Shown here piece by piece: positions 1 to 62,597 of a stretch of 62,597 nt of DNA. The number at the start of each line of letters is the position of its first letter. Positions within the stretch are counted from its first letter, which is position 1. The DNA is taken from contig SUWC01000008.1 of NCBI GenBank assembly GCA_015061665.1, positions 1 through 62,597 of the forward strand, written 5' to 3'. This DNA is from Lentisphaerota bacterium (GTDB lineage: Bacteria; Verrucomicrobiota; Kiritimatiellia; RFP12; UBA1067). The translations under genes and the position numbers were made by a program. The notes under the pieces were generated by a model. It did no database searches and was not told where the DNA came from. It saw nothing but the letters and a program-made list of their open reading frames with translations.

Positions 1-117
1 CTTCGGCGTCAGCGCCGACATCACCGCGAGCGACAGCGGCTCCATGATCCACGTCTTCGGATACGTGGTGCCTCCGCCCTTGTGCCCCACCGCCGGCTGT
101 ATGAAAAGAATCCTCAT
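1..117 (-). CDS. Radical SAM/B12-binding protein, N-terminal fragment (cut by window edge)
   Basis: The first 39 codons of a gene that continues beyond the window. The start ATG (positions 117-115) overlaps the stop of the upstream radical SAM gene as ATGA, so the genes are translationally coupled. The peptide begins MRILFIQP, a beta-strand typical of a cobalamin-binding Rossmann domain, and ends SLAVMSALTPK. That ending resembles the B12-domain start of the radical SAM gene at 3567-4934, which has TATLLAALTPPELGF. By analogy it is probably a second B12-binding radical SAM enzyme and the fifth gene of the operon. The catalytic cluster lies outside the window, so the class is inferred from the N-terminus and context only. 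Confidence 0.6.
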   Translation of the reverse strand, partial: MRILFIQPAVGHKGGGTTYPKTWIMEPLSLAVMSALTPK

Positions 118-1208
118 GCCTCAAAACCTTCTGGTAGCTCGATGTCCGAAAGGCATAGCGGACGAAGCTTGCCGCCTTTCAATATCGCACCCGGACAATC
201 CTCGCAGAATTCAATCCGACCGTCCGGCCTGCGATACGGAGGAACGTCTAGTGCGATGTTTCGGAACGAAAGCCTCACCATCGGCGCAAAGGCAAGGGCG
301 AGCGAACTGGCGAAATTCCCACCAGTAAGGCCGTTGAGCAGAAGCCTCGCACGGAGAAACGCGCTTGATGCCGGCGGAAGCGTGAAATCGTGGCGCCCGC
401 GCAAAACACGCAGAAACTTCATCGCAAGCAATTCACCGTACGAAGCCCTTAGGCATATTCTCCGCTTCAGCGCACCTTCTGGAGAACGCGCTTCCACCAC
501 CTGGAACGAAAACCAACGCCGCTTGCGTTTGTCGATCTTCCCGGAAAGCGATGCAAACGGAACTAGCCCTACCGACTCGAATCTTGAGACAAGCTCTGCA
601 ACTGGTACGTCTGGGCATGAAGGCCTGTCGAAGTCCGCAGCCGCGCGGGCCGTGGTTATCAGCATGTTCGACAGATTAGCGTTTTCGAAAAAAGCGCGGC
701 ATTCGCGCGCTATGCCCTCCGAGTCATCTGCCTCAAGTGTTATGCAGCATCCTGCCCTTATCTTCGACAACACGAGCAGTTCGCTTTTCCTTCGCATCAG
801 CGCATGCGCCTCTTTCCATCCGTTGCCGTCCTTCATGTCGTCGCGGATCTGCCCCGCCTGGATGTGCAGATAGCATAAATCGCATCCTGCGCTTCTTAGT
901 TCCCGCGCAGAAGCCGAGTCCAGCAATATGCCGTTCGTCAGGAGAATGGAGACAAGTCCCTTTCGCTTCACCATGCTCACGACCTCCAAAAGCTCGGGAT
1001 GAAGCATCGGCTCCCCGCCGGATATCATTACGGCCTGAAGCCTGCGAAGGCGGCATAGTTCGTCCAGTTCCCTGCGTATCTCGTCAAAGGGCTTGAATCT
1101 AGGGCGGTCCTGGTTGTAGCAGAATGCACATCTCGCATTGCATCCCCTCAAAATGTCGAGGATTGCGCATGGGACTTCGCGCCCTTTCCACGGCAGGTCT
1201 ATAATCAT
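114..1208 (-). CDS. Radical SAM protein with C-terminal cysteines
   Basis: 364 aa. The radical SAM cluster motif CNARCAFC (C-x3-C-x2-C) lies near residue 23, followed by ISGGEP, the SAM-binding glycine motif. The C-terminus carries further cysteines (EFCEDCPGA and PLCLSD), suggesting an auxiliary cluster of the SPASM/twitch kind. The start is placed at the ATG at 1208 because it overlaps the upstream stop as ATGA and aligns with its paralogue at 2491-3570 (shared LPW-G--VP-A-LDILRGCN opening). It is paralogous to that gene over its whole length, including the C-terminal CP-A---G-LRPLC-SD block. Substrate is unknown. The neighbours are all radical SAM enzymes, so a multi-step radical modification pathway is likely. 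Confidence 0.8.
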   Translation of the reverse strand: MIIDLPWKGREVPCAILDILRGCNARCAFCYNQDRPRFKPFDEIRRELDELCRLRRLQAVMISGGEPMLHPELLEVVSMVKRKGLVSILLTNGILLDSASARELRSAGCDLCYLHIQAGQIRDDMKDGNGWKEAHALMRRKSELLVLSKIRAGCCITLEADDSEGIARECRAFFENANLSNMLITTARAAADFDRPSCPDVPVAELVSRFESVGLVPFASLSGKIDKRKRRWFSFQVVEARSPEGALKRRICLRASYGELLAMKFLRVLRGRHDFTLPPASSAFLRARLLLNGLTGGNFASSLALAFAPMVRLSFRNIALDVPPYRRPDGRIEFCEDCPGAILKGGKLRPLCLSDIELPEGFEA

Positions 1209-2494
1209 TGCCGTCCCCTTTTGTCTTCGTCGTACCGCATGCAATAGTAGTAGCATGGCGAACAGAACGATCCGGACGCCGTCAGTACGCCGTTGGTACA
1301 CCTACCAAAACGCCTGCTGTCAAGCCTCTCCGGAGTCATAAGCGTTGAGATAGATATAAGCAGAAGCTCGTTCCGGCCCGGGTTTCCACGCCCCGCCCAT
1401 CTCGCCAGCGCCGGCAGGAACCAAAAGCCAACACGTCTTGCCGCATAGAAGGCGAAACGAAGCCACTTTGCGAGGCGAGTGCCGCGCGGCATGCACGCCA
1501 AATCATCAAGAAGCGCATCAAACCCCCATTTCCGTGTCAGAGGAACCGGCACACCACCCTGCACCCTGCACAACACGCCTGATCCGCAGTCTGGGCTGAT
1601 GCAGAATCCGGCAGCCGGCACGAATGGCGTCACCCTGAACTCATCTTCCGCCAAGCCGGGAATAACCCCAGACGCAACTATCTCCTTGACAATCGTTTCC
1701 CGATCCACGCTTTCCAGGCCTTCCACAACGCGGCCGGCATCCTGGTAGCACTGAATTTCGAGCATCGGCATGAACCCGACATGATCGACGCAATATCGTA
1801 TGATCGACGGTATCTCAGAAAGGTTGAGGCTTGTCGCCGTAGTGACAAACCCGACGCTCAATCCAGCAGCGAATCCGTTCGCCACCGCCTTCAACTTAAC
1901 GTCCACCAGCGATCCGTCACCGCGCATCACACGCGTCGTCTCGGGGTTGAATGCGTCAAACGAGATGCTCGCCTTGGTCAAGCCGGAGGATTTGAGCTTC
2001 GCCGCAAACCCCTCTTCGGTTCCTATCCGCACTCCATTTGTCAAGGCAGAACAGCGAAAGCCGAACTCGCGCGACAGAATCTGTAGTATCTCAAGAACCT
2101 GCGGATGCTCCATCGGCTCACCACCCATCAACATGACATTGACAGCACCTGCCGCGCGAATCCTCTCCGCCGCTACGCGGATTTCTGGCAGACTCATGCG
2201 CCAGCCTTTGCGCATAGCGTCTTCGAAGCAGATTGGGCACTGCAGGGAACAGTCGTCATTGATGTGCACGATGCAGTTGGACAGACACCGACGAAACCAG
2301 ACTGGCACATCGCGTTCCTGGGCTCTGAACTTGCGGAACAGCCTGGCGTCCGTGCTGATTCTCACACGTCGCGTCTCCACAGGACACTCCACCACCCAGA
2401 AAACCTGTCCGTCTGACTCCTCCAGCCTTGCAGGATGAAAAACGCGACACTTGGGACAGTATATCCGTGTTTTGTTGCTGTCTTGATTCGTCAC
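1205..2494 (-). CDS. Radical SAM protein, MJ0619/tetraether-synthase-like
   Basis: 429 aa. The GTG start at 2494 is chosen because a GGAGG lies 7 bases upstream and GTGA overlaps the stop of the preceding gene. The N-terminus has a CPKC-type metal-binding segment (IYCPKC, then ECP). The radical SAM motif CSLQCPICF (C-x3-C-x2-C) lies near residue 82, followed by MGGEP. More cysteines occur in the C-terminal third (GFCISPDCGSGVLC) and at the end (FCSPCYYYC). An N-terminal zinc-ribbon-like part followed by a C-L-CP-CF cluster recalls the MJ0619/Tes group, which acts on pterin methylation or lipid-tail coupling. That assignment is tentative. It is the second gene in a run of coupled radical SAM genes. 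Confidence 0.75.
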   Translation of the reverse strand: MTNQDSNKTRIYCPKCRVFHPARLEESDGQVFWVVECPVETRRVRISTDARLFRKFRAQERDVPVWFRRCLSNCIVHINDDCSLQCPICFEDAMRKGWRMSLPEIRVAAERIRAAGAVNVMLMGGEPMEHPQVLEILQILSREFGFRCSALTNGVRIGTEEGFAAKLKSSGLTKASISFDAFNPETTRVMRGDGSLVDVKLKAVANGFAAGLSVGFVTTATSLNLSEIPSIIRYCVDHVGFMPMLEIQCYQDAGRVVEGLESVDRETIVKEIVASGVIPGLAEDEFRVTPFVPAAGFCISPDCGSGVLCRVQGGVPVPLTRKWGFDALLDDLACMPRGTRLAKWLRFAFYAARRVGFWFLPALARWAGRGNPGRNELLLISISTLMTPERLDSRRFGRCTNGVLTASGSFCSPCYYYCMRYDEDKRGRQ

Positions 2495-3570
2495 GGGCAA
2501 ACCTCCACATCATGGTCCGACATGCACAGCGGCCGCAGTCTTCCGTCCCTAACCGTCGCGTCCGGACAGTTGTCGCAGACCTCGATGCGTCCGCCGCCAA
2601 GCGAACGCGGGGGATACTGCACCACGATATGCTTCTCGCGCACCGTCCAGCCCGCGACAATCGCGCGCAAGGCGAATGCAAGCGTCGAGAAGCGTCCGCC
2701 GAACAATCCGTTCAGCAGCAGGCGCACCTTTGCCTTGGCAGACGTCGAGCGCACCCAATGGACCGAGCGGCGGCAAAGAATCGCATACCCCCAGAGAAAC
2801 AGTCGCTCGACGAGTCCCGGACGCACCATGTTCCATGCGCGTTCGCGTCCGTCCGCACCGACGGCCTGCGCGCTTTGCAGGACATACCAGCGGGGAAGGT
2901 CGCGGCGGACGCTTCCGCCGACAAAGACCGCCGGACGATATCCCTCGCGCGCCAGCGCCGCAAGCATGGGGGCGCGATCCAGTTCGGGTTCGGCGACGTC
3001 CTTGTCGATTGCCGCGAAATCGCGCGCGACCGTGACGAGCGCATACTCGAACTCCGGCGCAACACGGAGGAAACGCCCCAGCGCGGCGAAGCCTTCAGCG
3101 TCATCCGCGCGGATCGTCTCCACGATGGCCGGATAGATTCCGTGTGCACGGGCGATGCGCCCTTTCTCGCAGCGTACCGCATCCACGCTTTCATCATCAC
3201 AGTCGGGGCGAACCTGCCCCTTCTGTATGTGAAAGGTGACGAAATCTAGTCCGGCGGCACGCAGCTTCCCAGCCATCGCCTCGTTGAAAAGAATCCCGTT
3301 CGTCAACATGCTCGCCTTCAACCCTTCAGAGCGGAGCCACGCTATGATGTCGAGAATCTGCGGATGCATCAGCGGCTCGCCGCCGCTGAGCGAGATGGTC
3401 GTGACATTGCGCGCGGCGCGGATGACGGCCAGTTCCGATTTCAGCGTATCAAGCGACTTCGCGCACGGCTGCGCAGAGTTGTAGCAGTTTGCACAGCGGC
3501 AATTGCATCCGCGCAGGATGTCCAGCACCGCGTGAGGCACGGTCTTTCCATACCAGGGCAGACGCATCAT
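2491..3570 (-). CDS. Radical SAM protein with C-terminal cysteines
   Basis: 359 aa, paralogue of the gene at 114-1208. The cluster motif is CNCRCANC near residue 22, followed by SLSGGEP. The C-terminal part has EVCDNCPDA and PLCMSD, matching the paralogue's auxiliary cysteine region. The start ATG at 3570 overlaps the stop of the B12-binding radical SAM gene as ATGA, and its own stop overlaps the next start as GTGA, giving a fully coupled operon. Two paralogous enzymes on either side of a Tes-like one suggest successive or alternative steps on related substrates. The chemistry cannot be read from the sequence. Confidence 0.8.
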   Translation of the reverse strand: MMRLPWYGKTVPHAVLDILRGCNCRCANCYNSAQPCAKSLDTLKSELAVIRAARNVTTISLSGGEPLMHPQILDIIAWLRSEGLKASMLTNGILFNEAMAGKLRAAGLDFVTFHIQKGQVRPDCDDESVDAVRCEKGRIARAHGIYPAIVETIRADDAEGFAALGRFLRVAPEFEYALVTVARDFAAIDKDVAEPELDRAPMLAALAREGYRPAVFVGGSVRRDLPRWYVLQSAQAVGADGRERAWNMVRPGLVERLFLWGYAILCRRSVHWVRSTSAKAKVRLLLNGLFGGRFSTLAFALRAIVAGWTVREKHIVVQYPPRSLGGGRIEVCDNCPDATVRDGRLRPLCMSDHDVEVCP

Positions 3571-4934
3571 ACCACGTCCTCCGGAGAAAGCGCGAAGCGG
3601 TGGTTGTCGCGGGCGAGCCTACGGCGGTAGAGACGGTAGGCGAGATTGCCGATAAACGCAACGGGGAACTGGCTGCGCCGCAGCGAGAGGCGGCGCAGGA
3701 TGGACTTCATCGAGAACGTGCGCTGCCAGGCGCGGATGAATCCCGCATCCAGTTCCTCGGGCGTCATTTGTTTCGGACGGATGACGACGTGCTGCGTGTC
3801 GTACCAGGACCAGTTCACGCCCGGAAGGAGTCGGTTCTCCGCAGCCATGCGACGGTAGCAGTCCGTGCCGGGGAATGGCGTGTAGACCGCATAGCGCGGG
3901 ATGTCGATCTCAAGCTCGTCAATCATGTCCGCCGTCGCGTCGAACACGTCCGCCGTATCGTCGTCGAGCCCGAAGATGAAGCAGCCCTGGATCATCATCC
4001 CGCGCGTGTGCATGTTCGAGATGATCCGCTTGTATTCCTCCGGCGCGTTGAACGCCTTGCGGATTCCCGTCAGCGAGCGGCCGGAGGCGGACTCGAATCC
4101 AAGTAGCATGTAACAGCAACCGGCATCGGCGAGCGCGTCGAGTATCGACTCGTCCGACGCGGCCTTGAGCGTCATGAGTCCGCCCCACTTCTTGCGCAAC
4201 GGCTTGATCGCCCGACACAGGGCAAGGGCGTATTCACGGTCTTCGCAGAGGCTCACGTCGTTGAACGCAAAGCGCTTTCCGGGGAGGGACGCTATTTCAG
4301 CGGCCACCTCTTCCACGGGCCGCGTATGCCAGCCGAACTTCGCGCCCACGACGGCGCAGAAATCGCACGTGTTGCGGCAGCCCCGCGTGGCGAAGACGGT
4401 CTGCGGCATCATGTAGCCGAAACGTTTCTGGAGATCGCGGCGCGGCCAGGGAATCCCGACAAGGTCGGGCGAACCGCCGTCGTAGCGCGGCTTCAACGCG
4501 CCGTTGCAGAAGTCGCGGCACATCTCGGGCCAAGTTCCCTCGGCGAATCCCGTCATCAGGGAATCGGCATGGGCGGCGGCCTCCTCTGGCAGCAAGGTGG
4601 CGTGGACACCGCCAATGACGACGGTCGCGCCCTTCGCGCGGAAATGGTCGGCAAGCCTGTAGCCTTCGATGGCCGTTCCCGTGATGATGCTGATGGCCAC
4701 GAGGTCAAAGGTTCCGTCCATCGGCACATCGGAGACGCTCGCGTCGCAGATGCGGATGTCGAAGCCGAGTTCCGGCGGCGTCAACGCGGCAAGGAGCGTG
4801 GCGGTGAGCGGCGCCTCGCGGAAGGATATGCGAAGGAATGGCAACGTAAGCCGATGTATCCTGCCGTCTGGCAGGAGAATCAGCATCCGACGATGCACTT
4901 TTCCGCATTTATCTAGTATGCCTTTCCGTTCCAT
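3567..4934 (-). CDS. B12-binding domain radical SAM protein
   Basis: About 455 aa from the chosen ATG at 4934, which has AGGTG 8 bases upstream; an in-frame GTG at 5000 and ATGs at 4964 and 4886 are alternatives. Residues from about 17 form a cobalamin-binding-type Rossmann domain (MLILLPDGR, then VVIGGVHATLLPEEA). The radical SAM motif CRNTCDFC follows. The C-terminal half includes LLGFES, FIFGLD and a YTPFPGTDCY segment common in B12-radical SAM methyltransferase-like enzymes (HpnP/BchE type). It lies 55 bases after the ATPase gene and opens the radical SAM operon. Likely a methyl or carbon-skeleton radical transferase; substrate unknown. Confidence 0.8.
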   Translation of the reverse strand: MERKGILDKCGKVHRRMLILLPDGRIHRLTLPFLRISFREAPLTATLLAALTPPELGFDIRICDASVSDVPMDGTFDLVAISIITGTAIEGYRLADHFRAKGATVVIGGVHATLLPEEAAAHADSLMTGFAEGTWPEMCRDFCNGALKPRYDGGSPDLVGIPWPRRDLQKRFGYMMPQTVFATRGCRNTCDFCAVVGAKFGWHTRPVEEVAAEIASLPGKRFAFNDVSLCEDREYALALCRAIKPLRKKWGGLMTLKAASDESILDALADAGCCYMLLGFESASGRSLTGIRKAFNAPEEYKRIISNMHTRGMMIQGCFIFGLDDDTADVFDATADMIDELEIDIPRYAVYTPFPGTDCYRRMAAENRLLPGVNWSWYDTQHVVIRPKQMTPEELDAGFIRAWQRTFSMKSILRRLSLRRSQFPVAFIGNLAYRLYRRRLARDNHRFALSPEDVV

Positions 4935-4989
4935 CTCCACTGCACCTGAAGGAGAAGAAGTCATGTTGATCAAGTCATGCCGAAACTTA

Positions 4990-6315
4990 TTAACCCTCAC
5001 TCCGGTTCAGCAACCATTTCCACGCTGGAATTACCTTGACCGTCCTGCCACGTTCGACAAGCACAGCCTCCTCGTCATGTGTGATAATCGTCAGGTCAGA
5101 GCAACCGAGCGCCTCAGAAGCGTCAAGGATTCCGTTCAATTCGCGTTTGCGCGTCGTTCGCCCGGCTTCATCCTGACCGGACATATCCCACGTCACCTGC
5201 ACGAGGCGAGAGACGTTCTCACCGTCACCGATGACAAAGTCGCATTCGCCTCTGTCCTGGTAATAGGATATGGTTGCAGTTCCTGACAGGCGTCGACGAA
5301 GTTCCAGAAACACCGTGTTTTCAAGCTGTTTGCCCTGATCGTCTGATTGCAAGGGTATGATCGCGTTACGCAGTCCGTTATCGACGACATAGTACTTGGC
5401 CTGAGCCGCCGCCTGCTTGGCAATCGAGCGCGAATACTTCGGCACCTTCAGGAGCAAATAGATGTCGCATGCGTCTTCAAGCCAGCCATACAGTTCGTCC
5501 TTGGCGATCTTGAGGCCCTGCGCATGGACGTCCCCGTAGATGGCGTTCACCGAAATCGGATTCGAGATTCCCGCCATCACCCGCTTCAGGAAGAAACGCA
5601 GAACCAAAGGATTCTTCACGTTGAAATGCTCGATGAAATCCTTCAGGATCATCGTGTCGAAATATCCCTGAAGCCGCTTGTATTTAAGCGAGACGCTATC
5701 TGTCAGCACCACGTCCGGCATCCCCCCTAGACGATTGAACTCGTCAAGTCCGATACGTAGTTTCGCCCGTTCGCTTTCAAGCGCACTACATCTGTCAAAC
5801 ACCTTGAAGTCGCAGAATTCGCGAAACGATAACGGCCATGTCTCAAACTCAAGCGGCCATCCCCTCAGTTCGCTCTTCATCTCCTTGGACAAGGTATGTG
5901 CATTTGAGCCACAAATAAAAATATGCCGGCAATAGCTCTTGTACACCCTAAGGACGAACAGCTCCCAATTCTCAACCAACGGCAGTTCATCAAAGAACAT
6001 CCAGACGTCCTTCAGCGACGTATCGGGGTACAGTTCCCGATAGGCGTCAAGAATAAGGTCAAGCTCTAGGACAGTCATCGACGCAAACCGTTCGTCATCA
6101 AATCCAACCCATAGAATGTTCTCCTTGGGAACACCCCGTGCGATAAGACCATTGATTGCCAACTCCATCCGCGTCGACTTCCCACACCGACGAACGCCAG
6201 GAATCGTGATGATGTCCCGGCCATCAAGCGGCAGACGCTCCTCACGTTCCTTAACGTCAAACGGCATTTCTCGCTGTTTAAGCAGAACACAGGCCTTTAT
6301 CTCATCTTTAGTCAC
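4990..6315 (-). CDS. ATP-binding protein, AAA plus DUF4143 type
   Basis: About 441 aa. The GTG start at 6315 is preceded by GGGAG at 7-base spacing; an upstream TTG at 6333 is in frame but lacks a site. Walker A is GVRRCGKST, with Walker B WMFFDELP and a sensor-like FICGSNA. The C-terminal half has the DUF4143 arrangement, with LEN-VFLELRRR followed by Y-Q-DRGECDFVI, a PD-(D/E)xK-like nuclease fold. Members of this family are widespread, often mobile or toxin-like ATPases of unclear role. It precedes the radical SAM operon on the same strand, but a functional link is not evident. Confidence 0.85.
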   Translation of the reverse strand: MTKDEIKACVLLKQREMPFDVKEREERLPLDGRDIITIPGVRRCGKSTRMELAINGLIARGVPKENILWVGFDDERFASMTVLELDLILDAYRELYPDTSLKDVWMFFDELPLVENWELFVLRVYKSYCRHIFICGSNAHTLSKEMKSELRGWPLEFETWPLSFREFCDFKVFDRCSALESERAKLRIGLDEFNRLGGMPDVVLTDSVSLKYKRLQGYFDTMILKDFIEHFNVKNPLVLRFFLKRVMAGISNPISVNAIYGDVHAQGLKIAKDELYGWLEDACDIYLLLKVPKYSRSIAKQAAAQAKYYVVDNGLRNAIIPLQSDDQGKQLENTVFLELRRRLSGTATISYYQDRGECDFVIGDGENVSRLVQVTWDMSGQDEAGRTTRKRELNGILDASEALGCSDLTIITHDEEAVLVERGRTVKVIPAWKWLLNRSEG

Positions 6316-6437
6316 AACATTTCTCCCGTTCAAGGAAGATCTACGACATTCTTTCCTTAATTCACGGAAACATTATAGCATATCTCATGCGCTCGCGTCA
6401 ATGTCTGTGAGCACCCAGGCCTGTCGTAGCTTTTTGT

Positions 6438-6445
6438 GGTATAAT
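6438..6445 (+). promoter_or_regulatory. Extended -10 promoter of potD-fumarase unit
   Basis: A TGGTATAAT extended -10 (TATAAT at 6440-6445) lies 21 bases upstream of the potD start. No convincing -35 is visible 17 bases further upstream. The motif matches the extended -10 found before many other genes here. Confidence 0.6.
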
Positions 6446-6466
6446 AGACAGCGAGGAGTCTAGAAC

Positions 6467-7558
6467 ATGAAAATGAAAATGACGAGTCTGATTTCCGCAG
6501 CCGCCTGCGCGATAGTCGCGCTCGCAGCCACCGCAAAAGAGACGGAGACGCCAGTCCTCCGAATCTACACGTGGGCCGACTACGTGTCGCCGGAAGTGGT
6601 CGAGGGGTTCGAAAAGTCCGCGAACTGCCGCGTCGAGATCGACACATTCGACTCTAACGAGACGATGTTCGAGCAGATCAAGGCGGGGAAGAAGGACTGC
6701 GACATCATCATGCCCAGCTCCTACCTCGTCGAACTCATGGCCGAGGAGGGACTTGTCGTTGAACTGGACCATTCGAAGATTCCAAACGTCCGCAAAAACT
6801 TCGACAAGCGCTTCGCAAAGCTTATCCTGGACCCCTCCTTCCGCTACAACGCGCCATACGCGGTAACCTACACGGGACTCATGTACGACAAGGGCAAGGT
6901 TCCGACTGGAACGGACGTCACGAGCTGGTCCATCCTCGACAACCCCGCCTTTAAGGACAGGATCACGCTCCTCGACGACCAGCGCGAGGTCATAGGCGCA
7001 GCGCTCATCGCGCTCGGCTACTCCATCAACACGAAGAAACCCGAGGAAATCTCGGCTGCGGCGGAATGTGCGCGCCGCTGGAGGCGAAACATCCTCAAGT
7101 TCGACGTGGAGGGATACAAGGCGTCCATAGCGTCCGGCGAGACGTGGATCGCGCACGCCTATTCGACGGACGCCATGCAGGTCATCCACGGCAACAGGCG
7201 ACAAGGCGTCGCCCCGCGCCCAGACCTGGCTTTCGTCCTCCCGAAGGAGGGCTTCGTCATCGCATTCGACGAAATGGTCATCTCCGCCCACTCGCAAAAC
7301 CCAGACCTCGCGCATGCATTCATAGACTACCTTTACCGCGGCGACGTCGCAAAGGCCAACATGGAATTCATCATAGGCCTTATGCCCGTAAAGCCGGGCA
7401 TTGACTCGCTTGGGAAGGAGCTCAGCGACATGATAATGCTCGACGCGGAGACCGTCAAACGCGGAGAGGTCCTCGGAAGCTTCGAAGACGACCCAAAGAC
7501 GTTTGACCTCTACAACAACGCATGGACAAAGATAAAGCTTCCGCTGGAAGCAAAGTGA
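6467..7558 (+). CDS. potD: Spermidine/putrescine-type substrate-binding protein
   Basis: 363 aa with an N-terminal signal peptide (KMKMTSLISAAACAIVALAATA, cleavage likely after ATA). The mature start LRIYTWADYVSPEVVEGFEK is characteristic of PotD/PotF periplasmic polyamine receptors. It is followed by DIIMPSSYLV and the conserved APYAVTYTGLMYDK region. GAGGAG lies ahead of the start. No ABC permease or ATPase genes accompany it here, so transporter partners must lie elsewhere or it acts as an orphan receptor. It is followed after one base by the fumarase alpha gene, so the two share a transcript. Confidence 0.85.
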   Translation: MKMKMTSLISAAACAIVALAATAKETETPVLRIYTWADYVSPEVVEGFEKSANCRVEIDTFDSNETMFEQIKAGKKDCDIIMPSSYLVELMAEEGLVVELDHSKIPNVRKNFDKRFAKLILDPSFRYNAPYAVTYTGLMYDKGKVPTGTDVTSWSILDNPAFKDRITLLDDQREVIGAALIALGYSINTKKPEEISAAAECARRWRRNILKFDVEGYKASIASGETWIAHAYSTDAMQVIHGNRRQGVAPRPDLAFVLPKEGFVIAFDEMVISAHSQNPDLAHAFIDYLYRGDVAKANMEFIIGLMPVKPGIDSLGKELSDMIMLDAETVKRGEVLGSFEDDPKTFDLYNNAWTKIKLPLEAK

Positions 7559-7559
7559 A

Positions 7560-8417
7560 ATGAACCCGATGGAAGAAAAGAACTCCGAGCGCATCGCCCT
7601 GCTCGTACGAGACACCAGCTCATCGCTCCCCGACGACGTCGAGGCGGCAATCAGGTCGGCTGCGGAGAAGGAAGCCGACGGCTCCTCGGCGCAAGTCGTG
7701 CTGAACACGATCCTAGACAACGTCGCCCTCGCGCGCGCCAACGCTACGCCGCTCTGCCAGGACACGGGAACGCTCGCATTCTACGTCGACGCCTCGCTGC
7801 GCGGCACCGTGACGCCAGCCAGCATCAAGTCCGCCGTCGCACGCGCCACTGAGCGCGGCTGGCTGCGCAAGAACTGCATCGACTCAATCGACGGCAGGAG
7901 CTACGACGACAACTGCGCCGAAGGCGCGCCCGTCATACACTACTCCAATTCCGCCAGCGGAGTCACGCTCGTCATGAAAGGCGGCGGCAGCGAAAACATG
8001 TCCCGCCAGTACTCCCTTCCCGATTCCGCCCTCGGAGCGGGACGCGACATCGCAGGCGTCAGGAAGTGCCTCCTCGACGCAGTCGTGAAGACGCAGGGCT
8101 ACGGATGCGCGCCAGGCATCCTTGGCGTGTGCATAGGCGGCGACCGCGCCACGGGATACGAAGTCGCAAAGGAGCAGCTGCTGCGCCGCCTGGACGACAA
8201 GTCGCCCGATCCGCGCATAGCAGACCTGGAGGCACAAATACTCGCCGAGGCAAATTCCCTCGGAATCGGGCCCATGGGCCTCGGAGGCAACACCACCCTT
8301 CTCGGAGTCAAGATCGCATCGCGTCCGCGCGTCCCCGCGTCTTTCTTCGTTACCGTCGCCTACATGTGCTGGGCATGCCGCAGGCGCAACGCGGCGCGGG
8401 AGGAGTTTCAGATATGA
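7560..8417 (+). CDS. fumA: Class I fumarate hydratase, alpha subunit
   Basis: 285 aa, the N-terminal catalytic half of the two-subunit iron-sulfur fumarase (also related to L-tartrate dehydratase alpha). Visible family hallmarks are PLCQDTGT, a KGGGSENMS segment and GYGCAPGILGVCIGGDR, which supply the three cysteines for the 4Fe-4S cluster. GLGGNTTLLGVKI lies near the end. It converts fumarate to L-malate in the TCA cycle together with the beta subunit, whose ATG overlaps its TGA. Expected cytoplasmic. Tartrate dehydratase is the alternative; the substrate cannot be settled from sequence alone. Confidence 0.9.
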   Translation: MNPMEEKNSERIALLVRDTSSSLPDDVEAAIRSAAEKEADGSSAQVVLNTILDNVALARANATPLCQDTGTLAFYVDASLRGTVTPASIKSAVARATERGWLRKNCIDSIDGRSYDDNCAEGAPVIHYSNSASGVTLVMKGGGSENMSRQYSLPDSALGAGRDIAGVRKCLLDAVVKTQGYGCAPGILGVCIGGDRATGYEVAKEQLLRRLDDKSPDPRIADLEAQILAEANSLGIGPMGLGGNTTLLGVKIASRPRVPASFFVTVAYMCWACRRRNAAREEFQI

Positions 8418-9040
8418 CAAAGCTCGTATATCCGTTCACCGAAGAGCAGGTGCGCGCCCTCCACGCGGGCGAGAGCGTCTCCATAACAGGCCCGATCCAC
8501 ACCGGGCGCGACAAGTTCCACAAGTGGTTCGCGGACGGAAAGCCGATAAAGGTCGACTTCCGCGACGGCGCGATATACCACTGCGGGCCGGTAATCGTAA
8601 AGGACGCCGATGGCAACTGGAAAGTCGTGGCGGCAGGCCCCACGACGTCCGTGCGCGAGAACGCATACGAACCCGCTTTCATCGCGGCTTCCGGCGTCCG
8701 TCTCGTCATCGGCAAAGGCGGAATGGACGACGCAACGCTCGCCGCTATGAAGAAGCACGGAGCGGTGTACATCCAGGCCGTCGGAGGCGCGGCCGCGCTT
8801 TCCGCAGCGTCCGTAAGGCGCGTATCGGGAGTAGACTACCTCGAAGAGTTCGGCGCGGCGGAGGCCTGCTGGCACTTCGACGTAGAGGGCTTCACTGGCG
8901 TGGTCGCGATGGATTCCCACGGACGCAGCCTCTTCTCCGAGGTCGCATCCGCGTCGAAGGAAAAGCTTGCCGCGCTGCTAAACCCGCCTCGGCCCAGCAG
9001 CCCAGCGTTATCGGGACTCAACGCTTCGACGAAGCGTTGA
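8414..9040 (+). CDS. fumB: Class I fumarate hydratase, beta subunit
   Basis: 208 aa. The ATG at 8414 overlaps the alpha-subunit stop (ATGA). Conserved blocks are GPIHTGRDKFHKWF, YHCGPVIVK, AAGPTTSVREN and IGKGGMDD, all typical of the C-terminal fumarase swivelling domain. Together with the alpha subunit it forms the active hydratase. The stop lies inside the 3' end of the convergent DUF5009 gene, a 23-bp tail-to-tail overlap. Confidence 0.9.
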   Translation: MTKLVYPFTEEQVRALHAGESVSITGPIHTGRDKFHKWFADGKPIKVDFRDGAIYHCGPVIVKDADGNWKVVAAGPTTSVRENAYEPAFIAASGVRLVIGKGGMDDATLAAMKKHGAVYIQAVGGAAALSAASVRRVSGVDYLEEFGAAEACWHFDVEGFTGVVAMDSHGRSLFSEVASASKEKLAALLNPPRPSSPALSGLNASTKR

Positions 9041-10121
9041 CGCGCCAGAGGTGGAGCGCGAACACGAGAAGAACAGACGCCCCGAGCCAGACCGCTATCG
9101 GACCGGCCTTCTCGCCGAATAGATGCACCGCGCCAGGCTCGAAGAACTTTCCGAATGCACGCAGCGCCGGCTTGAACTCGTGGCACATGTACGCCGCAAG
9201 AGACGTCTGACCAAACAGGATGAAAAGCCCGCACCCGCGGCGAAGGCGCAGGATGTCCGCAACGCCGTAGAGGAGCGCAAGCAGAATGCAGCAGACGCCC
9301 ATGGCCTGCGCGGTGAACGTAATGGTGAAAATGTGCTTTATCGCCGGAATCACAGGTGCAAGGACCAGCCCCGCGGCAAGAAGGACGCCGCCAAGCGCAA
9401 GAAGCTTCCCGAACCGACGCAGCGGCGAGTCGGAGGAAAGCAGTATGTTCGTGGCGGACATTCCGCACAGCGTCATTGCGCCGAACATCGGAATCGTCGC
9501 CCACCATGAATACCCAGGGTCCGCAAGCTCGACGGCCTTTGACCCCGCAGGCGTAACCAGCGCAAGCATCCAGCGCTCAAACCGAGTTGCGGCGTTGCCG
9601 TCCATGGTGTAGTCGCCGCAGAAATGCAGCACAAGCGCGTATGCGACGGCAAGGACGAACGGCGCGGAGAGCCGGACAACCCGCGAGCGGATTGCAAGCA
9701 CTATCGCGGCGACGAGGTATCCCGCCGCAATGGCCTGGAGGGTGTTGTTGAAAGGATTGATCAACAATATGTCGCACGAGAGGAGCCGACCCTGAGCGAC
9801 CATCCCAAGGACCCACAGAAGCGCGACGCGCGAAACGACATGCCGCCAGTAGCCCCATCCGGCGCGCCCGCCGTCCATGCGCTTCGGCAGCGCGAACGGA
9901 ACCGCCGCGCCGCACATGAAGATGAAGAGCGGCATGATGAGGTCCCAGAGGGTGAAGCCGCCCCAGTTGTGGCGGAACTGCCCCATGACGCCGTCGGGTA
10001 GCCGCGACGCCGCGTTCAACGCAGAGAAGAACGGACCAATCACCGTGAGAAGAAACATGTCGAGACCGCGCAGCAGGTCAAGCGAATAGAGTCGTTCGGA
10101 CTTCTTTTGTGCGTCGCTCAT
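9018..10121 (-). CDS. DUF5009/HGSNAT-like multipass acyltransferase
   Basis: 367 aa integral membrane protein. It opens with RLYSLDLLRGLDMFLL, the signature of the DUF5009/heparan-alpha-glucosaminide N-acetyltransferase-like (YeiB-related) family. At least eight hydrophobic segments follow, with conserved LWDLIMPLFIFMCGAAVPFAL. Members move acyl groups across membranes onto sugars; the substrate here is unknown. It is the third gene of a minus-strand operon with a DUF4874/DUF4832 protein (21-base gap) and a surface repeat protein, so modification of surface glycans is a plausible role. Its 3' end overlaps fumB tail-to-tail. Confidence 0.8.
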   Translation of the reverse strand: MSDAQKKSERLYSLDLLRGLDMFLLTVIGPFFSALNAASRLPDGVMGQFRHNWGGFTLWDLIMPLFIFMCGAAVPFALPKRMDGGRAGWGYWRHVVSRVALLWVLGMVAQGRLLSCDILLINPFNNTLQAIAAGYLVAAIVLAIRSRVVRLSAPFVLAVAYALVLHFCGDYTMDGNAATRFERWMLALVTPAGSKAVELADPGYSWWATIPMFGAMTLCGMSATNILLSSDSPLRRFGKLLALGGVLLAAGLVLAPVIPAIKHIFTITFTAQAMGVCCILLALLYGVADILRLRRGCGLFILFGQTSLAAYMCHEFKPALRAFGKFFEPGAVHLFGEKAGPIAVWLGASVLLVFALHLWRVNASSKR

Positions 10122-10142
10122 CTTCAGGTTCCTTTAGGATGT

Positions 10143-11582
10143 TCAGCGAAGGCGAACTGCGTCGCCCTCGTACATTGCGTCGTTGGCAAAACGGATCGGC
10201 TGTCCCGCCGGCGTGTCGAGCCGCAGCCGCATTGAAAGCGGTCCGCTTGACGGGAACTCCCCGGGAAGAGTCACGCGGTACTTCCTCGTCTCGCCGGGAC
10301 GGAGCGTCCTGAGGTCAAGCGGAAGAGGAGCGGACTTAGCGCCGCTTGAAAGAGTCGCGGCGCTCTTTATGAGAAGGTGTCCGAAACCTGTGTTTTCGAC
10401 CGCGAGCTCCATTGTGCCGCACGAGAACTCCACGCCGCGTATCACGAACCTGTAGCCCATGTGCGTGCGCACGAACGTCCGCAGGTCCGTGCCGTACCAT
10501 TCAGAGAGATTCGGCATGCCCGTGAAATCGTAGTCGTGCGTGAGCCTGAGGGTGCCGATGAACTCGGCCAGGTTGTGGTGCCGCGTGTCGATGTTGCGCA
10601 AATAGGAAAGATGCGTACGGTAGAACTCCTGCACGATGTTGAACTTGGAAAGGTCGAATAGCGGGACGGCTTCGCACTCCTCCGGCTTTATGTGCGCGAG
10701 CTCTCCTCCGTAGGGGACGTTTCGCCTGGCCTCGAGATAGACGACGCCCTGTTCGCGGACCATCCAGCGGCTGTGACGGCGCCACGTGCCGTAGTCCGCA
10801 TCCGTGCCGAGATATCCGTCGTTGAAGATGCCTATGCGCCGCTGCGCTGGCTGCACCTTGTAGTACGTGTTGTCAGCAACGGAAGCGAGAAACTCGTCAA
10901 CATCCTTGTCGGCGTAGTCAAGGACCCACTTCGGATAGCGCACGAGGAGCGAAGTCTGGGGTGCGAGCGTTTCAAGCCATGCGTCGCCGATCGCCCTGAT
11001 GTGCTCAGGCTCGCGGTAGTAGGTAGAGTGCATCTCGCCCCACGGACCGGTCATCCCGCATTCGACGGACAGCACAACGTCGGGGAACGCGCCGAGGATC
11101 GCGCCGAGGGCGCGGACGTGTCCAACGAGGACGGAGAAGTCCGCAGGCTCCGTGCCAGTTTCGCTACCGCTAGTATAGCCGAAGCGAACAATCATTATCG
11201 CGCCGGCGGCGCGGGCGTTCACGAGAGTGTTGGAGACCGCTGCGAGCGCATCGTCCGTAAGCGGGATATCCGCCCCGCCTACGCATGACGGGCGCGGGTT
11301 CCCCTTGTACAGTTCGTTGCCTGCGGAGAACGCGCCGATGTTCCAGAGCCAGGAGCAGAAGCCCTGCGGATATCCTGGCTCGTTGCCGGAGGGACGAAGG
11401 ACATGCCACGTCCCAGGCGCAGCGCCGCGAGCGGGGTTTTCGTCCAGCGCCGAGCATCCGTCGCGAAAGCGAGAGTCGGCGCCTATGACGGAAGCCTCCG
11501 CAGCGGTATTGTCCGCTGCGGAAGCTCCGACTGCAAGCGCGAGCGTCGCGCCCGCAAGCAAAAGCCGCATGCCGTGCATCAT
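10143..11582 (-). CDS. Secreted DUF4874/DUF4832 protein
   Basis: About 479 aa. The ATG at 11582 overlaps the preceding stop as ATGA; ATGs at 11579 and 11570 are alternatives. A signal peptide is evident (MRLLLAGATLALAVGASA). The mature part has ENPARGAAPGTW, the GYPQGFCSWLW aromatic stretch, IVRFGY, SVECGMTGPWGE and LVRYPKWVLDY, the layout of DUF4874 followed by a C-terminal beta-sandwich DUF4832. Family members look like TIM-barrel glycan-active enzymes but lack a defined reaction. It lies between an exported repeat protein and an acyltransferase-like membrane protein. Confidence 0.75.
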   Translation of the reverse strand: MMHGMRLLLAGATLALAVGASAADNTAAEASVIGADSRFRDGCSALDENPARGAAPGTWHVLRPSGNEPGYPQGFCSWLWNIGAFSAGNELYKGNPRPSCVGGADIPLTDDALAAVSNTLVNARAAGAIMIVRFGYTSGSETGTEPADFSVLVGHVRALGAILGAFPDVVLSVECGMTGPWGEMHSTYYREPEHIRAIGDAWLETLAPQTSLLVRYPKWVLDYADKDVDEFLASVADNTYYKVQPAQRRIGIFNDGYLGTDADYGTWRRHSRWMVREQGVVYLEARRNVPYGGELAHIKPEECEAVPLFDLSKFNIVQEFYRTHLSYLRNIDTRHHNLAEFIGTLRLTHDYDFTGMPNLSEWYGTDLRTFVRTHMGYRFVIRGVEFSCGTMELAVENTGFGHLLIKSAATLSSGAKSAPLPLDLRTLRPGETRKYRVTLPGEFPSSGPLSMRLRLDTPAGQPIRFANDAMYEGDAVRLR

Positions 11583-14560
11583 TTGAATATCACGGAAAGT
11601 CCAGAGGACATCCTGACCTTGAGGAAGTCCCCTTCTCTCTTTACGGACCACGGACGCGAAACTGCGGGCAGCTTCGAATCTGCTCCGATCGTTCCGAGGA
11701 TGAAGCCATCGCCGATCACCGCCTCATCTCCGATCATCTCGAAGGAAAGCACGCCGCCGTTGTTGATGTATTGGGTGACATTGAGTCCGTCATGCTCAAC
11801 AATGCTGCCATTGCGCTTCCAGACCCTGATCGGGAATATCGTTCCAGCCGCGAGGTCAAGCTTGTTGAACGTATTCGTCGAAGCCGCGGCGGCGTCCACG
11901 AGGTTCGTAAGCGCAACGTTGCCCGCCGTCACCGTTCCCGCCCAGTTCGCACCGTCGGCGAAGTAGAGTTTTGCATCATAACCATCTGGGGAGTCAACCT
12001 TCAAGTTGCCCGTGCAAGTGTTTTTCGCAGACTGCATGATGACCTCAAAGTAACGTCCGCTGACCCCATTTGTCACTATCAAATCGCCAGCACCAGAGAT
12101 ATCAAGTTCGGAATCAACCTTGCATCTCCTCTCAGTGGCATCGTCGTTCGCATCCCATGTCACATGATCCTTCGCACGGATTGCGCAGAACGCGCCCGCA
12201 GGGATGCGGACGATGCCAAATCCTGCAAACAAATCGGGCAATGTATATCCTAGGCCAGGAGCATAAGCATCATAAGCACAATCATAGTATGAGTCATAGA
12301 CTGTAAGCATGCCATTGCCATTGCCAGCCGGATGAGACCACATAACCGTAGAATTCGTCAGAATTACAGATTCCGTCCCGGAACTGGAAGGCCTCAAATT
12401 AATCGAATTGCCAGTCACGTATTCGTAGTAATGCGTGGTGTTGTCATATATCAATTTCGCGGAATCTGTCACATTCCACTCACCTAATGAAGTGGGGCCA
12501 TTCCACGTCGGGCGACTCAAGGCTGAATCTACGAAAGTCACGGTCGCCGCACCACCAATACTACCTGCACCTCTGTACGCGAAGGTGAATGCATTAAACA
12601 ACATGCTGAAAGGAACATTGACAGGGTTGTTAACTCCAATAGACATGCAATCGTATTTACTGTGATCATACGTAAAATGATCAAGCGAAATATCATCTAC
12701 GACATTCACCGTTCCGCCCGATGCTGGGCAAATGAAACAAATTCCATCTGTATTATAACCGGACCCTTCCGTTTTAACTGTTCCATTCGTAGATGCCATG
12801 GCAAAATAGGTTGTTTCGCCAGCATTTGCGTAGCCAAAGTAAAGTTTTCCATCATTCGTTTCTTCAATTATTGAGCCAAAGAGTCGAATCCTAACGTTTT
12901 TGAACTTCATCCCGGACGGCACATTTAGAGATGCTCCTGTTGCAATCTCAAGAGTTGGCAGAGTCACATCATCCCCACTCGCCATTACCACGCATGACAA
13001 CCCATTGTTAAGATTGACGTCTCCTGCGGCAATCTCAAGAATTGCATCTTTATTGAGAATAATCGGAGGCAAGTCGGCATCTGCAGATATCTTGAGCGTC
13101 GCACCTTTCTTGACTTCTATGGACGACCAAGCGGGGATAGTACCGGAAGTAAACTCTGCAACCACGCCGGAGCCTTCAATCGCAACCTCAATCCCATCGC
13201 CGGGAACACTCCCAGAACTCCATGAACCATCATCCAGCAGGCCACCGCTCTTTCTAATCGCATAAGCTGATGACGTTTCCAGAGTCAGCGCCTCTCCACT
13301 TATTGCCAACTCAAATCCAGACGGCACCGAGCCATCCAAGTCCGACTTGATTTTGGCCAACAAATCCGGGTCCGCGCTGTAGAATACCACCGTCCCGCCG
13401 ACAGCTGCGCTGAAGTCTGCATAAAATGTCGCATCTGACAATCCAGTAATTGAATCAATACGCGCACCGAATGCTGTCAAATCGATATATTTCTGCGAAG
13501 TAAACGTTATTGACGACAAATCATAAGTAGATGCGATTGCCAATCCAATCCGTCCATTTGAAACCGTTATTAACGCCTCTGTTGGAGCAATTGCCAGAGT
13601 CCCCGATCCAGTTTTGGAAATTGCAGATCCTGTTCCTGTTGCAATGTTTTTAACAGACAGAGTCTTCCCTGATGCAACTGAAATCTCTGCCGTCTTGCCG
13701 TCTGGAACAACTACGCTAACGAGATCTCCAAATTCCGAATCATTGACAGCCTCAAGCAAACCTCCGTCAAGTGTGAACTTGTACCCCATTATCGCGGAAT
13801 TAATATCTCCGCCAACGCTAATGGTTCCACTCGACAAATTAACTTCATTGGTCTTGCCAGCCGTTCCTGCAAGGCAATTAAACCCAGATGGCAAACTTAA
13901 AGTTCCATCAGTTATATTGAAGAATTCGCGCAGATTTGGATTGCCATCGCTTGTTATCTTCGTATATGACGACGGTGCGAAAACTATTGTTCCGCCACCG
14001 GTAACATTGAAAATACTGTGAAGCCCGCTAACAGCCCCATAGATATTCAATGTGCCACCTTCGATATTGTATGTAGATGGCGAATAATCCCAATTAGCCA
14101 GATACATTTCCGACCCTATCGCACTTTCAACAACGACACCGCTATATATATTATAAGTCTGATACTTTCTCGCGCCAAAAACGGAACCAAATGTAAGTTT
14201 AGCTGATGTTTCAGGCGCAATTGACTCATCTCTGATAAAATAGAACTTTCTATGACCAGCCTCATCAATGGATGCTAGTGAATATTCACCGTCCAATTTC
14301 GCATAAACATCCGCCGCTCCAGAGGGGCAAGCAAGAACATCTGTGCCGCTCGGACAAGTATCCGCGTCTGCACCGGTCTCTGATTCTGTGGACCAGCTGG
14401 ATTTACTCCCCCAAGAACGATAATTGGTTCCATCTGGCTTCCAATAGTACGTCGCCGCGCTGGCGCCTAAGGCCGCGCAGGAAATGGCGGCAGCGGCGAT
14501 TAGTTTCAATGATGGTGAGACTAGGGATGAATTCTCGGAAGAACATTTGATTTTTTTCAT
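11579..14560 (-). CDS. Large exported beta-strand-repeat surface protein
   Basis: 993 aa. The ATG at 14560 is preceded by GGAGGTG at 6-base spacing, so the in-frame upstream ATG at 14575 is rejected. A signal peptide ends near ALGASA. The mature protein begins TYYWKPDG and is rich in G/S/T with many GGT-, GTL- and G-G-I-F turns, as in autotransporter-associated beta-strand (beta-helix) repeats. No autotransporter barrel or sorting signal was recognised. It closes W-VKREGDFLKVRMSSG, a C-terminal form common in such proteins. The gene is visibly richer in A/T than its neighbours, hinting at relaxed composition or transfer. It heads a three-gene operon. Confidence 0.8.
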   Translation of the reverse strand: MKKIKCSSENSSLVSPSLKLIAAAAISCAALGASAATYYWKPDGTNYRSWGSKSSWSTESETGADADTCPSGTDVLACPSGAADVYAKLDGEYSLASIDEAGHRKFYFIRDESIAPETSAKLTFGSVFGARKYQTYNIYSGVVVESAIGSEMYLANWDYSPSTYNIEGGTLNIYGAVSGLHSIFNVTGGGTIVFAPSSYTKITSDGNPNLREFFNITDGTLSLPSGFNCLAGTAGKTNEVNLSSGTISVGGDINSAIMGYKFTLDGGLLEAVNDSEFGDLVSVVVPDGKTAEISVASGKTLSVKNIATGTGSAISKTGSGTLAIAPTEALITVSNGRIGLAIASTYDLSSITFTSQKYIDLTAFGARIDSITGLSDATFYADFSAAVGGTVVFYSADPDLLAKIKSDLDGSVPSGFELAISGEALTLETSSAYAIRKSGGLLDDGSWSSGSVPGDGIEVAIEGSGVVAEFTSGTIPAWSSIEVKKGATLKISADADLPPIILNKDAILEIAAGDVNLNNGLSCVVMASGDDVTLPTLEIATGASLNVPSGMKFKNVRIRLFGSIIEETNDGKLYFGYANAGETTYFAMASTNGTVKTEGSGYNTDGICFICPASGGTVNVVDDISLDHFTYDHSKYDCMSIGVNNPVNVPFSMLFNAFTFAYRGAGSIGGAATVTFVDSALSRPTWNGPTSLGEWNVTDSAKLIYDNTTHYYEYVTGNSINLRPSSSGTESVILTNSTVMWSHPAGNGNGMLTVYDSYYDCAYDAYAPGLGYTLPDLFAGFGIVRIPAGAFCAIRAKDHVTWDANDDATERRCKVDSELDISGAGDLIVTNGVSGRYFEVIMQSAKNTCTGNLKVDSPDGYDAKLYFADGANWAGTVTAGNVALTNLVDAAAASTNTFNKLDLAAGTIFPIRVWKRNGSIVEHDGLNVTQYINNGGVLSFEMIGDEAVIGDGFILGTIGADSKLPAVSRPWSVKREGDFLKVRMSSGLSVIFK

Positions 14561-14617
14561 TTTGTTCACCTCCATAGGTTTGCCCTGGCGGGAAGCATGT
14601 TCCCGTTTTCTACTGTA

Positions 14618-14646
14618 ATTATATCAAACCGACCGTTATCGTGCAA
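14618..14646 (-). promoter_or_regulatory. Sigma70-type promoter of surface operon
   Basis: On the minus strand: -35 TTGCAC (14646-14641), 17-bp spacer, extended -10 TTTGATATAAT with TATAAT at 14623-14618. The start codon of the repeat protein is about 58 bases downstream. Confidence 0.75.
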
Positions 14647-14658
14647 CACGGAATCTAG

Positions 14659-14680
14659 TTGGAGGTCCCCCAATTTTACT
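14659..14680 (-). repeat. 22-bp element upstream of promoter, copy 1
   Basis: Matches 24381-24402 in 21 of 22 bases. Both copies begin 12 bases beyond the -35 box of a strong minus-strand promoter. It could be an activator site (about position -60) or a relic of an insertion-sequence end, since its CCCAATTTTACT core recurs beside the IS30-like element. Confidence 0.6.
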
Positions 14681-14698
14681 CCTTTCGCTTTGCGTCTC

Positions 14699-14731
14699 GC
14701 CGCTTCCCCCAGTAGCCAGCGCCACCTCTTG
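14699..14731. repeat. 33-bp dispersed repeat, copy 1
   Basis: Identical to 55725-55757 except for one base. The core reads CGCTTCCCCCAGTAGCCAGC. It lies in non-coding DNA in both places, and the second copy is beside other repeat debris. Confidence 0.7.
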
Positions 14732-14792
14732 TTTACACCAGCAACCACAATCGCCGCGCTAATTAAAATGGAAAATGGAAAATCAAAAGGCC

Positions 14793-14886
14793 GGCGCGTT
14801 GACGAGAGTTATTGTTGGGCAAGAGCGGTAAATGCTCTTGTTTGCAACGCGCCAGCCACCCGGGCAGAGGTATGAATTCGCCCGGG
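14793..14886 (-). terminator. Compound hairpin terminator of the DGR/surface operon
   Basis: Downstream of the gene at 14896-15732 on the minus strand. First, a GCCCGGG hairpin (arms 14880-14886 and 14859-14865). Then a long stem with 9-bp arms GGCGCGTTG/CAACGCGCC (14845-14853 and 14793-14801) enclosing an AAGAGC/GCTCTT hairpin. T-rich sequence follows in the transcript. It separates the DGR operon from the promoter at 14618. Confidence 0.6.
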
Positions 14887-14895
14887 AATCGTTCG

Positions 14896-15732
14896 TTATT
14901 CGACTACTATTCTGAAGAACTGCGCTGGAGGCTCGACGCCTTCTTCCAGTTTATGCTCGACCTTGAACCAGATCGTCTCGTCTGAAGCTTCCGCGGCATG
15001 GGCCGCCTCTGTTATATACTCCTCGTTCAAGCCTTCCCCTTCTCCGCTCGCGATCGTATCGATGTCTTTTGCGTAGCGCACTTTTACGAGCTTGTTATCG
15101 ACAATCGAAACCTTGAACCACGCCATCGTCGTATGCCCTTCTTTGCCGTCGAGATTCGGTTTGAAGGTTATCCAGCTCGTAGTGCCGTCTTTCACATAAT
15201 CGACGATTTCGACGGGACGCCCCTCGGCCACGGCATCCTCGTCAAGCCACTTGAGTCCGCCATCCGCGCCTTCATCGACAACGGCTGTCGCGCCGGTGCC
15301 CTCGAACTTGAGCACGCACCCTGCCACCGCCGCAAGCGATACGCTCTCGCCGTATGCATATACCCACGCATTCGTTCCAAGCGTAAGGCTGCCACCGCCG
15401 GTCGCCGACGATATCTCGACCTCGCTTGCCGTCGAAACCTGCGCCGTCGAATCGATCGCCACACCTCCGTTCACGACCTTTATCCCTTCGCCGAGATAAA
15501 GTTTTGCGCCGGACGAAACGACCATGTCGCCGTCGATCGTGCCGCCGTCCATATCCATCTCGATGCCTTCGCCGACCTTGAGCGCCATGCCGCCTTCTCC
15601 CGCCGAGATCGTATTCCCGTCGAGGTTGTTTATGACGGGATGCGAAAACCCGCTGAAATCAAGTCCTGTCAGCCCTCCAAAGGCCGCGCACGCGGCGCCC
15701 GCCGCCGCCAATATCGCCATTATGCGTTTCAT
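14896..15732 (-). CDS. Secreted beta-strand protein of unknown function
   Basis: 278 aa. The ATG at 15732 has GGAG 7 bases upstream. The signal peptide is MKRIMAILAAAGAACAAFGG. The mature protein consists of short G-rich beta turns (DGGTIDGDMVVSSGAKL), consistent with a small beta-helix or beta-sandwich. It ends with a WFKVEHKLEEGVEPPAQFF segment. The last block, PAQFFRIVVE, resembles the FFRV-type endings seen in secreted proteins of this group. It is the last gene before the terminator and presumably shares the DGR operon transcript, although two stem-loops precede it. Function not recognised. Confidence 0.7.
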   Translation of the reverse strand: MKRIMAILAAAGAACAAFGGLTGLDFSGFSHPVINNLDGNTISAGEGGMALKVGEGIEMDMDGGTIDGDMVVSSGAKLYLGEGIKVVNGGVAIDSTAQVSTASEVEISSATGGGSLTLGTNAWVYAYGESVSLAAVAGCVLKFEGTGATAVVDEGADGGLKWLDEDAVAEGRPVEIVDYVKDGTTSWITFKPNLDGKEGHTTMAWFKVSIVDNKLVKVRYAKDIDTIASGEGEGLNEEYITEAAHAAEASDETIWFKVEHKLEEGVEPPAQFFRIVVE

Positions 15733-15776
15733 CTGCAATCTCCTTTCTTTTTGTTTATCCGCTCATCCGCCGATCA

Positions 15777-15843
15777 GGGACGGAGAGCGTAAGCAGGGGA
15801 ATAAAATTCCTCTCTCCGTCCCCGGCCGGCGGATGCCGGCCGG
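15777..15843 (-). other. Tandem stem-loops between operon genes
   Basis: One stem pairs 15777-15787 (GGGACGGAGAG) with 15812-15822. Beside it is a GC-rich palindrome, CCGGCCGGC/GCCGGCCGG, up to about 15843. There is no clear U-tract in the transcript, so these may be processing or attenuation structures rather than a full terminator. Confidence 0.5.
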
Positions 15844-15864
15844 AATTCGCTTTCGCGATTCTGA

Positions 15865-17583
15865 TCAAAGTCCAGCCTTGACCTTGATCTTGCCTTCCGT
15901 CAACACGGGGTTGAGGATGTGCGTAATCTTGACGACTTCGCCCTGGTTGCGGTAGATGTAGCTGACCGAGGTGAGGTTGCCCTCTCCATCGCGCGATTCG
16001 ACATACTTGAGCGTAGTGTCGCTCGTGACGACGCCGTTGTCATCCTTGAGCAGAATGCCGGTCGTCACGCCTTCGACAGTCGCCTTGTCGCCGCTGACAA
16101 GCTTGGCCGTGTCGGCGATGCCGGTGATGTCGCGGATGCACGTGATGCCTTCGCCATCGGGATCTTCGGCGTTGTTGACGGTGAATGTTCCATCGCCGTC
16201 GATCGCCGCGATGTCGGAGCCGCCGGTGATCGAAACCGTGCCGTCGGCATCGACCGTGCCGTCAACATCGACGTCGTTGAGCGCGAGCGCGTCGCCGGCA
16301 TCCGTCGATATGTTGCCGTCAACTTTGCCATAGACGGTCGAATTCTCGTCAAGCGCACCGCCGGACGCGGCGATTTCTTCCGCCGTCGGAGCGCGGCCCG
16401 TATCGACAACTTCGATTTCCTGATCCTTGTTCGGGTTGGCTGCTACGATTGCATTTGTCTGTCCGTCGGCAGGAGTGAGCGTGTTGCCCGCAAGGTCGAT
16501 GATGATCTTAGCGACGTTCTCGGGAACGACGATCGTATCGGTCATGTCTTCGTCAAGCACGATCTTCACGACCGCATCGTCGCCATACTCTTCGAGGATG
16601 TCTTCGATGTCCTTCGGATTCTCGGGATCGTCGCCAGGCACGAGCGCGACGTCCGGCAGGTGAAGCTCGGCCGGATGATCGGCGTCGGAGCCGACAATCT
16701 CGAAGTTCTGCGCAAGAGCCGTCGCGAAGTAATGGTAGTCGGACCCTTCAAGCTCCGCTACGCTGACGGTAGCCTTCGTCTCTTCCGTCGTCTTCTCGAC
16801 GTTGTTGGCGTATTCATAGCCGAAGGCGTCCGTGCCAAGCGCGTTGCCGTTGAACGTCACCGCCGGCTCGGGCGTGATTGCGCGGCCGGTGTAAACCTGG
16901 TCGTCAACCGATGCGACTTGGGCGAGCGAAAGGTCGTATTTCGCTATGTAGGTGGCGACATTGCCGTCGGTCGTCTTCAATACCTTCTGCCATGTCGTGT
17001 CCTGAAGCGCGACGTGCGCGTCGCTGTAGGCTGTCTGGACGTAGGAGTTGTCGATCACGATCTTGTCGTTGACGGCAAGAAGCGTGACGGCGCCCATCGT
17101 CGCGTCGTCGAACAAAGCGCGAAGCTCGATCGTCTTGGGCGTTGCGCTTGGCGCGCTTGCCGCGGCAAGGACGGTCGCCCAGTCGGCGTAGTAGCTCGTG
17201 ACGTCGCCATCCACGACGCCTGCGACGGCGTTGATGGTCGTGATGTTCGCCTTGTCGGCGTTGTCAACCGTCGCGACCGCGCCCTGCGACACGGTGAGCG
17301 TGCCGATCGTGCAGGCGCTGCCGGTGACGTTGAGCACGGCATCGACCCCGACGACGAGCGTATCGACGCTGCCGTTGTAAACGGTCATCTTCGCCCCTTC
17401 TGCGAGTGTCGCCGTGCCAAGCGCCTTGCCGTCGAGGTCGTTGTCCCAGACCCAGTCGGCGGAGACTTGCGGGAATGTTACGGTGGCGAGCCCTTCGGAC
17501 GATGCCGCCGCCTTCGCGCTTTGTATCGCTGCCCCGACGAGCGCTATCGCCGCCGCGCGCAGGAATATGTTTGTTTTTTTCAT
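15865..17583 (-). CDS. Exported protein with MBG-like and repeat domains
   Basis: 572 aa. The ATG at 17583 has AGGA 8 bases upstream. A signal peptide ends at AIQSAKA. Residues about 35-140 are beta-strand repeats. Around residues 225-300 is an Ig-like block (VYTGRAITPEPAVTFNGNAL ... YEYANN) like the MBG/Ig-like domains of gut surface proteins. The rest is acidic and rich in DGTV-type turns. The C-terminus has YIYRNQGEVVKITH, echoed by YIYHNQAEA near the end of the neighbouring 961-aa protein, so the two share a terminal motif. It lies 41 bases after that gene. Likely cell-surface; function unknown. Confidence 0.75.
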   Translation of the reverse strand: MKKTNIFLRAAAIALVGAAIQSAKAAASSEGLATVTFPQVSADWVWDNDLDGKALGTATLAEGAKMTVYNGSVDTLVVGVDAVLNVTGSACTIGTLTVSQGAVATVDNADKANITTINAVAGVVDGDVTSYYADWATVLAAASAPSATPKTIELRALFDDATMGAVTLLAVNDKIVIDNSYVQTAYSDAHVALQDTTWQKVLKTTDGNVATYIAKYDLSLAQVASVDDQVYTGRAITPEPAVTFNGNALGTDAFGYEYANNVEKTTEETKATVSVAELEGSDYHYFATALAQNFEIVGSDADHPAELHLPDVALVPGDDPENPKDIEDILEEYGDDAVVKIVLDEDMTDTIVVPENVAKIIIDLAGNTLTPADGQTNAIVAANPNKDQEIEVVDTGRAPTAEEIAASGGALDENSTVYGKVDGNISTDAGDALALNDVDVDGTVDADGTVSITGGSDIAAIDGDGTFTVNNAEDPDGEGITCIRDITGIADTAKLVSGDKATVEGVTTGILLKDDNGVVTSDTTLKYVESRDGEGNLTSVSYIYRNQGEVVKITHILNPVLTEGKIKVKAGL

Positions 17584-17624
17584 GTGTTTGTTCCTTTCGG
17601 ATTTGTCTTGTTTGTGAAATTCTC

Positions 17625-20510
17625 CTACTCCGCGGCGGCCTTCACATGGACCGCCCCGTCTTCTTCGCGCGTCGCCATGTCTTCCAGCGCTCCGATCGCC
17701 GTCGCTTCGGCCTGGTTGTGGTAGATGTAGAGGACGCGTCCGCTATGGTTGGTTATATAGCCGCTTCTTATCACCGTCCCCGCGCCATATACCGTTCCCT
17801 GCGCGGTGTGGAGCGTCTCGTCAACCGTCGCTTCCGTCGTGAACGCGAGCGCCACGCCGCTGTCGACGAGCGCCTCGACTATCACCGCCGGCGTCTCGCT
17901 CGTATCCTCGGGGTCGTTGTAGCGGTTCACTCTCACGGTTGTTCCCTGCGGGACGTAGAGTGTCGTCGCGCCTATCTTTATGGTCGCCTCGCCCGTCACG
18001 TCGTAGCCGTTGTCGAGTTCCGTTATGCCGCCTCCGTTGTCGGGGTCCGCGGTGATGACGACGTCATCGTCGATTTCGACCGTCTCCTTGACGAGGCGCT
18101 GCGTAAATTGGGCGGTGTATTCCGCGTCGCCAAACACGTTGCTTACTTCAGGCGTCCATCCCGCAAACTCGTAGACATACGACGGGTCGGTCGATTCCTT
18201 TACCGGGTCTTCGCAGCTCGGCGTCGTATCGTAGGAAAGCCCCGTATCTGTTTTGATCACGCTGCCATCGTCCATCTTCCAAACGACTGTGTAAGTCTTC
18301 TCTGTTTTTTCCCAGACTGCGGTATAGACATAGGTCACGTTTTCTTGCGTGGCGACGATCTCCGGCGACCAGCCGGTGAAGACGTAGTTCGTCCTTTCGT
18401 CCGAATAATCGACGAGCGGCTCGTGCGAGGGCGTTTCGCCCGGCAGATGGTAGTCGATTTGCAGAAGTGTGCCGTCTTCATCGACCCATTTTACCGTCGC
18501 GAAGAGCTCTTCGCTGAAGAGAATCGGCGCCGTCTGCACCGTCGTGCCTAGCGTGTGCGCGAGCGTCCATGTGCCGGGCTTCGTCCCTTCCCAATCGATC
18601 GAGCCCTCGCTCGCGGCGCTCGCAATCGTCGAAACGGCGCCGTCGGGATCTTCGACTTCCACGCTCGCGCCTTCTTCCCATGTAACATCGAGAAGCTGGT
18701 TCCAGTCTGTTATGAGCCGCAGGTTCGCCGCGTTGTTCTTCACCGGCACCGTCTCCAGGTCGAGCGCCGTCGTCCGCCGCGCCGATGTGAACGCTTTGTA
18801 TGTGGCCTCTTCCGTCGCGCGGACGATTTCAGGCGTCCAATAGTAGAACTTGTATGTCGCGCCTGCGCTTTCTCTCACCACGCCCGCGTGCGACGGCATC
18901 TTTCCTTCCGCGACGTATGTCGTGTCGGCTACGGTTCCATCGTCGTAAAGCCATGTTATCTTCACCGAATTGGCCGGCGCGAATATCGCGGTGAACTCCG
19001 CGTCGGCCGCGGCCTCTCCTGTCGCGGGCGTCCATCCCGCGAATGAATACGCTTCGTCCGAACTGCCGTCTTTTTCAGGGTCGTTGCCGAGCCATGCGTT
19101 CGTGAGCCCCTCGTAAATGCGGTTTGTGCCAAGCGTCGTGCCGTCGTCGTTCTTCCACGTCGTCGTGTAAAGCTTTTCGTCGGCATAGAGGTCGGGCTCT
19201 TCGGGTATGATATATCTCGCTTTTTCGGTCGCCTTGGAGCCCGCCACGCTATGCACCAAGTTCCACGTTCCCGCGTGCGGCGGCACATACCCGCCATAGC
19301 CCTCCTCCAACGCCGCCTCGACGAGTAGCCGCGTTTCATCTCCACACGTCTCGCTCACGCTCGCGCCGGCCTTCCATGTCATGTCGATTAGCTGCGCGAA
19401 CGATGTAAGCGTATAGACCCTCGTGCCGTTCTCTTCTGTATAAACCGTCTCGAGGTCGAGCGCCGTCATCCGCCGCGTGCCGATTCTCGCCGTGTATGTC
19501 GCGTCGCCATTGGCCGCTTTCGGGAAGGGATACCACGACACGAAATAGTAGGACTGCGACCCCGACCCGGCCGGCACCGCCCCAGCGTGAGTCGGAACCT
19601 TTCCCGGCGCACATTGCGTCTTTTCGATCAGCGTCCCGTCGTATGCCAGCCACGTTATCTCGTATTGCGAAAGGTTGTAAACCGCCTTGTATGTGACATC
19701 TTCTTCACCAAGAACCGTTATCTCGGGCGTCCAGCCTGTGAACGTGTAGGCCGCGTCCTCCGTCGGCCCGTACTCCGGCGTGCCGTTCTTGTAGCGCGGC
19801 GTGGAGCCTTCGTAGTATTCTTCCGTCGCAAGAACGCTGTCGTCTATGTTGAGCCAGGTGACCGTGTGGAATTTCGCGGGGTCGTAGAGTTCCGAGCCGA
19901 TGATTATCCGCGCGAGTTTTGTCGCGCCGTCCGCCGCGGCATGGACGAGATTCCACGTCCCCGGCGATGGCGGGCTCCAGTATTCGGCGCTGTCCGCGGC
20001 GTTTTCGGCTATCGTCGCCTCCGCGCCGTCGGTCGATTCGGCCGTCACGCTAGCTCCCGCCTCGAAGTCGATCGGCAGGAACTGGTCGCGGTTTGTTATC
20101 GTCCAGACTTTCACGTCGCCGTCGGCCGTCGCTACCGTCTCTAGGTCGAGCAGCGCCGCGTTTGGATACGACACCCTCATCATAAACCGCGCTTTCTTCA
20201 CCGTCCCGTCCGCCGCCGTATGCGTGACTAGCCAGGGCCCGGCGCCTTCCGGCTTCCAGCTGCCCGGCAACGCCGTCGTTTCGCCGCCAACCGTCAATGT
20301 CACTTCCGCGCCGTTTTCAATGTCGAAGGTTATTATGTCGTCGGCCGATGTAATGGTATAATTCATCGTGTCGCCGGCGAGCCCTCCTGTCGTCTCGAGG
20401 TCCAATTTCCTGTTGAAATGGAACGCCGGGCCTACGGGAATATCCGCCGCGTTCGCCAGCATCGCCACTGCCGACGCCGCAATCACAAGAATATTCTTTT
20501 TCATTTCCAT
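17625..20510 (-). CDS. Exported InlB-like / 'LDLETV' repeat protein
   Basis: 961 aa from the ATG at 20510 (an in-frame ATG at 20504 is possible). The reading frame is open further upstream through the DGR template repeat, but the signal peptide (KKNILVIAASAVAMLANA) fixes the start. Four copies of an ~85-residue unit opening LDLET begin near residues 36, 121, 351 and 583, each with a GASV/GAEV turn and a GTW-L-H or PWLVTH block. Between them and after are InlB-type (Listeria-Bacteroides) repeats (TTWKNDDGTTLG ... FAGWTPE). The start overlaps the 3' end of the RT frame, coupling it to the DGR. Probably an adhesin-like surface protein; a possible partner or scaffold of the diversified protein. 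Confidence 0.8.
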   Translation of the reverse strand: MEMKKNILVIAASAVAMLANAADIPVGPAFHFNRKLDLETTGGLAGDTMNYTITSADDIITFDIENGAEVTLTVGGETTALPGSWKPEGAGPWLVTHTAADGTVKKARFMMRVSYPNAALLDLETVATADGDVKVWTITNRDQFLPIDFEAGASVTAESTDGAEATIAENAADSAEYWSPPSPGTWNLVHAAADGATKLARIIIGSELYDPAKFHTVTWLNIDDSVLATEEYYEGSTPRYKNGTPEYGPTEDAAYTFTGWTPEITVLGEEDVTYKAVYNLSQYEITWLAYDGTLIEKTQCAPGKVPTHAGAVPAGSGSQSYYFVSWYPFPKAANGDATYTARIGTRRMTALDLETVYTEENGTRVYTLTSFAQLIDMTWKAGASVSETCGDETRLLVEAALEEGYGGYVPPHAGTWNLVHSVAGSKATEKARYIIPEEPDLYADEKLYTTTWKNDDGTTLGTNRIYEGLTNAWLGNDPEKDGSSDEAYSFAGWTPATGEAAADAEFTAIFAPANSVKITWLYDDGTVADTTYVAEGKMPSHAGVVRESAGATYKFYYWTPEIVRATEEATYKAFTSARRTTALDLETVPVKNNAANLRLITDWNQLLDVTWEEGASVEVEDPDGAVSTIASAASEGSIDWEGTKPGTWTLAHTLGTTVQTAPILFSEELFATVKWVDEDGTLLQIDYHLPGETPSHEPLVDYSDERTNYVFTGWSPEIVATQENVTYVYTAVWEKTEKTYTVVWKMDDGSVIKTDTGLSYDTTPSCEDPVKESTDPSYVYEFAGWTPEVSNVFGDAEYTAQFTQRLVKETVEIDDDVVITADPDNGGGITELDNGYDVTGEATIKIGATTLYVPQGTTVRVNRYNDPEDTSETPAVIVEALVDSGVALAFTTEATVDETLHTAQGTVYGAGTVIRSGYITNHSGRVLYIYHNQAEATAIGALEDMATREEDGAVHVKAAAE

Positions 20511-21937
20511 GTTTCTCCTTTCAAATCTTTTCTGTTTATCCCTGTTTCTTCCGAAGAGTGCGCACAGCCGGGGCCTTGGGCGCAGCGCGAAACTTCCTCC
20601 GCCGCCGCGCTTACCGGACCCGGCGCGCCTTGTTGCATTTTCGTCTCCGCGGGTCCGCCCGCGAAGCACCGGACGTTCGGGATGGGATTCGTTCCTTTTG
20701 GCAGTATGGTCAGATTGGGAGCGAATGCTGGCAACGCGGAAGCCGATGTTCCAGTTGGAGTTGGACGGTCCGTTGTTGCGATTGCGCGAGCCTGAGCGGT
20801 TCCACGCGAGGTCATTGTTGGAGTTGGCGCTTCCGCCGCGGATGACGCGAGAGGCGCCGACGGAACAAAATCTCCCGATGCCCAAAGTTCCAGAAATTTT
20901 CCTCTCTCTTTCTTTGCGCGGCGTCTTTCTTCCGGTTCGCCGACATCCCGGTAAACATTCTTGAAGCCGTACCACCTGGCCGTTCCTTCCATCGACATCA
21001 AAACCTGCTGCACCTTTTCTTCGGCTATCGTTCCCGCGTAAAGCCCTTTTACGTACTTCCTTGCGCTGCGTCTCGTCCTAATCCAGCGAGAACGCGTCAT
21101 CCTCCATTCGTTCGGCCATATCCTGAGCCCCAGGAACGGCACTCCTTCCGATACGGGCGAGACGATCGTCGCCTTTTCCTTCAATTCCAGATTCAAATTC
21201 TCTTTCAAATACTCTTTCACTGAGTCGTGTATCCGCCAGGCTTCCGCCTTGTCGCGGCAAAATACGAGCATGTCGTCCATATACCGCAAATATCTCCTGC
21301 CCGTGCCAAGCCTATCGACTATGAAATGGTCCAGCCCGTCCAGATAGAGATTCGCGAACCACTGGCTCGTCAAATTGCCTATGGGCAGCGCAATCCCGGG
21401 CTTGTGCCGCGGTATCGGATGCAGCACTATTTCGCGATATAGAGAACGGACCTCCCTCTCCCTAAAACGCTTGTCGAGCATCTCGAGAAGTATTCCATGA
21501 TCGACGCTCTCGAAATAATGGCGGACGTCCATCTTCAGATAAAACCCCTGCATGAACTCTCTCGCCAGTTCCCTCGCCCTGAGCTGAGCCTTGTGCGACC
21601 CTTTTCCATCGCGGCAGGCATAGCTTTGGTCGATGAAGCTTTTTTCCATGAGCGGACCTATCACGTTGCAAAGCGCGTGATGGACGACTCTGTCTTCGAC
21701 CGGCACCGCCGATATCATTCTCGGCTTGGGCTCGTAAACCATGAACTGGTAATAGTCGCTTGCTCTCCACTTGCCCGCCTTCAACAGCCGGCGCGTGCGT
21801 TCGAGCCGCCCTTCCAGGTTTCTTGCATACTTCAGCGTCGGCGAATCCGTAGGATGATTGCGGCGAAACTTGTCCCAGGCCAGCAAGAGATTCTCGTGGC
21901 TTGTGATTTCGCTCCAAAGTCCGCCGTAGCTTTTCAT
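20501..21937 (-). CDS. DGR reverse transcriptase
   Basis: 478 aa as an open frame. The conserved RT spans about residues 1-355. Catalytic motifs are LKMDVRHYFESVDH (Asp137), the diagnostic DGR motif IGNLTSQ (residues 186-192, GxxxSQ in place of the group II intron form), and YMDDM (Asp221-222). The thumb ends around GTARWYGFKNVYRDV. The reading frame continues without a stop through the template repeat, which begins at about residue 359, to a TGA overlapping the next gene's start codons. Whether this ~120-residue tail is made as protein is unclear. The enzyme makes adenine-mutagenised cDNA from template RNA for transfer into the variable repeat. It follows the accessory gene by 23 bases. Confidence 0.95.
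   Translation of the reverse strand: MKSYGGLWSEITSHENLLLAWDKFRRNHPTDSPTLKYARNLEGRLERTRRLLKAGKWRASDYYQFMVYEPKPRMISAVPVEDRVVHHALCNVIGPLMEKSFIDQSYACRDGKGSHKAQLRARELAREFMQGFYLKMDVRHYFESVDHGILLEMLDKRFREREVRSLYREIVLHPIPRHKPGIALPIGNLTSQWFANLYLDGLDHFIVDRLGTGRRYLRYMDDMLVFCRDKAEAWRIHDSVKEYLKENLNLELKEKATIVSPVSEGVPFLGLRIWPNEWRMTRSRWIRTRRSARKYVKGLYAGTIAEEKVQQVLMSMEGTARWYGFKNVYRDVGEPEERRRAKKERGKFLELWASGDFVPSAPLASSAAEAPTPTMTSRGTAQARAIATTDRPTPTGTSASALPAFAPNLTILPKGTNPIPNVRCFAGGPAETKMQQGAPGPVSAAAEEVSRCAQGPGCAHSSEETGINRKDLKGETWK
20728..20863 (-). repeat. DGR template repeat (TR)
   Basis: 136 bp matching the variable repeat at a constant offset of 2001 bases. 122 positions are identical. All 14 differences fall on T in the plus strand, i.e. 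adenine in the TR coding strand: 20747, 20749, 20756, 20762, 20769, 20783, 20800, 20801, 20812, 20815, 20816, 20824, 20825 and 20832. The TR contains 28 such adenines, mostly in AAC/AAT codons, as expected for adenine-targeted diversification. Confidence 0.97.
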
Positions 21938-21960
21938 CCTTGTGCTTTCTCCTTTCCGGG

Positions 21961-22635
21961 TTACTGCAGCACCAGTATATCCTGTTGCGGCTCTCCGCCG
22001 TCTGCAGCTTCGGCTGTCGAGTCCGCGTCCGCCGCGGCCGCCGGCTTCGCCGTCTTCGCGACCTTCTTCGCCGCCTCCTCGATCTTCGCAGCCTCTGCGG
22101 GCTTGACGGGTTCGAGGTCTTTTATTATTTCAAGAACTTCCTTGCCGTAGTTCTTGCAAAACGTATCTCCCGCGCCGTATATCTCGTGCAATGCCGCGAG
22201 AGTCTTCGGCGCTTTCATCACAATCTCTACGAGCATCATGTTGCGCGCTATCGTGAACGCCCTGTAGCCCGTGCTCCGGGCTTTTTTGTTGCGCCAGTCC
22301 TTGAGCGCCAGATATGCAGTATGCGTCGCCGCGGGCATCTCTTTCTCAAGCTCGTCTTCTTTCACTTTCGACGCGTCCGTGCCGCCGCCGGCGCCGCCCT
22401 TTGAACGGGCGCCGCCGTCGGCCATTTTGAGCGTGAGAACAAGATGCGGCTGGCCGCCGTGCATGAAGAATTCCTGGTGGACGTCCAGGACGTCGCGCCC
22501 GTAGGTGACTTCTTTGAGTTGTTCTTCGCTGAAGCCCTTTTGCCATTCTTCATATCGCATTGTTATAACGCGTACTTCCATACTTTCACATTTGTTCGAG
22601 TACGATTTGATTTTGTACTTGAGCAGTGTTTCCAT
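21961..22635 (-). CDS. DGR accessory protein with HRDC domain
   Basis: 224 aa from the ATG at 22635; an ATG at 22581 is an alternative. The frame opens further upstream inside the variable repeat but is not expected to be used. Residues about 25-75 carry a conserved-looking N-domain (EEWQKGFSEEQLKEV, then HGGQPHLVLTLKM). A low-complexity GGA linker follows. Residues about 106-175 form an HRDC domain (LKDWRNKKARSTGY ... APKTLAALHEIYGAGDTFCKNYG), a nucleic-acid-binding fold of RecQ/RNase D tails. The tail is Ala/Lys rich. HRDC proteins are a known alternative to Avd as DGR accessory factors. It lies between the target gene and the RT. Confidence 0.85.
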   Translation of the reverse strand: METLLKYKIKSYSNKCESMEVRVITMRYEEWQKGFSEEQLKEVTYGRDVLDVHQEFFMHGGQPHLVLTLKMADGGARSKGGAGGGTDASKVKEDELEKEMPAATHTAYLALKDWRNKKARSTGYRAFTIARNMMLVEIVMKAPKTLAALHEIYGAGDTFCKNYGKEVLEIIKDLEPVKPAEAAKIEEAAKKVAKTAKPAAAADADSTAEAADGGEPQQDILVLQ

Positions 22636-22659
22636 CCGCCAATTTTTTTTTGCGCTCGC

Positions 22660-22689
22660 CTGCCTGGTAGCGCTGTCGCGCCCAGGCAG
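22660..22689 (-). promoter_or_regulatory. Hairpin downstream of the variable repeat
   Basis: Arms CTGCCTGG (22660-22667) and CCAGGCAG (22682-22689) enclose a GCGC/GCGC stem with a 4-base loop. It lies 26 bases beyond the target gene's stop codon. No U-tract follows in the transcript, so it is not a normal terminator. DGR targets commonly carry a tetraloop hairpin or cruciform at this location to assist homing. Confidence 0.7.
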
Positions 22690-22715
22690 TCTCGCGCCTT
22701 TGTCTGACCACCTGC

Positions 22716-23936
22716 CTAAGGAACGATCCTGGCAACGCGGAAGCCGAGGCTCCAGTCGGAGTCGGACGGGCCGTTGTTGCGATGGCGCGAGCCTGAGCGG
22801 GCCCACGCGAGGGCAACGTTGGAGCCGGCGCTCCCGCCGCGGATGACGCGAGAGGCGCCGACGGTCGTGGGCGACTGGGTCAGCGACATATCCGCCGCGT
22901 TGTTCTGCGTGTTGTTGTTCCAGGCCACATACGCGGTCGCGTCAAGGCACCACTCCCACACGTTGCCGTACATGTCGTAGAGTCCCCACTGGTTCGAGAG
23001 CTTCGTTCCGGCATTGGCCAAAGCGGAAGCCGACGTTCCCGTCTGGACGACGGCGTATTTCGAGAGATTCGCCTTCGTTTCGGAGGCGCCGCCCGTGCCG
23101 TAGAAGCGCCACCAGGTCGGGTCGCCTTCGGCGTGCGCGGCGATCTGCCACATCGATTCCGTGGGCAAGTCGCAATAGAACGTGCTGTCGCCGGTCGCAT
23201 TCTGCACAAGCGTATTCAGCTTGCCGAAGAACGAAGTCGCCGTCACCGCCGTGTCGGGCGCGTCCGTCCCGCGAATCGTCGAATAGGAAACCGTCCCCTG
23301 CGGCTTCATGTCGGTCGAAGTCGTGGAGGTTCCCATTATGCAGGCATATTGCGCGACCGTGCATTCGAAGAGCGCGATGTAGTAGTCCTTCGCCATCGTC
23401 GCCGTCGCAATGCCGTTGCCGCCCGACGCGGCCGTAGTAGTCCCTTCGGCCGAGTTGCCGATAAGCAGCGTGTAGTCGCCCGCCCCTACTCGGCGGAACA
23501 CCATCTTCTGCGTCTTGTATGCCGCGACGTTGAACTTGTTCGTCGCCTCGACGACGTCGCAGTTGTCGTATTCGACATCGCCCGTCTTGAGATCGACAAT
23601 CATCCAATCATAGTAAAGTATCGGCTCAAGGTCGATCGAAAGCGGCACGTCGCGCTCCGAAACACCGGCGGGGCATTCCCATGAATTGGTATATACGCCG
23701 TCGGCGCGGATGTTGCGCTTGAATATGACTTCGTCGGCGCCGTTCGTCGTAATCGTTCCCGTCGCCTTGTAGTGGGCGCCGTCAAGCCCGCTTACCGAAT
23801 AAACGACATCGACCTGATTGTTCCAGGGATATTGCTGACGCGCCTTTATGACGGCGACATCGACCGCGCAAGCGCAGAGTGGCGCTACTAGCGCCGCCAG
23901 CGCCGCCACCTTTTGTATTTGTTTTATTGATTTCAT
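22716..23936 (-). CDS. DGR target: secreted FGE/SUMF1-like variable protein
   Basis: 406 aa. The ATG at 23936 has AGGA upstream. A signal peptide runs to about ACA (residue 24); the cysteine context is not a good lipobox, so soluble or surface export is more likely than a lipoprotein. Residues about 25-125 form an Ig-like N-domain. Residues about 150-406 are a formylglycine-generating-enzyme/sulfatase-modifying-factor fold (FFGKLNTLVQN, LPTESMWQIAAHAEG, GLYDMYGNVWEWCLD), which contains a C-type-lectin core. The last 46 residues are the variable repeat. FGE-fold lectin domains are a common DGR target class, where VR residues shape a ligand pocket. Presumed binding protein with hypervariable specificity. 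Confidence 0.93.
   Translation of the reverse strand: MKSIKQIQKVAALAALVAPLCACAVDVAVIKARQQYPWNNQVDVVYSVSGLDGAHYKATGTITTNGADEVIFKRNIRADGVYTNSWECPAGVSERDVPLSIDLEPILYYDWMIVDLKTGDVEYDNCDVVEATNKFNVAAYKTQKMVFRRVGAGDYTLLIGNSAEGTTTAASGGNGIATATMAKDYYIALFECTVAQYACIMGTSTTSTDMKPQGTVSYSTIRGTDAPDTAVTATSFFGKLNTLVQNATGDSTFYCDLPTESMWQIAAHAEGDPTWWRFYGTGGASETKANLSKYAVVQTGTSASALANAGTKLSNQWGLYDMYGNVWEWCLDATAYVAWNNNTQNNAADMSLTQSPTTVGASRVIRGGSAGSNVALAWARSGSRHRNNGPSDSDWSLGFRVARIVP
22729..22864 (-). repeat. DGR variable repeat (VR) with IMH
   Basis: Encodes residues 358-403 of the target protein. Relative to TR, 9 residues differ (371, 374, 375, 379, 385, 392, 394, 396, 397), mostly Asn in the template. On the coding strand the changes are A to G (8), A to C (5) and A to T (1). 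The invariant GC-rich 3' end (22729-22747) is the likely initiation-of-mutagenic-homology site. The first non-adenine mismatch (20727 versus 22728) marks its border. Confidence 0.97.
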
Positions 23937-23949
23937 CGTGTCTTTCCTT

Positions 23950-24315
23950 TCAGTGTGTTAGTGAAAGCGAATGTAAAGTGAATGACTGGGGGTGATGGGA
24001 GGGCCGACCTCCGTGTCGGCCAAAACTCCCTGCTTTGCAAAAACAAAAACACCTGCCGCAAAAGGACAAATCCTTGCAGCAGATGCAGTATTTCAGCGTC
24101 GATTTAACACGCGCTAATAGCGCGTAAAACAGCCTTTCTAGCGATTTGCGATTAGATCGCCCCCCCCCCCCTGCTAAAACCGCAAACGCGCTGGAAGCGC
24201 TGTAAACAGCGTTCCTGGCGTTATTTTTCGCGTCGCTCGAAAGCGGCATTTGCACCCTCGTCGAAAGGGAGAATGGCGCGCCATCGGGAAGCAATTTGGA
24301 GGGTTTATTATTCAT
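23950..24315 (-). CDS. Hypothetical leader ORF with poly-G tract
   Basis: A possible 121-codon ORF starting about 18 bases after the predicted transcription start of the DGR promoter. It crosses a run of twelve G on the coding strand, so slippage would change its C-terminal half. The first half (MNNKPSKLLPDGAPFSLSTR) is not low-complexity. The second half is cysteine-rich and implausible, and overlaps a REP-like palindrome. It has no good ribosome-binding site and no recognised family. It may be a leader peptide or a structured untranslated region rather than a gene. Confidence 0.25.
   Translation of the reverse strand: MNNKPSKLLPDGAPFSLSTRVQMPLSSDAKNNARNAVYSASSAFAVLAGGGGRSNRKSLERLFYALLARVKSTLKYCICCKDLSFCGRCFCFCKAGSFGRHGGRPSHHPQSFTLHSLSLTH
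23997..24021. repeat. REP-like palindrome, copy 1
   Basis: GGCCGAC and GTCGGCC arms separated by six bases and preceded by GGGAG. A second copy at 55769-55793 differs by a single base in the loop. It sits in the DGR leader. Confidence 0.7.
24160..24171. repeat. 12-C homopolymer
   Basis: Twelve consecutive C on the plus strand, G on the transcribed strand. It lies between the DGR promoter and the target gene. Such tracts are prone to slipped-strand length change. Confidence 0.8.
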
Positions 24316-24339
24316 GTCTAGGTCTCTAAAAGCAAGAAG

Positions 24340-24368
24340 ATTATATCATATCATTCTCCCGCCGTCAA
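24340..24368 (-). promoter_or_regulatory. Promoter of the DGR operon
   Basis: On the minus strand: -35 TTGACG (24368-24363), exactly 17-bp spacer, extended -10 TATGATATAAT with TATAAT at 24345-24340. This is the best sigma70-type match in the window. Predicted start is near 24333, about 400 bases before the target gene. Confidence 0.8.
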
Positions 24369-24380
24369 TAGTGAGAGGGC

Positions 24381-24402
24381 TTGGAGGTTCCCCAATTTTA
24401 CT
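24381..24402 (-). repeat. 22-bp element upstream of promoter, copy 2
   Basis: 21 of 22 bases match 14659-14680, at the same 12-base distance from the -35 box. It lies 10 bases outside the left inverted repeat of the IS30-like element. Confidence 0.6.
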
Positions 24403-24411
24403 TTTGCCACT

Positions 24412-26296
24412 TCCAGAAGTAAACTTGATTTTAGTGATAGTTTACCCCTTGTAAAGATTGGCTGTTGTTGAGGGAAGGATGATTCCTCCCTCTCCCCTCC
24501 CCGGGGAGGGGACCCAAGTTTACTTTCGGACAACCGAGAAATTCGGCATACTATGCCCATCCCGACGAAGGGTCGCGGGCGGGTGTCCGCAACCCGACGA
24601 CGGTCAAACGAAAAGAAAGGCAAACGACAATGCAACACATGCAACTGGAAAACAGGCAGCGGCTCGGGTTCCTCGCGAGTCTCGGATGGACGATGAGGAG
24701 GATCGCCGAAGACATGGGCTGGAGCGCCCAGACCATCGCCAACGAGCTGCTCAACCGCAGGGTGGACAGCGACAAGCGCCACGGATGCTCGAACCGTCTC
24801 TGCGCTCACTACGAGGAATGCAGGCTCGAGTCCTACACCGCGACGGGCAAGGGCCTGCGCAAGAACCAGACGAAGTGCTTCGAGACGTGCCCGGGCTTCC
24901 GGGAGGCGTCCTGCCACCGCCTCGCCAGGCCTCCTTTCGTCTGCAACGGGTGCGAGAAGGAGCACAACTGCCCGATGCTCAAGAAGTTCTACATCCCCGA
25001 GGCCGCGCAGGCCAACTACGAGGGGACGCTGCGGAACTCCCGCACCGGCATCCACCCGGACGAGAAGAAGGTCAAGGCGATGAACGACGTCATCTCCCCC
25101 GCGCTCAAGAGGGGACAGTCCGCCACCGCCGTGGTGCGCGCCAACCCCGAGACTTTCAAGGGGGTGGCGAGAAGCACGCTGTACGGCTACATCAGGGACG
25201 GGCTCTTCACCGCCAAGGGATGCGACATGCCATTTGCGGGGAGGAGCAGGAAGCCGCACAAGAAGCCGGAGACCAGGACGACGGCAAAATGCCGCGTCGG
25301 GCGCACCATCCGCGAGATGTGGGAGTGGCTCAAGCAGCACGCGGGCGTCGTCCCGTGCGAGCTCGACACGGTCATAGGCTCGATCAGCGGGAAGGTCCTC
25401 TTCACGATGGTCTTCCCCGACACCGGCCTCGCGCTCGCCTTCCTCCGCGACGAGAAGACCGCACAGACCTGCACGAGGATATTCAACATGCTCTGGCGCG
25501 TCGCGGGGCCCGCGCTCTTCGTGAGGCTCTTCCGCGCGATCCTGACCGACAACGGCCCGGAGTTCTCCGAGCCGGAGATGGTCGAGAAATACCGCCCGGA
25601 TCCCGAACACAACCCGACGAAGCTGCTGCCGCGCGGCGTAAACGTCTGGTTCTGCGACCCGTACTGCTCGTCGCAGAAGCCGCACATCGAGCGCTTCCAC
25701 AACGAGCTCAGGCGCATCCTCCAGAAGGGAACGAGCTTCGACCCGCTCACGCAGGAGCAGATATGCCTCGCGCTCTCGCACCTCAACAGCTACCCGCGCG
25801 AATCGCTCGGCGGAAGGACGCCCTACGACGTCTTCGTCGAGAAGCACGGCGCGGAGGGCAGGGCGTTCCTCGACGCGCTCGGCATCGTCCGCATCCCGGC
25901 GAACCAGGTCACGCTCCACCCGTTCCTCCTCGGGCAGAAGTACCAGCGGGCGGCTGACAGGGCCATACTGAAGAAGAACGGAGTCATCGCGAAGAAGCCG
26001 GAATCCGACAAGTAAAAACGGCTCCCTTTCGAGAGCCGAGAGCAACCCGACGCCGTCGAGAATCCGAAAAATCCACCTCGGCCCGGGATGCGATAGCATT
26101 ATACCAAAATCCGGGACGCCCGGGGCCGGAAACGCGGCAACCCTCCAAATTTATGCAACTTTCGTCTTGAGCCACCACGCAACATCTACAAAACAAGGTG
26201 CAGAATAACAGACTTCGGTTTTCGGGGAAATGCCGATCCCCGCAGTTCTGCAATCAAACTTCGGATTTACTTCTGGAATCCAAGTTTACTTCTGGA
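24412..26296 (+). mobile_element. IS30-family insertion sequence
   Basis: Terminal inverted repeats TCCAGAAGTAAACTTG (24412-24427) and its complement at 26281-26296, 16 bp perfect, bound a single transposase gene. Extra copies of the TTTACTTCTGGA or TTTACTTTCGGA core occur internally near 24515-24528 and 26266-26277, as subterminal binding sites. A 14-bp direct repeat CCCAATTTTACTTT flanks it (24391-24404 and 26304-26317). That is longer than the 2-3 bp duplication usual for IS30, so the exact borders are uncertain. Confidence 0.75.
24630..26015 (+). CDS. IS30-family transposase
   Basis: 461 aa. The N-terminal helix-turn-helix (LGWTMRRIAEDMGWSAQTIA) is followed by a cysteine-rich segment (CSNRLCAHYEEC ... 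CPGFREASC ... CNGCEKEHNC), probably zinc-binding. The DDE catalytic residues are in ELDTVIG, ILTDNGPEF and PHIERFHNELRR (D, D, E at IS30 spacing). No frameshift or internal stop is seen, so it may be active. Gene orientation opposes the adjacent DGR operon. Its left end lies only 44 bp from the DGR promoter's -35 box. Confidence 0.9.
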   Translation: MQHMQLENRQRLGFLASLGWTMRRIAEDMGWSAQTIANELLNRRVDSDKRHGCSNRLCAHYEECRLESYTATGKGLRKNQTKCFETCPGFREASCHRLARPPFVCNGCEKEHNCPMLKKFYIPEAAQANYEGTLRNSRTGIHPDEKKVKAMNDVISPALKRGQSATAVVRANPETFKGVARSTLYGYIRDGLFTAKGCDMPFAGRSRKPHKKPETRTTAKCRVGRTIREMWEWLKQHAGVVPCELDTVIGSISGKVLFTMVFPDTGLALAFLRDEKTAQTCTRIFNMLWRVAGPALFVRLFRAILTDNGPEFSEPEMVEKYRPDPEHNPTKLLPRGVNVWFCDPYCSSQKPHIERFHNELRRILQKGTSFDPLTQEQICLALSHLNSYPRESLGGRTPYDVFVEKHGAEGRAFLDALGIVRIPANQVTLHPFLLGQKYQRAADRAILKKNGVIAKKPESDK

Positions 26297-26317
26297 CGCA
26301 GCGCCCAATTTTACTTT

Positions 26318-27441
26318 GGGCTGCCGAACCTTTGCGACCCCTGCGCGGTTTTGGAAAACTCCGACGGTTGATGTTCTCGCGCGGGGCGGCTGCGCGTCGC
26401 TTCCGTCTTCTGTTCGTCTGCCTTGGCGGTGACGATCCCGATGTCCTCGAACATGAAGAACGTACACATCCCCTTGTACTGTCCAATCTCTCCGTCATAG
26501 ACATTCGGCGAGTTGGACGGACGTTCCACCTGCCTCGCGGCTGTCTGCGAGGCAGGTGAAAGCTTCGTCAGGGGCGCGTCAAACCAGGTGATTTCAGGCG
26601 CATGGGTTAGTTCGTTGGTCGCTGGTCGCTGGTCGATAGTCGGTTAAATCACCATTCGCAGCTCTCGCAATGAATCAAAATAATCGGGAGCGCGCGAGGG
26701 AGGCGAATGGGTAGTGACTGAGAAGTCGACTGCGACACGACCTTTCCCTCAGAGACCGCAAAGGCTGGACTCCGTGGCGTGAAGCCGGTTTTGGACCGGG
26801 GAGGACCACACACGGCAGCGCGCAATGCGGCACAAGCGAGACGCAACGACTAGCGACGGACGAACTGGCGGAGCAGGTCGGACGTCTCCGGCTCGCGTCA
26901 AGCGCGGCAAGGCGCGAGCATGGCAAGGACGCGCGGCGGCATGGCGCAAGCCACGTCGTCGCGCGACGAAGCCAGGCGACGCGGATTGCCGATGATGGGC
27001 GCGGGAGGAGGCGGACGGCGCTGCGGGGCCGGGGCGTCCGGCGCGAAGGCGTCGCGGCGAACGCTGTCGAAAATGCAAGGTTGGCTTCGATCGGGGCCGA
27101 GCGGACCGGAACCTTTTCAGACGAGCCGATTTGAGCAGGACTCGCGGCGAAGGCAAACCTAGCGGTTGCCGAGCCGCGTGAGGACGCGCAAATCGGCCGT
27201 ATCAAAAGGCGAGGACCGTTGCCACGAACGAAGCCAAGCCCTTACACGCAAGCAGCATGGCAATTGTGGAATTGTGGAAACAGCCAATGGGGAATGAGAG
27301 AAGAGGGATAATTTGGAGACGCGGCTTCCAGCCGCGTTGGGATTGTAAATTGGCTGTATTATACGCGGCTGGAAGCCGCGTCTCCATTTTCTGTCGCTGC
27401 TCAGACGCCGAGAAGTCGCCTGCTCCACGACCTTATCAGAA
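26318..27441. other. Gene-poor GC-rich intergenic stretch
   Basis: About 1.1 kb with no convincing gene. Long frames exist on both strands (for example 26675-27205 minus) but are Arg/Ala/Ser low-complexity without family features or ribosome sites. A short tandem TCGCTGG repeat lies near 26625. The only clear structure is the inverted repeat at 27317-27385. It may be decayed coding DNA or hold an unrecognised RNA. Confidence 0.5.
27317..27385. repeat. Perfect 22-bp inverted repeat, MITE/REP-like
   Basis: Arms 27317-27338 and 27364-27385 are perfectly complementary with a 25-base loop. Each arm is itself palindromic (CGCGGCTtccAGCCGCG), so two hairpins or one long cruciform can form. A related CGCTTCCAGCCGCG core appears at about 55562. 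Confidence 0.8.
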
Positions 27442-30054
27442 TCAGCGGTAGAGGCGTAGCGTGACTGGACCCCAGAGCCCAGCTTCGCGGCGCTTCCAGC
27501 CGGAGGCGTCGAACGGCTTCTTGTAGTCGATGTTCACCATGTTGATGTCGGTGAAGATCTGCCACTCGTACGGCTTCGTCGCGTCCAGCCACCTCAGCCT
27601 GTTAGCCCCAGTCGACGTAGTTTCGACGGAAATCCTGTTTTCGCCCTCCTCTAGCAGCGCGGCTGGGAAACGGACAACCCACGGCGCCATGAGCGCCGCA
27701 CCTACCTCCTCCCCGTTGACGAATACACGCGCTGACTCCGCCACCCGCCCGAGGTCCAACGCGGCAAATCCGCCGCGCTCAGCCCCAAGCGTTACAGTCG
27801 TCTCGTAGCGCATGGTGCCGGAGAACGCGCCTTCAGGGAACTCGTCGGTCCGCCCCCAAGGCATGGGAAGACGCCCCTTCGCGACGGACGGCAGTTCCGG
27901 TCCGCCCGCTACGGGATGACGGCTCCATTCGCCGTCAAGCGCAAGCTCGGCAACTGGCGCGGCCTTGTATGGACAGCTCCCCGCGTCCGACTCGGGCCCT
28001 TCACCGCTTACGGCGAGGATGACGCTGTGACCAATCGGCAGATCAAGCTCAACCGCGCCTTCCTCGACGCGAAGGGACAATATCGCGCCGCTCATCGGGT
28101 CCATCAGCTTCGCCGAAGCGCATGGAACCGAAGGTCTGAACACGCCCTTCACGCCCTCGGCGCGGTACTGGTTCACTATGAAGTAGTATGTCACGCCGTC
28201 CCTGGCGTGGCGCGTATACATGAGTCCGGACTCCCTGCAGAACGGCTCGCGTCGGACGGACGCGGACTTCATCAGCTCGTCCAAGGAGCCGCTGCGTACA
28301 TTGCCGACTGACTTTGCCGCCTCGACGAGCTTTGCGAGCGCGTCGCGCCTCTCGCCGACCTTTCCGAACCCAGGGACATCGGACGGCATGCCGTCGACGA
28401 ACAGCACCTCGTAGCCGCCTTCCTGCGCAAGCTCGACTAGGCGCGCGAATGTATCCGGCTTCATGCGCTTCGCGCCGGGGACGACGATGGCGCGGTAACG
28501 AGTCGACTTCGAGTCCGCAAGCGAGAACAGCTGCCGCTCGGAGATGAAGTCGAAGCTGTAGCCGTCGTCGTAGAGGCGGCGGGAGACGCTTCCAATTGGC
28601 TGCCCGCCGAACCAGTCGCGCGCATGGACGGTCAGCTGGAGCTCGAAGCCCTTGGGATCGGTCCAGAAGTCGTGCAGCGGCCAGTAGACGAGGATGTCGT
28701 TGTCTATGGCGGTCGTCTGGGCGATGGATTGCACGCGCGTGAAGTAGCGGTTCAGGATGTCCGCGTCGCGCCATATCGGGTTGAAGCGGTTCATCTCGCA
28801 TGTCGCGTAGAAGGTCCAGCCGGGCCACTTCGCGTCCGCAGGCGAATAGCACATGCCGTGGTAGAACATGTGGTTCACGCCGGACAGCAGCAGCCTGTCG
28901 ACGAAGGTCTTGACGGCGGCGGGCGTCTCGCAGAAGTGCTCGCACACCCACGTGCAGCTTTCGGAGCTGACGAGCGGGTCGCAGGGCGCGCCTGCGTGCT
29001 TGACGTGCGCGGCAGACGAGGCGAACTTCGATATGAGTATGTCGCGATCGCCCGAGGACATGAACTCAGGCGTCACGGACGGATATTGCGCATTGGGCTT
29101 GTCGCATCCGAACATCTCCGTCTCCGGAATGTCGGCGAGCGCGTAGAAGTCGAGCCAGTTCGCAGGCGCGCCATGCGCCTCGTTGCGAGTCTTGATGCCG
29201 CGTTCCTCGCACCACTTCTTCCAGATCGGGAAGACGTCGAGGACCATCATGTCAGAAAGCGTCTCGCGGTAGTCGCACTTCACGCGCGCAACGTCGTCCG
29301 GATCGCCCACTCCCGCCATTTCGGCGAGGTGGTCCCGCAGGTCGTAGCCGCGGTAGCGCAGGAAGGCGTCGAAGAGCTCCCAGGCGAATCCGGCGCCGTA
29401 GTACTCGTACGAGTCGTGGTACATGTGCTCGGGCTTCGCCGCGCCAGGCGCGTCGAAGGCGGCGGAGAACGGCTTGAGGAAGTCGGCCATCGCCTTGGCG
29501 GAGAGTGGGTTCATCATCGGGCCGTGCGCGCCGGGCCCCGAACGCTTGACCTGCTGCCCCGTAGGCCGCGTCGAAAGCGTGACGTCCTTCCCCTCAGCGT
29601 CCTTTCCGCTCCACAGGACCTTGGACGTCGCGGGCTTCTTCGTGTTGATCTCAAGCATCCAGCTGCCCTCGTCCGGCGCGAGCTGGGGTCCGCCGAAGCA
29701 CCACCCGCTGCCGGTGGTCAAGTCTACGCCCATGCCCTCTTCGCCGGCTATGCGGACGGCGTCGCCGAAGGCGTCCATCCACTCCTTGGAAAGGAGCGGC
29801 TTGTCGGCCGGGTTGTTCTTTACCGAATAGATCGGGATGACGTGCATTCCGCCCATGCCTACCTTGCCCATCTCGTAGACCTGGCGGCGGAGGCCAGCCT
29901 CGTCGACGGCGGAGCCCATCCACCAGTTGTAGACCCAGGGCTTCATCTCCCTGGTGGCCTCTGGCCAGGCGGACGGCATGTTTGCGGCGGTTGCTGAAGT
30001 CGCGGCCGCCATGGAGACAACTGCGGCCAGTGAAAGTCTCTTACATTTGTTCAT
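27442..30054 (-). CDS. GH106-type alpha-L-rhamnosidase, secreted
   Basis: 870 aa. The ATG at 30054 gives a clean signal peptide (MNKCKRLSLAAVVSMAAATS, cleavage near TAA); a TTG at 30063 is also in frame. The start PWVYNWWMGSAVDEAGLRRQ and GVDLTTGSGWCFGGPQL are typical of GH106 rhamnosidases. The central barrel includes EAHGAPANWLDF and SSESCTWVCEHF. The C-terminus is a galactose-binding-like beta sandwich (GRVAESARVFVNGEEVG). It removes L-rhamnose from plant or host-associated polysaccharides outside the cytoplasm. The promoter is so close to the ATG that the mRNA is expected to be leaderless. Confidence 0.88.
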   Translation of the reverse strand: MNKCKRLSLAAVVSMAAATSATAANMPSAWPEATREMKPWVYNWWMGSAVDEAGLRRQVYEMGKVGMGGMHVIPIYSVKNNPADKPLLSKEWMDAFGDAVRIAGEEGMGVDLTTGSGWCFGGPQLAPDEGSWMLEINTKKPATSKVLWSGKDAEGKDVTLSTRPTGQQVKRSGPGAHGPMMNPLSAKAMADFLKPFSAAFDAPGAAKPEHMYHDSYEYYGAGFAWELFDAFLRYRGYDLRDHLAEMAGVGDPDDVARVKCDYRETLSDMMVLDVFPIWKKWCEERGIKTRNEAHGAPANWLDFYALADIPETEMFGCDKPNAQYPSVTPEFMSSGDRDILISKFASSAAHVKHAGAPCDPLVSSESCTWVCEHFCETPAAVKTFVDRLLLSGVNHMFYHGMCYSPADAKWPGWTFYATCEMNRFNPIWRDADILNRYFTRVQSIAQTTAIDNDILVYWPLHDFWTDPKGFELQLTVHARDWFGGQPIGSVSRRLYDDGYSFDFISERQLFSLADSKSTRYRAIVVPGAKRMKPDTFARLVELAQEGGYEVLFVDGMPSDVPGFGKVGERRDALAKLVEAAKSVGNVRSGSLDELMKSASVRREPFCRESGLMYTRHARDGVTYYFIVNQYRAEGVKGVFRPSVPCASAKLMDPMSGAILSLRVEEGAVELDLPIGHSVILAVSGEGPESDAGSCPYKAAPVAELALDGEWSRHPVAGGPELPSVAKGRLPMPWGRTDEFPEGAFSGTMRYETTVTLGAERGGFAALDLGRVAESARVFVNGEEVGAALMAPWVVRFPAALLEEGENRISVETTSTGANRLRWLDATKPYEWQIFTDINMVNIDYKKPFDASGWKRREAGLWGPVTLRLYR

Positions 30055-30063
30055 ATGTTCCAA

Positions 30064-30093
30064 ATTATACTAAAAGGCCCGTTTTACTGTCAA
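30064..30093 (-). promoter_or_regulatory. GH106 promoter, leaderless
   Basis: -35 TTGACA (30093-30088), 18-bp spacer, TATAAT (30069-30064). The start codon is at 30054, so transcription should begin within a few bases of it. It is divergent from the promoter at 30102-30131. AAAAGGCC and GGCCTTTT arms flank the -35 pair, a possible shared operator. Confidence 0.75.
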
Positions 30094-30101
30094 ACGGCCG
30101 C

Positions 30102-30131
30102 TTGCCCTTCAATGGCCTTTTTTGATATAAT
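30102..30131 (+). promoter_or_regulatory. Promoter of scaffold-GGGtGRT pair
   Basis: -35 TTGCCC (30102-30107), 18-bp spacer, extended -10 TGATATAAT (30123-30131). It is back to back with the GH106 promoter. Confidence 0.7.
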
Positions 30132-30163
30132 TTTACCGTTTACACAAACAAGGAAATCCGAAT

Positions 30164-30856
30164 ATGATCTACTCGACTGAGGTTCAGCACCAGTGCCCGT
30201 TGGCAAAGGGGTGCAATCACGGTCCTGCTCCCATCCCCGAAGAGGGCAAGTGGGTTCAGGCGAAGCAAATCAAGGACATCAGCGGCTACACGCACGGCGT
30301 GGGCTGGTGCGCTCCGCAGCAGGGCGCGTGCAAGCTCTCGCTGAACGTCAAGAACGGCGTCATCGAAGAGGCGCTCGTCGAGACGATCGGCTGCTCCGGA
30401 ATGACCCACTCCGCCGCAATGGCCTCCGAGATCCTCGTCGGCAAGACGATCCTCGAGGCGCTCAACACCGACCTCGTCTGCGACGCGATCAACACCGCGA
30501 TGCGCGAGCTCTTCCTCCAGATCGTCTACGGGCGCACGCAGAGCGCGTTCTCCGACGGCGGCCTCGTGATCGGCGCCGGCCTTGAGGACCTCGGCAAGGG
30601 CCTCCGCTCGATGGTCGGCACGATGTACGCCACGAAGGCGAAAGGTCCGCGCTACCTCGAGATGACCGAAGGCTACTGCACGCGCATGGCCCTCAACAAG
30701 GACAACGAAGTCGTCGGCTACGAGTTCGTCAGCCTCGGCAAGATGACCGACTTCATCAAGAAGGGCCTCACTCCGAACGAGGCGTGGGAGAAGGCGAAGG
30801 GCCACTACGGCCAGTTCGAAGGCGCCGCGAAGTACATCGACCCGCGCAAGGAATAA
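30164..30856 (+). CDS. Iron-sulfur cluster assembly scaffold-like protein (GGGtGRT partner)
   Basis: 230 aa with AAGGAA upstream. It has an IscU/NifU-like core in which cysteines occur in QCPLAKGC, GWCAPQQGAC and ETIGCSGMTHSAAMASEIL, the last resembling the IscU G-C-(S/A) cluster-binding turn. C-terminal to this are helical segments with EGYCTRMALN. It forms an invariable-looking pair with the GGGtGRT gene 15 bases downstream. The pair is known from anaerobes and has no established biochemical role. A cluster scaffold for a dedicated target is inferred, not shown. Confidence 0.75.
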   Translation: MIYSTEVQHQCPLAKGCNHGPAPIPEEGKWVQAKQIKDISGYTHGVGWCAPQQGACKLSLNVKNGVIEEALVETIGCSGMTHSAAMASEILVGKTILEALNTDLVCDAINTAMRELFLQIVYGRTQSAFSDGGLVIGAGLEDLGKGLRSMVGTMYATKAKGPRYLEMTEGYCTRMALNKDNEVVGYEFVSLGKMTDFIKKGLTPNEAWEKAKGHYGQFEGAAKYIDPRKE

Positions 30857-30871
30857 GAGGAGGTTATTAAA

Positions 30872-31921
30872 ATGGCAACTAAGAAGGCAACCGAAAAGAA
30901 GGCCGCTTCCTCCGAGAAGCTGTTCGAGGGATACGAGCGCCGCGAGGCGAAGATCCTGGCCGCGCTGAAGCCCTACGGCATCAAGTCCATCGAAGAGTGC
31001 GCCGAGATCTGCAAGAAGGCCGGCATCGACCCCTACAAGATCGTCGAGGAGACGCAGCCGATCTGCTTCGAGAACGCGAAGTGGGCGTACACGGTCGGCG
31101 CCGCGATGGCGATCAAGAAGGGCTGCACGAAGGCGAAGGACGCCGCCGCGGAGATCGGCGTCGGGCTCCAGAGCTTCTGCATCCCCGGCTCCGTCGCGGA
31201 GAACCGCCAGGTCGGCCGCGGACACGGCAACCTCGGCGCGATGCTGCTCGACGACGAGACGAAGTGCTTCGCGTTCCTCGCGGGCCACGAGTCGTTCGCC
31301 GCCGCCGAGGGCGCGATCAAGATCGCGCTCAACGCCAACAAGGTCCGCAAGACGAACCTCAAGGTCATCCTCAACGGGCTCGGCAAGGACGCCGCGTACA
31401 TCATCAGCCGCATCAACGGCTTCACGTACGTCAAGACGGCGTTCAACAACAAGACCGAGAAGCTCCGCGTCGTCGAGAAGAAGGCGTTCTCGAAGGGACC
31501 GCGCGCCGACGTCATGTGCTACGGCGCGGACAACGTCCCCGAAGGCGTCGCGATCATGAAGTTCGAGAACGTGGGCGTCTCCATCACGGGCAACTCCACG
31601 AACCCGACGAGGTTCCAGCATCCCGTCGCCGGCACCTACAAGAAGTGGTGCTGGGAGAACGGCCGCAAGTACTTCTCCGTCGCCTCCGGCGGCGGCACGG
31701 GCCGCACGCTCCACCCCGACAACATGGCGGCTGGTCCTTCCAGCTACGGCATGACGGACACGATGGGCCGCATGCACTCCGACGCTCAGTTCGCGGGCTC
31801 CAGCTCCGTTCCTGCGCACGTCGAGATGATGGGCCTCATCGGCATGGGCAACAACCCGATGGTCGGCGCGACGGTCGCAGTCGCAGTCGCCGTCGAGGAA
31901 GCCATGAAGAAGCAGGCGTAA
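30872..31921 (+). CDS. GGGtGRT family protein
   Basis: 349 aa with a strong AGGAGG site. The naming motif VASGGGTGRTLHPDNMAAGP lies near residue 270. Other blocks are CIPGSVAENRQVGRGHGNLG and VMCYGADNVPEGVAIMKFEN, with a final glycine-rich ATVAVAVAVEEAMKK. Codon usage is strongly biased (AAG, CTC), suggesting high expression. Function is unknown. Pairing with an iron-sulfur scaffold-like gene suggests an anaerobic metalloprotein function. A rho-independent terminator follows directly. Confidence 0.85.
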   Translation: MATKKATEKKAASSEKLFEGYERREAKILAALKPYGIKSIEECAEICKKAGIDPYKIVEETQPICFENAKWAYTVGAAMAIKKGCTKAKDAAAEIGVGLQSFCIPGSVAENRQVGRGHGNLGAMLLDDETKCFAFLAGHESFAAAEGAIKIALNANKVRKTNLKVILNGLGKDAAYIISRINGFTYVKTAFNNKTEKLRVVEKKAFSKGPRADVMCYGADNVPEGVAIMKFENVGVSITGNSTNPTRFQHPVAGTYKKWCWENGRKYFSVASGGGTGRTLHPDNMAAGPSSYGMTDTMGRMHSDAQFAGSSSVPAHVEMMGLIGMGNNPMVGATVAVAVAVEEAMKKQA

Positions 31922-31942
31922 GCCTCGGCTTCCATGCAAGCG

Positions 31943-31976
31943 AAAAGCCCGCTCCTCTTCCCGGGGCGGGCTTTTT
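31943..31976 (+). terminator. Rho-independent terminator
   Basis: AAAAGCCCGC (31943-31952) pairs with the GCGGGCTTTTT region (31966-31976), giving a GC stem ending in a T-run 22 bases after the GGGtGRT stop. Confidence 0.85.
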
Positions 31977-32024
31977 CAATAGAGAACACGAGGGGGACAG
32001 ACCCCGGAAATCCCAGGAAAGACA

Positions 32025-32912
32025 ATGAAAAAGGCAAAGGTCAACGGAGTCGAGATCTCCGGCGAGGCGGTGAGCTTCGAACTCGACAGGCTCGTCAGGT
32101 TCTACATGAGCCACGGAATGACGGTGGACGAAATCAAGAAAAACCTCCCGAAGCTGGAGGAAAAGGCGCTTGAGCAGGCGATCGGCGCGAAGCTGCTGCT
32201 GGACCAGGCGTCCAGGCTGGACCTCCCCGTGACGGCGAAGGACGTGGACGAGGAAGTCGAGAAGGTGAAGGCGCAGGTCGGAGGCGAGGAGAACTACAAG
32301 GCCGCGCTGAAGGCCCAGGGAATCACCGAGGAGGCCTTCCGCCGCGAGCTTGAGAAGGGAACGCGCGTGAACCTGCTCGTAAACCAGGCGTGCGCACACG
32401 TCGCCGATCCGACAGAAGAGGAAGTAGCGACTTTCTACGCAGCGCACAAGGACGAGTACGTGGAGCCCCACCAGGTGCTCTGCCAGCACATCCTAGTCAA
32501 GTCCGAGGAAGGCGACCTTCCCGAGGCGAAGAGCGCCGCGTTCGAGAAGATCCGCGCCATCCGCGAGCGCGTCATGGCCGGCGGAGACTTCGCGGAGGAG
32601 GCGAAGAAGAACTCCGACTGCCCTTCGGGACAGCAGGGCGGCTCGCTCGGCTGGTTTGGACGCGGCATGATGGTGCCGGAGTTCGACAAGGCGGCCTTCG
32701 AGATGAAGAAAGGCGAGGTCTCTGACATCGTGACGACGCAGTTCGGCTACCACATCATCTACAAGGCGGACGAGAAAGGCGGCGGCGCGCAGACTCTCGT
32801 AGACGTCCACGACAAGATCAAGGACCTCCTGCGCCACGAGGCCCGCGGACGCGCAATGGACGCTTTCGTGGCCGACCTTCGCGCCAATGCGAAGATCGAA
32901 TACATAGACTGA
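32025..32912 (+). CDS. Parvulin-type (PpiC) peptidyl-prolyl isomerase
   Basis: 295 aa. AGGA lies 6 bases before the ATG. N-terminal helices (residues 1-130) resemble SurA/trigger-type chaperone arms. Residues about 145-250 are a parvulin domain with VLCQHILVKSEE, CPSGQQGGSLGWFGRGMMVPEF and TQFGYHIIYK, all core PpiC/rotamase motifs. No signal peptide is evident, so a cytoplasmic folding role is likely. The partner TetR gene converges from downstream. Confidence 0.88.
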   Translation: MKKAKVNGVEISGEAVSFELDRLVRFYMSHGMTVDEIKKNLPKLEEKALEQAIGAKLLLDQASRLDLPVTAKDVDEEVEKVKAQVGGEENYKAALKAQGITEEAFRRELEKGTRVNLLVNQACAHVADPTEEEVATFYAAHKDEYVEPHQVLCQHILVKSEEGDLPEAKSAAFEKIRAIRERVMAGGDFAEEAKKNSDCPSGQQGGSLGWFGRGMMVPEFDKAAFEMKKGEVSDIVTTQFGYHIIYKADEKGGGAQTLVDVHDKIKDLLRHEARGRAMDAFVADLRANAKIEYID

Positions 32913-32922
32913 CGCAGCCGCG

Positions 32923-33543
32923 TCAGCGGAAGCGACGGGCGGCGGTTTCCGCCGCCCTGAAGGAAAAGAGTATCGAGTCCATCTGGTCGATGGACTCCGA
33001 CAGTTCGGCGTTCCCCGTCACTGCGATGCGCAGGGCGGCCGCCTCGAACTGAGAATAGATGAGGCCTGTCGCGCTTGCGGGGTTGACGCTTTTGTCGTAT
33101 TCCCCGCGTGCGATCGCCTCCTCGAGAAGGGCGTAGATCATGTGCTTCAGTCCGACTGTATGGCGGACAACCTTCTCCACGGCCGAAATGCCCTTCCGCC
33201 TGTAGTCGGAAAGAACGTCCGCGACGACGCAGATGAAGTCGCGGTTGTCGAAGAGCATCGCAAAGACCGTTATGCAGATCTGCCGGATCTTGGCATCTGC
33301 GCTCTGGCGCGACTTCACGACCTCGGCGTGCTTCTCGGCGACGCGCGAGGTGACCTCGTCTATCGCCTCGTTGAAGATCTCGCGCTTGTCCTTGAAATAA
33401 GTGTAGAGAAGCGTGCGGGAAACCCCGCACGCCTCAGCCAGCATGCCGAAATTCACCTGCGCGAAGCCCTTCTCGGCGAAGAGCTTGACGCTCTCCGAGA
33501 CGATGCGGTGCTTGCGCAGTGCGTGATTTATCGGCTTGGGCAT
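32923..33543 (-). CDS. TetR-family transcriptional regulator
   Basis: 206 aa. The N-terminal TetR helix-turn-helix is clear (LFAEKGFAQVNFGMLAEACGVSRTLLYTYFKDKREIF). The C-terminal ligand-binding region is all-helical and diverged. It lies 16 bases after the FadL-type porin gene on the same strand, so it is probably co-transcribed and may control that porin or fatty-acid genes such as the nearby fabH. Confidence 0.88.
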   Translation of the reverse strand: MPKPINHALRKHRIVSESVKLFAEKGFAQVNFGMLAEACGVSRTLLYTYFKDKREIFNEAIDEVTSRVAEKHAEVVKSRQSADAKIRQICITVFAMLFDNRDFICVVADVLSDYRRKGISAVEKVVRHTVGLKHMIYALLEEAIARGEYDKSVNPASATGLIYSQFEAAALRIAVTGNAELSESIDQMDSILFSFRAAETAARRFR

Positions 33544-33559
33544 CGATTGTCGCCTCCGG

Positions 33560-34924
33560 TCAGAAGGAATAGGAGAGCGAAGCGCCGACGAGGTGGGAGT
33601 AGCCGTTGTGGTACGAGACGTACTTCTTCTCGGACTCGCCCTGGTAGTTCTTGTAGTGGACCCAGTAGTGCGTGTTGTTCATGCGGATGAAGCTGTACGA
33701 CACGTCGAAGCGGAGGTTCTCGGTGATCTTGAAGCCAAGGCCCGCGCCGATGATGTGGCGGTCGCCGCAGGGCAGCATCGTCGTCGAGTGGCTCTTGGAG
33801 GTCGGATCCTCGTCGAACGTGTAGCCGACGCGGGTGGTGAGCCAGTCAAGGACGTCGTACTCAAGGCCGATGCCGACGCGGTAGGTGTCCTTCCAGTGGA
33901 GCGGAAGCTTGTATCCGTATCCGCCCGGGATGTGGAAGTTGATGTTCTTGACGCTGCTCCAGCGCGTGTAGGTCACGACAGAACCCACGCGGAAACGGTC
34001 GGTGACGTCCCAGTTGGCGCCGAACGATATCGAATCGGGAAGACGGAGCTTTGCGCTGGCACGTCCGTGGAGACGCATGTCCTGATGGATGTGGGGGTCC
34101 TGCCCGACCATCGGAAGCGCCTGCGAGGCGGGCATCGGGATGACGCCGTAGGGCGTGGGGACGTTGAGCATTCCCTCGAGATTGCCGTCGACGTTTCCGT
34201 TCATGTCGAAGCGTCCCTTGATCTTGTGCTTGATCTGCGAACGGTAGACGAGGCCGAGCTTGAGGTTGTCGAACGGCTTGACCTGCGTTCCGACATTCCA
34301 GCCCATCCCCCAGTCGTCGCCCTTCAGCTTTGTGCGGATATTGAAGGGATCGTGCGCCGTGAGGGTCCCGAAATCGGTTTCACGGACCAGGTCGGTGCCG
34401 GCGTACGGGTGCTTGTGGTTGATGAACTGTATCCAGCTGCCGCGCAGACCGACGGACACGTTCCACCAGTCCGTCGCCTTGTACGCGAGGTTGGGGTTGA
34501 GCGTTACCTGGCGCATGGTCGTCTTCTGAGTGTCAGCCGCGAGGTCCCAGTCTCCGGCATAGCGCGAGCCGAGGCCGAACTCGGTGTAGTTGCCCCAGCC
34601 AAAGGCAAAGTCGAAAGGAAGCGGAATCGTCGCGTAGAACGTCGGAACCGTGAACCAGCCGGAATTCATTCGGTCCTGTGACTTGTGGTTGACCTCGACG
34701 TCGCAGTAGGGGTTGATGAACGTCACGCCAGCCGTAAGCTGGATGTTCGTCGCATTCGCGATATCGGCGGGGTTGTAGTAGTTGGCCGTGGCATCGCCAG
34801 CGGCGCCAACAAGGGCTCCGCCAAGCGCGTTGCCGCGCGCAGAGGCCTCGTAGATGCCGAATCCTGCGCCGAAGGACGCGGATGCGATGGTCGCGACGAG
34901 GGCCGTGAAAACAACTTTCTTCAT
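33560..34924 (-). CDS. FadL/OmpP1-family outer-membrane porin
   Basis: 454 aa. The ATG at 34924 has AGGA 9 bases upstream; the longer upstream frame lacks a signal peptide. The signal peptide (MKKVVFTALVATIASASFGA) leads straight into GFGIYEASARGNALGGALVG, the FadL hatch start. Next comes DATANYYNPADIA, the conserved NPA block. The C-terminus (SHLVGASLSYSF) ends in the terminal Phe of outer-membrane beta barrels. It imports long-chain fatty acids or other hydrophobic compounds across the outer membrane. This shows a diderm envelope. Confidence 0.9.
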   Translation of the reverse strand: MKKVVFTALVATIASASFGAGFGIYEASARGNALGGALVGAAGDATANYYNPADIANATNIQLTAGVTFINPYCDVEVNHKSQDRMNSGWFTVPTFYATIPLPFDFAFGWGNYTEFGLGSRYAGDWDLAADTQKTTMRQVTLNPNLAYKATDWWNVSVGLRGSWIQFINHKHPYAGTDLVRETDFGTLTAHDPFNIRTKLKGDDWGMGWNVGTQVKPFDNLKLGLVYRSQIKHKIKGRFDMNGNVDGNLEGMLNVPTPYGVIPMPASQALPMVGQDPHIHQDMRLHGRASAKLRLPDSISFGANWDVTDRFRVGSVVTYTRWSSVKNINFHIPGGYGYKLPLHWKDTYRVGIGLEYDVLDWLTTRVGYTFDEDPTSKSHSTTMLPCGDRHIIGAGLGFKITENLRFDVSYSFIRMNNTHYWVHYKNYQGESEKKYVSYHNGYSHLVGASLSYSF

Positions 34925-34961
34925 TATGACAGTTCCTTTATTTGTGTCAAAAACGCCGCAT

Positions 34962-34990
34962 ATATTACCATAATCCGGCGGAGCTGACAA
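34962..34990 (-). promoter_or_regulatory. Promoter of fadL-type gene
   Basis: -35 TTGTCA (34990-34985), 17-bp spacer, -10 TAATAT (34967-34962), about 38 bases upstream of the start codon. Confidence 0.6.
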
Positions 34991-35023
34991 GGGGGTATAT
35001 GCTTTAAACATCGCCCCGTCCCC

Positions 35024-35052
35024 TTGATTTTCCCGCCGATATATGAGATAAT
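35024..35052 (+). promoter_or_regulatory. Promoter of fabH
   Basis: -35 TTGATT (35024-35029), 17-bp spacer, -10 GATAAT (35047-35052). Divergent from the fadL-type promoter. Confidence 0.6.
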
Positions 35053-35091
35053 AGTCAGAATTAAACGTTTCTGACACATATTGAAACAGTG

Positions 35092-36093
35092 ATGAAAAAG
35101 CAAATACAGGCTGTCAAGGTCCTTGGAACAGGCTCGTATCTTCCGCAGAAGGTGGTTACGAACGACGAGCTGTCGCAGACGCTGGACACTTCGGACGAAT
35201 GGATCTATTCGCACACGGGCATCCGCTCGCGCCATTTCGCCGCTCCGAGCGAATCGTCGTCCGTCGTCGGCGCGAAGGCCGCGCGGCTTGCGCTTGAGTC
35301 GGCTGGCGTGAAGCCAGGCGACATCGACCTCGTCCTCTGCGCGACGTCAACGCCCGACTACGGCAACTTTCCGTCCACGGCGTCGCTTATCCAGGCGGCG
35401 CTCGGGTGCCAGAAAGCTGCGGCCTTCGACCTTGCAGCGGCATGCTCCGGCTTCGTCTATGCGCTTGAGGTAGCGCGCTCGTTCATCGCCTGCCGAGACG
35501 AAGCGAAGGTTCTCGTAATCGGCGCGGAGGTCCTGACGCGCAGCGTGGACTGGACCGAGCGCAACGTATCGATCCTCTTCGGCGACGGCGCGGGAGCGGT
35601 TGTACTCGGAACATGCACGGAAGAGGATGCGCCGGCTTCCCGCTCGATCCTCGGCTCCGACGGAACGGGCTATGAGTTCATCTACCGCGAAGGCGGCCTC
35701 AAGCGCGAGCCTCCGACGAGCAAGGTCTGGCCCGTGCCGTACATGCAGATGCAGGGACGAGCCGTGTTCAACTTCGCCGTGCGCAAGCTTGACGAGGTCA
35801 TCTCGAAGCTCTGCGCGGACGAGGGGATCGCGCCCGCGTCGCTCAGGCGCATCTACGCCCATCAGGCGAACGCCCGCATCCTCGAGGCCGTCGCGCGCCG
35901 CATGAAGATACCATACGAGATGTTCTACACCAACCTCGAGACCACGGGCAACACGTCGTCGGCTTCCGTCGCGATCATTCTCGACGAGGCGGTCCGCAAG
36001 GGAGAGCTCAAGGACGGCGACCAGATTGCGCTGGCCGGATTCGGCGCAGGGCTCACCTGGGCGGGCATTCTCATGCGCTGGCCATATCTCTAA
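35092..36093 (+). CDS. fabH: 3-oxoacyl-ACP synthase III
   Basis: 333 aa from the ATG at 35092 (a GTG directly before is alternative; the ribosome site is weak). Catalytic Cys is in DLAAACSGFVYAL, His in IYAHQANARI and Asn in TGNTSSASVA, completing the KAS III triad. The N-terminus VLGTGSYLPQKVVTNDEL and GDGAGAVVLG are family-typical. It condenses acyl-CoA with malonyl-ACP to start fatty-acid synthesis. It is a stand-alone gene, with no fab cluster beside it. Confidence 0.93.
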   Translation: MKKQIQAVKVLGTGSYLPQKVVTNDELSQTLDTSDEWIYSHTGIRSRHFAAPSESSSVVGAKAARLALESAGVKPGDIDLVLCATSTPDYGNFPSTASLIQAALGCQKAAAFDLAAACSGFVYALEVARSFIACRDEAKVLVIGAEVLTRSVDWTERNVSILFGDGAGAVVLGTCTEEDAPASRSILGSDGTGYEFIYREGGLKREPPTSKVWPVPYMQMQGRAVFNFAVRKLDEVISKLCADEGIAPASLRRIYAHQANARILEAVARRMKIPYEMFYTNLETTGNTSSASVAIILDEAVRKGELKDGDQIALAGFGAGLTWAGILMRWPYL

Positions 36094-36112
36094 TGACGCA
36101 GCGCCCGATTTC

Positions 36113-36121
36113 TGATATAAT
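36113..36121 (+). promoter_or_regulatory. Extended -10 of hydG
   Basis: TGATATAAT, with TATAAT at 36116-36121, 33 bases before the hydG start. The -35 region is not convincing. Confidence 0.6.
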
Positions 36122-36154
36122 AATGCGTTCAAAAAAAGGAAGAAGGCGCATAAA

Positions 36155-37687
36155 ATGGCAGACTGCTCGAAGATCCGAAAGTTCAAGGATGCATCGGACT
36201 ATACGAAGAACTTCATAATCCAGTCGGAAATCGACAAGTACCTCCCGGGCGGGAAGCACTTCATAGACGACGCGCTCATACAGAAGCTGATCGCCGACAC
36301 AGACGGCAAACAGCCCGACCCCGCCCGCGTTCGCGAAATCATCGCAAAGTCCGAGTCTACCTGCGAGACGCTCCTTCCAGAAGAGACCGCCGTCCTCATG
36401 CAGGTCACCGACCCGGCGCTCTTCGAGGAGATGCGCGCGGCGGCAAACCGCATCAAGCACAAGGTATACGACAACCGCATCGTCGTCTTCGCGCCGCTCT
36501 ACATGTCCAACGCCTGCGTCAACGGGTGCCGCTACTGCGGCTTCCGCGAAGGCAACACGGAGCAGAAGCGCCGCATCCTCACGATGGACGAGCTGAAGGA
36601 GGAGATCGACGTGCTTGCCGGACGCATCGGGCACAAGCGCCTGATCGCGGTCTACGGCGAACACCCTTCCACCTCGACGGAATACATCGCCGAGACGATC
36701 GAGACGTGCTACAACCGCCAGGTCCCCGCGCCGCGGACTGGCAACAAGAACTCAATCCGCCGCGTCAACGTAAACGCCGCGCCGCTTCCGATCGAGGACC
36801 TCAAGGTGCTGCGCTCCGTCGGCATCGGCACGTTCCAGGTGTTTCAGGAGACGTACAACCGCAAGCTCTACGAGGAGATGCACCCCGCGTGGAGCGTCAA
36901 GGGCAACTACGACTGGCGCACGACTTGCTTCCACCGCTGCCTTGAGGCGGGCGTGGACGACGTCGGGCTAGGGGTTCTGTACGGACTCTGCGACTGGCGC
37001 TACGAGCTTCTCGCGACGGTGATGCACGCGCGCGACCTGGAGCGCTGGTACAACATCGGGCCCCACACGCTCTCGTTCCCGCGCCTCGAACCCGCAAGCG
37101 GCACGAAGGTGCCGGAGGAATCGCCGTGGCTGATCGACGACGAAACATTCGAGCGCATCGTAGTAATCGCAAGGCTGTCCGTTCCGTACACGGGCATCAT
37201 CATAACGGCGCGCGAATCCCCTGCGAGCCGCAACCGCATCCTTGGCGACGGCATGACGCAGCTTGACTGCTCGTCCAACATCGCCATCAAGGGATACAGC
37301 GACTTCGAAAACGAGGCCCACCAGGAAAAGGACCGCCAGCAGTTCATGCTCGGCGACAACCGCTCCCTGGACGAGATGGTGCGCTACCTCGCCTCGCGCG
37401 ACACGATCACGAGCTTCTGCACTGCAGGATACCGCTGCGGACGCACCGGCGGATGCATCATGGACGCGCTCAAGACGGGGCGCGAAGGCAAGTTCTGCAA
37501 GATCAACGCAGTCCTCACCTTCCGCGAGTGGCTCGACGACTTCGCGTCAGACGAGACGCGCGCAATCGGCGACGCGCTCATCGAGAAGGAGTTGGCCGGG
37601 ATAAAGGAATGGCTGCCCAAGTTCTACCCGACGGTCATGAAGCAGTACGAGGCGACCTGCAGGGGCGAGCGCGACCTGTTCTTCTGA
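36155..37687 (+). CDS. hydG: [FeFe]-hydrogenase H-cluster maturase HydG
   Basis: 510 aa. The radical SAM motif is CVNGCRYC (C-x3-C-x2-C) near residue 125. The C-terminal auxiliary cluster motif CTAGYRCGRTGGC is diagnostic for HydG as opposed to tyrosine lyase ThiH. Other blocks include YGEHPSTSTEY and FRLEP-like SFPRLEPASG. It cleaves tyrosine to form the CO and CN ligands of the H-cluster. HydE, HydF and the hydrogenase are not in this window. Confidence 0.92.
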   Translation: MADCSKIRKFKDASDYTKNFIIQSEIDKYLPGGKHFIDDALIQKLIADTDGKQPDPARVREIIAKSESTCETLLPEETAVLMQVTDPALFEEMRAAANRIKHKVYDNRIVVFAPLYMSNACVNGCRYCGFREGNTEQKRRILTMDELKEEIDVLAGRIGHKRLIAVYGEHPSTSTEYIAETIETCYNRQVPAPRTGNKNSIRRVNVNAAPLPIEDLKVLRSVGIGTFQVFQETYNRKLYEEMHPAWSVKGNYDWRTTCFHRCLEAGVDDVGLGVLYGLCDWRYELLATVMHARDLERWYNIGPHTLSFPRLEPASGTKVPEESPWLIDDETFERIVVIARLSVPYTGIIITARESPASRNRILGDGMTQLDCSSNIAIKGYSDFENEAHQEKDRQQFMLGDNRSLDEMVRYLASRDTITSFCTAGYRCGRTGGCIMDALKTGREGKFCKINAVLTFREWLDDFASDETRAIGDALIEKELAGIKEWLPKFYPTVMKQYEATCRGERDLFF

Positions 37688-37703
37688 CGCTTGGACTCTC
37701 GCC

Positions 37704-38213
37704 CTAGCGCGAGAGGATCTTTGCGACTGATTTCGCGAGCAACTTGTCGCCGGTGCGGACCTCAAGCCTGCCTGGGTGCCCCAGCCAAAGGGCCATCCTG
37801 GCAAAGTCGCAGATGAACCTGTCCGCGCGCTGAGGTCCTTCGCCTCCCGTGTAGCTTATTCGCAGCCGTCCCTCGCACTTGGAGCTTTCACGGCTGCCGT
37901 CGTAGACGATCCACACGAAGTCGAGGGGATGTGACTTAAGGTATTCGCGCCACTGGGACTCCAGGCTGGCGCGGTCCGAAGCCGTCTTGCCTGCGCCAAG
38001 CACCTGGTTCCATCCATCGACAAGCACCATCTTTCCCCCTCCGGGAAGCAGCTGGAAATCAACCCCTGCCACTAGCGCCATGTCGAAATGCGCCAAAAGC
38101 GCGGCATTTTCGCCGCGCAGGCGCTGCACTTCTGAATTCACCTTCGCAAGCTCGGTCTTGAGCTCGCGCACGTGCGCGACGCGCGCGCCCAGTATGACGT
38201 CCTGAGAGCCCAT
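37704..38213 (-). CDS. YacP-like NYN-domain protein
   Basis: 169 aa. The ATG at 38213 lies just after the preceding stop. The N-terminal ~45 residues form a coiled coil (HVRELKTELAKVNSEVQRLR). The remainder has MVLVDGWNQVLGAG and FVWIVYDGSRES, the acidic-residue pattern of NYN/PIN-like (YacP/Rae1) ribonuclease domains, ending in a basic KSVAKILSR tail. YacP relatives cleave mRNA on ribosomes. Its position after a GGQ-motif RF-1-domain gene fits a translation-linked role. The gene is convergent with hydG. Confidence 0.65.
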   Translation of the reverse strand: MGSQDVILGARVAHVRELKTELAKVNSEVQRLRGENAALLAHFDMALVAGVDFQLLPGGGKMVLVDGWNQVLGAGKTASDRASLESQWREYLKSHPLDFVWIVYDGSRESSKCEGRLRISYTGGEGPQRADRFICDFARMALWLGHPGRLEVRTGDKLLAKSVAKILSR

Positions 38214-38217
38214 GCCG

Positions 38218-38622
38218 TCAGTCTTCCAGGGACACCTTGCGGCGGTTCGCCTTGATCTCGGAGTGGGCGTGCTTGTCGGCAAGCATCTTCTGCTTCTGCT
38301 TGCGGCTGCGCCTGCGCTTCTGGCGACGCACCTTCTCGGCTGCCTGGCGCGCCGCGCTCTTGCGTCCCTTCTCGCGCTCGAGGATCATCTCGGCGAGCGT
38401 CCTGCGCGCAAGCCAGCGGTTTGTTTCACGGCTGCGTGTCTCGCCGCAGCGAACAGCCATGCCGGAGGGCTCGTGCTGGAGACGGACTACGGACGAAGTC
38501 TTGTTGGTCTTCTGTCCACCCGGCCCCGAGCCAAGTATAAAGCTCTCCTCAAGGTCCTCTTCGTAGACGGACGCCTCTTCCATCAGCGCCTTGATCCGCT
38601 CTATCGTCTCGGGCGAGATCAT
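38218..38622 (-). CDS. Small RF-1-domain (GGQ) peptidyl-tRNA hydrolase-like protein
   Basis: 134 aa. The ATG at 38622 follows GGAGG and overlaps the DUF2062 gene stop. The GGQ motif lies in LGSGPGGQKTNKTSSVVRL near residue 35. There is a long basic tail (RRQKRRRSRKQKQKM). It has no codon-recognition domain, so it resembles ArfB or the mitochondrial C12orf65/mtRF-R class rather than RF1/RF2, which are about 360 aa. Probable role: release of peptides from stalled ribosomes. Confidence 0.85.
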   Translation of the reverse strand: MISPETIERIKALMEEASVYEEDLEESFILGSGPGGQKTNKTSSVVRLQHEPSGMAVRCGETRSRETNRWLARRTLAEMILEREKGRKSAARQAAEKVRRQKRRRSRKQKQKMLADKHAHSEIKANRRKVSLED

Positions 38623-39152
38623 CTCGCCTCCGTTTCGGGAGTCCGATTCGCGAGGCGCTGTTCCTTGCGGCGGCGATGGGAGACAACGAACGCCTTGATT
38701 ATGAAATAAGTGGGAGGCGTCATGACGGCCGCAAGAAGGAAACCGCCGAAAAAGAAGCTGAAGAGCACCTTGCCTCCGAGCTGGGCCAGTACGCCCCAGG
38801 TATCCGGCGCGAAGAGCCTGACCTCCGTCAGCTTCGCGCACACGTCGAGCAGGTAGTCCCACGTGAACGGCGAACGCAGAAGTCGGCTTCCGATCCAGCA
38901 CTGCGCCGGGTAGATGAACACGATGGAGACAGGATTGGTGATGAAGGTCCCGAGCGTGACGCCGAGCTTTGAAACGCGCATCATCGCGGCGAGCGGCAGG
39001 GCGATGACGAGCTGGAGCCCGAACGGGACCGAGCACCCGATGAACATCCCGAGCGCCCATCCCGCCGCTATGCTCTCCGGCGGGAGCGGCTCGCGCACGA
39101 TTATGCGCTTTAGCCGCTTCAGTCGCTCCGAGAAAGTCAGCTGCCGCTTCAT
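38619..39152 (-). CDS. DUF2062 membrane protein
   Basis: 177 aa, starting at the ATG at 39152 just after the preceding stop. The N-terminal basic segment is LKRLKRIIVREPLPPESIAAGWALGMFIGCSVPFG, the DUF2062 signature. GTFITNPVSIVFIYP and two to three hydrophobic helices follow. Function of the family is not established. It is coupled at both ends in a four-gene minus-strand run. Confidence 0.8.
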   Translation of the reverse strand: MKRQLTFSERLKRLKRIIVREPLPPESIAAGWALGMFIGCSVPFGLQLVIALPLAAMMRVSKLGVTLGTFITNPVSIVFIYPAQCWIGSRLLRSPFTWDYLLDVCAKLTEVRLFAPDTWGVLAQLGGKVLFSFFFGGFLLAAVMTPPTYFIIKAFVVSHRRRKEQRLANRTPETEAR

Positions 39153-39157
39153 CTCCG

Positions 39158-40351
39158 TCAGACGGTGTGGACGAACAGTCCGGAGCGAAGCTTCGGCTCG
39201 AACCATGTGGACTTGGGCGGCATGATCGCACCCGCGTCGGCGATGGACATCATTTCCTCGACCGAGACAGGCTCCATTGCGAACGCGACGGCGGCCTCGC
39301 CTGAGTCGACCTTCGACTGGAGCTCGGCGTCGCCGCGGATTCCGCCCATGAACGCGATGCGCGCGTCAGTGCGCGGATCGCCTATGCCGAGGACGGGGGC
39401 GAGCAGGCGGTCCTGAAGATAGGAGACGTCAAGCTTGGAGACGACATCCGCATCCGCTGGAATCGACCACGAGAGATCGGTCCACTTTCCGCGGAAATAC
39501 ATGCGACAGTTGCGCTCGCCCTTCTCGCCGATCTTGAAATTCTCGGCGACCTTGGCAAGGAACTGATCGTCGGAAAGTCCGTTGAGGTCCGCGACGTAGC
39601 GGTTGTAGGCCAGTATCTTGAGCTGGCTTGCGGGGAAGATCACCGCCATGAACCAGCGGCTTTCGCCCTCGAAGTTGCGCTCCTTCGCATAGCGCGAGGC
39701 GGCGGCGGAACGGTGGTGCCCGTCCGCGATGTATGCTACCGGGATCCGCGCGAAGAGCTCGACCAGTTCGTCTGCCATGCAGGACGAGGCCGCGCCGATC
39801 TCCCAGACCGTGTGGCCTATGCCGTCCGGCGCGACGAAATCGTAGAGCGGAGCCTCACGGCATGCGGCGCGGACGATTTCGTCGATCGCCCTGTCGTCGC
39901 GGTACGTGAGGAATGCGGGGCCCGTATGGGCCTGAAGCGTCTCGATGTGGCGCGTGCGGTCGTCTTCCTTGTCCTTGCGCGTCTTCTCGTGCTGCTTGAG
40001 GATTCCGGCGAGGTAGTCCTGCGTGTCGAACGTCGCCACGATGCCCGTCTGCGAATGCGAGCCCATCGTCTGTCGGTAGGCGTAGAACTTGGGCTCTGGG
40101 TCGCGCAGAAGCGTGCCGTTCGAGACGAGAGCGTCAAGGGCCTTCTTGGCCTGCGCGTATGCCTCGGGCGAAGAGCAGTCCGTGCCTGGCGCGAGGTCAA
40201 TCTCGGGACGCGACACATGGAGGAAGCTCTTGGGGTTGCCGCTGGCCAGGGCCTTCGCCTCGGCTGTGTCAACTACATCATAAGGGACGGCCGCTACGAG
40301 CGCGGCGTCCCCTGCATTTGGCCTTACGGCCGCGAAAGGTCTAATGTGCAT
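39158..40351 (-). CDS. DUF1015 family protein
   Basis: 397 aa. It opens MHIRPFAAVRPNAGDAALVAAVPYDVV and carries YIADGHHRSAAASRYAKER, the hallmark DUF1015 His block, and GHTVWEIG. The family is widespread in anaerobes and often sits beside serA/D-3-phosphoglycerate genes, which are not seen here. Reaction unknown. Its start shares a base with the upstream surface-protein stop. Confidence 0.88.
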   Translation of the reverse strand: MHIRPFAAVRPNAGDAALVAAVPYDVVDTAEAKALASGNPKSFLHVSRPEIDLAPGTDCSSPEAYAQAKKALDALVSNGTLLRDPEPKFYAYRQTMGSHSQTGIVATFDTQDYLAGILKQHEKTRKDKEDDRTRHIETLQAHTGPAFLTYRDDRAIDEIVRAACREAPLYDFVAPDGIGHTVWEIGAASSCMADELVELFARIPVAYIADGHHRSAAASRYAKERNFEGESRWFMAVIFPASQLKILAYNRYVADLNGLSDDQFLAKVAENFKIGEKGERNCRMYFRGKWTDLSWSIPADADVVSKLDVSYLQDRLLAPVLGIGDPRTDARIAFMGGIRGDAELQSKVDSGEAAVAFAMEPVSVEEMMSIADAGAIMPPKSTWFEPKLRSGLFVHTV

Positions 40352-40938
40352 CAGAAACCAACGTTTACAAAGGGGCAGAACTGGAGCTCTGCGTCACGGA
40401 TGATGTTGATGAGGCCGAGCTGGAAGCCGTAGAACTCCTCGGCGCGGTTGATGATGCCGACCTGGAAGCCCTGGCCCTCGCCGGTGAGATTTACGAGACC
40501 GACCTGGAAGCCGCGGATCGCGCCCGACTCGTTCCAGAGGCCGACCTGACCGCCGATGAGGTCCGCATGGCCGATCGAGTTGTAGCAGCCGACCTGGAAG
40601 AGCGCTCCGTAGTCCTTGACGTCGTTGCGGAAGATGTTGCACTGGAGGCCCTCGAAGTACTGCGCACGGCCCCAGAAACCGACGTCGATGCCAGTAACGC
40701 TCTCCTGCTTCGTGCTGAAGGGGATCGTTATGCGGATGCCGGCGATGTCAGGAGTCGCGGGGAACTCGCTGATCGCGCAGAACACAGGCCACTGCGCATA
40801 CTGCTTGCGCGGCACGGCGGAGACGTTTTCGACTTCGTCGCCATCGAGATTTTCGTCAATGTCAGGGATGACGGACTCCTGAGCGAAGATCGGACAGGCA
40901 AGCGCGGCGACCGCGGCGAATATGGCGAGTTTCTTCAT
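40351..40938 (-). CDS. Exported GFQVG-repeat protein (LA_2272-like)
   Basis: 195 aa with a signal peptide (MKKLAIFAAVAALACPIFA). The C-terminal half has tandem ~17-residue repeats of the form G-QVGL-N/GFQVG--N (GGQVGLWNESGAIRGFQVGL), as in the LA_2272 surface repeat family. They probably form a repetitive beta structure. Periplasmic or outer-membrane location is inferred. No function is known. Confidence 0.75.
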   Translation of the reverse strand: MKKLAIFAAVAALACPIFAQESVIPDIDENLDGDEVENVSAVPRKQYAQWPVFCAISEFPATPDIAGIRITIPFSTKQESVTGIDVGFWGRAQYFEGLQCNIFRNDVKDYGALFQVGCYNSIGHADLIGGQVGLWNESGAIRGFQVGLVNLTGEGQGFQVGIINRAEEFYGFQLGLINIIRDAELQFCPFVNVGF

Positions 40939-41003
40939 TATAGAGGACTCCTATTTTTAGGTTTGAAATAGATTATATGATTTTTTTTGGATTTTGGCAA
41001 GGG

Positions 41004-41501
41004 TCAGCCGATTGTCACCTTCCGGATGACGACTGGCTCGACGGGCACGTTTTCGTATCCGCAGTTGTTGCCGGTGCGCACTTTCGCAATCGCGTCGACG
41101 ACATCCATTCCGTCCGTAACACGCCCGAAAACCGCGTACCCGAAGCCCCTCGGGGTCGGCGAGGTGAAGTCGAGGAAGTCGTTGTCGACGTGGTTGATGA
41201 AGAACTGGCTGGTGGCGGAATCGACGACCGACGTGCGGGCCATCGCGATGGTGCCGCGCTTGTTCCCGAGTCCGTTCATCGCCTCGTTTCGGATAGGCGC
41301 GCGGGTAGGCTTCTGGTTCATGTCGCGCGTGAAGCCGCCGCCCTGGATCATGAACCCGCCGATGACGCGGTGGAAGATCGTTCCGTCGTAGTGACCCGAC
41401 TTCGCGTACTCCTCGAAGTTCGCGACCGTCAGAGGGGCCTTTTCGTCGTTGAGCTCAAGCGAGATTGTGCCGAGCGTCGTCTCTATCGTTGCCTTTTTCA
41501 T
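41004..41501 (-). CDS. ppiB: Cyclophilin-type peptidyl-prolyl isomerase
   Basis: 165 aa. Family blocks are [26 protein letters not shown] and [18 protein letters not shown], covering the catalytic Arg and the substrate groove. No signal peptide, so cytoplasmic like PpiB. The start overlaps the gatA stop by 4 bases (ATGA). Confidence 0.92.
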
Positions 41502-42904
41502 TTCGAGATTTCCTCAAATGCCTTGCTTATCCTGAGCAGCTTCTCCTCCTCGAAGGAGCCGCAGATTATCTGGACGCCGACCGGGAGCTTCGTGTCGGAC
41601 GTGAAGCCCGCTGGGACGGACGCCGCGCAGACGCCTGCGAGGGACGAGGGGATGGTGAAGAGGTCGTTCAGGTACATCGTCAGCGGATCCTGCAGCTCTC
41701 CGAGGCGGAACGCCGGCGTAGGCGCGCACGGGGTGAGCAGCGCGTCGACCTTGCCGAAGACTTCGTCGAAGTCGCGCTTGATGAGCGTGCGCACGCGCTG
41801 CGCGCGCCCGTAGTAGGCGTCGTAGTAGCCGCTGGACAGCACGTAGGTGCCCATGATGATGCGGCGCTTGACCTCTGGTCCGAAGCCTTCGGCGCGGCTC
41901 TTGGTGTAGAGCGTGAACACGTCGCGCGAGGCCGCGGAGCGGTGGCCGTAGCGCACGCCGTCGAAGCGCGCGAGGTTGGCGCTCGCCTCGGCCGGCGCGA
42001 TGATGTAGTAGACGGCCATCGCGTACTCGGTGTGGGGCAGCGAGACCGGAACGAGCTCCGCGCCCGCCTGCTCGCATCGGCGCACGGCCTCGTCGGTTAT
42101 GCGCTTGACCTCCGGATCGAGTCCGGCGACGTCGAAGTACTCCTTGGCGATGCCGATGCGGACGCCCTTCATGGACGCGCCTGCAAGCGAGGCCGCGTAG
42201 TCCGGAACCGGGTCGCGCGGCGTCGTGCCGTCCATCTCGTCGTGGCCGGCGAGCGCATGGAGCAGGACGGCCGCGTCCTCGACGCTCTTCGTCATTGGCC
42301 CGACCTGGTCGAGCGAGCTTGCGAAGGCGGTCACGCCGTAGCGGCTGACGCGTCCGTAGCTGGGCTTCACGCCGACGCAGTTGCAGAAGCTTGCAGGCTG
42401 GCGAATGGAGCCGCCCGTATCCGTGCCGAGCGCGGCGACGCACATGTTCGCGCCCACCGCCGCCGCGCTGCCGCCCGAGCTTCCGCCCGGGACGCGCGAG
42501 AGGTCGAACGGGTTGCGCGTGACGCCGAGACCCGAGTTCTCGGTCGACGACCCCATGGCGAACTCGTCCATGTTGACGCGTCCGCACGGGATGAAGCCGT
42601 TGGCCTTCATGTTGCGTATGACGGTCGCGTCATACGGCGAGACATAGCCCCTGAGTATCTTCGACGCGCACGTGCAGGGCTGCCCCTCTACGTTGATGAG
42701 GTCCTTTACGGCGATCGGCACGGACTTCGGGTTCGCGTCCGCAAGCGCCAGCGCCTGGTCAGTGTCGAACGTCAGGTATGCGCCGATCTCGGCATTCTTG
42801 GCCTCGTAGCGCGCGATGATCGACTCGACGATGTCGCGCGAGGAGAATTCGCCCTTGGCGAGGCCTTCCTGCGCCTGCCTGATTCCAAGTTCACAGAGTT
42901 CCAT
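41498..42904 (-). CDS. gatA: Asp-tRNA(Asn)/Glu-tRNA(Gln) amidotransferase subunit A
   Basis: 468 aa. The ATG at 42904 follows the gatC stop. Amidase-signature residues are visible: VKDLINVEG (Lys), [26 protein letters not shown] and [15 protein letters not shown], forming the Ser-cisSer-Lys triad. It supplies ammonia from glutamine for transamidation of misacylated tRNA. Subunit B is not in the window. Confidence 0.95.
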
Positions 42905-42905
42905 A

Positions 42906-43205
42906 TCAGCTCTCCGCTCCTTCCACGATCTTAGGCAGGAGGAATTCGTCGCCGACGCGCTCGGGCGCATTGGAAAGCGCCTTCTCGCGCTCCAGAGACG
43001 GGCGCACCACGTCCTCGCGGAACGCGTTCACGAGCGCGCGGCCGTGCATCATGGGCTCCACGCCCGAGACATCCACCTCGGAAATCTTCTCCACGTACTT
43101 GACGATGTTCTCAAGCTGCGGCTGGAAGACGGACTTCTCTTCGTCCGTCAGCTCAAGCCGCGCCAGCTCGGCGACGTAGGCCACGTCTATCTTGTTGTCT
43201 GACAT
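42906..43205 (-). CDS. gatC: Asp-tRNA(Asn)/Glu-tRNA(Gln) amidotransferase subunit C
   Basis: 99 aa. It opens VAYVAELARLELTDEE, the GatC signature, with YVEKISEVDVSGVEPM mid-chain and a terminal LLPKIVE block. It wraps and stabilises GatAB. First gene of the gatC-gatA-ppiB unit. Confidence 0.92.
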   Translation of the reverse strand: MSDNKIDVAYVAELARLELTDEEKSVFQPQLENIVKYVEKISEVDVSGVEPMMHGRALVNAFREDVVRPSLEREKALSNAPERVGDEFLLPKIVEGAES

Positions 43206-43237
43206 ATCGTTCTGCTAGATCAGTTTTTATTGGAGGT

Positions 43238-43243
43238 ATTATA
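43238..43243 (-). promoter_or_regulatory. Extended -10 of gatCA-ppiB
   Basis: Minus-strand TATGATATAAT, with TATAAT at 43243-43238, 33 bases before gatC. No good -35 is seen. Confidence 0.6.
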
Positions 43244-43315
43244 TCATAAAACGCCCCGCCTGTGCCACAAAGGGGAACGGTCCGAAGCCCCTTCGCGTGG
43301 CCGGAGGCCCCTAAT

Positions 43316-43345
43316 TTGCAGTCTCCGCCTCTTTTTTGGTATAAT
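43316..43345 (+). promoter_or_regulatory. secA promoter, leaderless
   Basis: -35 TTGCAG (43316-43321), 18-bp spacer, TTGGTATAAT with TATAAT at 43340-43345. The secA ATG at 43357 is only 11 bases beyond the -10 and lacks a ribosome site, so a nearly leaderless mRNA is predicted. Confidence 0.65.
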
Positions 43346-43356
43346 AAGACGTAATT

Positions 43357-46460
<3,104 letters not shown>

Positions 46461-46464
<4 letters not shown>

Positions 46465-47132
46465 CGACTGCGATAATACTGGCCGCCGGAAAGTCCGAGC
46501 GCATGGGACCTGGAACCGACAAGGCGTTCCTGTCATTGGTTAACAAGCCCGTCGTGGCGTGGAGCCTGCTGGCTTTCGAGCGCTGCCCCGACATCGACCG
46601 CATCGTGCTGGTCGTTCGCAAGGACCAGCAGCTCGCGGCGAAGGCCGTGGCCAGCATGTTCGGAATCTCGAAGCTCGACAAGATCGTCGCCGGCGGCAAC
46701 AAGCGCCAGGACTCCGTCCAGGCGGGACTTGCCGTATGCGACATGGACACGCGCTATGTCGTCATACACGACGGAGCGCGGCCGATGGTCAAGAGCGAGA
46801 CGATCTCCGAGGTCGTCAAGATGGTCAAGCGCGTCCCCGCCGCGGCGGTAGGGCGCCGCATGACGGACACCGTCAAGCGCGTCGAGAAGGGAATCACCGT
46901 CAGCGAGACGCTCGAGCGCGACAAGCTGTGGTCCGTCCAGACGCCGCAGGCGTTCCAGATGCGCGTGCTTCGCAACGCATACAAGGAGCTGGACAAGAGC
47001 AAGACCGTGACGGACGACTGCCAGGTCGTTGAACTCTCCGGCGTAGAGGTCAAGATATACGAAGACCGCAAGCCGAACTTCAAGATCACAACCGTCGAGG
47101 ACCTGCAGATAGCGGGAGCGCTGCTCAAGTAA
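46461..47132 (+). CDS. ispD: 2-C-methyl-D-erythritol 4-phosphate cytidylyltransferase
   Basis: 223 aa. The ATG at 46461 overlaps secA's stop (ATGA) and has GGGAGG 8 bases upstream. Motifs: AIILAAGKSERMG for nucleotide binding, GGNKRQDSVQAGL, VVIHDGARP and LWSVQTPQAF. It makes CDP-ME in the MEP isoprenoid pathway. Residues TVTDDCQVVE match the IspD consensus (TDD). Confidence 0.93.
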
Positions 47133-47182
47133 GGCGGCGCGGCGGAAGCGGGGAATCGGCACAACAATGGAAAAGAGGCTCA

Positions 47183-47913
47183 ATGGGCAGAAGATTCGCA
47201 ATACTTGGGGACATCCACTCGAACCTTGAGGCGCTGAACGTCGTTCTCGACGACTGCCGCTCCCAGGGGGTGACCGATTTCCTCTGCACCGGCGACGTGG
47301 TAGGATACAACGCGTGCCCGAAGGAGTGCCTTGAGATCGTAAGGTCCCTTGGCTGCCCTGTCGTCAAGGGCAACCACGACCACTACATCTCGAACGCCGA
47401 CCAGGACCTTAACGACTTCCATCCGCACGCCGCGTACGTCGTCGAATGGACCCGCCGTCAGCTGAACGACGAGCAGCTCGCATGGCTCAGGGCGCTTCCA
47501 TACGACCTCGTGAAAATGGGCATATCGCTCGTCCACGGCACGAACGACAATCCCGCCGGGTTCGGATACGTGTTCGACAACCTCCAGGCGGACGCGAACT
47601 TCATAAAGCAGAAGATTCCGCTCTGCTTCCACGGGCACACGCACTGCCCGATGATATACGAGAAGTCGATGAACGGAGTCTACCGCATCGACCCCCAGCC
47701 CATGAAGCTGCCAGTCGGCAGGAAGTACTTCATCAACGTCGGTTCCGTCGGCCAGCCGCGCGACGGGGATCCTCGCGCCACGTACGTAATCTACGACACC
47801 GCCACGCGCGAACTCTCCTTCCGCCGGCTCGAGTACGACATAGCGACGGCGCAGGACCGCATCCGCCACGCCGGGTTGCCCGAGCGCCTGGCCGAAAGGC
47901 TTCAGTACGGACA

Positions 47914-47917
<4 letters not shown>
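47183..47917 (+). CDS. Metallophosphoesterase (YfcE/MJ0936-like)
   Basis: 244 aa. Calcineurin-like metal-site motifs: AILGDIHSNLEAL (D-x-H), CTGDVVGYN (GD), VVKGNHDHYIS (GNHD) and CFHGHTHCPMI (GHTH). NVGSVGQPRDGDPRATY is typical of the MJ0936/YfcE subgroup. Likely a cytoplasmic phosphodiesterase; substrate unknown. It lies 50 bases after ispD in the same transcript. Confidence 0.9.
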
Positions 47918-51311
<3,394 letters not shown>

Positions 51312-51345
51312 TGCGCGAAGCGGAAACAACAAGCACGATTTATGA

Positions 51346-51351
51346 TATAAT
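51346..51351 (+). promoter_or_regulatory. Extended -10 of prs-pth-mtaD
   Basis: TATGATATAAT with TATAAT at 51346-51351. It abuts an in-frame ATG at 51352, which rules that ATG out and supports the prs start at 51382. Confidence 0.65.
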
Positions 51352-51381
51352 ATGTCCTTACCCAAAAGAAGGAATCCTGCA

Positions 51382-52350
51382 ATGACGGAACTGAAAGACG
51401 ATTTCATGGTTTTCTCGGGAACGGCCAACCTGCCGCTCGCGGAGAAGGTCGCGAACTACCTCGGGAGGTCGCTTAACAAGATCGACATCAAGCATTTCCC
51501 CGACGGAGAGGTCTTCTGCCAGATTCAGGAGGGCATTCGCGGCAAGGACGTTTTCGTAATCCAGTCCGGATCCCCCCTGCCCAACGAGGCCTACATGGAG
51601 CTGTTCGTGATGATGGACGCGATGAAGCGCGGTTCCGCAGCCCGCATCACCGCCGTCATTCCATACTACGGCTACGCGCGCCAGGACCGCAAGGACCAGC
51701 CCCGCGTGCCGATCACCGCGCGCCTCGTGGCGAACCTGCTCACGACCGCAGGCGCCGACCGCGTACTTACGATGGACCTGCACGCGAACCAGATCCAGGG
51801 CTTCTTCGACATTCCTCTCGACCACCTGAAGGCCGAGCCCGTCATCCTTAAGTACATCCGCGACCAGCACTGGTCAAACCCGATAGTAGTCGCGCCCGAC
51901 ACCGGCGGCGCCAAGACGGCCTACGGCTACAGCCGCAAGCTCGGCTGCGGACTCGCGATCGTCGCCAAGCAGCGCACGGGCGACTCGACTGTCGACGCGT
52001 TCTCCGTCGTCGGCGACGTCAAGGGATGCGATGTAATAATGATCGACGACATGACGGCGACAGGCGGCACGCTTTCCGCCGCGGCGAAGATGTGCCGCGA
52101 CGAAGGCGCCAGGTCGGTCCATGCGTTCGTCTCGCACTTCCCGCTTACTTCAAAGGGTGAGGAACGCCTCATGAACGAGACGCAGCTCGACGAGCTTGTG
52201 GTGACTGACTCCATTCCTCTCCGCGCGGGCTTCGACCCGTCCAAGCTGCCCTTCAAGCTCACGCAGCTTTCCGTCGCGCCCCTGATCGGCGAGGCAATCA
52301 AGCGCATCCACAACGACCAGAGCGTCAACGACCTCTTCAACCACGAATGA
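51382..52350 (+). CDS. prs: Ribose-phosphate pyrophosphokinase
   Basis: 322 aa from the ATG at 51382 (AAGGA 8 bases upstream). Signature blocks: FPDGEVFCQIQEGIRGKDVF, YYGYARQDRKDQPRVPITAR, TMDLHANQIQGFFD, VVAPDTGGAK and the PRPP loop MIDDMTATGGTL. It makes PRPP for nucleotide, histidine and tryptophan synthesis. First gene of a coupled three-gene unit. Confidence 0.95.
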   Translation: MTELKDDFMVFSGTANLPLAEKVANYLGRSLNKIDIKHFPDGEVFCQIQEGIRGKDVFVIQSGSPLPNEAYMELFVMMDAMKRGSAARITAVIPYYGYARQDRKDQPRVPITARLVANLLTTAGADRVLTMDLHANQIQGFFDIPLDHLKAEPVILKYIRDQHWSNPIVVAPDTGGAKTAYGYSRKLGCGLAIVAKQRTGDSTVDAFSVVGDVKGCDVIMIDDMTATGGTLSAAAKMCRDEGARSVHAFVSHFPLTSKGEERLMNETQLDELVVTDSIPLRAGFDPSKLPFKLTQLSVAPLIGEAIKRIHNDQSVNDLFNHE

Positions 52351-52925
52351 CGGTCATCGTCGGTCTAGGAAATCCAGGTCCGCAGTACGCGAACACGCCT
52401 CATTCGGTCGGGTTCGAGACTGCGGACGCAATTGTTTCCGCAATGGGCGCCGCCTGGGAGGAAAAGCGTGCGTTCAAGTGCCTATGGGCCAGGGGTACGT
52501 TCGCGGGACGCCAGGTCGTCGTCGTAAAGCCGCAGACCTACATGAACCTGTCGGGCGAGTCCGTCGCCCCGGTAGTCAAATATTCTAACGCGACCGCCTC
52601 CGACCTCATAGTCGTTCAGGACGACATCGACCTTGACGTAGGGCGCCTCCGCATCCGCAAAGGAGGCAGCGCGGGCGGACACAACGGAATCCGCAACATC
52701 ATAGAGCGCCTCGGGACGCAGGACTTCACAAGGGTCAAGCTCGGCGTCGGAAAGGACCGCTCCAACGTCATCGGACATGTCCTCGGGAAGTTCGATCCCG
52801 CGACGCGCAAGGTCATGGACGAAGAAGTTGCGGCCGCGGCAAAGGCCGTGGAGGCGGTTGTCGCCAACGGCGCGGAACGCGCCATGAACACATGGAACGG
52901 ATGGAAACCTACGGAGCAGTCATGA
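52347..52925 (+). CDS. pth: Peptidyl-tRNA hydrolase
   Basis: 192 aa. Start ATG overlaps prs stop (ATGA). GLGNPGPQYANTPHSVGFE carries the catalytic Asn and His, though the usual H-N-x-G reads H-S-V-G. KPQTYMNLSGE, VVQDDIDL (catalytic Asp) and GSAGGHNGIRNI follow. It recycles peptidyl-tRNA released from ribosomes. Confidence 0.94.
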   Translation: MTVIVGLGNPGPQYANTPHSVGFETADAIVSAMGAAWEEKRAFKCLWARGTFAGRQVVVVKPQTYMNLSGESVAPVVKYSNATASDLIVVQDDIDLDVGRLRIRKGGSAGGHNGIRNIIERLGTQDFTRVKLGVGKDRSNVIGHVLGKFDPATRKVMDEEVAAAAKAVEAVVANGAERAMNTWNGWKPTEQS

Positions 52926-54268
52926 CACGCATATTCGAAAACGCAACAATGCTTCTCCCCGGACGCCGCGTGGCGACGGGGGATATCGTGGTCGAGCGCG
53001 GCAAAATTGCCGCGCTCCGTCTTTCCGACGCAAACAACGAGGCGACAGGTCCAAGGGAAAACGCCGAGACAATTGACTGCAGCGGGAAGCTTGTGATGCC
53101 AGGGCTGGTGAACAGCCACGGACACACCCCCATGACGCTTCTGCGCGGAGTCGGAGGCGGGCTTCCGCTCCAGCGCTGGCTTGAGGAGGCGATCTTCCCC
53201 GTCGAGGCGAAGATGAAGCCCGAGGACATCGCAGCCGGCATGACATGGGGCGCGATGGAGATGCTTGCCGGAGGCACCACGTGCGTCGGCGAGATGTACG
53301 ACTTCCCCGAAGCGGAGGAGGAAGCGCTCCGCGCGACCGGCATGAAGGGGAACATCTGCCGCGTCGGACTTGCGTTTGCGGACAACGTCCCGCCGAACAG
53401 GCTGGCCGAATGCATCGACTACTGCAGGGGCGAAGTCGGAGCGGTAGACGGAACGCGTCCGCAGATCGCGCGCGATTTCTGCATCCACTCCGAATACCTC
53501 ACGAACGAGAAGTTCTGCCGCGAGCTGGCCGCCGCGAACAAAGATCTGAAGCGGCCCCTGAACGTCCACGTGTCCGAAACGAAGAAAGAACACGACGAGT
53601 GCATCGCCCGTCATGGCAAGACTCCGATCGCATACCTGGCGTCGACCGGGATCCTGGACTTCGGCGGCTACGCCGCGCACTGCGTATGGTGTACCGACGA
53701 CGACTTCAGGATCATGCGCGAGATGGGCGTCTCGCTCGTACACAATCCGACAAGCAACATGAAGCTTGGGAGCGGTTTCGCGCGCATACCCGCCGCAATG
53801 GCGCTTGGTGTAAACATCGCGCTAGGAACGGACGGATGCGCCTCAAACGACAATCTCGACATGTTCGAGGAAATGCACCTGGCGTCGCTGATCCACAAGG
53901 GGCTCGCGCAGAATCCGACTGTACTTGCGCCGTGGGACATCATCGAAATGGCGACTGTCAACGGCGCGAAGGCGCTAGGAAGGACGGACTCGGGCGAAAT
54001 AGCCGTCGGAAAATGCGCTGACCTCTGCATTGTCGACTTGAACAAGGTCCACCTTAAGCCTGCCAACGACCTGGCGAACCTGGTTGTCCACTCAATGCAC
54101 GCGTCCGACGTCGCGATGACGGTCGTCGACGGCGAAATTGCATACGATCGCGGCCACTGGCCCATGATCGACGACGGACGCGCAGAGTTCGAGTTCAACC
54201 TCGCGCTGCATCGGCTTCAAGTTATACCATATCCCTCGCCACTAGATGCCATGGCCGAGCAGTCCTAG
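52922..54268 (+). CDS. mtaD: 5-methylthioadenosine/S-adenosylhomocysteine deaminase-type amidohydrolase
   Basis: 448 aa. ATG at 52922 overlaps the pth stop. Amidohydrolase metal site: MPGLVNSHGHTPMTLLRG (HxH), NVHVSETKKEHDEC (His), AAHCVWCTDDD (His), and LGTDGCASNDNLDMFEEM (Asp). Residues GGGLPLQRWLEE match the MTA/SAH deaminase subgroup. It would deaminate MTA or SAH in methyl-donor recycling. TrzN or other adenosine-type substrates cannot be excluded. Confidence 0.88.
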   Translation: MTRIFENATMLLPGRRVATGDIVVERGKIAALRLSDANNEATGPRENAETIDCSGKLVMPGLVNSHGHTPMTLLRGVGGGLPLQRWLEEAIFPVEAKMKPEDIAAGMTWGAMEMLAGGTTCVGEMYDFPEAEEEALRATGMKGNICRVGLAFADNVPPNRLAECIDYCRGEVGAVDGTRPQIARDFCIHSEYLTNEKFCRELAAANKDLKRPLNVHVSETKKEHDECIARHGKTPIAYLASTGILDFGGYAAHCVWCTDDDFRIMREMGVSLVHNPTSNMKLGSGFARIPAAMALGVNIALGTDGCASNDNLDMFEEMHLASLIHKGLAQNPTVLAPWDIIEMATVNGAKALGRTDSGEIAVGKCADLCIVDLNKVHLKPANDLANLVVHSMHASDVAMTVVDGEIAYDRGHWPMIDDGRAEFEFNLALHRLQVIPYPSPLDAMAEQS

Positions 54269-54280
54269 TCCGAAGTATAA

Positions 54281-54376
54281 TCACAGCCTGTCGGCGAAGT
54301 GGCGCTCCATCGCCTCGAGGTACGCCTCGTGCGCGGTGAGGTTCTCGTGTATCGCGACCTCGCGTCCGCCGGGAAT
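54281..54376 (-). pseudogene. C-terminal gene fragment, unknown family
   Basis: About 32 codons ending in TGA at 54283-54281, encoding GGREVAIHENLTAHEAYLEA and then MERHFADRL. The frame is closed by a TGA just upstream and has no start, so this is the truncated tail of a once larger protein. The family is not recognised. It marks the left edge of a debris region. Confidence 0.45.
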
Positions 54377-54607
54377 TCATGGCTTTGTTCGCCCATTAAT
54401 CACCGAGAAACGGCTGCTTCGTTTTCTCCATGATTGCAGTACGAGCCCTGACTGGGGGAAGCCCTGAGAGCCCGCCTGCTTCGGCACAACAACCGCATCG
54501 CCCGTCTTCGCCGGTTCTGCCGCGCTCGGCCGCTTCAACGCCTCTATGGTCGCCGCCGAATCCGCCGCATAGTAAAGCCCCGGCACAACATCGACATTCA
54601 GCGTCAC
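54377..54607 (-). pseudogene. Surface-protein C-terminal remnant
   Basis: The frame reads TLNVDVVPGLYYAADSAATI, then KTGDAVVVPKQAGSQGF. This matches the terminal domain style of secreted repeat proteins in this lineage (GLYYA-DSA then QGFF), but it is broken immediately after QGF and lacks any N-terminal part. Confidence 0.4.
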
Positions 54608-54708
54608 CGTCTTGCCGTCCTCGTTTTCGTGGTAGGGCGCGGAGTGTCTCAGTCACCTCGCGCCAATTGCGAAGAGTTGCCGGGCTTTGTTTTTTTTCTT
54701 TCATTGTC

Positions 54709-54909
54709 TTACCACGCAAATCCCGGGGTGCCGGATTTGGAATGCTTGCTGGTTTTGATCGGACTCTTCGGATGCGCCACATTGTACTCTCGCACCCGGT
54801 CGATTCCGAATCGGCTCGCGATTTCATCGCCGCTCATGCCGCTTCGCCTCATGCGCCCCATGCGGTCATAAATCTGCTCCGCGTCATAGTGTCGCGCACT
54901 GTCAGCATG
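54709..54909 (-). pseudogene. Truncated small HTH-like protein
   Basis: A 66-codon frame that begins directly after the stop of the next gene upstream, with no start codon before RMGRM. It reads AEQIYDRMGRMRRSGMSGDE and ends KSGTPGFAW before TAA at 54709. The DEIASRFGI segment looks like a helix-turn-helix. Probably the tail of a disrupted DNA-binding protein. Confidence 0.4.
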
Positions 54910-55164
54910 CTACACGGACTTTACAATCCGTACGATGCCGTACATCAGAACAATGAATATGCAGAACAGAATAGCGGGGCTTATCCATCTTGTATCAACC
55001 TTTTGTCCGCACAGCAAATTCACGGACATGAATCTAAACAAGAAGTAATCGACGACAATCCAGATTGTAAAGCACCAGACGATATAACCATAGACCCCAA
55101 GGATGGCTATTTGCAAACTCATCGGCATTAACAAGGACAATAACGTATTGACGATAATCGGCAC
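54910..55164 (-). CDS. Small hydrophobic protein, possibly fragment
   Basis: 84 codons from a GTG at 55164; the frame is open further upstream. Two to three strongly hydrophobic segments (LQIAILGVYGYIVWCFTIWI and PAILFCIFIVLMYG) predict a membrane protein. The region is A/T-rich relative to its surroundings. The upstream part of the same frame matches the end of a DUF3793-like sequence, so this may be a fusion product of decay rather than an intact gene. Confidence 0.4.
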   Translation of the reverse strand: MPIIVNTLLSLLMPMSLQIAILGVYGYIVWCFTIWIVVDYFLFRFMSVNLLCGQKVDTRWISPAILFCIFIVLMYGIVRIVKSV

Positions 55165-55480
55165 CAGCCAAGATGCAAATACATTACGGGCTGAATTATC
55201 TGCGAACAGATGGCAAACGGCACACCTCTTGTATCCCGACCATGACAGCCTCCGCGTCGCCGTAGACGCGCCAAGCGCCGCGGTGGACAGGCGTGGCGGG
55301 GATGTGGCGCATGAACCCGGCCACGTCTTTCAGTGGATAGCCGATGAACACGCCGACCTCGTGCGGGATCAGCTCGACGGACGCCCTTCTGCGAAGTTCG
55401 GCGAGCATCGCGTCGCACGATCCGCCGGCGGGATACCCGAGGTGTTCAAGCCATCTGCGGCTCCTGGCCTCCGCGAGCGT
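55165..55480 (-). pseudogene. Frameshifted, N-truncated DUF3793 gene
   Basis: One frame encodes LGYPAGGSCDAMLAELRRR, then ELIPHEVGVFIGYPLKDVAGF and GAWRVYGDAEA. This is the conserved DUF3793 core (HE-G-FLGYP--DV-GF, then WKVYGD). The expected ending (YK-C---Y) is found in another frame as SGYKRCAVCHLFADN, so a frameshift lies near 55230-55260. The N-terminal half is missing, cut off at the repeat beginning at 55492. Confidence 0.6.
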
Positions 55481-55491
55481 GCGGGTGAGCG

Positions 55492-55524
55492 AACGCTCGG
55501 AGTTAACTTTCTTGCGTTTACTTT
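55492..55524. repeat. 33-bp direct repeat, copy A
   Basis: 31 of 33 bases match 56089-56121. It contains GCGTTTACTTTCAGA, close to the ends of the IS30-like element (GTTTACTTTCGGA). It is followed by a 22-bp block (55536-55557) matching 24441-24462 near that element's left end in 19 positions. Likely a decayed IS end. Confidence 0.6.
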
Positions 55525-55643
55525 CAGAAAGTGCGTTTACCCTCCGTAAAGATTGGCGCCGCCGCTTCCAGCCGCGTTACAGTTTGTGGTATTTTAACCA
55601 CAGACCATCGCAGACGGGGCTTCGCTAACGCTCGCCCTTGTTG

Positions 55644-55712
55644 CTACGCTGGTTCGACGAGCGAGTCGTCGATGCCGCGCTTGGCAGGGTCGTAGTTTAC
55701 GCCAACGTAGAA
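55644..55712 (-). pseudogene. C-terminal gene scrap
   Basis: The frame ends at TAG (55646-55644) and reads FYVGVNYDPAKRGIDDSLVE. This resembles the last strand of PD-(D/E)xK-type ATPase/nuclease proteins (VGVNF---TR-IDDW). Nothing upstream continues the protein. Confidence 0.3.
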
Positions 55713-55724
55713 AAGCGGCGGGAC

Positions 55725-55757
55725 GCCGCTTCCCCCAGTAGCCAGCGGCACCTCTTG
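55725..55757. repeat. 33-bp dispersed repeat, copy 2
   Basis: Second copy of 14699-14731, differing at one base. It is adjacent to the REP-like palindrome at 55769. Confidence 0.7.
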
Positions 55758-55768
55758 CTTGCTCAGCT

Positions 55769-55793
55769 GGGAGGGCCGACCGCCGTGTCGGCC
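55769..55793. repeat. REP-like palindrome, copy 2
   Basis: GGCCGAC/GTCGGCC stem, one base different from 23997-24021. The stretch from 55500 to 56190 holds only such repeats and gene scraps; no intact gene is seen. Confidence 0.7.
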
Positions 55794-56088
55794 ATGACTG
55801 GTGGAAGAATATCCCCCGAGCGAAGCGAGCGCCGAAGGCGGCTCAATGCGGGGTGCGTCTCGCCGCTTCGTTATCTGCGACTGAGCAAGCGACTATAACT
55901 GGGGGAAGCGGCGTCTCGCCGCTTTGAGACAAGATGAAAATCGCCACTTCACCCTTTGTTTACAGGGGTGTGGCCTTTTTCGTGCCCGAAAAAACAGGGA
56001 ATCTCCAAGAACTGGGAATGGGGAATGGGAGGCGCCGCCTGGGCGGATTCATAAACTCCGAGCAGCAGGGCTCTCGCGCGGGAGCCCA

Positions 56089-56121
56089 AACGCTCGGAGT
56101 TGACTTTCTAGCGTTTACTTT
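56089..56121. repeat. 33-bp direct repeat, copy B
   Basis: Partner of 55492-55524. The ~600 bp between the copies could be a decayed mobile element. Confidence 0.6.
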
Positions 56122-56195
56122 TTAACGCGGCGCAATCGGTTAGTTTTGCGTGTCCCTCGCAAGACAACCGATTGCTGCCGGGTACGGCCCTATCT

Positions 56196-59096
56196 TCACT
56201 TTGCGCCTATGTTGACTTCGATCTTGTAGTACTTCACCACGCCATTCTTGGACGGATCGATGGTGAACTCCGCAGCGGTCTGCGAATGATCTTCTGTCAG
56301 CCCATTCGGTGTATCACCGCTCATGAGCTTGTAGGTCAGGGACACGTTGCCAGCCGGCTCCAGCGCATTGCCTTCGCTGTTCGTAAGCTTCACGGTGAAT
56401 CCACCATCGGCATTCGGAGTTGCGCTGACGATAGGCTTGTCGGTCGCAACCTCAGGATTAAGTCCAAGCGCGTAGCTCTCGAAGTAGTTGCAGCCATTTG
56501 CGGCCTTTGTCGTCGAGTCCGGGGCAAGCAACGCAGTCGCATCGGCAACGGTCTCGTCGCCAAGGTACTGGCTAATGAACGCGCTGCTGACTGCAACATC
56601 ATTTGGCGATTTGACTGTCACCGCAATATCGCCCGAAACGAAGCTGCCGTTGAGCGACGTGAACTCTCCTGTGCCCTTGTAGGCGACAGCCGAAATCTTG
56701 GACGCGTCGGTCGCAAGATACCAAGTTCCTCCGAGCGGAGTGGCGCTTTCGGCTCCGCTGGCCTGCACGGAGGCGGTAAAGGTGCCAGTCGTGTAGTTGA
56801 TCGTCAACGACACCATATACGTCGTTTCGGCCTCTGCCTGAACAGTAGTAATTGTCTGCCAGGCGGCAGTGCCATTCGCCTCTGTTTTGCCGTAGACCTG
56901 GAAGCGCGGAGTGGACTCGACTGTCTGTATCCTGATGGCCGCCTGTGCATCGTCTCCAACCCGGACTTCCGGATCAGCCTCGTCGCCGAACTTAACGACC
57001 GTGGTCAGCGTGACGATTCCATTGCCAGCCGTATTCGCTGTATACGTGTTGTCAGAGATCGTGGCCTTGCTATCGGTATACGTGACGGGCGTTGCCCACG
57101 TGCCGGTACCAGAATTGCCGGTATGCGTCGAATCCTCCTGCACCCATCCTGGGGTGACATTGCCGACAGTGGTATTGCCATTGTATGTTCCGGAAGCCGT
57201 TCCGCCTGCAGTGATGGTGTAGTTGACATTGGAGCCGAGAGAAAGCCCAGTTACATTGTTGAAGGTAATAGTGCTATTCGCCGTCTCAGCCGTTGCATTG
57301 TAATCCTTGTCGCCGACAGTCAGCGTGTAAGTGCCTGCTGCGCTCACCGTCGCAGTGACAGTCTTCGCACTCGTATAATCGGCCATGTAGTTGAACGTGA
57401 CGTCGGAGATCGTGGCCTGCGGCACCTCAACGGCCGTTACCGTAATTGTCGCGTCGCCATCAACGGTGAGAGAATAAATACCATTGCCATTATTAGTAAG
57501 CGTACCGCTGGATGTCGCAACACTGTCAACGACATATCCTTCAGCGGGCGCAACGGTAATAGTGACAACATCGCCAGACTTAATTTCGCTATTCGGCGTG
57601 ACAGTAGCCGTCATGTTGGAGCCAGTGATGGTGACGGTCTTGTACGCATCGACCGCGTAAGTCGTCGTTCCGCCCGAGGTTGTGGCTTTCACATACGAGT
57701 TGGCAACCGTCGTCGTCGGCACGGGACTGAGCGTGCCCGTTATCGTGATTGAATCGCCCGTTCCGAGCGTAATCGCGCTAGCCGAAGTAAGCGTTCCGCC
57801 GCCGTCGCCGATGAACGTCACCGCCCCAGACACCTGCAACGCCGCAACGCTCAAAGAGCCGACAATATCAGAAACTTTTGCGCCGTCTCCTATTTGGACT
57901 GTATCGAGTGCGCCTGGCTTGCGCGTTGCCGTCGCGCCCTCCAATGTGCCGACTTTCCACTTGTTTGGGTTGGACCACGGACCCTGTGTCGTTCCGCCGG
58001 CCCAAACATACGTAGTGGCGACGTCAGCTTTTGTATAAGTGACAATACCATTCTCGTCAGCCGTCCCGGCCGTCAAAGTAGATTCTGTCGAAGCGAGTGA
58101 AACCGTCACGGTAGCTTCGCCATAGCACTTGATTCTGACAGGATCGCTGCCGTATGTCCAAACTATCGCCGCTGGATTCACGGAAACCTCCACACCAGTA
58201 CCATAATAGATTTCAACATAATCATAAACGCCATAATATGTGCTTCCAGTGGCAATAGCATCGAACGCGAGCTGGCCAGTCTTGAAGTAGTCCTTGCCTG
58301 CGTCGTTTTTCTTGACGATCGCAGCCTGGTACTTGGTAAGGGCGTTGGAGTTATCGGTATCGACATAATATCCGGCGGGGCATTCGGCCGTCGCATCGAG
58401 AATCGTGACGTTGGCGTAAGTCTCGCCCGCCTGTTCCGCCGCATCAATCGCCTCCTGGACGGTTTCGTACTTAACGCCGTTGTATTCGGCGACATACGTG
58501 ACGAACGAAACCTTCAACGCGCCGTCCGCAACCGAGAGCGTGCCGCTCTGGCCGCCTGCAAGCGCGAACTTCGAGACGTCGAGATCGGATGCGGTCATGA
58601 GGACTTTCGTGCCCGTCTGCTCGAGCGCGGAAACATCCACCGCCACCGTGCCTTCGGCGGGGCACGTCACCGTGCCGCTGACGGCAAGCCCGTCCGTATC
58701 GCTCGCGAACGCCTTGAACGTGGATCCCGCGCTGAACGTCAAATTCCCCGTCAGCGTTCCCGTACCGCCAAACGTGCCGGAGACGGTAGTCGCGCCAACC
58801 CATGTGCCGGTGAGGTTGACTTTCGCGCCGCTCTCGACAATGAGGCCGTTCGATGCCGTTTGCGTGCCGGAGAGCGTAAGCGTCCCCGCCGTAGATGCAC
58901 CGGGTGCCACATACACTTCATCGATCCGGTCGTTGCTGCTTGCAAACAGACCAGAATACGTTGTATCCTTGGCCTGGAGAATGCGCAGGTCGCGGTCGCC
59001 AGTGCTGCCGCTTCCACCCCAGTCGCTGCGCATTTGGCCGGAACCGGAAAGGCTGCCTATAGAAACAGTTCCCTGCATTGCGATGAATGAGACCAT
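56196..59096 (-). CDS. Giant exported repeat protein, 3' part (frameshifted)
   Basis: 966 codons from an internal ATG at 59096. This is the downstream half of the gene beginning at 62172, displaced by one base near 59094-59100. It has no signal peptide of its own. Content: beta-strand repeats (GTLTLSGTQTASNGL), InlB-like segments (VAEYNGVKYETVQEAIDAAE), Ig-like blocks (YKTVTITGSNMTATVTPNSE) and a C-terminus with NYFESYALGLNPE and VKYYKIEVNIG, the usual ending of these surface proteins. An isolated one-base change suggests recent mutation, phase variation or an assembly error. Confidence 0.75.
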   Translation of the reverse strand: MVSFIAMQGTVSIGSLSGSGQMRSDWGGSGSTGDRDLRILQAKDTTYSGLFASSNDRIDEVYVAPGASTAGTLTLSGTQTASNGLIVESGAKVNLTGTWVGATTVSGTFGGTGTLTGNLTFSAGSTFKAFASDTDGLAVSGTVTCPAEGTVAVDVSALEQTGTKVLMTASDLDVSKFALAGGQSGTLSVADGALKVSFVTYVAEYNGVKYETVQEAIDAAEQAGETYANVTILDATAECPAGYYVDTDNSNALTKYQAAIVKKNDAGKDYFKTGQLAFDAIATGSTYYGVYDYVEIYYGTGVEVSVNPAAIVWTYGSDPVRIKCYGEATVTVSLASTESTLTAGTADENGIVTYTKADVATTYVWAGGTTQGPWSNPNKWKVGTLEGATATRKPGALDTVQIGDGAKVSDIVGSLSVAALQVSGAVTFIGDGGGTLTSASAITLGTGDSITITGTLSPVPTTTVANSYVKATTSGGTTTYAVDAYKTVTITGSNMTATVTPNSEIKSGDVVTITVAPAEGYVVDSVATSSGTLTNNGNGIYSLTVDGDATITVTAVEVPQATISDVTFNYMADYTSAKTVTATVSAAGTYTLTVGDKDYNATAETANSTITFNNVTGLSLGSNVNYTITAGGTASGTYNGNTTVGNVTPGWVQEDSTHTGNSGTGTWATPVTYTDSKATISDNTYTANTAGNGIVTLTTVVKFGDEADPEVRVGDDAQAAIRIQTVESTPRFQVYGKTEANGTAAWQTITTVQAEAETTYMVSLTINYTTGTFTASVQASGAESATPLGGTWYLATDASKISAVAYKGTGEFTSLNGSFVSGDIAVTVKSPNDVAVSSAFISQYLGDETVADATALLAPDSTTKAANGCNYFESYALGLNPEVATDKPIVSATPNADGGFTVKLTNSEGNALEPAGNVSLTYKLMSGDTPNGLTEDHSQTAAEFTIDPSKNGVVKYYKIEVNIGAK

Positions 59097-62000
59097 TGTT
59101 GAGGTTGTTCTCCACTATCATCGCCGTCGGGAAGTTGTTGGTGGAGATGCAACGATAGGCAGATCCCTCGAACTTCAGCGTTCCGGTTCCCTGAATGCGC
59201 GTGTAATCGACATTCATGTCGTCCGCATTGCTGTTCGAGACGAGCGTGAAGACGCCAGTGTCGGTGGTGGTGATGGTGGTGCCGCCGCCGAAATTGCTAA
59301 GTGCCGCCGCCTTGAGTTCGCCGGCGAGCGTTATGCCGCCGGTGCCGTACCATGCCACGTCGGAATTGGGTACGGTGAACGAGAAACCCTCGCCGACATA
59401 AATCTGCCCCGAAGTGAATGTCTCAGGGACTGTTTCGCCGAATATTACGCGCTTCGAATTGAGATTCACATATCCTGTAAAGTCATCAGCGCTCAAAACC
59501 TGAATCGTGACTGTAGCGCCATTGCTCGTTGTGTAGATTGCGCCGTTGCCGAGCAGTTTGTTTATTGTAAACTTTCTGTTTGAATAGCCATCATTTATGG
59601 TTAGTGTACCCGTAACCTTTAGAGGGACGGCGCAGACGTTATCGCCTGTGGTATTTCCGACTGGCAGCCATCCAGAGCAGTTATTAAGTTCAAGGACGGA
59701 TCCATCGTTGCCGTATTTGTTTACATCCAAGTACGTATTAACGCCGCTGACTCCCGTAAAGGCAGCGCTCTTGATCTGCACCGTGCCAGTCCAGGCGGCA
59801 TTCTTCCACCACGCATCGGTTGTGGGCGAAGGCATCTTGCCAGCGAACACAACCATGCCGGAGCCGCTGACGGCCTGCGAGGCATGACTGCTGGCAAGCG
59901 TTCCATCCGCATTTAACGTGCCATTGACGACAAAGCCGCCAGGCGCCGTCCATGTCTTGCCGGATGCGACGGTAGCGACAGCACCGGAATCGATTTGCAG
60001 GACGCCGCTTGCTGAGGTTCCGTCGGACGATCCGATAATCACTTTGTATTTCGTGAGCGTAATCGTCCCCGTAAATTCGGATGCGTCACGGATCATAAGG
60101 CCGTTGCCGCTGGAAGAGCCCCCTCCTGTCGAGAGTGTGCCACTGCCCGTTAGTTTGGCGAATGTCGCTTTAGTGCCGCCATGTCCATCACAGATATTCA
60201 AGCCACCCGCATCAAGTTCGACAGTGCCGGAGAAGGCTGTCGTTGTATTGTTTGGGAAGTAGAGATTCACATCCGTGAAGCGAAGAGTAGATTCCTCATT
60301 GCCGTAAAGTGCAGGATTCCACTCCTTTCGCTCGTCGCTGGAGGCAGTGATGTTCTTGACCCACACCGTGCCTGTCCAGTTGGCTGAATTTGTCCAGCCC
60401 AGACCTGTTGTTGGCTTCACGCCATCATAGACGACCGTGCCATTGCCCGTGACGGTCGTGGGGGTAAGTGCAGAGCCGACCATGTTGACAGCGGCGGCGG
60501 GTCCGATATGGAGCGTCGCGGCGGTAGAGGCGGCGCCGTCGAAAGTGAGTGTGCCGGAGCCGGTCACATAGACCGTACCGCTGTAGGCCTTGGCTTCGTC
60601 GAATGTATAAGTCCTGTCGCCGTCAAGGTCGATGAGGAGGTCGTTTTCGCCGACCTCCTGCTCGACCTTGACAATCTGGACGGCGGCGATGCAGCCGCGC
60701 GGATTGGTGCCGCTTCTATGGCCTACGACAGTGAGCGTTCCGCCGGAGACGACGGGCGAAACGAGCACGTTGACGCCTTCGGCGAGCGCCTCGGCTGTAT
60801 TCTTCGCGCCGGACGCGCCCCACGCCGTCGTGCCCTCCGCGACAGCACCGTCGGAATACGTATAATTGGTGCCGTTGATGGTGACATAGCCGAATTTGAC
60901 ATTGGCGGCGTCCGTTGCCGTATATACGACAACTTTGTACTGATCGTACGGAATGCCGCTGACGGTGACGGTCGGGGTGGTCACGTCGGCAGTCTCGTCG
61001 ATATAGCCCGCGCGCATGTCGGAAGTCGCCACGAGGCTGGAGCAGTGCCATTCACCGCGAGTATTCGTGATCGTCACGCTGGCCGAAGACGCCGTGGCCG
61101 CGCCCGTGGAATCGATCTTGTTCAACGAGGAAAGCGTCGCGTTGTTCTCAACCGTGAGGTTGTTCCAGGAGGTTCCGGGAACCGCGTAGCCGGCAAGGCC
61201 GACGTCCCCGGCGGTGGAGAGCGCCGTGCCGCTCGTAAAGTTCACGCTGATGGAGGGCTTGTAGGTCTTTTCTCCTACATTCACATCGGCGGGATCGCCG
61301 TCAACATAGTAAAGGACAACACCCGTGGAGGTCTGGACGAGTTCGACGGTGCCGACCGGATCGGACGTGGTGAGGGTGGTCGAGCCGGTTGTGTTGACCG
61401 TCGCAAGGTTCACTGTCGTAGCGAGCGTTGTGCCGTCGGTGCCATAGACCTTGATAGCGGCGTCGGCCGTGAAGGTCATTGTGGTGCCAGAACCGAACGA
61501 GACAAGCGTCTTCGGCTGGACGGACTTTGCATTGCCAGAAAGCGTGACGTCCGCCATCTTGATCACCTGCGCGTTGGCAACTGTGATATCGCCGCCATAG
61601 ACGACAGTGCCTGCGCCCTTAAGGTAGTACCAGAAAGGCAGCGAGGTGTTGCCTGCGTTGGCCAGCCCGGAAGTCCACGTAATGCCGCCCGCTTTGGCGG
61701 ATGACAGCTTCAACGGATAAGTGCTGCTGCCTTCCAGCTGTTTGCTGTTGCCATTGAACGCGAGTGTAATCGAGGATGTCGCATCCGCAGTCAGCCAGCA
61801 TCCAGCCGTGCCAGCCTGTATCTTGGTAATTCCGCCTGACCAAGTCACAGCAGCGCCATTATATGCGCCAACGCGAAGCGTATAGCCGTCGATCGCCGTC
61901 GAAGTCGAGGCCGTCTTGCCGTCGACAAGTGAGGCATTGTAGTCGCCAGAGACAAACGGCGTGACGGACGTGTCCCAGTTGGAGGAATCGTTCCATTCGG

Positions 62001-62172
62001 TGTCGGTGCCGTCCGTGCCGCCGGTGAAAGTATTTACATACGTTTCCTTCTGGCCGGTGACAGGGTTGGTCATTTCAATACTTGCCCATGCTCCGCCGGC
62101 CGCGAGGGCGGCGAGCGTTGCGACGGCGAGGCGCGTTGCGCCCTGCGCAAGTCTTTGAATTATCGCCTTCAT
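58918..62172 (-). CDS. Giant exported repeat protein, 5' part (frameshifted)
   Basis: 1084 codons. ATG at 62172 with GGGAG 7 bases upstream. Signal peptide MKAIIQRLAQGATRLAVATL through GGAWA. Roughly 1,024 residues are genuine beta-strand repeats with recurring W-NSANWTGTV / W-NAAWTGTVQIK units and GTL-inDG turns. After ENNLN (about 59100) the frame turns basic and non-homologous to its stop. One extra A in AACAATGG explains the shift, and removing it joins this frame to the next, giving an intact protein of about 1,990 residues. No barrel or anchor was recognised. Surface-exposed or secreted by inference. Confidence 0.75.
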   Translation of the reverse strand: MKAIIQRLAQGATRLAVATLAALAAGGAWASIEMTNPVTGQKETYVNTFTGGTDGTDTEWNDSSNWDTSVTPFVSGDYNASLVDGKTASTSTAIDGYTLRVGAYNGAAVTWSGGITKIQAGTAGCWLTADATSSITLAFNGNSKQLEGSSTYPLKLSSAKAGGITWTSGLANAGNTSLPFWYYLKGAGTVVYGGDITVANAQVIKMADVTLSGNAKSVQPKTLVSFGSGTTMTFTADAAIKVYGTDGTTLATTVNLATVNTTGSTTLTTSDPVGTVELVQTSTGVVLYYVDGDPADVNVGEKTYKPSISVNFTSGTALSTAGDVGLAGYAVPGTSWNNLTVENNATLSSLNKIDSTGAATASSASVTITNTRGEWHCSSLVATSDMRAGYIDETADVTTPTVTVSGIPYDQYKVVVYTATDAANVKFGYVTINGTNYTYSDGAVAEGTTAWGASGAKNTAEALAEGVNVLVSPVVSGGTLTVVGHRSGTNPRGCIAAVQIVKVEQEVGENDLLIDLDGDRTYTFDEAKAYSGTVYVTGSGTLTFDGAASTAATLHIGPAAAVNMVGSALTPTTVTGNGTVVYDGVKPTTGLGWTNSANWTGTVWVKNITASSDERKEWNPALYGNEESTLRFTDVNLYFPNNTTTAFSGTVELDAGGLNICDGHGGTKATFAKLTGSGTLSTGGGSSSGNGLMIRDASEFTGTITLTKYKVIIGSSDGTSASGVLQIDSGAVATVASGKTWTAPGGFVVNGTLNADGTLASSHASQAVSGSGMVVFAGKMPSPTTDAWWKNAAWTGTVQIKSAAFTGVSGVNTYLDVNKYGNDGSVLELNNCSGWLPVGNTTGDNVCAVPLKVTGTLTINDGYSNRKFTINKLLGNGAIYTTSNGATVTIQVLSADDFTGYVNLNSKRVIFGETVPETFTSGQIYVGEGFSFTVPNSDVAWYGTGGITLAGELKAAALSNFGGGTTITTTDTGVFTLVSNSNADDMNVDYTRIQGTGTLKFEGSAYRCISTNNFPTAMIVENNLNNGLIHRNAGNCFYRQPFRFRPNAQRLGWKRQHWRPRPAHSPGQGYNVFWSVCKQQRPDR

Positions 62173-62415
62173 TTTGTTTCTCCCTTTCTGATGTTAAATG
62201 GTTGGATGGTGATTGACGGTCTCATCGGACGGAAAGTCATCTCGGAGCGATATCCGGCGGATGCAAGGGCTCCGCGACGCCGGCGCGCGGTGGGGCGTAC
62301 CAGGGGGGAAAATTGCGGAAAAGAAAATACAATCCAGCGTTTTGCGCGGGATTTTCGCAAAAAGTGACTATGCTCTCTCTCTTCATGCCACCTCAACCCT
62401 TTTTACACCACTACT
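62173..62415 (-). promoter_or_regulatory. Long 5' leader of giant repeat protein
   Basis: About 235 bases of untranslated leader between the promoter at 62416-62444 and the ATG at 62172. No ORF with a good start is seen. It is GC-rich, with possible hairpins near 62260-62300, and may be regulatory. Confidence 0.35.
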
Positions 62416-62444
62416 ATATTATCAAATTTCCTCTCTTTGCGCAA
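62416..62444 (-). promoter_or_regulatory. Promoter of giant repeat protein
   Basis: -35 TTGCGC (62444-62439), 17-bp spacer, extended -10 TTTGATAATAT with TAATAT at 62421-62416. Confidence 0.65.
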
Positions 62445-62531
62445 GTGGGTAAATGGACGGCTACGGGGTGGCGCATGGTGATTTAGTTCATGGCGCGTTC
62501 GCCTTGTAGATATCGAATTGGCCGCCCCCTA

Positions 62532-62560
62532 TTGACAAAAGCGGCGAAATATGAGATGAT
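62532..62560 (+). promoter_or_regulatory. Promoter of the next plus-strand gene
   Basis: -35 TTGACA (62532-62537), 17-bp spacer, -10 GATGAT (62555-62560). GAGG precedes an ATG at 62594, where a gene begins and is cut by the window end. Confidence 0.6.
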
Positions 62561-62597
62561 ATCCTCGTCTCAATGTGCAAGAAACGAGGAACCATGC

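Follow-up and report, generated by a model that had tools for sequence, protein, structure and literature searches.

The retroelement and its setting

The window, by which we mean the whole stretch of 62,597 nucleotides analysed here (contig SUWC01000008.1 of the Lentisphaerota bacterium assembly GCA_015061665.1), contains a complete diversity-generating retroelement (DGR). Its parts lie on the minus strand in the order target gene (22716-23936), HRDC protein (21961-22581) and reverse transcriptase (RT) open frame (20501-21937), the last of which contains the template repeat (TR, 20728-20863) in its 3' part. A first-pass annotation, made from the letters of the DNA, had called a complete DGR here, and the TR/VR pair, DGR-type RT, HRDC accessory and FGE-type target that this entails are all present. 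The element is real, and its extent, which had been placed at 20501..24368, is corrected to about 20608 to 23936; position 20501 is where the RT open frame ends, and upstream DNA occupies 23937-24368. While the parts had been correctly described, two aspects had gone unmentioned, namely the position of the TR inside the RT open frame and a conserved hairpin that trails it. The features are as follows:

22716..23936, minus strand: target gene, 406 aa, with an FGE-sulfatase/C-type-lectin domain at residues 160-403 (PF03781, E 1.1e-20)
22729-22864, minus strand: variable repeat (VR), 136 bp, near the C-terminus of the target
22660..22689, minus strand: candidate stem-loop 40 nt past the VR, with an 8-bp perfect stem and a 14-nt loop
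21961..22581, minus strand: HRDC-domain accessory, 206 aa, start codon picked by eye (PF00570, E 3.2e-14, scanned from 22563)
20501..21937, minus strand: RT open frame, 478 aa (PF00078, RVT_1; phrog_1423 over residues 1-346; 8ub7 over residues 4-330)
20728-20863, minus strand: TR, 136 bp, wholly within the RT open frame and read there one base off the target's frame
20608..20686, minus strand: conserved post-TR RNA element (CCCAT ... hairpin ... ACGAA-ATGC ... GTA), scoring 62.7 bits with the covariance model R1
20645..20666, minus strand: covarying hairpin within this element, with a 9-bp stem and a 4-nt loop in the window

Judged by its parts, this is an ordinary chromosomal DGR of the Treponema denticola type. 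A viral origin was considered and rejected: the RT patterns matched no viral contig, and the SecA and GyrB genes of the window indicate a chromosome. The RT protein is matched by 140 phage records, all of them under 60% identity. The genome examined (3.44 Mb in 177 contigs, 92% complete) is that of a probable gut bacterium, and among named relatives a Kiritimatiellae MAG from roe deer omasum (L060/L061) stands closest. Adjoining the DGR on the opposite strand is an IS30-family transposase gene (24630-26015), and a run of 12 C residues (24160-24171), which could be phase-variable or a weakness of the assembly, lies about 225 bases upstream of the start of the target gene.

Template and variable repeats

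The TR and VR are offset by 2001 bases and differ at 14 of their 136 positions, all of them TR adenines (8 A>G, 5 A>C and 1 A>T); re-counting returned the very figures of the first-pass annotation. Put differently, 14 of the 28 adenines of the TR are changed in the VR as against none of its 108 other bases, and the chance of all 14 changes falling on A is 9e-12. Twelve of the mismatches alter nine target residues (371, 374, 375, 379, 385, 392, 394, 396 and 397), the same number as originally reported, and the other two are synonymous (residues 368 and 389). Because the repeats show no mismatch outside the adenines, a recent homing event is indicated, and the element was likely active in the recent past.

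A search of the genome with the TR region recovered one full-length VR, the seven matches other than the TR and VR being 16-37 bp long. A stretch of the target gene ahead of the VR (23019-23047) resembles the TR at 86% over about 29 nt, and this third, partial copy is taken as chance. In the IMH/IMH* comparison the sequence diverges directly past both repeats, and the window has a stem-loop after the VR (22660..22689), a possible counterpart of the stem-loop found 3' of the IMH in BPP-1. The length of its stem was reached by none of 60 mononucleotide shuffles; when such a structure was sought in 48 loci, a stem at p 0.05 or less was seen in 7, and conservation of the post-VR stem-loop is thus unsupported.

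Target, accessory and reverse transcriptase

The best PDB match of the target is T. denticola TvpA (2y3c), with an E of 7e-6 for the protein alone and 9e-73 with the family profile. The SUMF1/FGE-like domain claimed for it is borne out by PF03781, and it is on this sequence match that the assignment rests, the AlphaFold model being unusable (pLDDT 29.6). Secretion, the other half of that claim, and surface display are suggested by a putative N-terminal signal peptide judged by eye. The HRDC protein does lie between target and RT as had been proposed, and HRDC was the sole domain found in it by a Pfam scan, which did not find bAvd, the BPP-1-type accessory.

The RT proper extends to about residue 330-346 (near 20900), beyond which its frame continues across the TR and the RNA element. 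Both of the motifs claimed for it were located, IGNLTSQ, which fits (I/V/L)GxxxSQ, and YMDD. It matches RVT_1 (E 2e-17, the one match of this profile in the genome) and PHROG 1423 (E 1e-101), and its top PDB sequence match is the BPP-1 DGR RT 8ub7 over residues 4-330 (E 8.5e-53). The same structure is the best fold match of the predicted structure of a relative's RT (L061; E 3e-21, TM 0.80 by target length). The nearest RT found in the family search is 60% identical. In a midpoint-rooted tree of 73 rows, in which DGR candidates with stops or under 240 aa were omitted and the comparison was with intron-like RTs, not retrons, the set including the window and BPP-1 is split with support of 100/100 from seven of the eight intron-like RTs, the eighth (L034) falling inside it on a long branch. 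The phylogenetic check suggested in the first-pass annotation hence places the window RT with the BPP-1 bRT, apart from those seven.

These parts allow a comparison with the known systems. In the published description of the T. denticola DGR, an HRDC accessory is found beside the RT, its gene lying between the TR and the RT and overlapping the RT start, and the targets are FGE-sulfatase/C-type-lectin proteins (PMC4891356). The window shares the HRDC accessory and the FGE target, with TvpA as the target's best PDB match; it differs, as far as that description and TvpA permit comparison, in that its TR is 3' of the RT and inside the RT frame. With the BPP-1 DGR it has in common an RT with the SQ motif and YMDD, the adenine pattern of TR/VR mutagenesis and a structured RNA past the TR, as described for BPP-1 in the available account (PMC12875486). 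In contrast, the BPP-1 element is phage-borne, uses Avd rather than HRDC, has its TR upstream of the RT and has an RNA without a match to R1. In layout the window matches group 3 of the DiGReF survey (PMC3521204), whose TRs overlap the RT open frame at its 3' end. In the portion of that account available to us, the RNAs of RT and TR are supposed to be made separately, the arrangement is treated as irrelevant, and conservation of the frame does not figure.

Relatives in the class and beyond

An RT search of the class with an 18-row RT alignment matched 40 of 345 genomes at E below 1e-58. For TR/VR pairs we read 77 stretches, the window and 76 others, two of which are records identical to two others. 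We tabulated 48 loci with the TR 3' of the RT; left out of this tabulation by name were L058, L060, L061, L067, L069, L076, L095, L098-L101 and L116, and a further 17 stretches outside it had no pair on the strand of the RT. Across the 48 loci the VR differs from the TR at 895 of 1583 adenines and at 44 of 4631 other bases, a ratio biased upward by the requirement that 80% or more of a pair's mismatches be at A. The FGE domain is present in 46 of the 48 targets. HRDC was found in 28 and bAvd in 5 of 35 scanned accessories, which comprise that of the window and 34 of the 37 open frames found by script (L056, L080 and L111 were dropped as short).

L060 and L061, near-identical contigs of one MAG, both start just upstream of the accessory gene and are without a VR, and hence carry no information on strain variation. 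Six loci of other members of the phylum (L085, L086, L087, L090, L091 and L093) have a single TR, near the RT, that pairs with two or more VRs. A few targets of relatives (A6 members) also match protein kinase, caspase, NACHT or KAP NTPase domains, and in this they resemble the conflict systems proposed in the accessible part of PMC10907252. L134, in a 12-kb stretch of G361 in which no RT was found, has a post-TR element and a degenerate TR; L136, in G054, is a DGR remnant in which no RT or TR was seen and the post-TR element directly follows a cut HRDC-like gene.

A conserved hairpin past the template

The post-TR element was modelled from 11 aligned loci, the window's own copy belonging to this training set of R1. 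In this alignment 87 of the 88 hairpin cells are paired, and six of the eight pairs show change on both sides, with slid-structure controls pairing 36-47% of cells. The covariation score was reached in none of 500 shuffles and the count of two-sided pairs in one of 500; the number of further pair types was not above shuffles (289 of 500 were as high), and folding of the window element is no more stable than that of its shuffles (z +1.05). Where measured in eight loci of the window's RT clade, the stem is 6-9 bp long and starts 33-110 nt past the TR.

Run over 71 sources, R1 gave 18 matches outside its training places at E values up to 10. Fourteen of these are in sources with a located TR, and of the 14, 12 begin, by subtraction of coordinates, 18-73 nt downstream of the TR and on the same strand; the matches off this position are L079 and one at 43947 in the window. 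Outside the training places, E below 0.001 was attained only in L107, L113 and L081. The window element is the only match in its own genome at E up to 1, and in the class, 15 of 345 genomes yielded a match at an E of 0.001 or less. As for known RNA families, two Rfam matches were seen at E up to 1, both far below the cut-offs, and kinship with the BPP-1 RNA was likewise dropped, since the best score of R1 there is 2.2 bits and amounts to no match. We also considered, and gave up, a conserved peptide in the RT tail: the likeness past the TR is nucleic-acid conservation, with the same DNA motif read in different frames. In BPP-1, the structured trailing RNA recruits RT-Avd and primes cDNA (PMC12875486, PMC8867640, as described in the text available), and by analogy the hairpin described here likely plays a comparable role.

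Reading frame through the template

The RT clade of the window is a set of ten rows in the tree (support 100/99), to which L049 and L135 were added by similarity, giving 12 loci; in four of them (L061, L049, L073 and L135) the TR was recognised by similarity, with no VR pair found. Two kinds of spacing were measured, one separating the RT motif W/Y-F/Y-GF from the TR codon run RGG, the other the TR motif GFR from the CAT of the RNA element. The former spacings are 134 (window), 135, 219, 111, 129, 93, 75, 101, 102, 201, 81 and 84 nt, 12 different lengths within 75-219 nt, and 10 of the 12 keep the RT in the target's frame (0 mod 3). The latter take eight distinct lengths within 42-96 nt and are 0 mod 3 in all 12. 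If the fewest possible length changes are reckoned, multiples of three account for 9 of 11 between RT and TR (P 0.0014) and for 7 of 7 between GFR and CAT (P 0.0005). These values are to be read with the knowledge that the test was framed after the data had been seen, the anchors were chosen by the analyst and the loci share ancestry. L135, which was reached by R1 after the frame pattern had been noted, fits both spacings.

Of 40 tabulated loci outside the clade, 7 have RT and target in the same frame (Fisher P 6e-5 against the 10 of 12 within it). The target frame there was equated with the longest open frame, which in five of these loci contains a stop within the repeat, and in L082, L087 and L102 the RT is interrupted. 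Mostly the RT of loci outside the clade stops before the TR, and where it does read through, it is in the target's frame in 2 of 14. A second count, for which 41 loci were tried, gave 28 measurable spacings, four of them in frame. In the two loci nearest to the clade (L081 and L107), the RT stops before the TR, and the RGG-to-CAT spacings of 134 and 128 are both 2 mod 3.

From the end of the TR to the GTA of the element, the target frame is stop-free in all 12 clade loci, and the other two frames hold stops in 3 and 6 of the 12. Past the GTA, the target frame comes to a stop in all 12, at shared places in some: 14 nt beyond it in L046, L049 and L135, and 59 nt beyond it in L073 and L103. The relic L134, excluded from these counts, has a target-frame stop inside the RNA element. 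In the window itself, one open frame (17625-20975) links the TR in the target frame to a downstream secreted-looking protein with its own ATG near 20513, probably by chance because of the GC content.

Two loci break the RT-TR spacing, and in both cases a close relative has a single base more: 134 nt in the window against 135 in L040, and 101 in L046 against 102. The RT of the window reads the TR in another, still open frame, which runs on to 20501; in L046 the RT meets a stop within the TR. The one-base difference could come from a real slip, from programmed frameshifting or from a sequencing error.

As to constraint on the encoded protein, changes by codon position in four pairs of loci number 49/42/71 in the RT-TR linker, a weak bias, and 12/17/22 in the spacer, where a bias is not clear; from CAT to the stop, three pairs show none (11/15/14, 1/2/2 and 21/25/28). 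The linker and tail of the RT are poorly conserved in sequence among the clade loci, and the tail is predicted to be disordered (from an alignment of seven).

Alternative explanations and a proposed mechanism

The spacing pattern suggests selection for translating the template RNA. The explanation we favour, in which we have rather more belief than doubt, joins a T. denticola-type DGR to a clade whose template RNA is the translated 3' end of the RT coding region. Our confidence in it is slightly lowered by the four clade TRs that were recognised by similarity and by the lack of codon bias past the CAT. The more specific proposal, to which we lean by a slight degree, is that this Kiritimatiellae DGR clade is under selection to carry RT translation across the TR, in phase with the target, and across the hairpin as well, so that one RNA would be both message and template and most of the RTs would be tailed with an unmutated copy of the variable region.

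A simpler account, possible though to our minds rather unlikely, is that this is an ordinary T. denticola-type DGR and nothing more: the RT has no stop before the TR, the open frame comes of GC-rich DNA, and the template RNA is independent of RT translation. The overlap of TR and RT frame already has its place in group 3 of DiGReF, where, in the text available, it is argued to be irrelevant (PMC3521204), and the frame has been lost in the window and L046. Openness, too, says little: of the 14 tabulated loci in the window's family, 13 have an RT frame open across the entire TR where chance would give 10, which amounts to just P 0.03, and we discarded this as sole evidence for being weak. What tells against the simpler account is the spacing, which stays in frame in the clade (10 of 12 and 12 of 12, against 7 of 40 elsewhere) despite large changes in length.

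The kept frame might instead reflect a need for the TR-encoded tail as a protein, an unmutated copy of the variable region that could, for example, hold the complex or bind a partner; we consider this improbable. The frame that is kept is indeed that of the target, and a VR-like peptide stands at the end of the RT in 9 of 11 clade loci, with L135 providing a tenth. However, the target frame is also the one least likely to hold stops, the linker and tail have the poor conservation and predicted disorder noted above, and the BPP-1 bRT, at 328 aa with its TR upstream, is without such a tail. Since the frame is kept and little of the sequence is, a need for translation seems to fit better than a need for a particular tail. 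There is also little likelihood that the element is a degenerate, stopped DGR with the frame slip of its RT a sign of decay, for although its spacing is one base under that of its nearest relative L040 and some relatives have decayed (the L134 and L136 stretches yielded no RT), the RT domain is uninterrupted, the VR has 14 adenine changes with zero background changes, and the slip could be a sequencing error in the assembly.

Following established DGR biology, the RT would copy the template RNA, consisting of the TR and the trailing hairpin region, making errors at adenines as it does so, and the mutated cDNA would replace the VR, thereby diversifying the ligand-binding surface of the target, probably outside the cell. 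Comparison of the loci suggests that, in the window's RT clade, the RT coding region supplies this template RNA at its 3' end: translation of the RT would run across the TR in the target's frame and then across the hairpin element, and would stop only beyond it. This is likely because a single mRNA acts both as the message for the RT and as the template. Ribosomes would then have to cross the template free of stops, which might shield it from Rho termination or decay, or deliver the RT in cis; a second possibility is that the TR-encoded tail of the RT is itself functional. The copy in the window would have slipped from the target frame, and yet it still reads through.

A template kept as the translated end of an RT gene would be unusual. 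The template RNA is treated as separate from the RT message in the accessible text of PMC12875486, PMC8867640 and PMC3521204, and we found no report of a conserved frame through a TR in the DGR literature searched, which included the available parts of PMC6642488, PMC8144416 and PMC10907252, much of the subscription literature lying outside this search. If this lineage does keep its template translated, then translation, the binding of the RT in cis and the priming of cDNA may be coupled. The hairpin model offers a handle for locating the template RNA, including in remnants without a detected RT such as L134 and L136. For the host, the target protein, which is probably surface-exposed, is marked out as a likely fast-changing recognition molecule.
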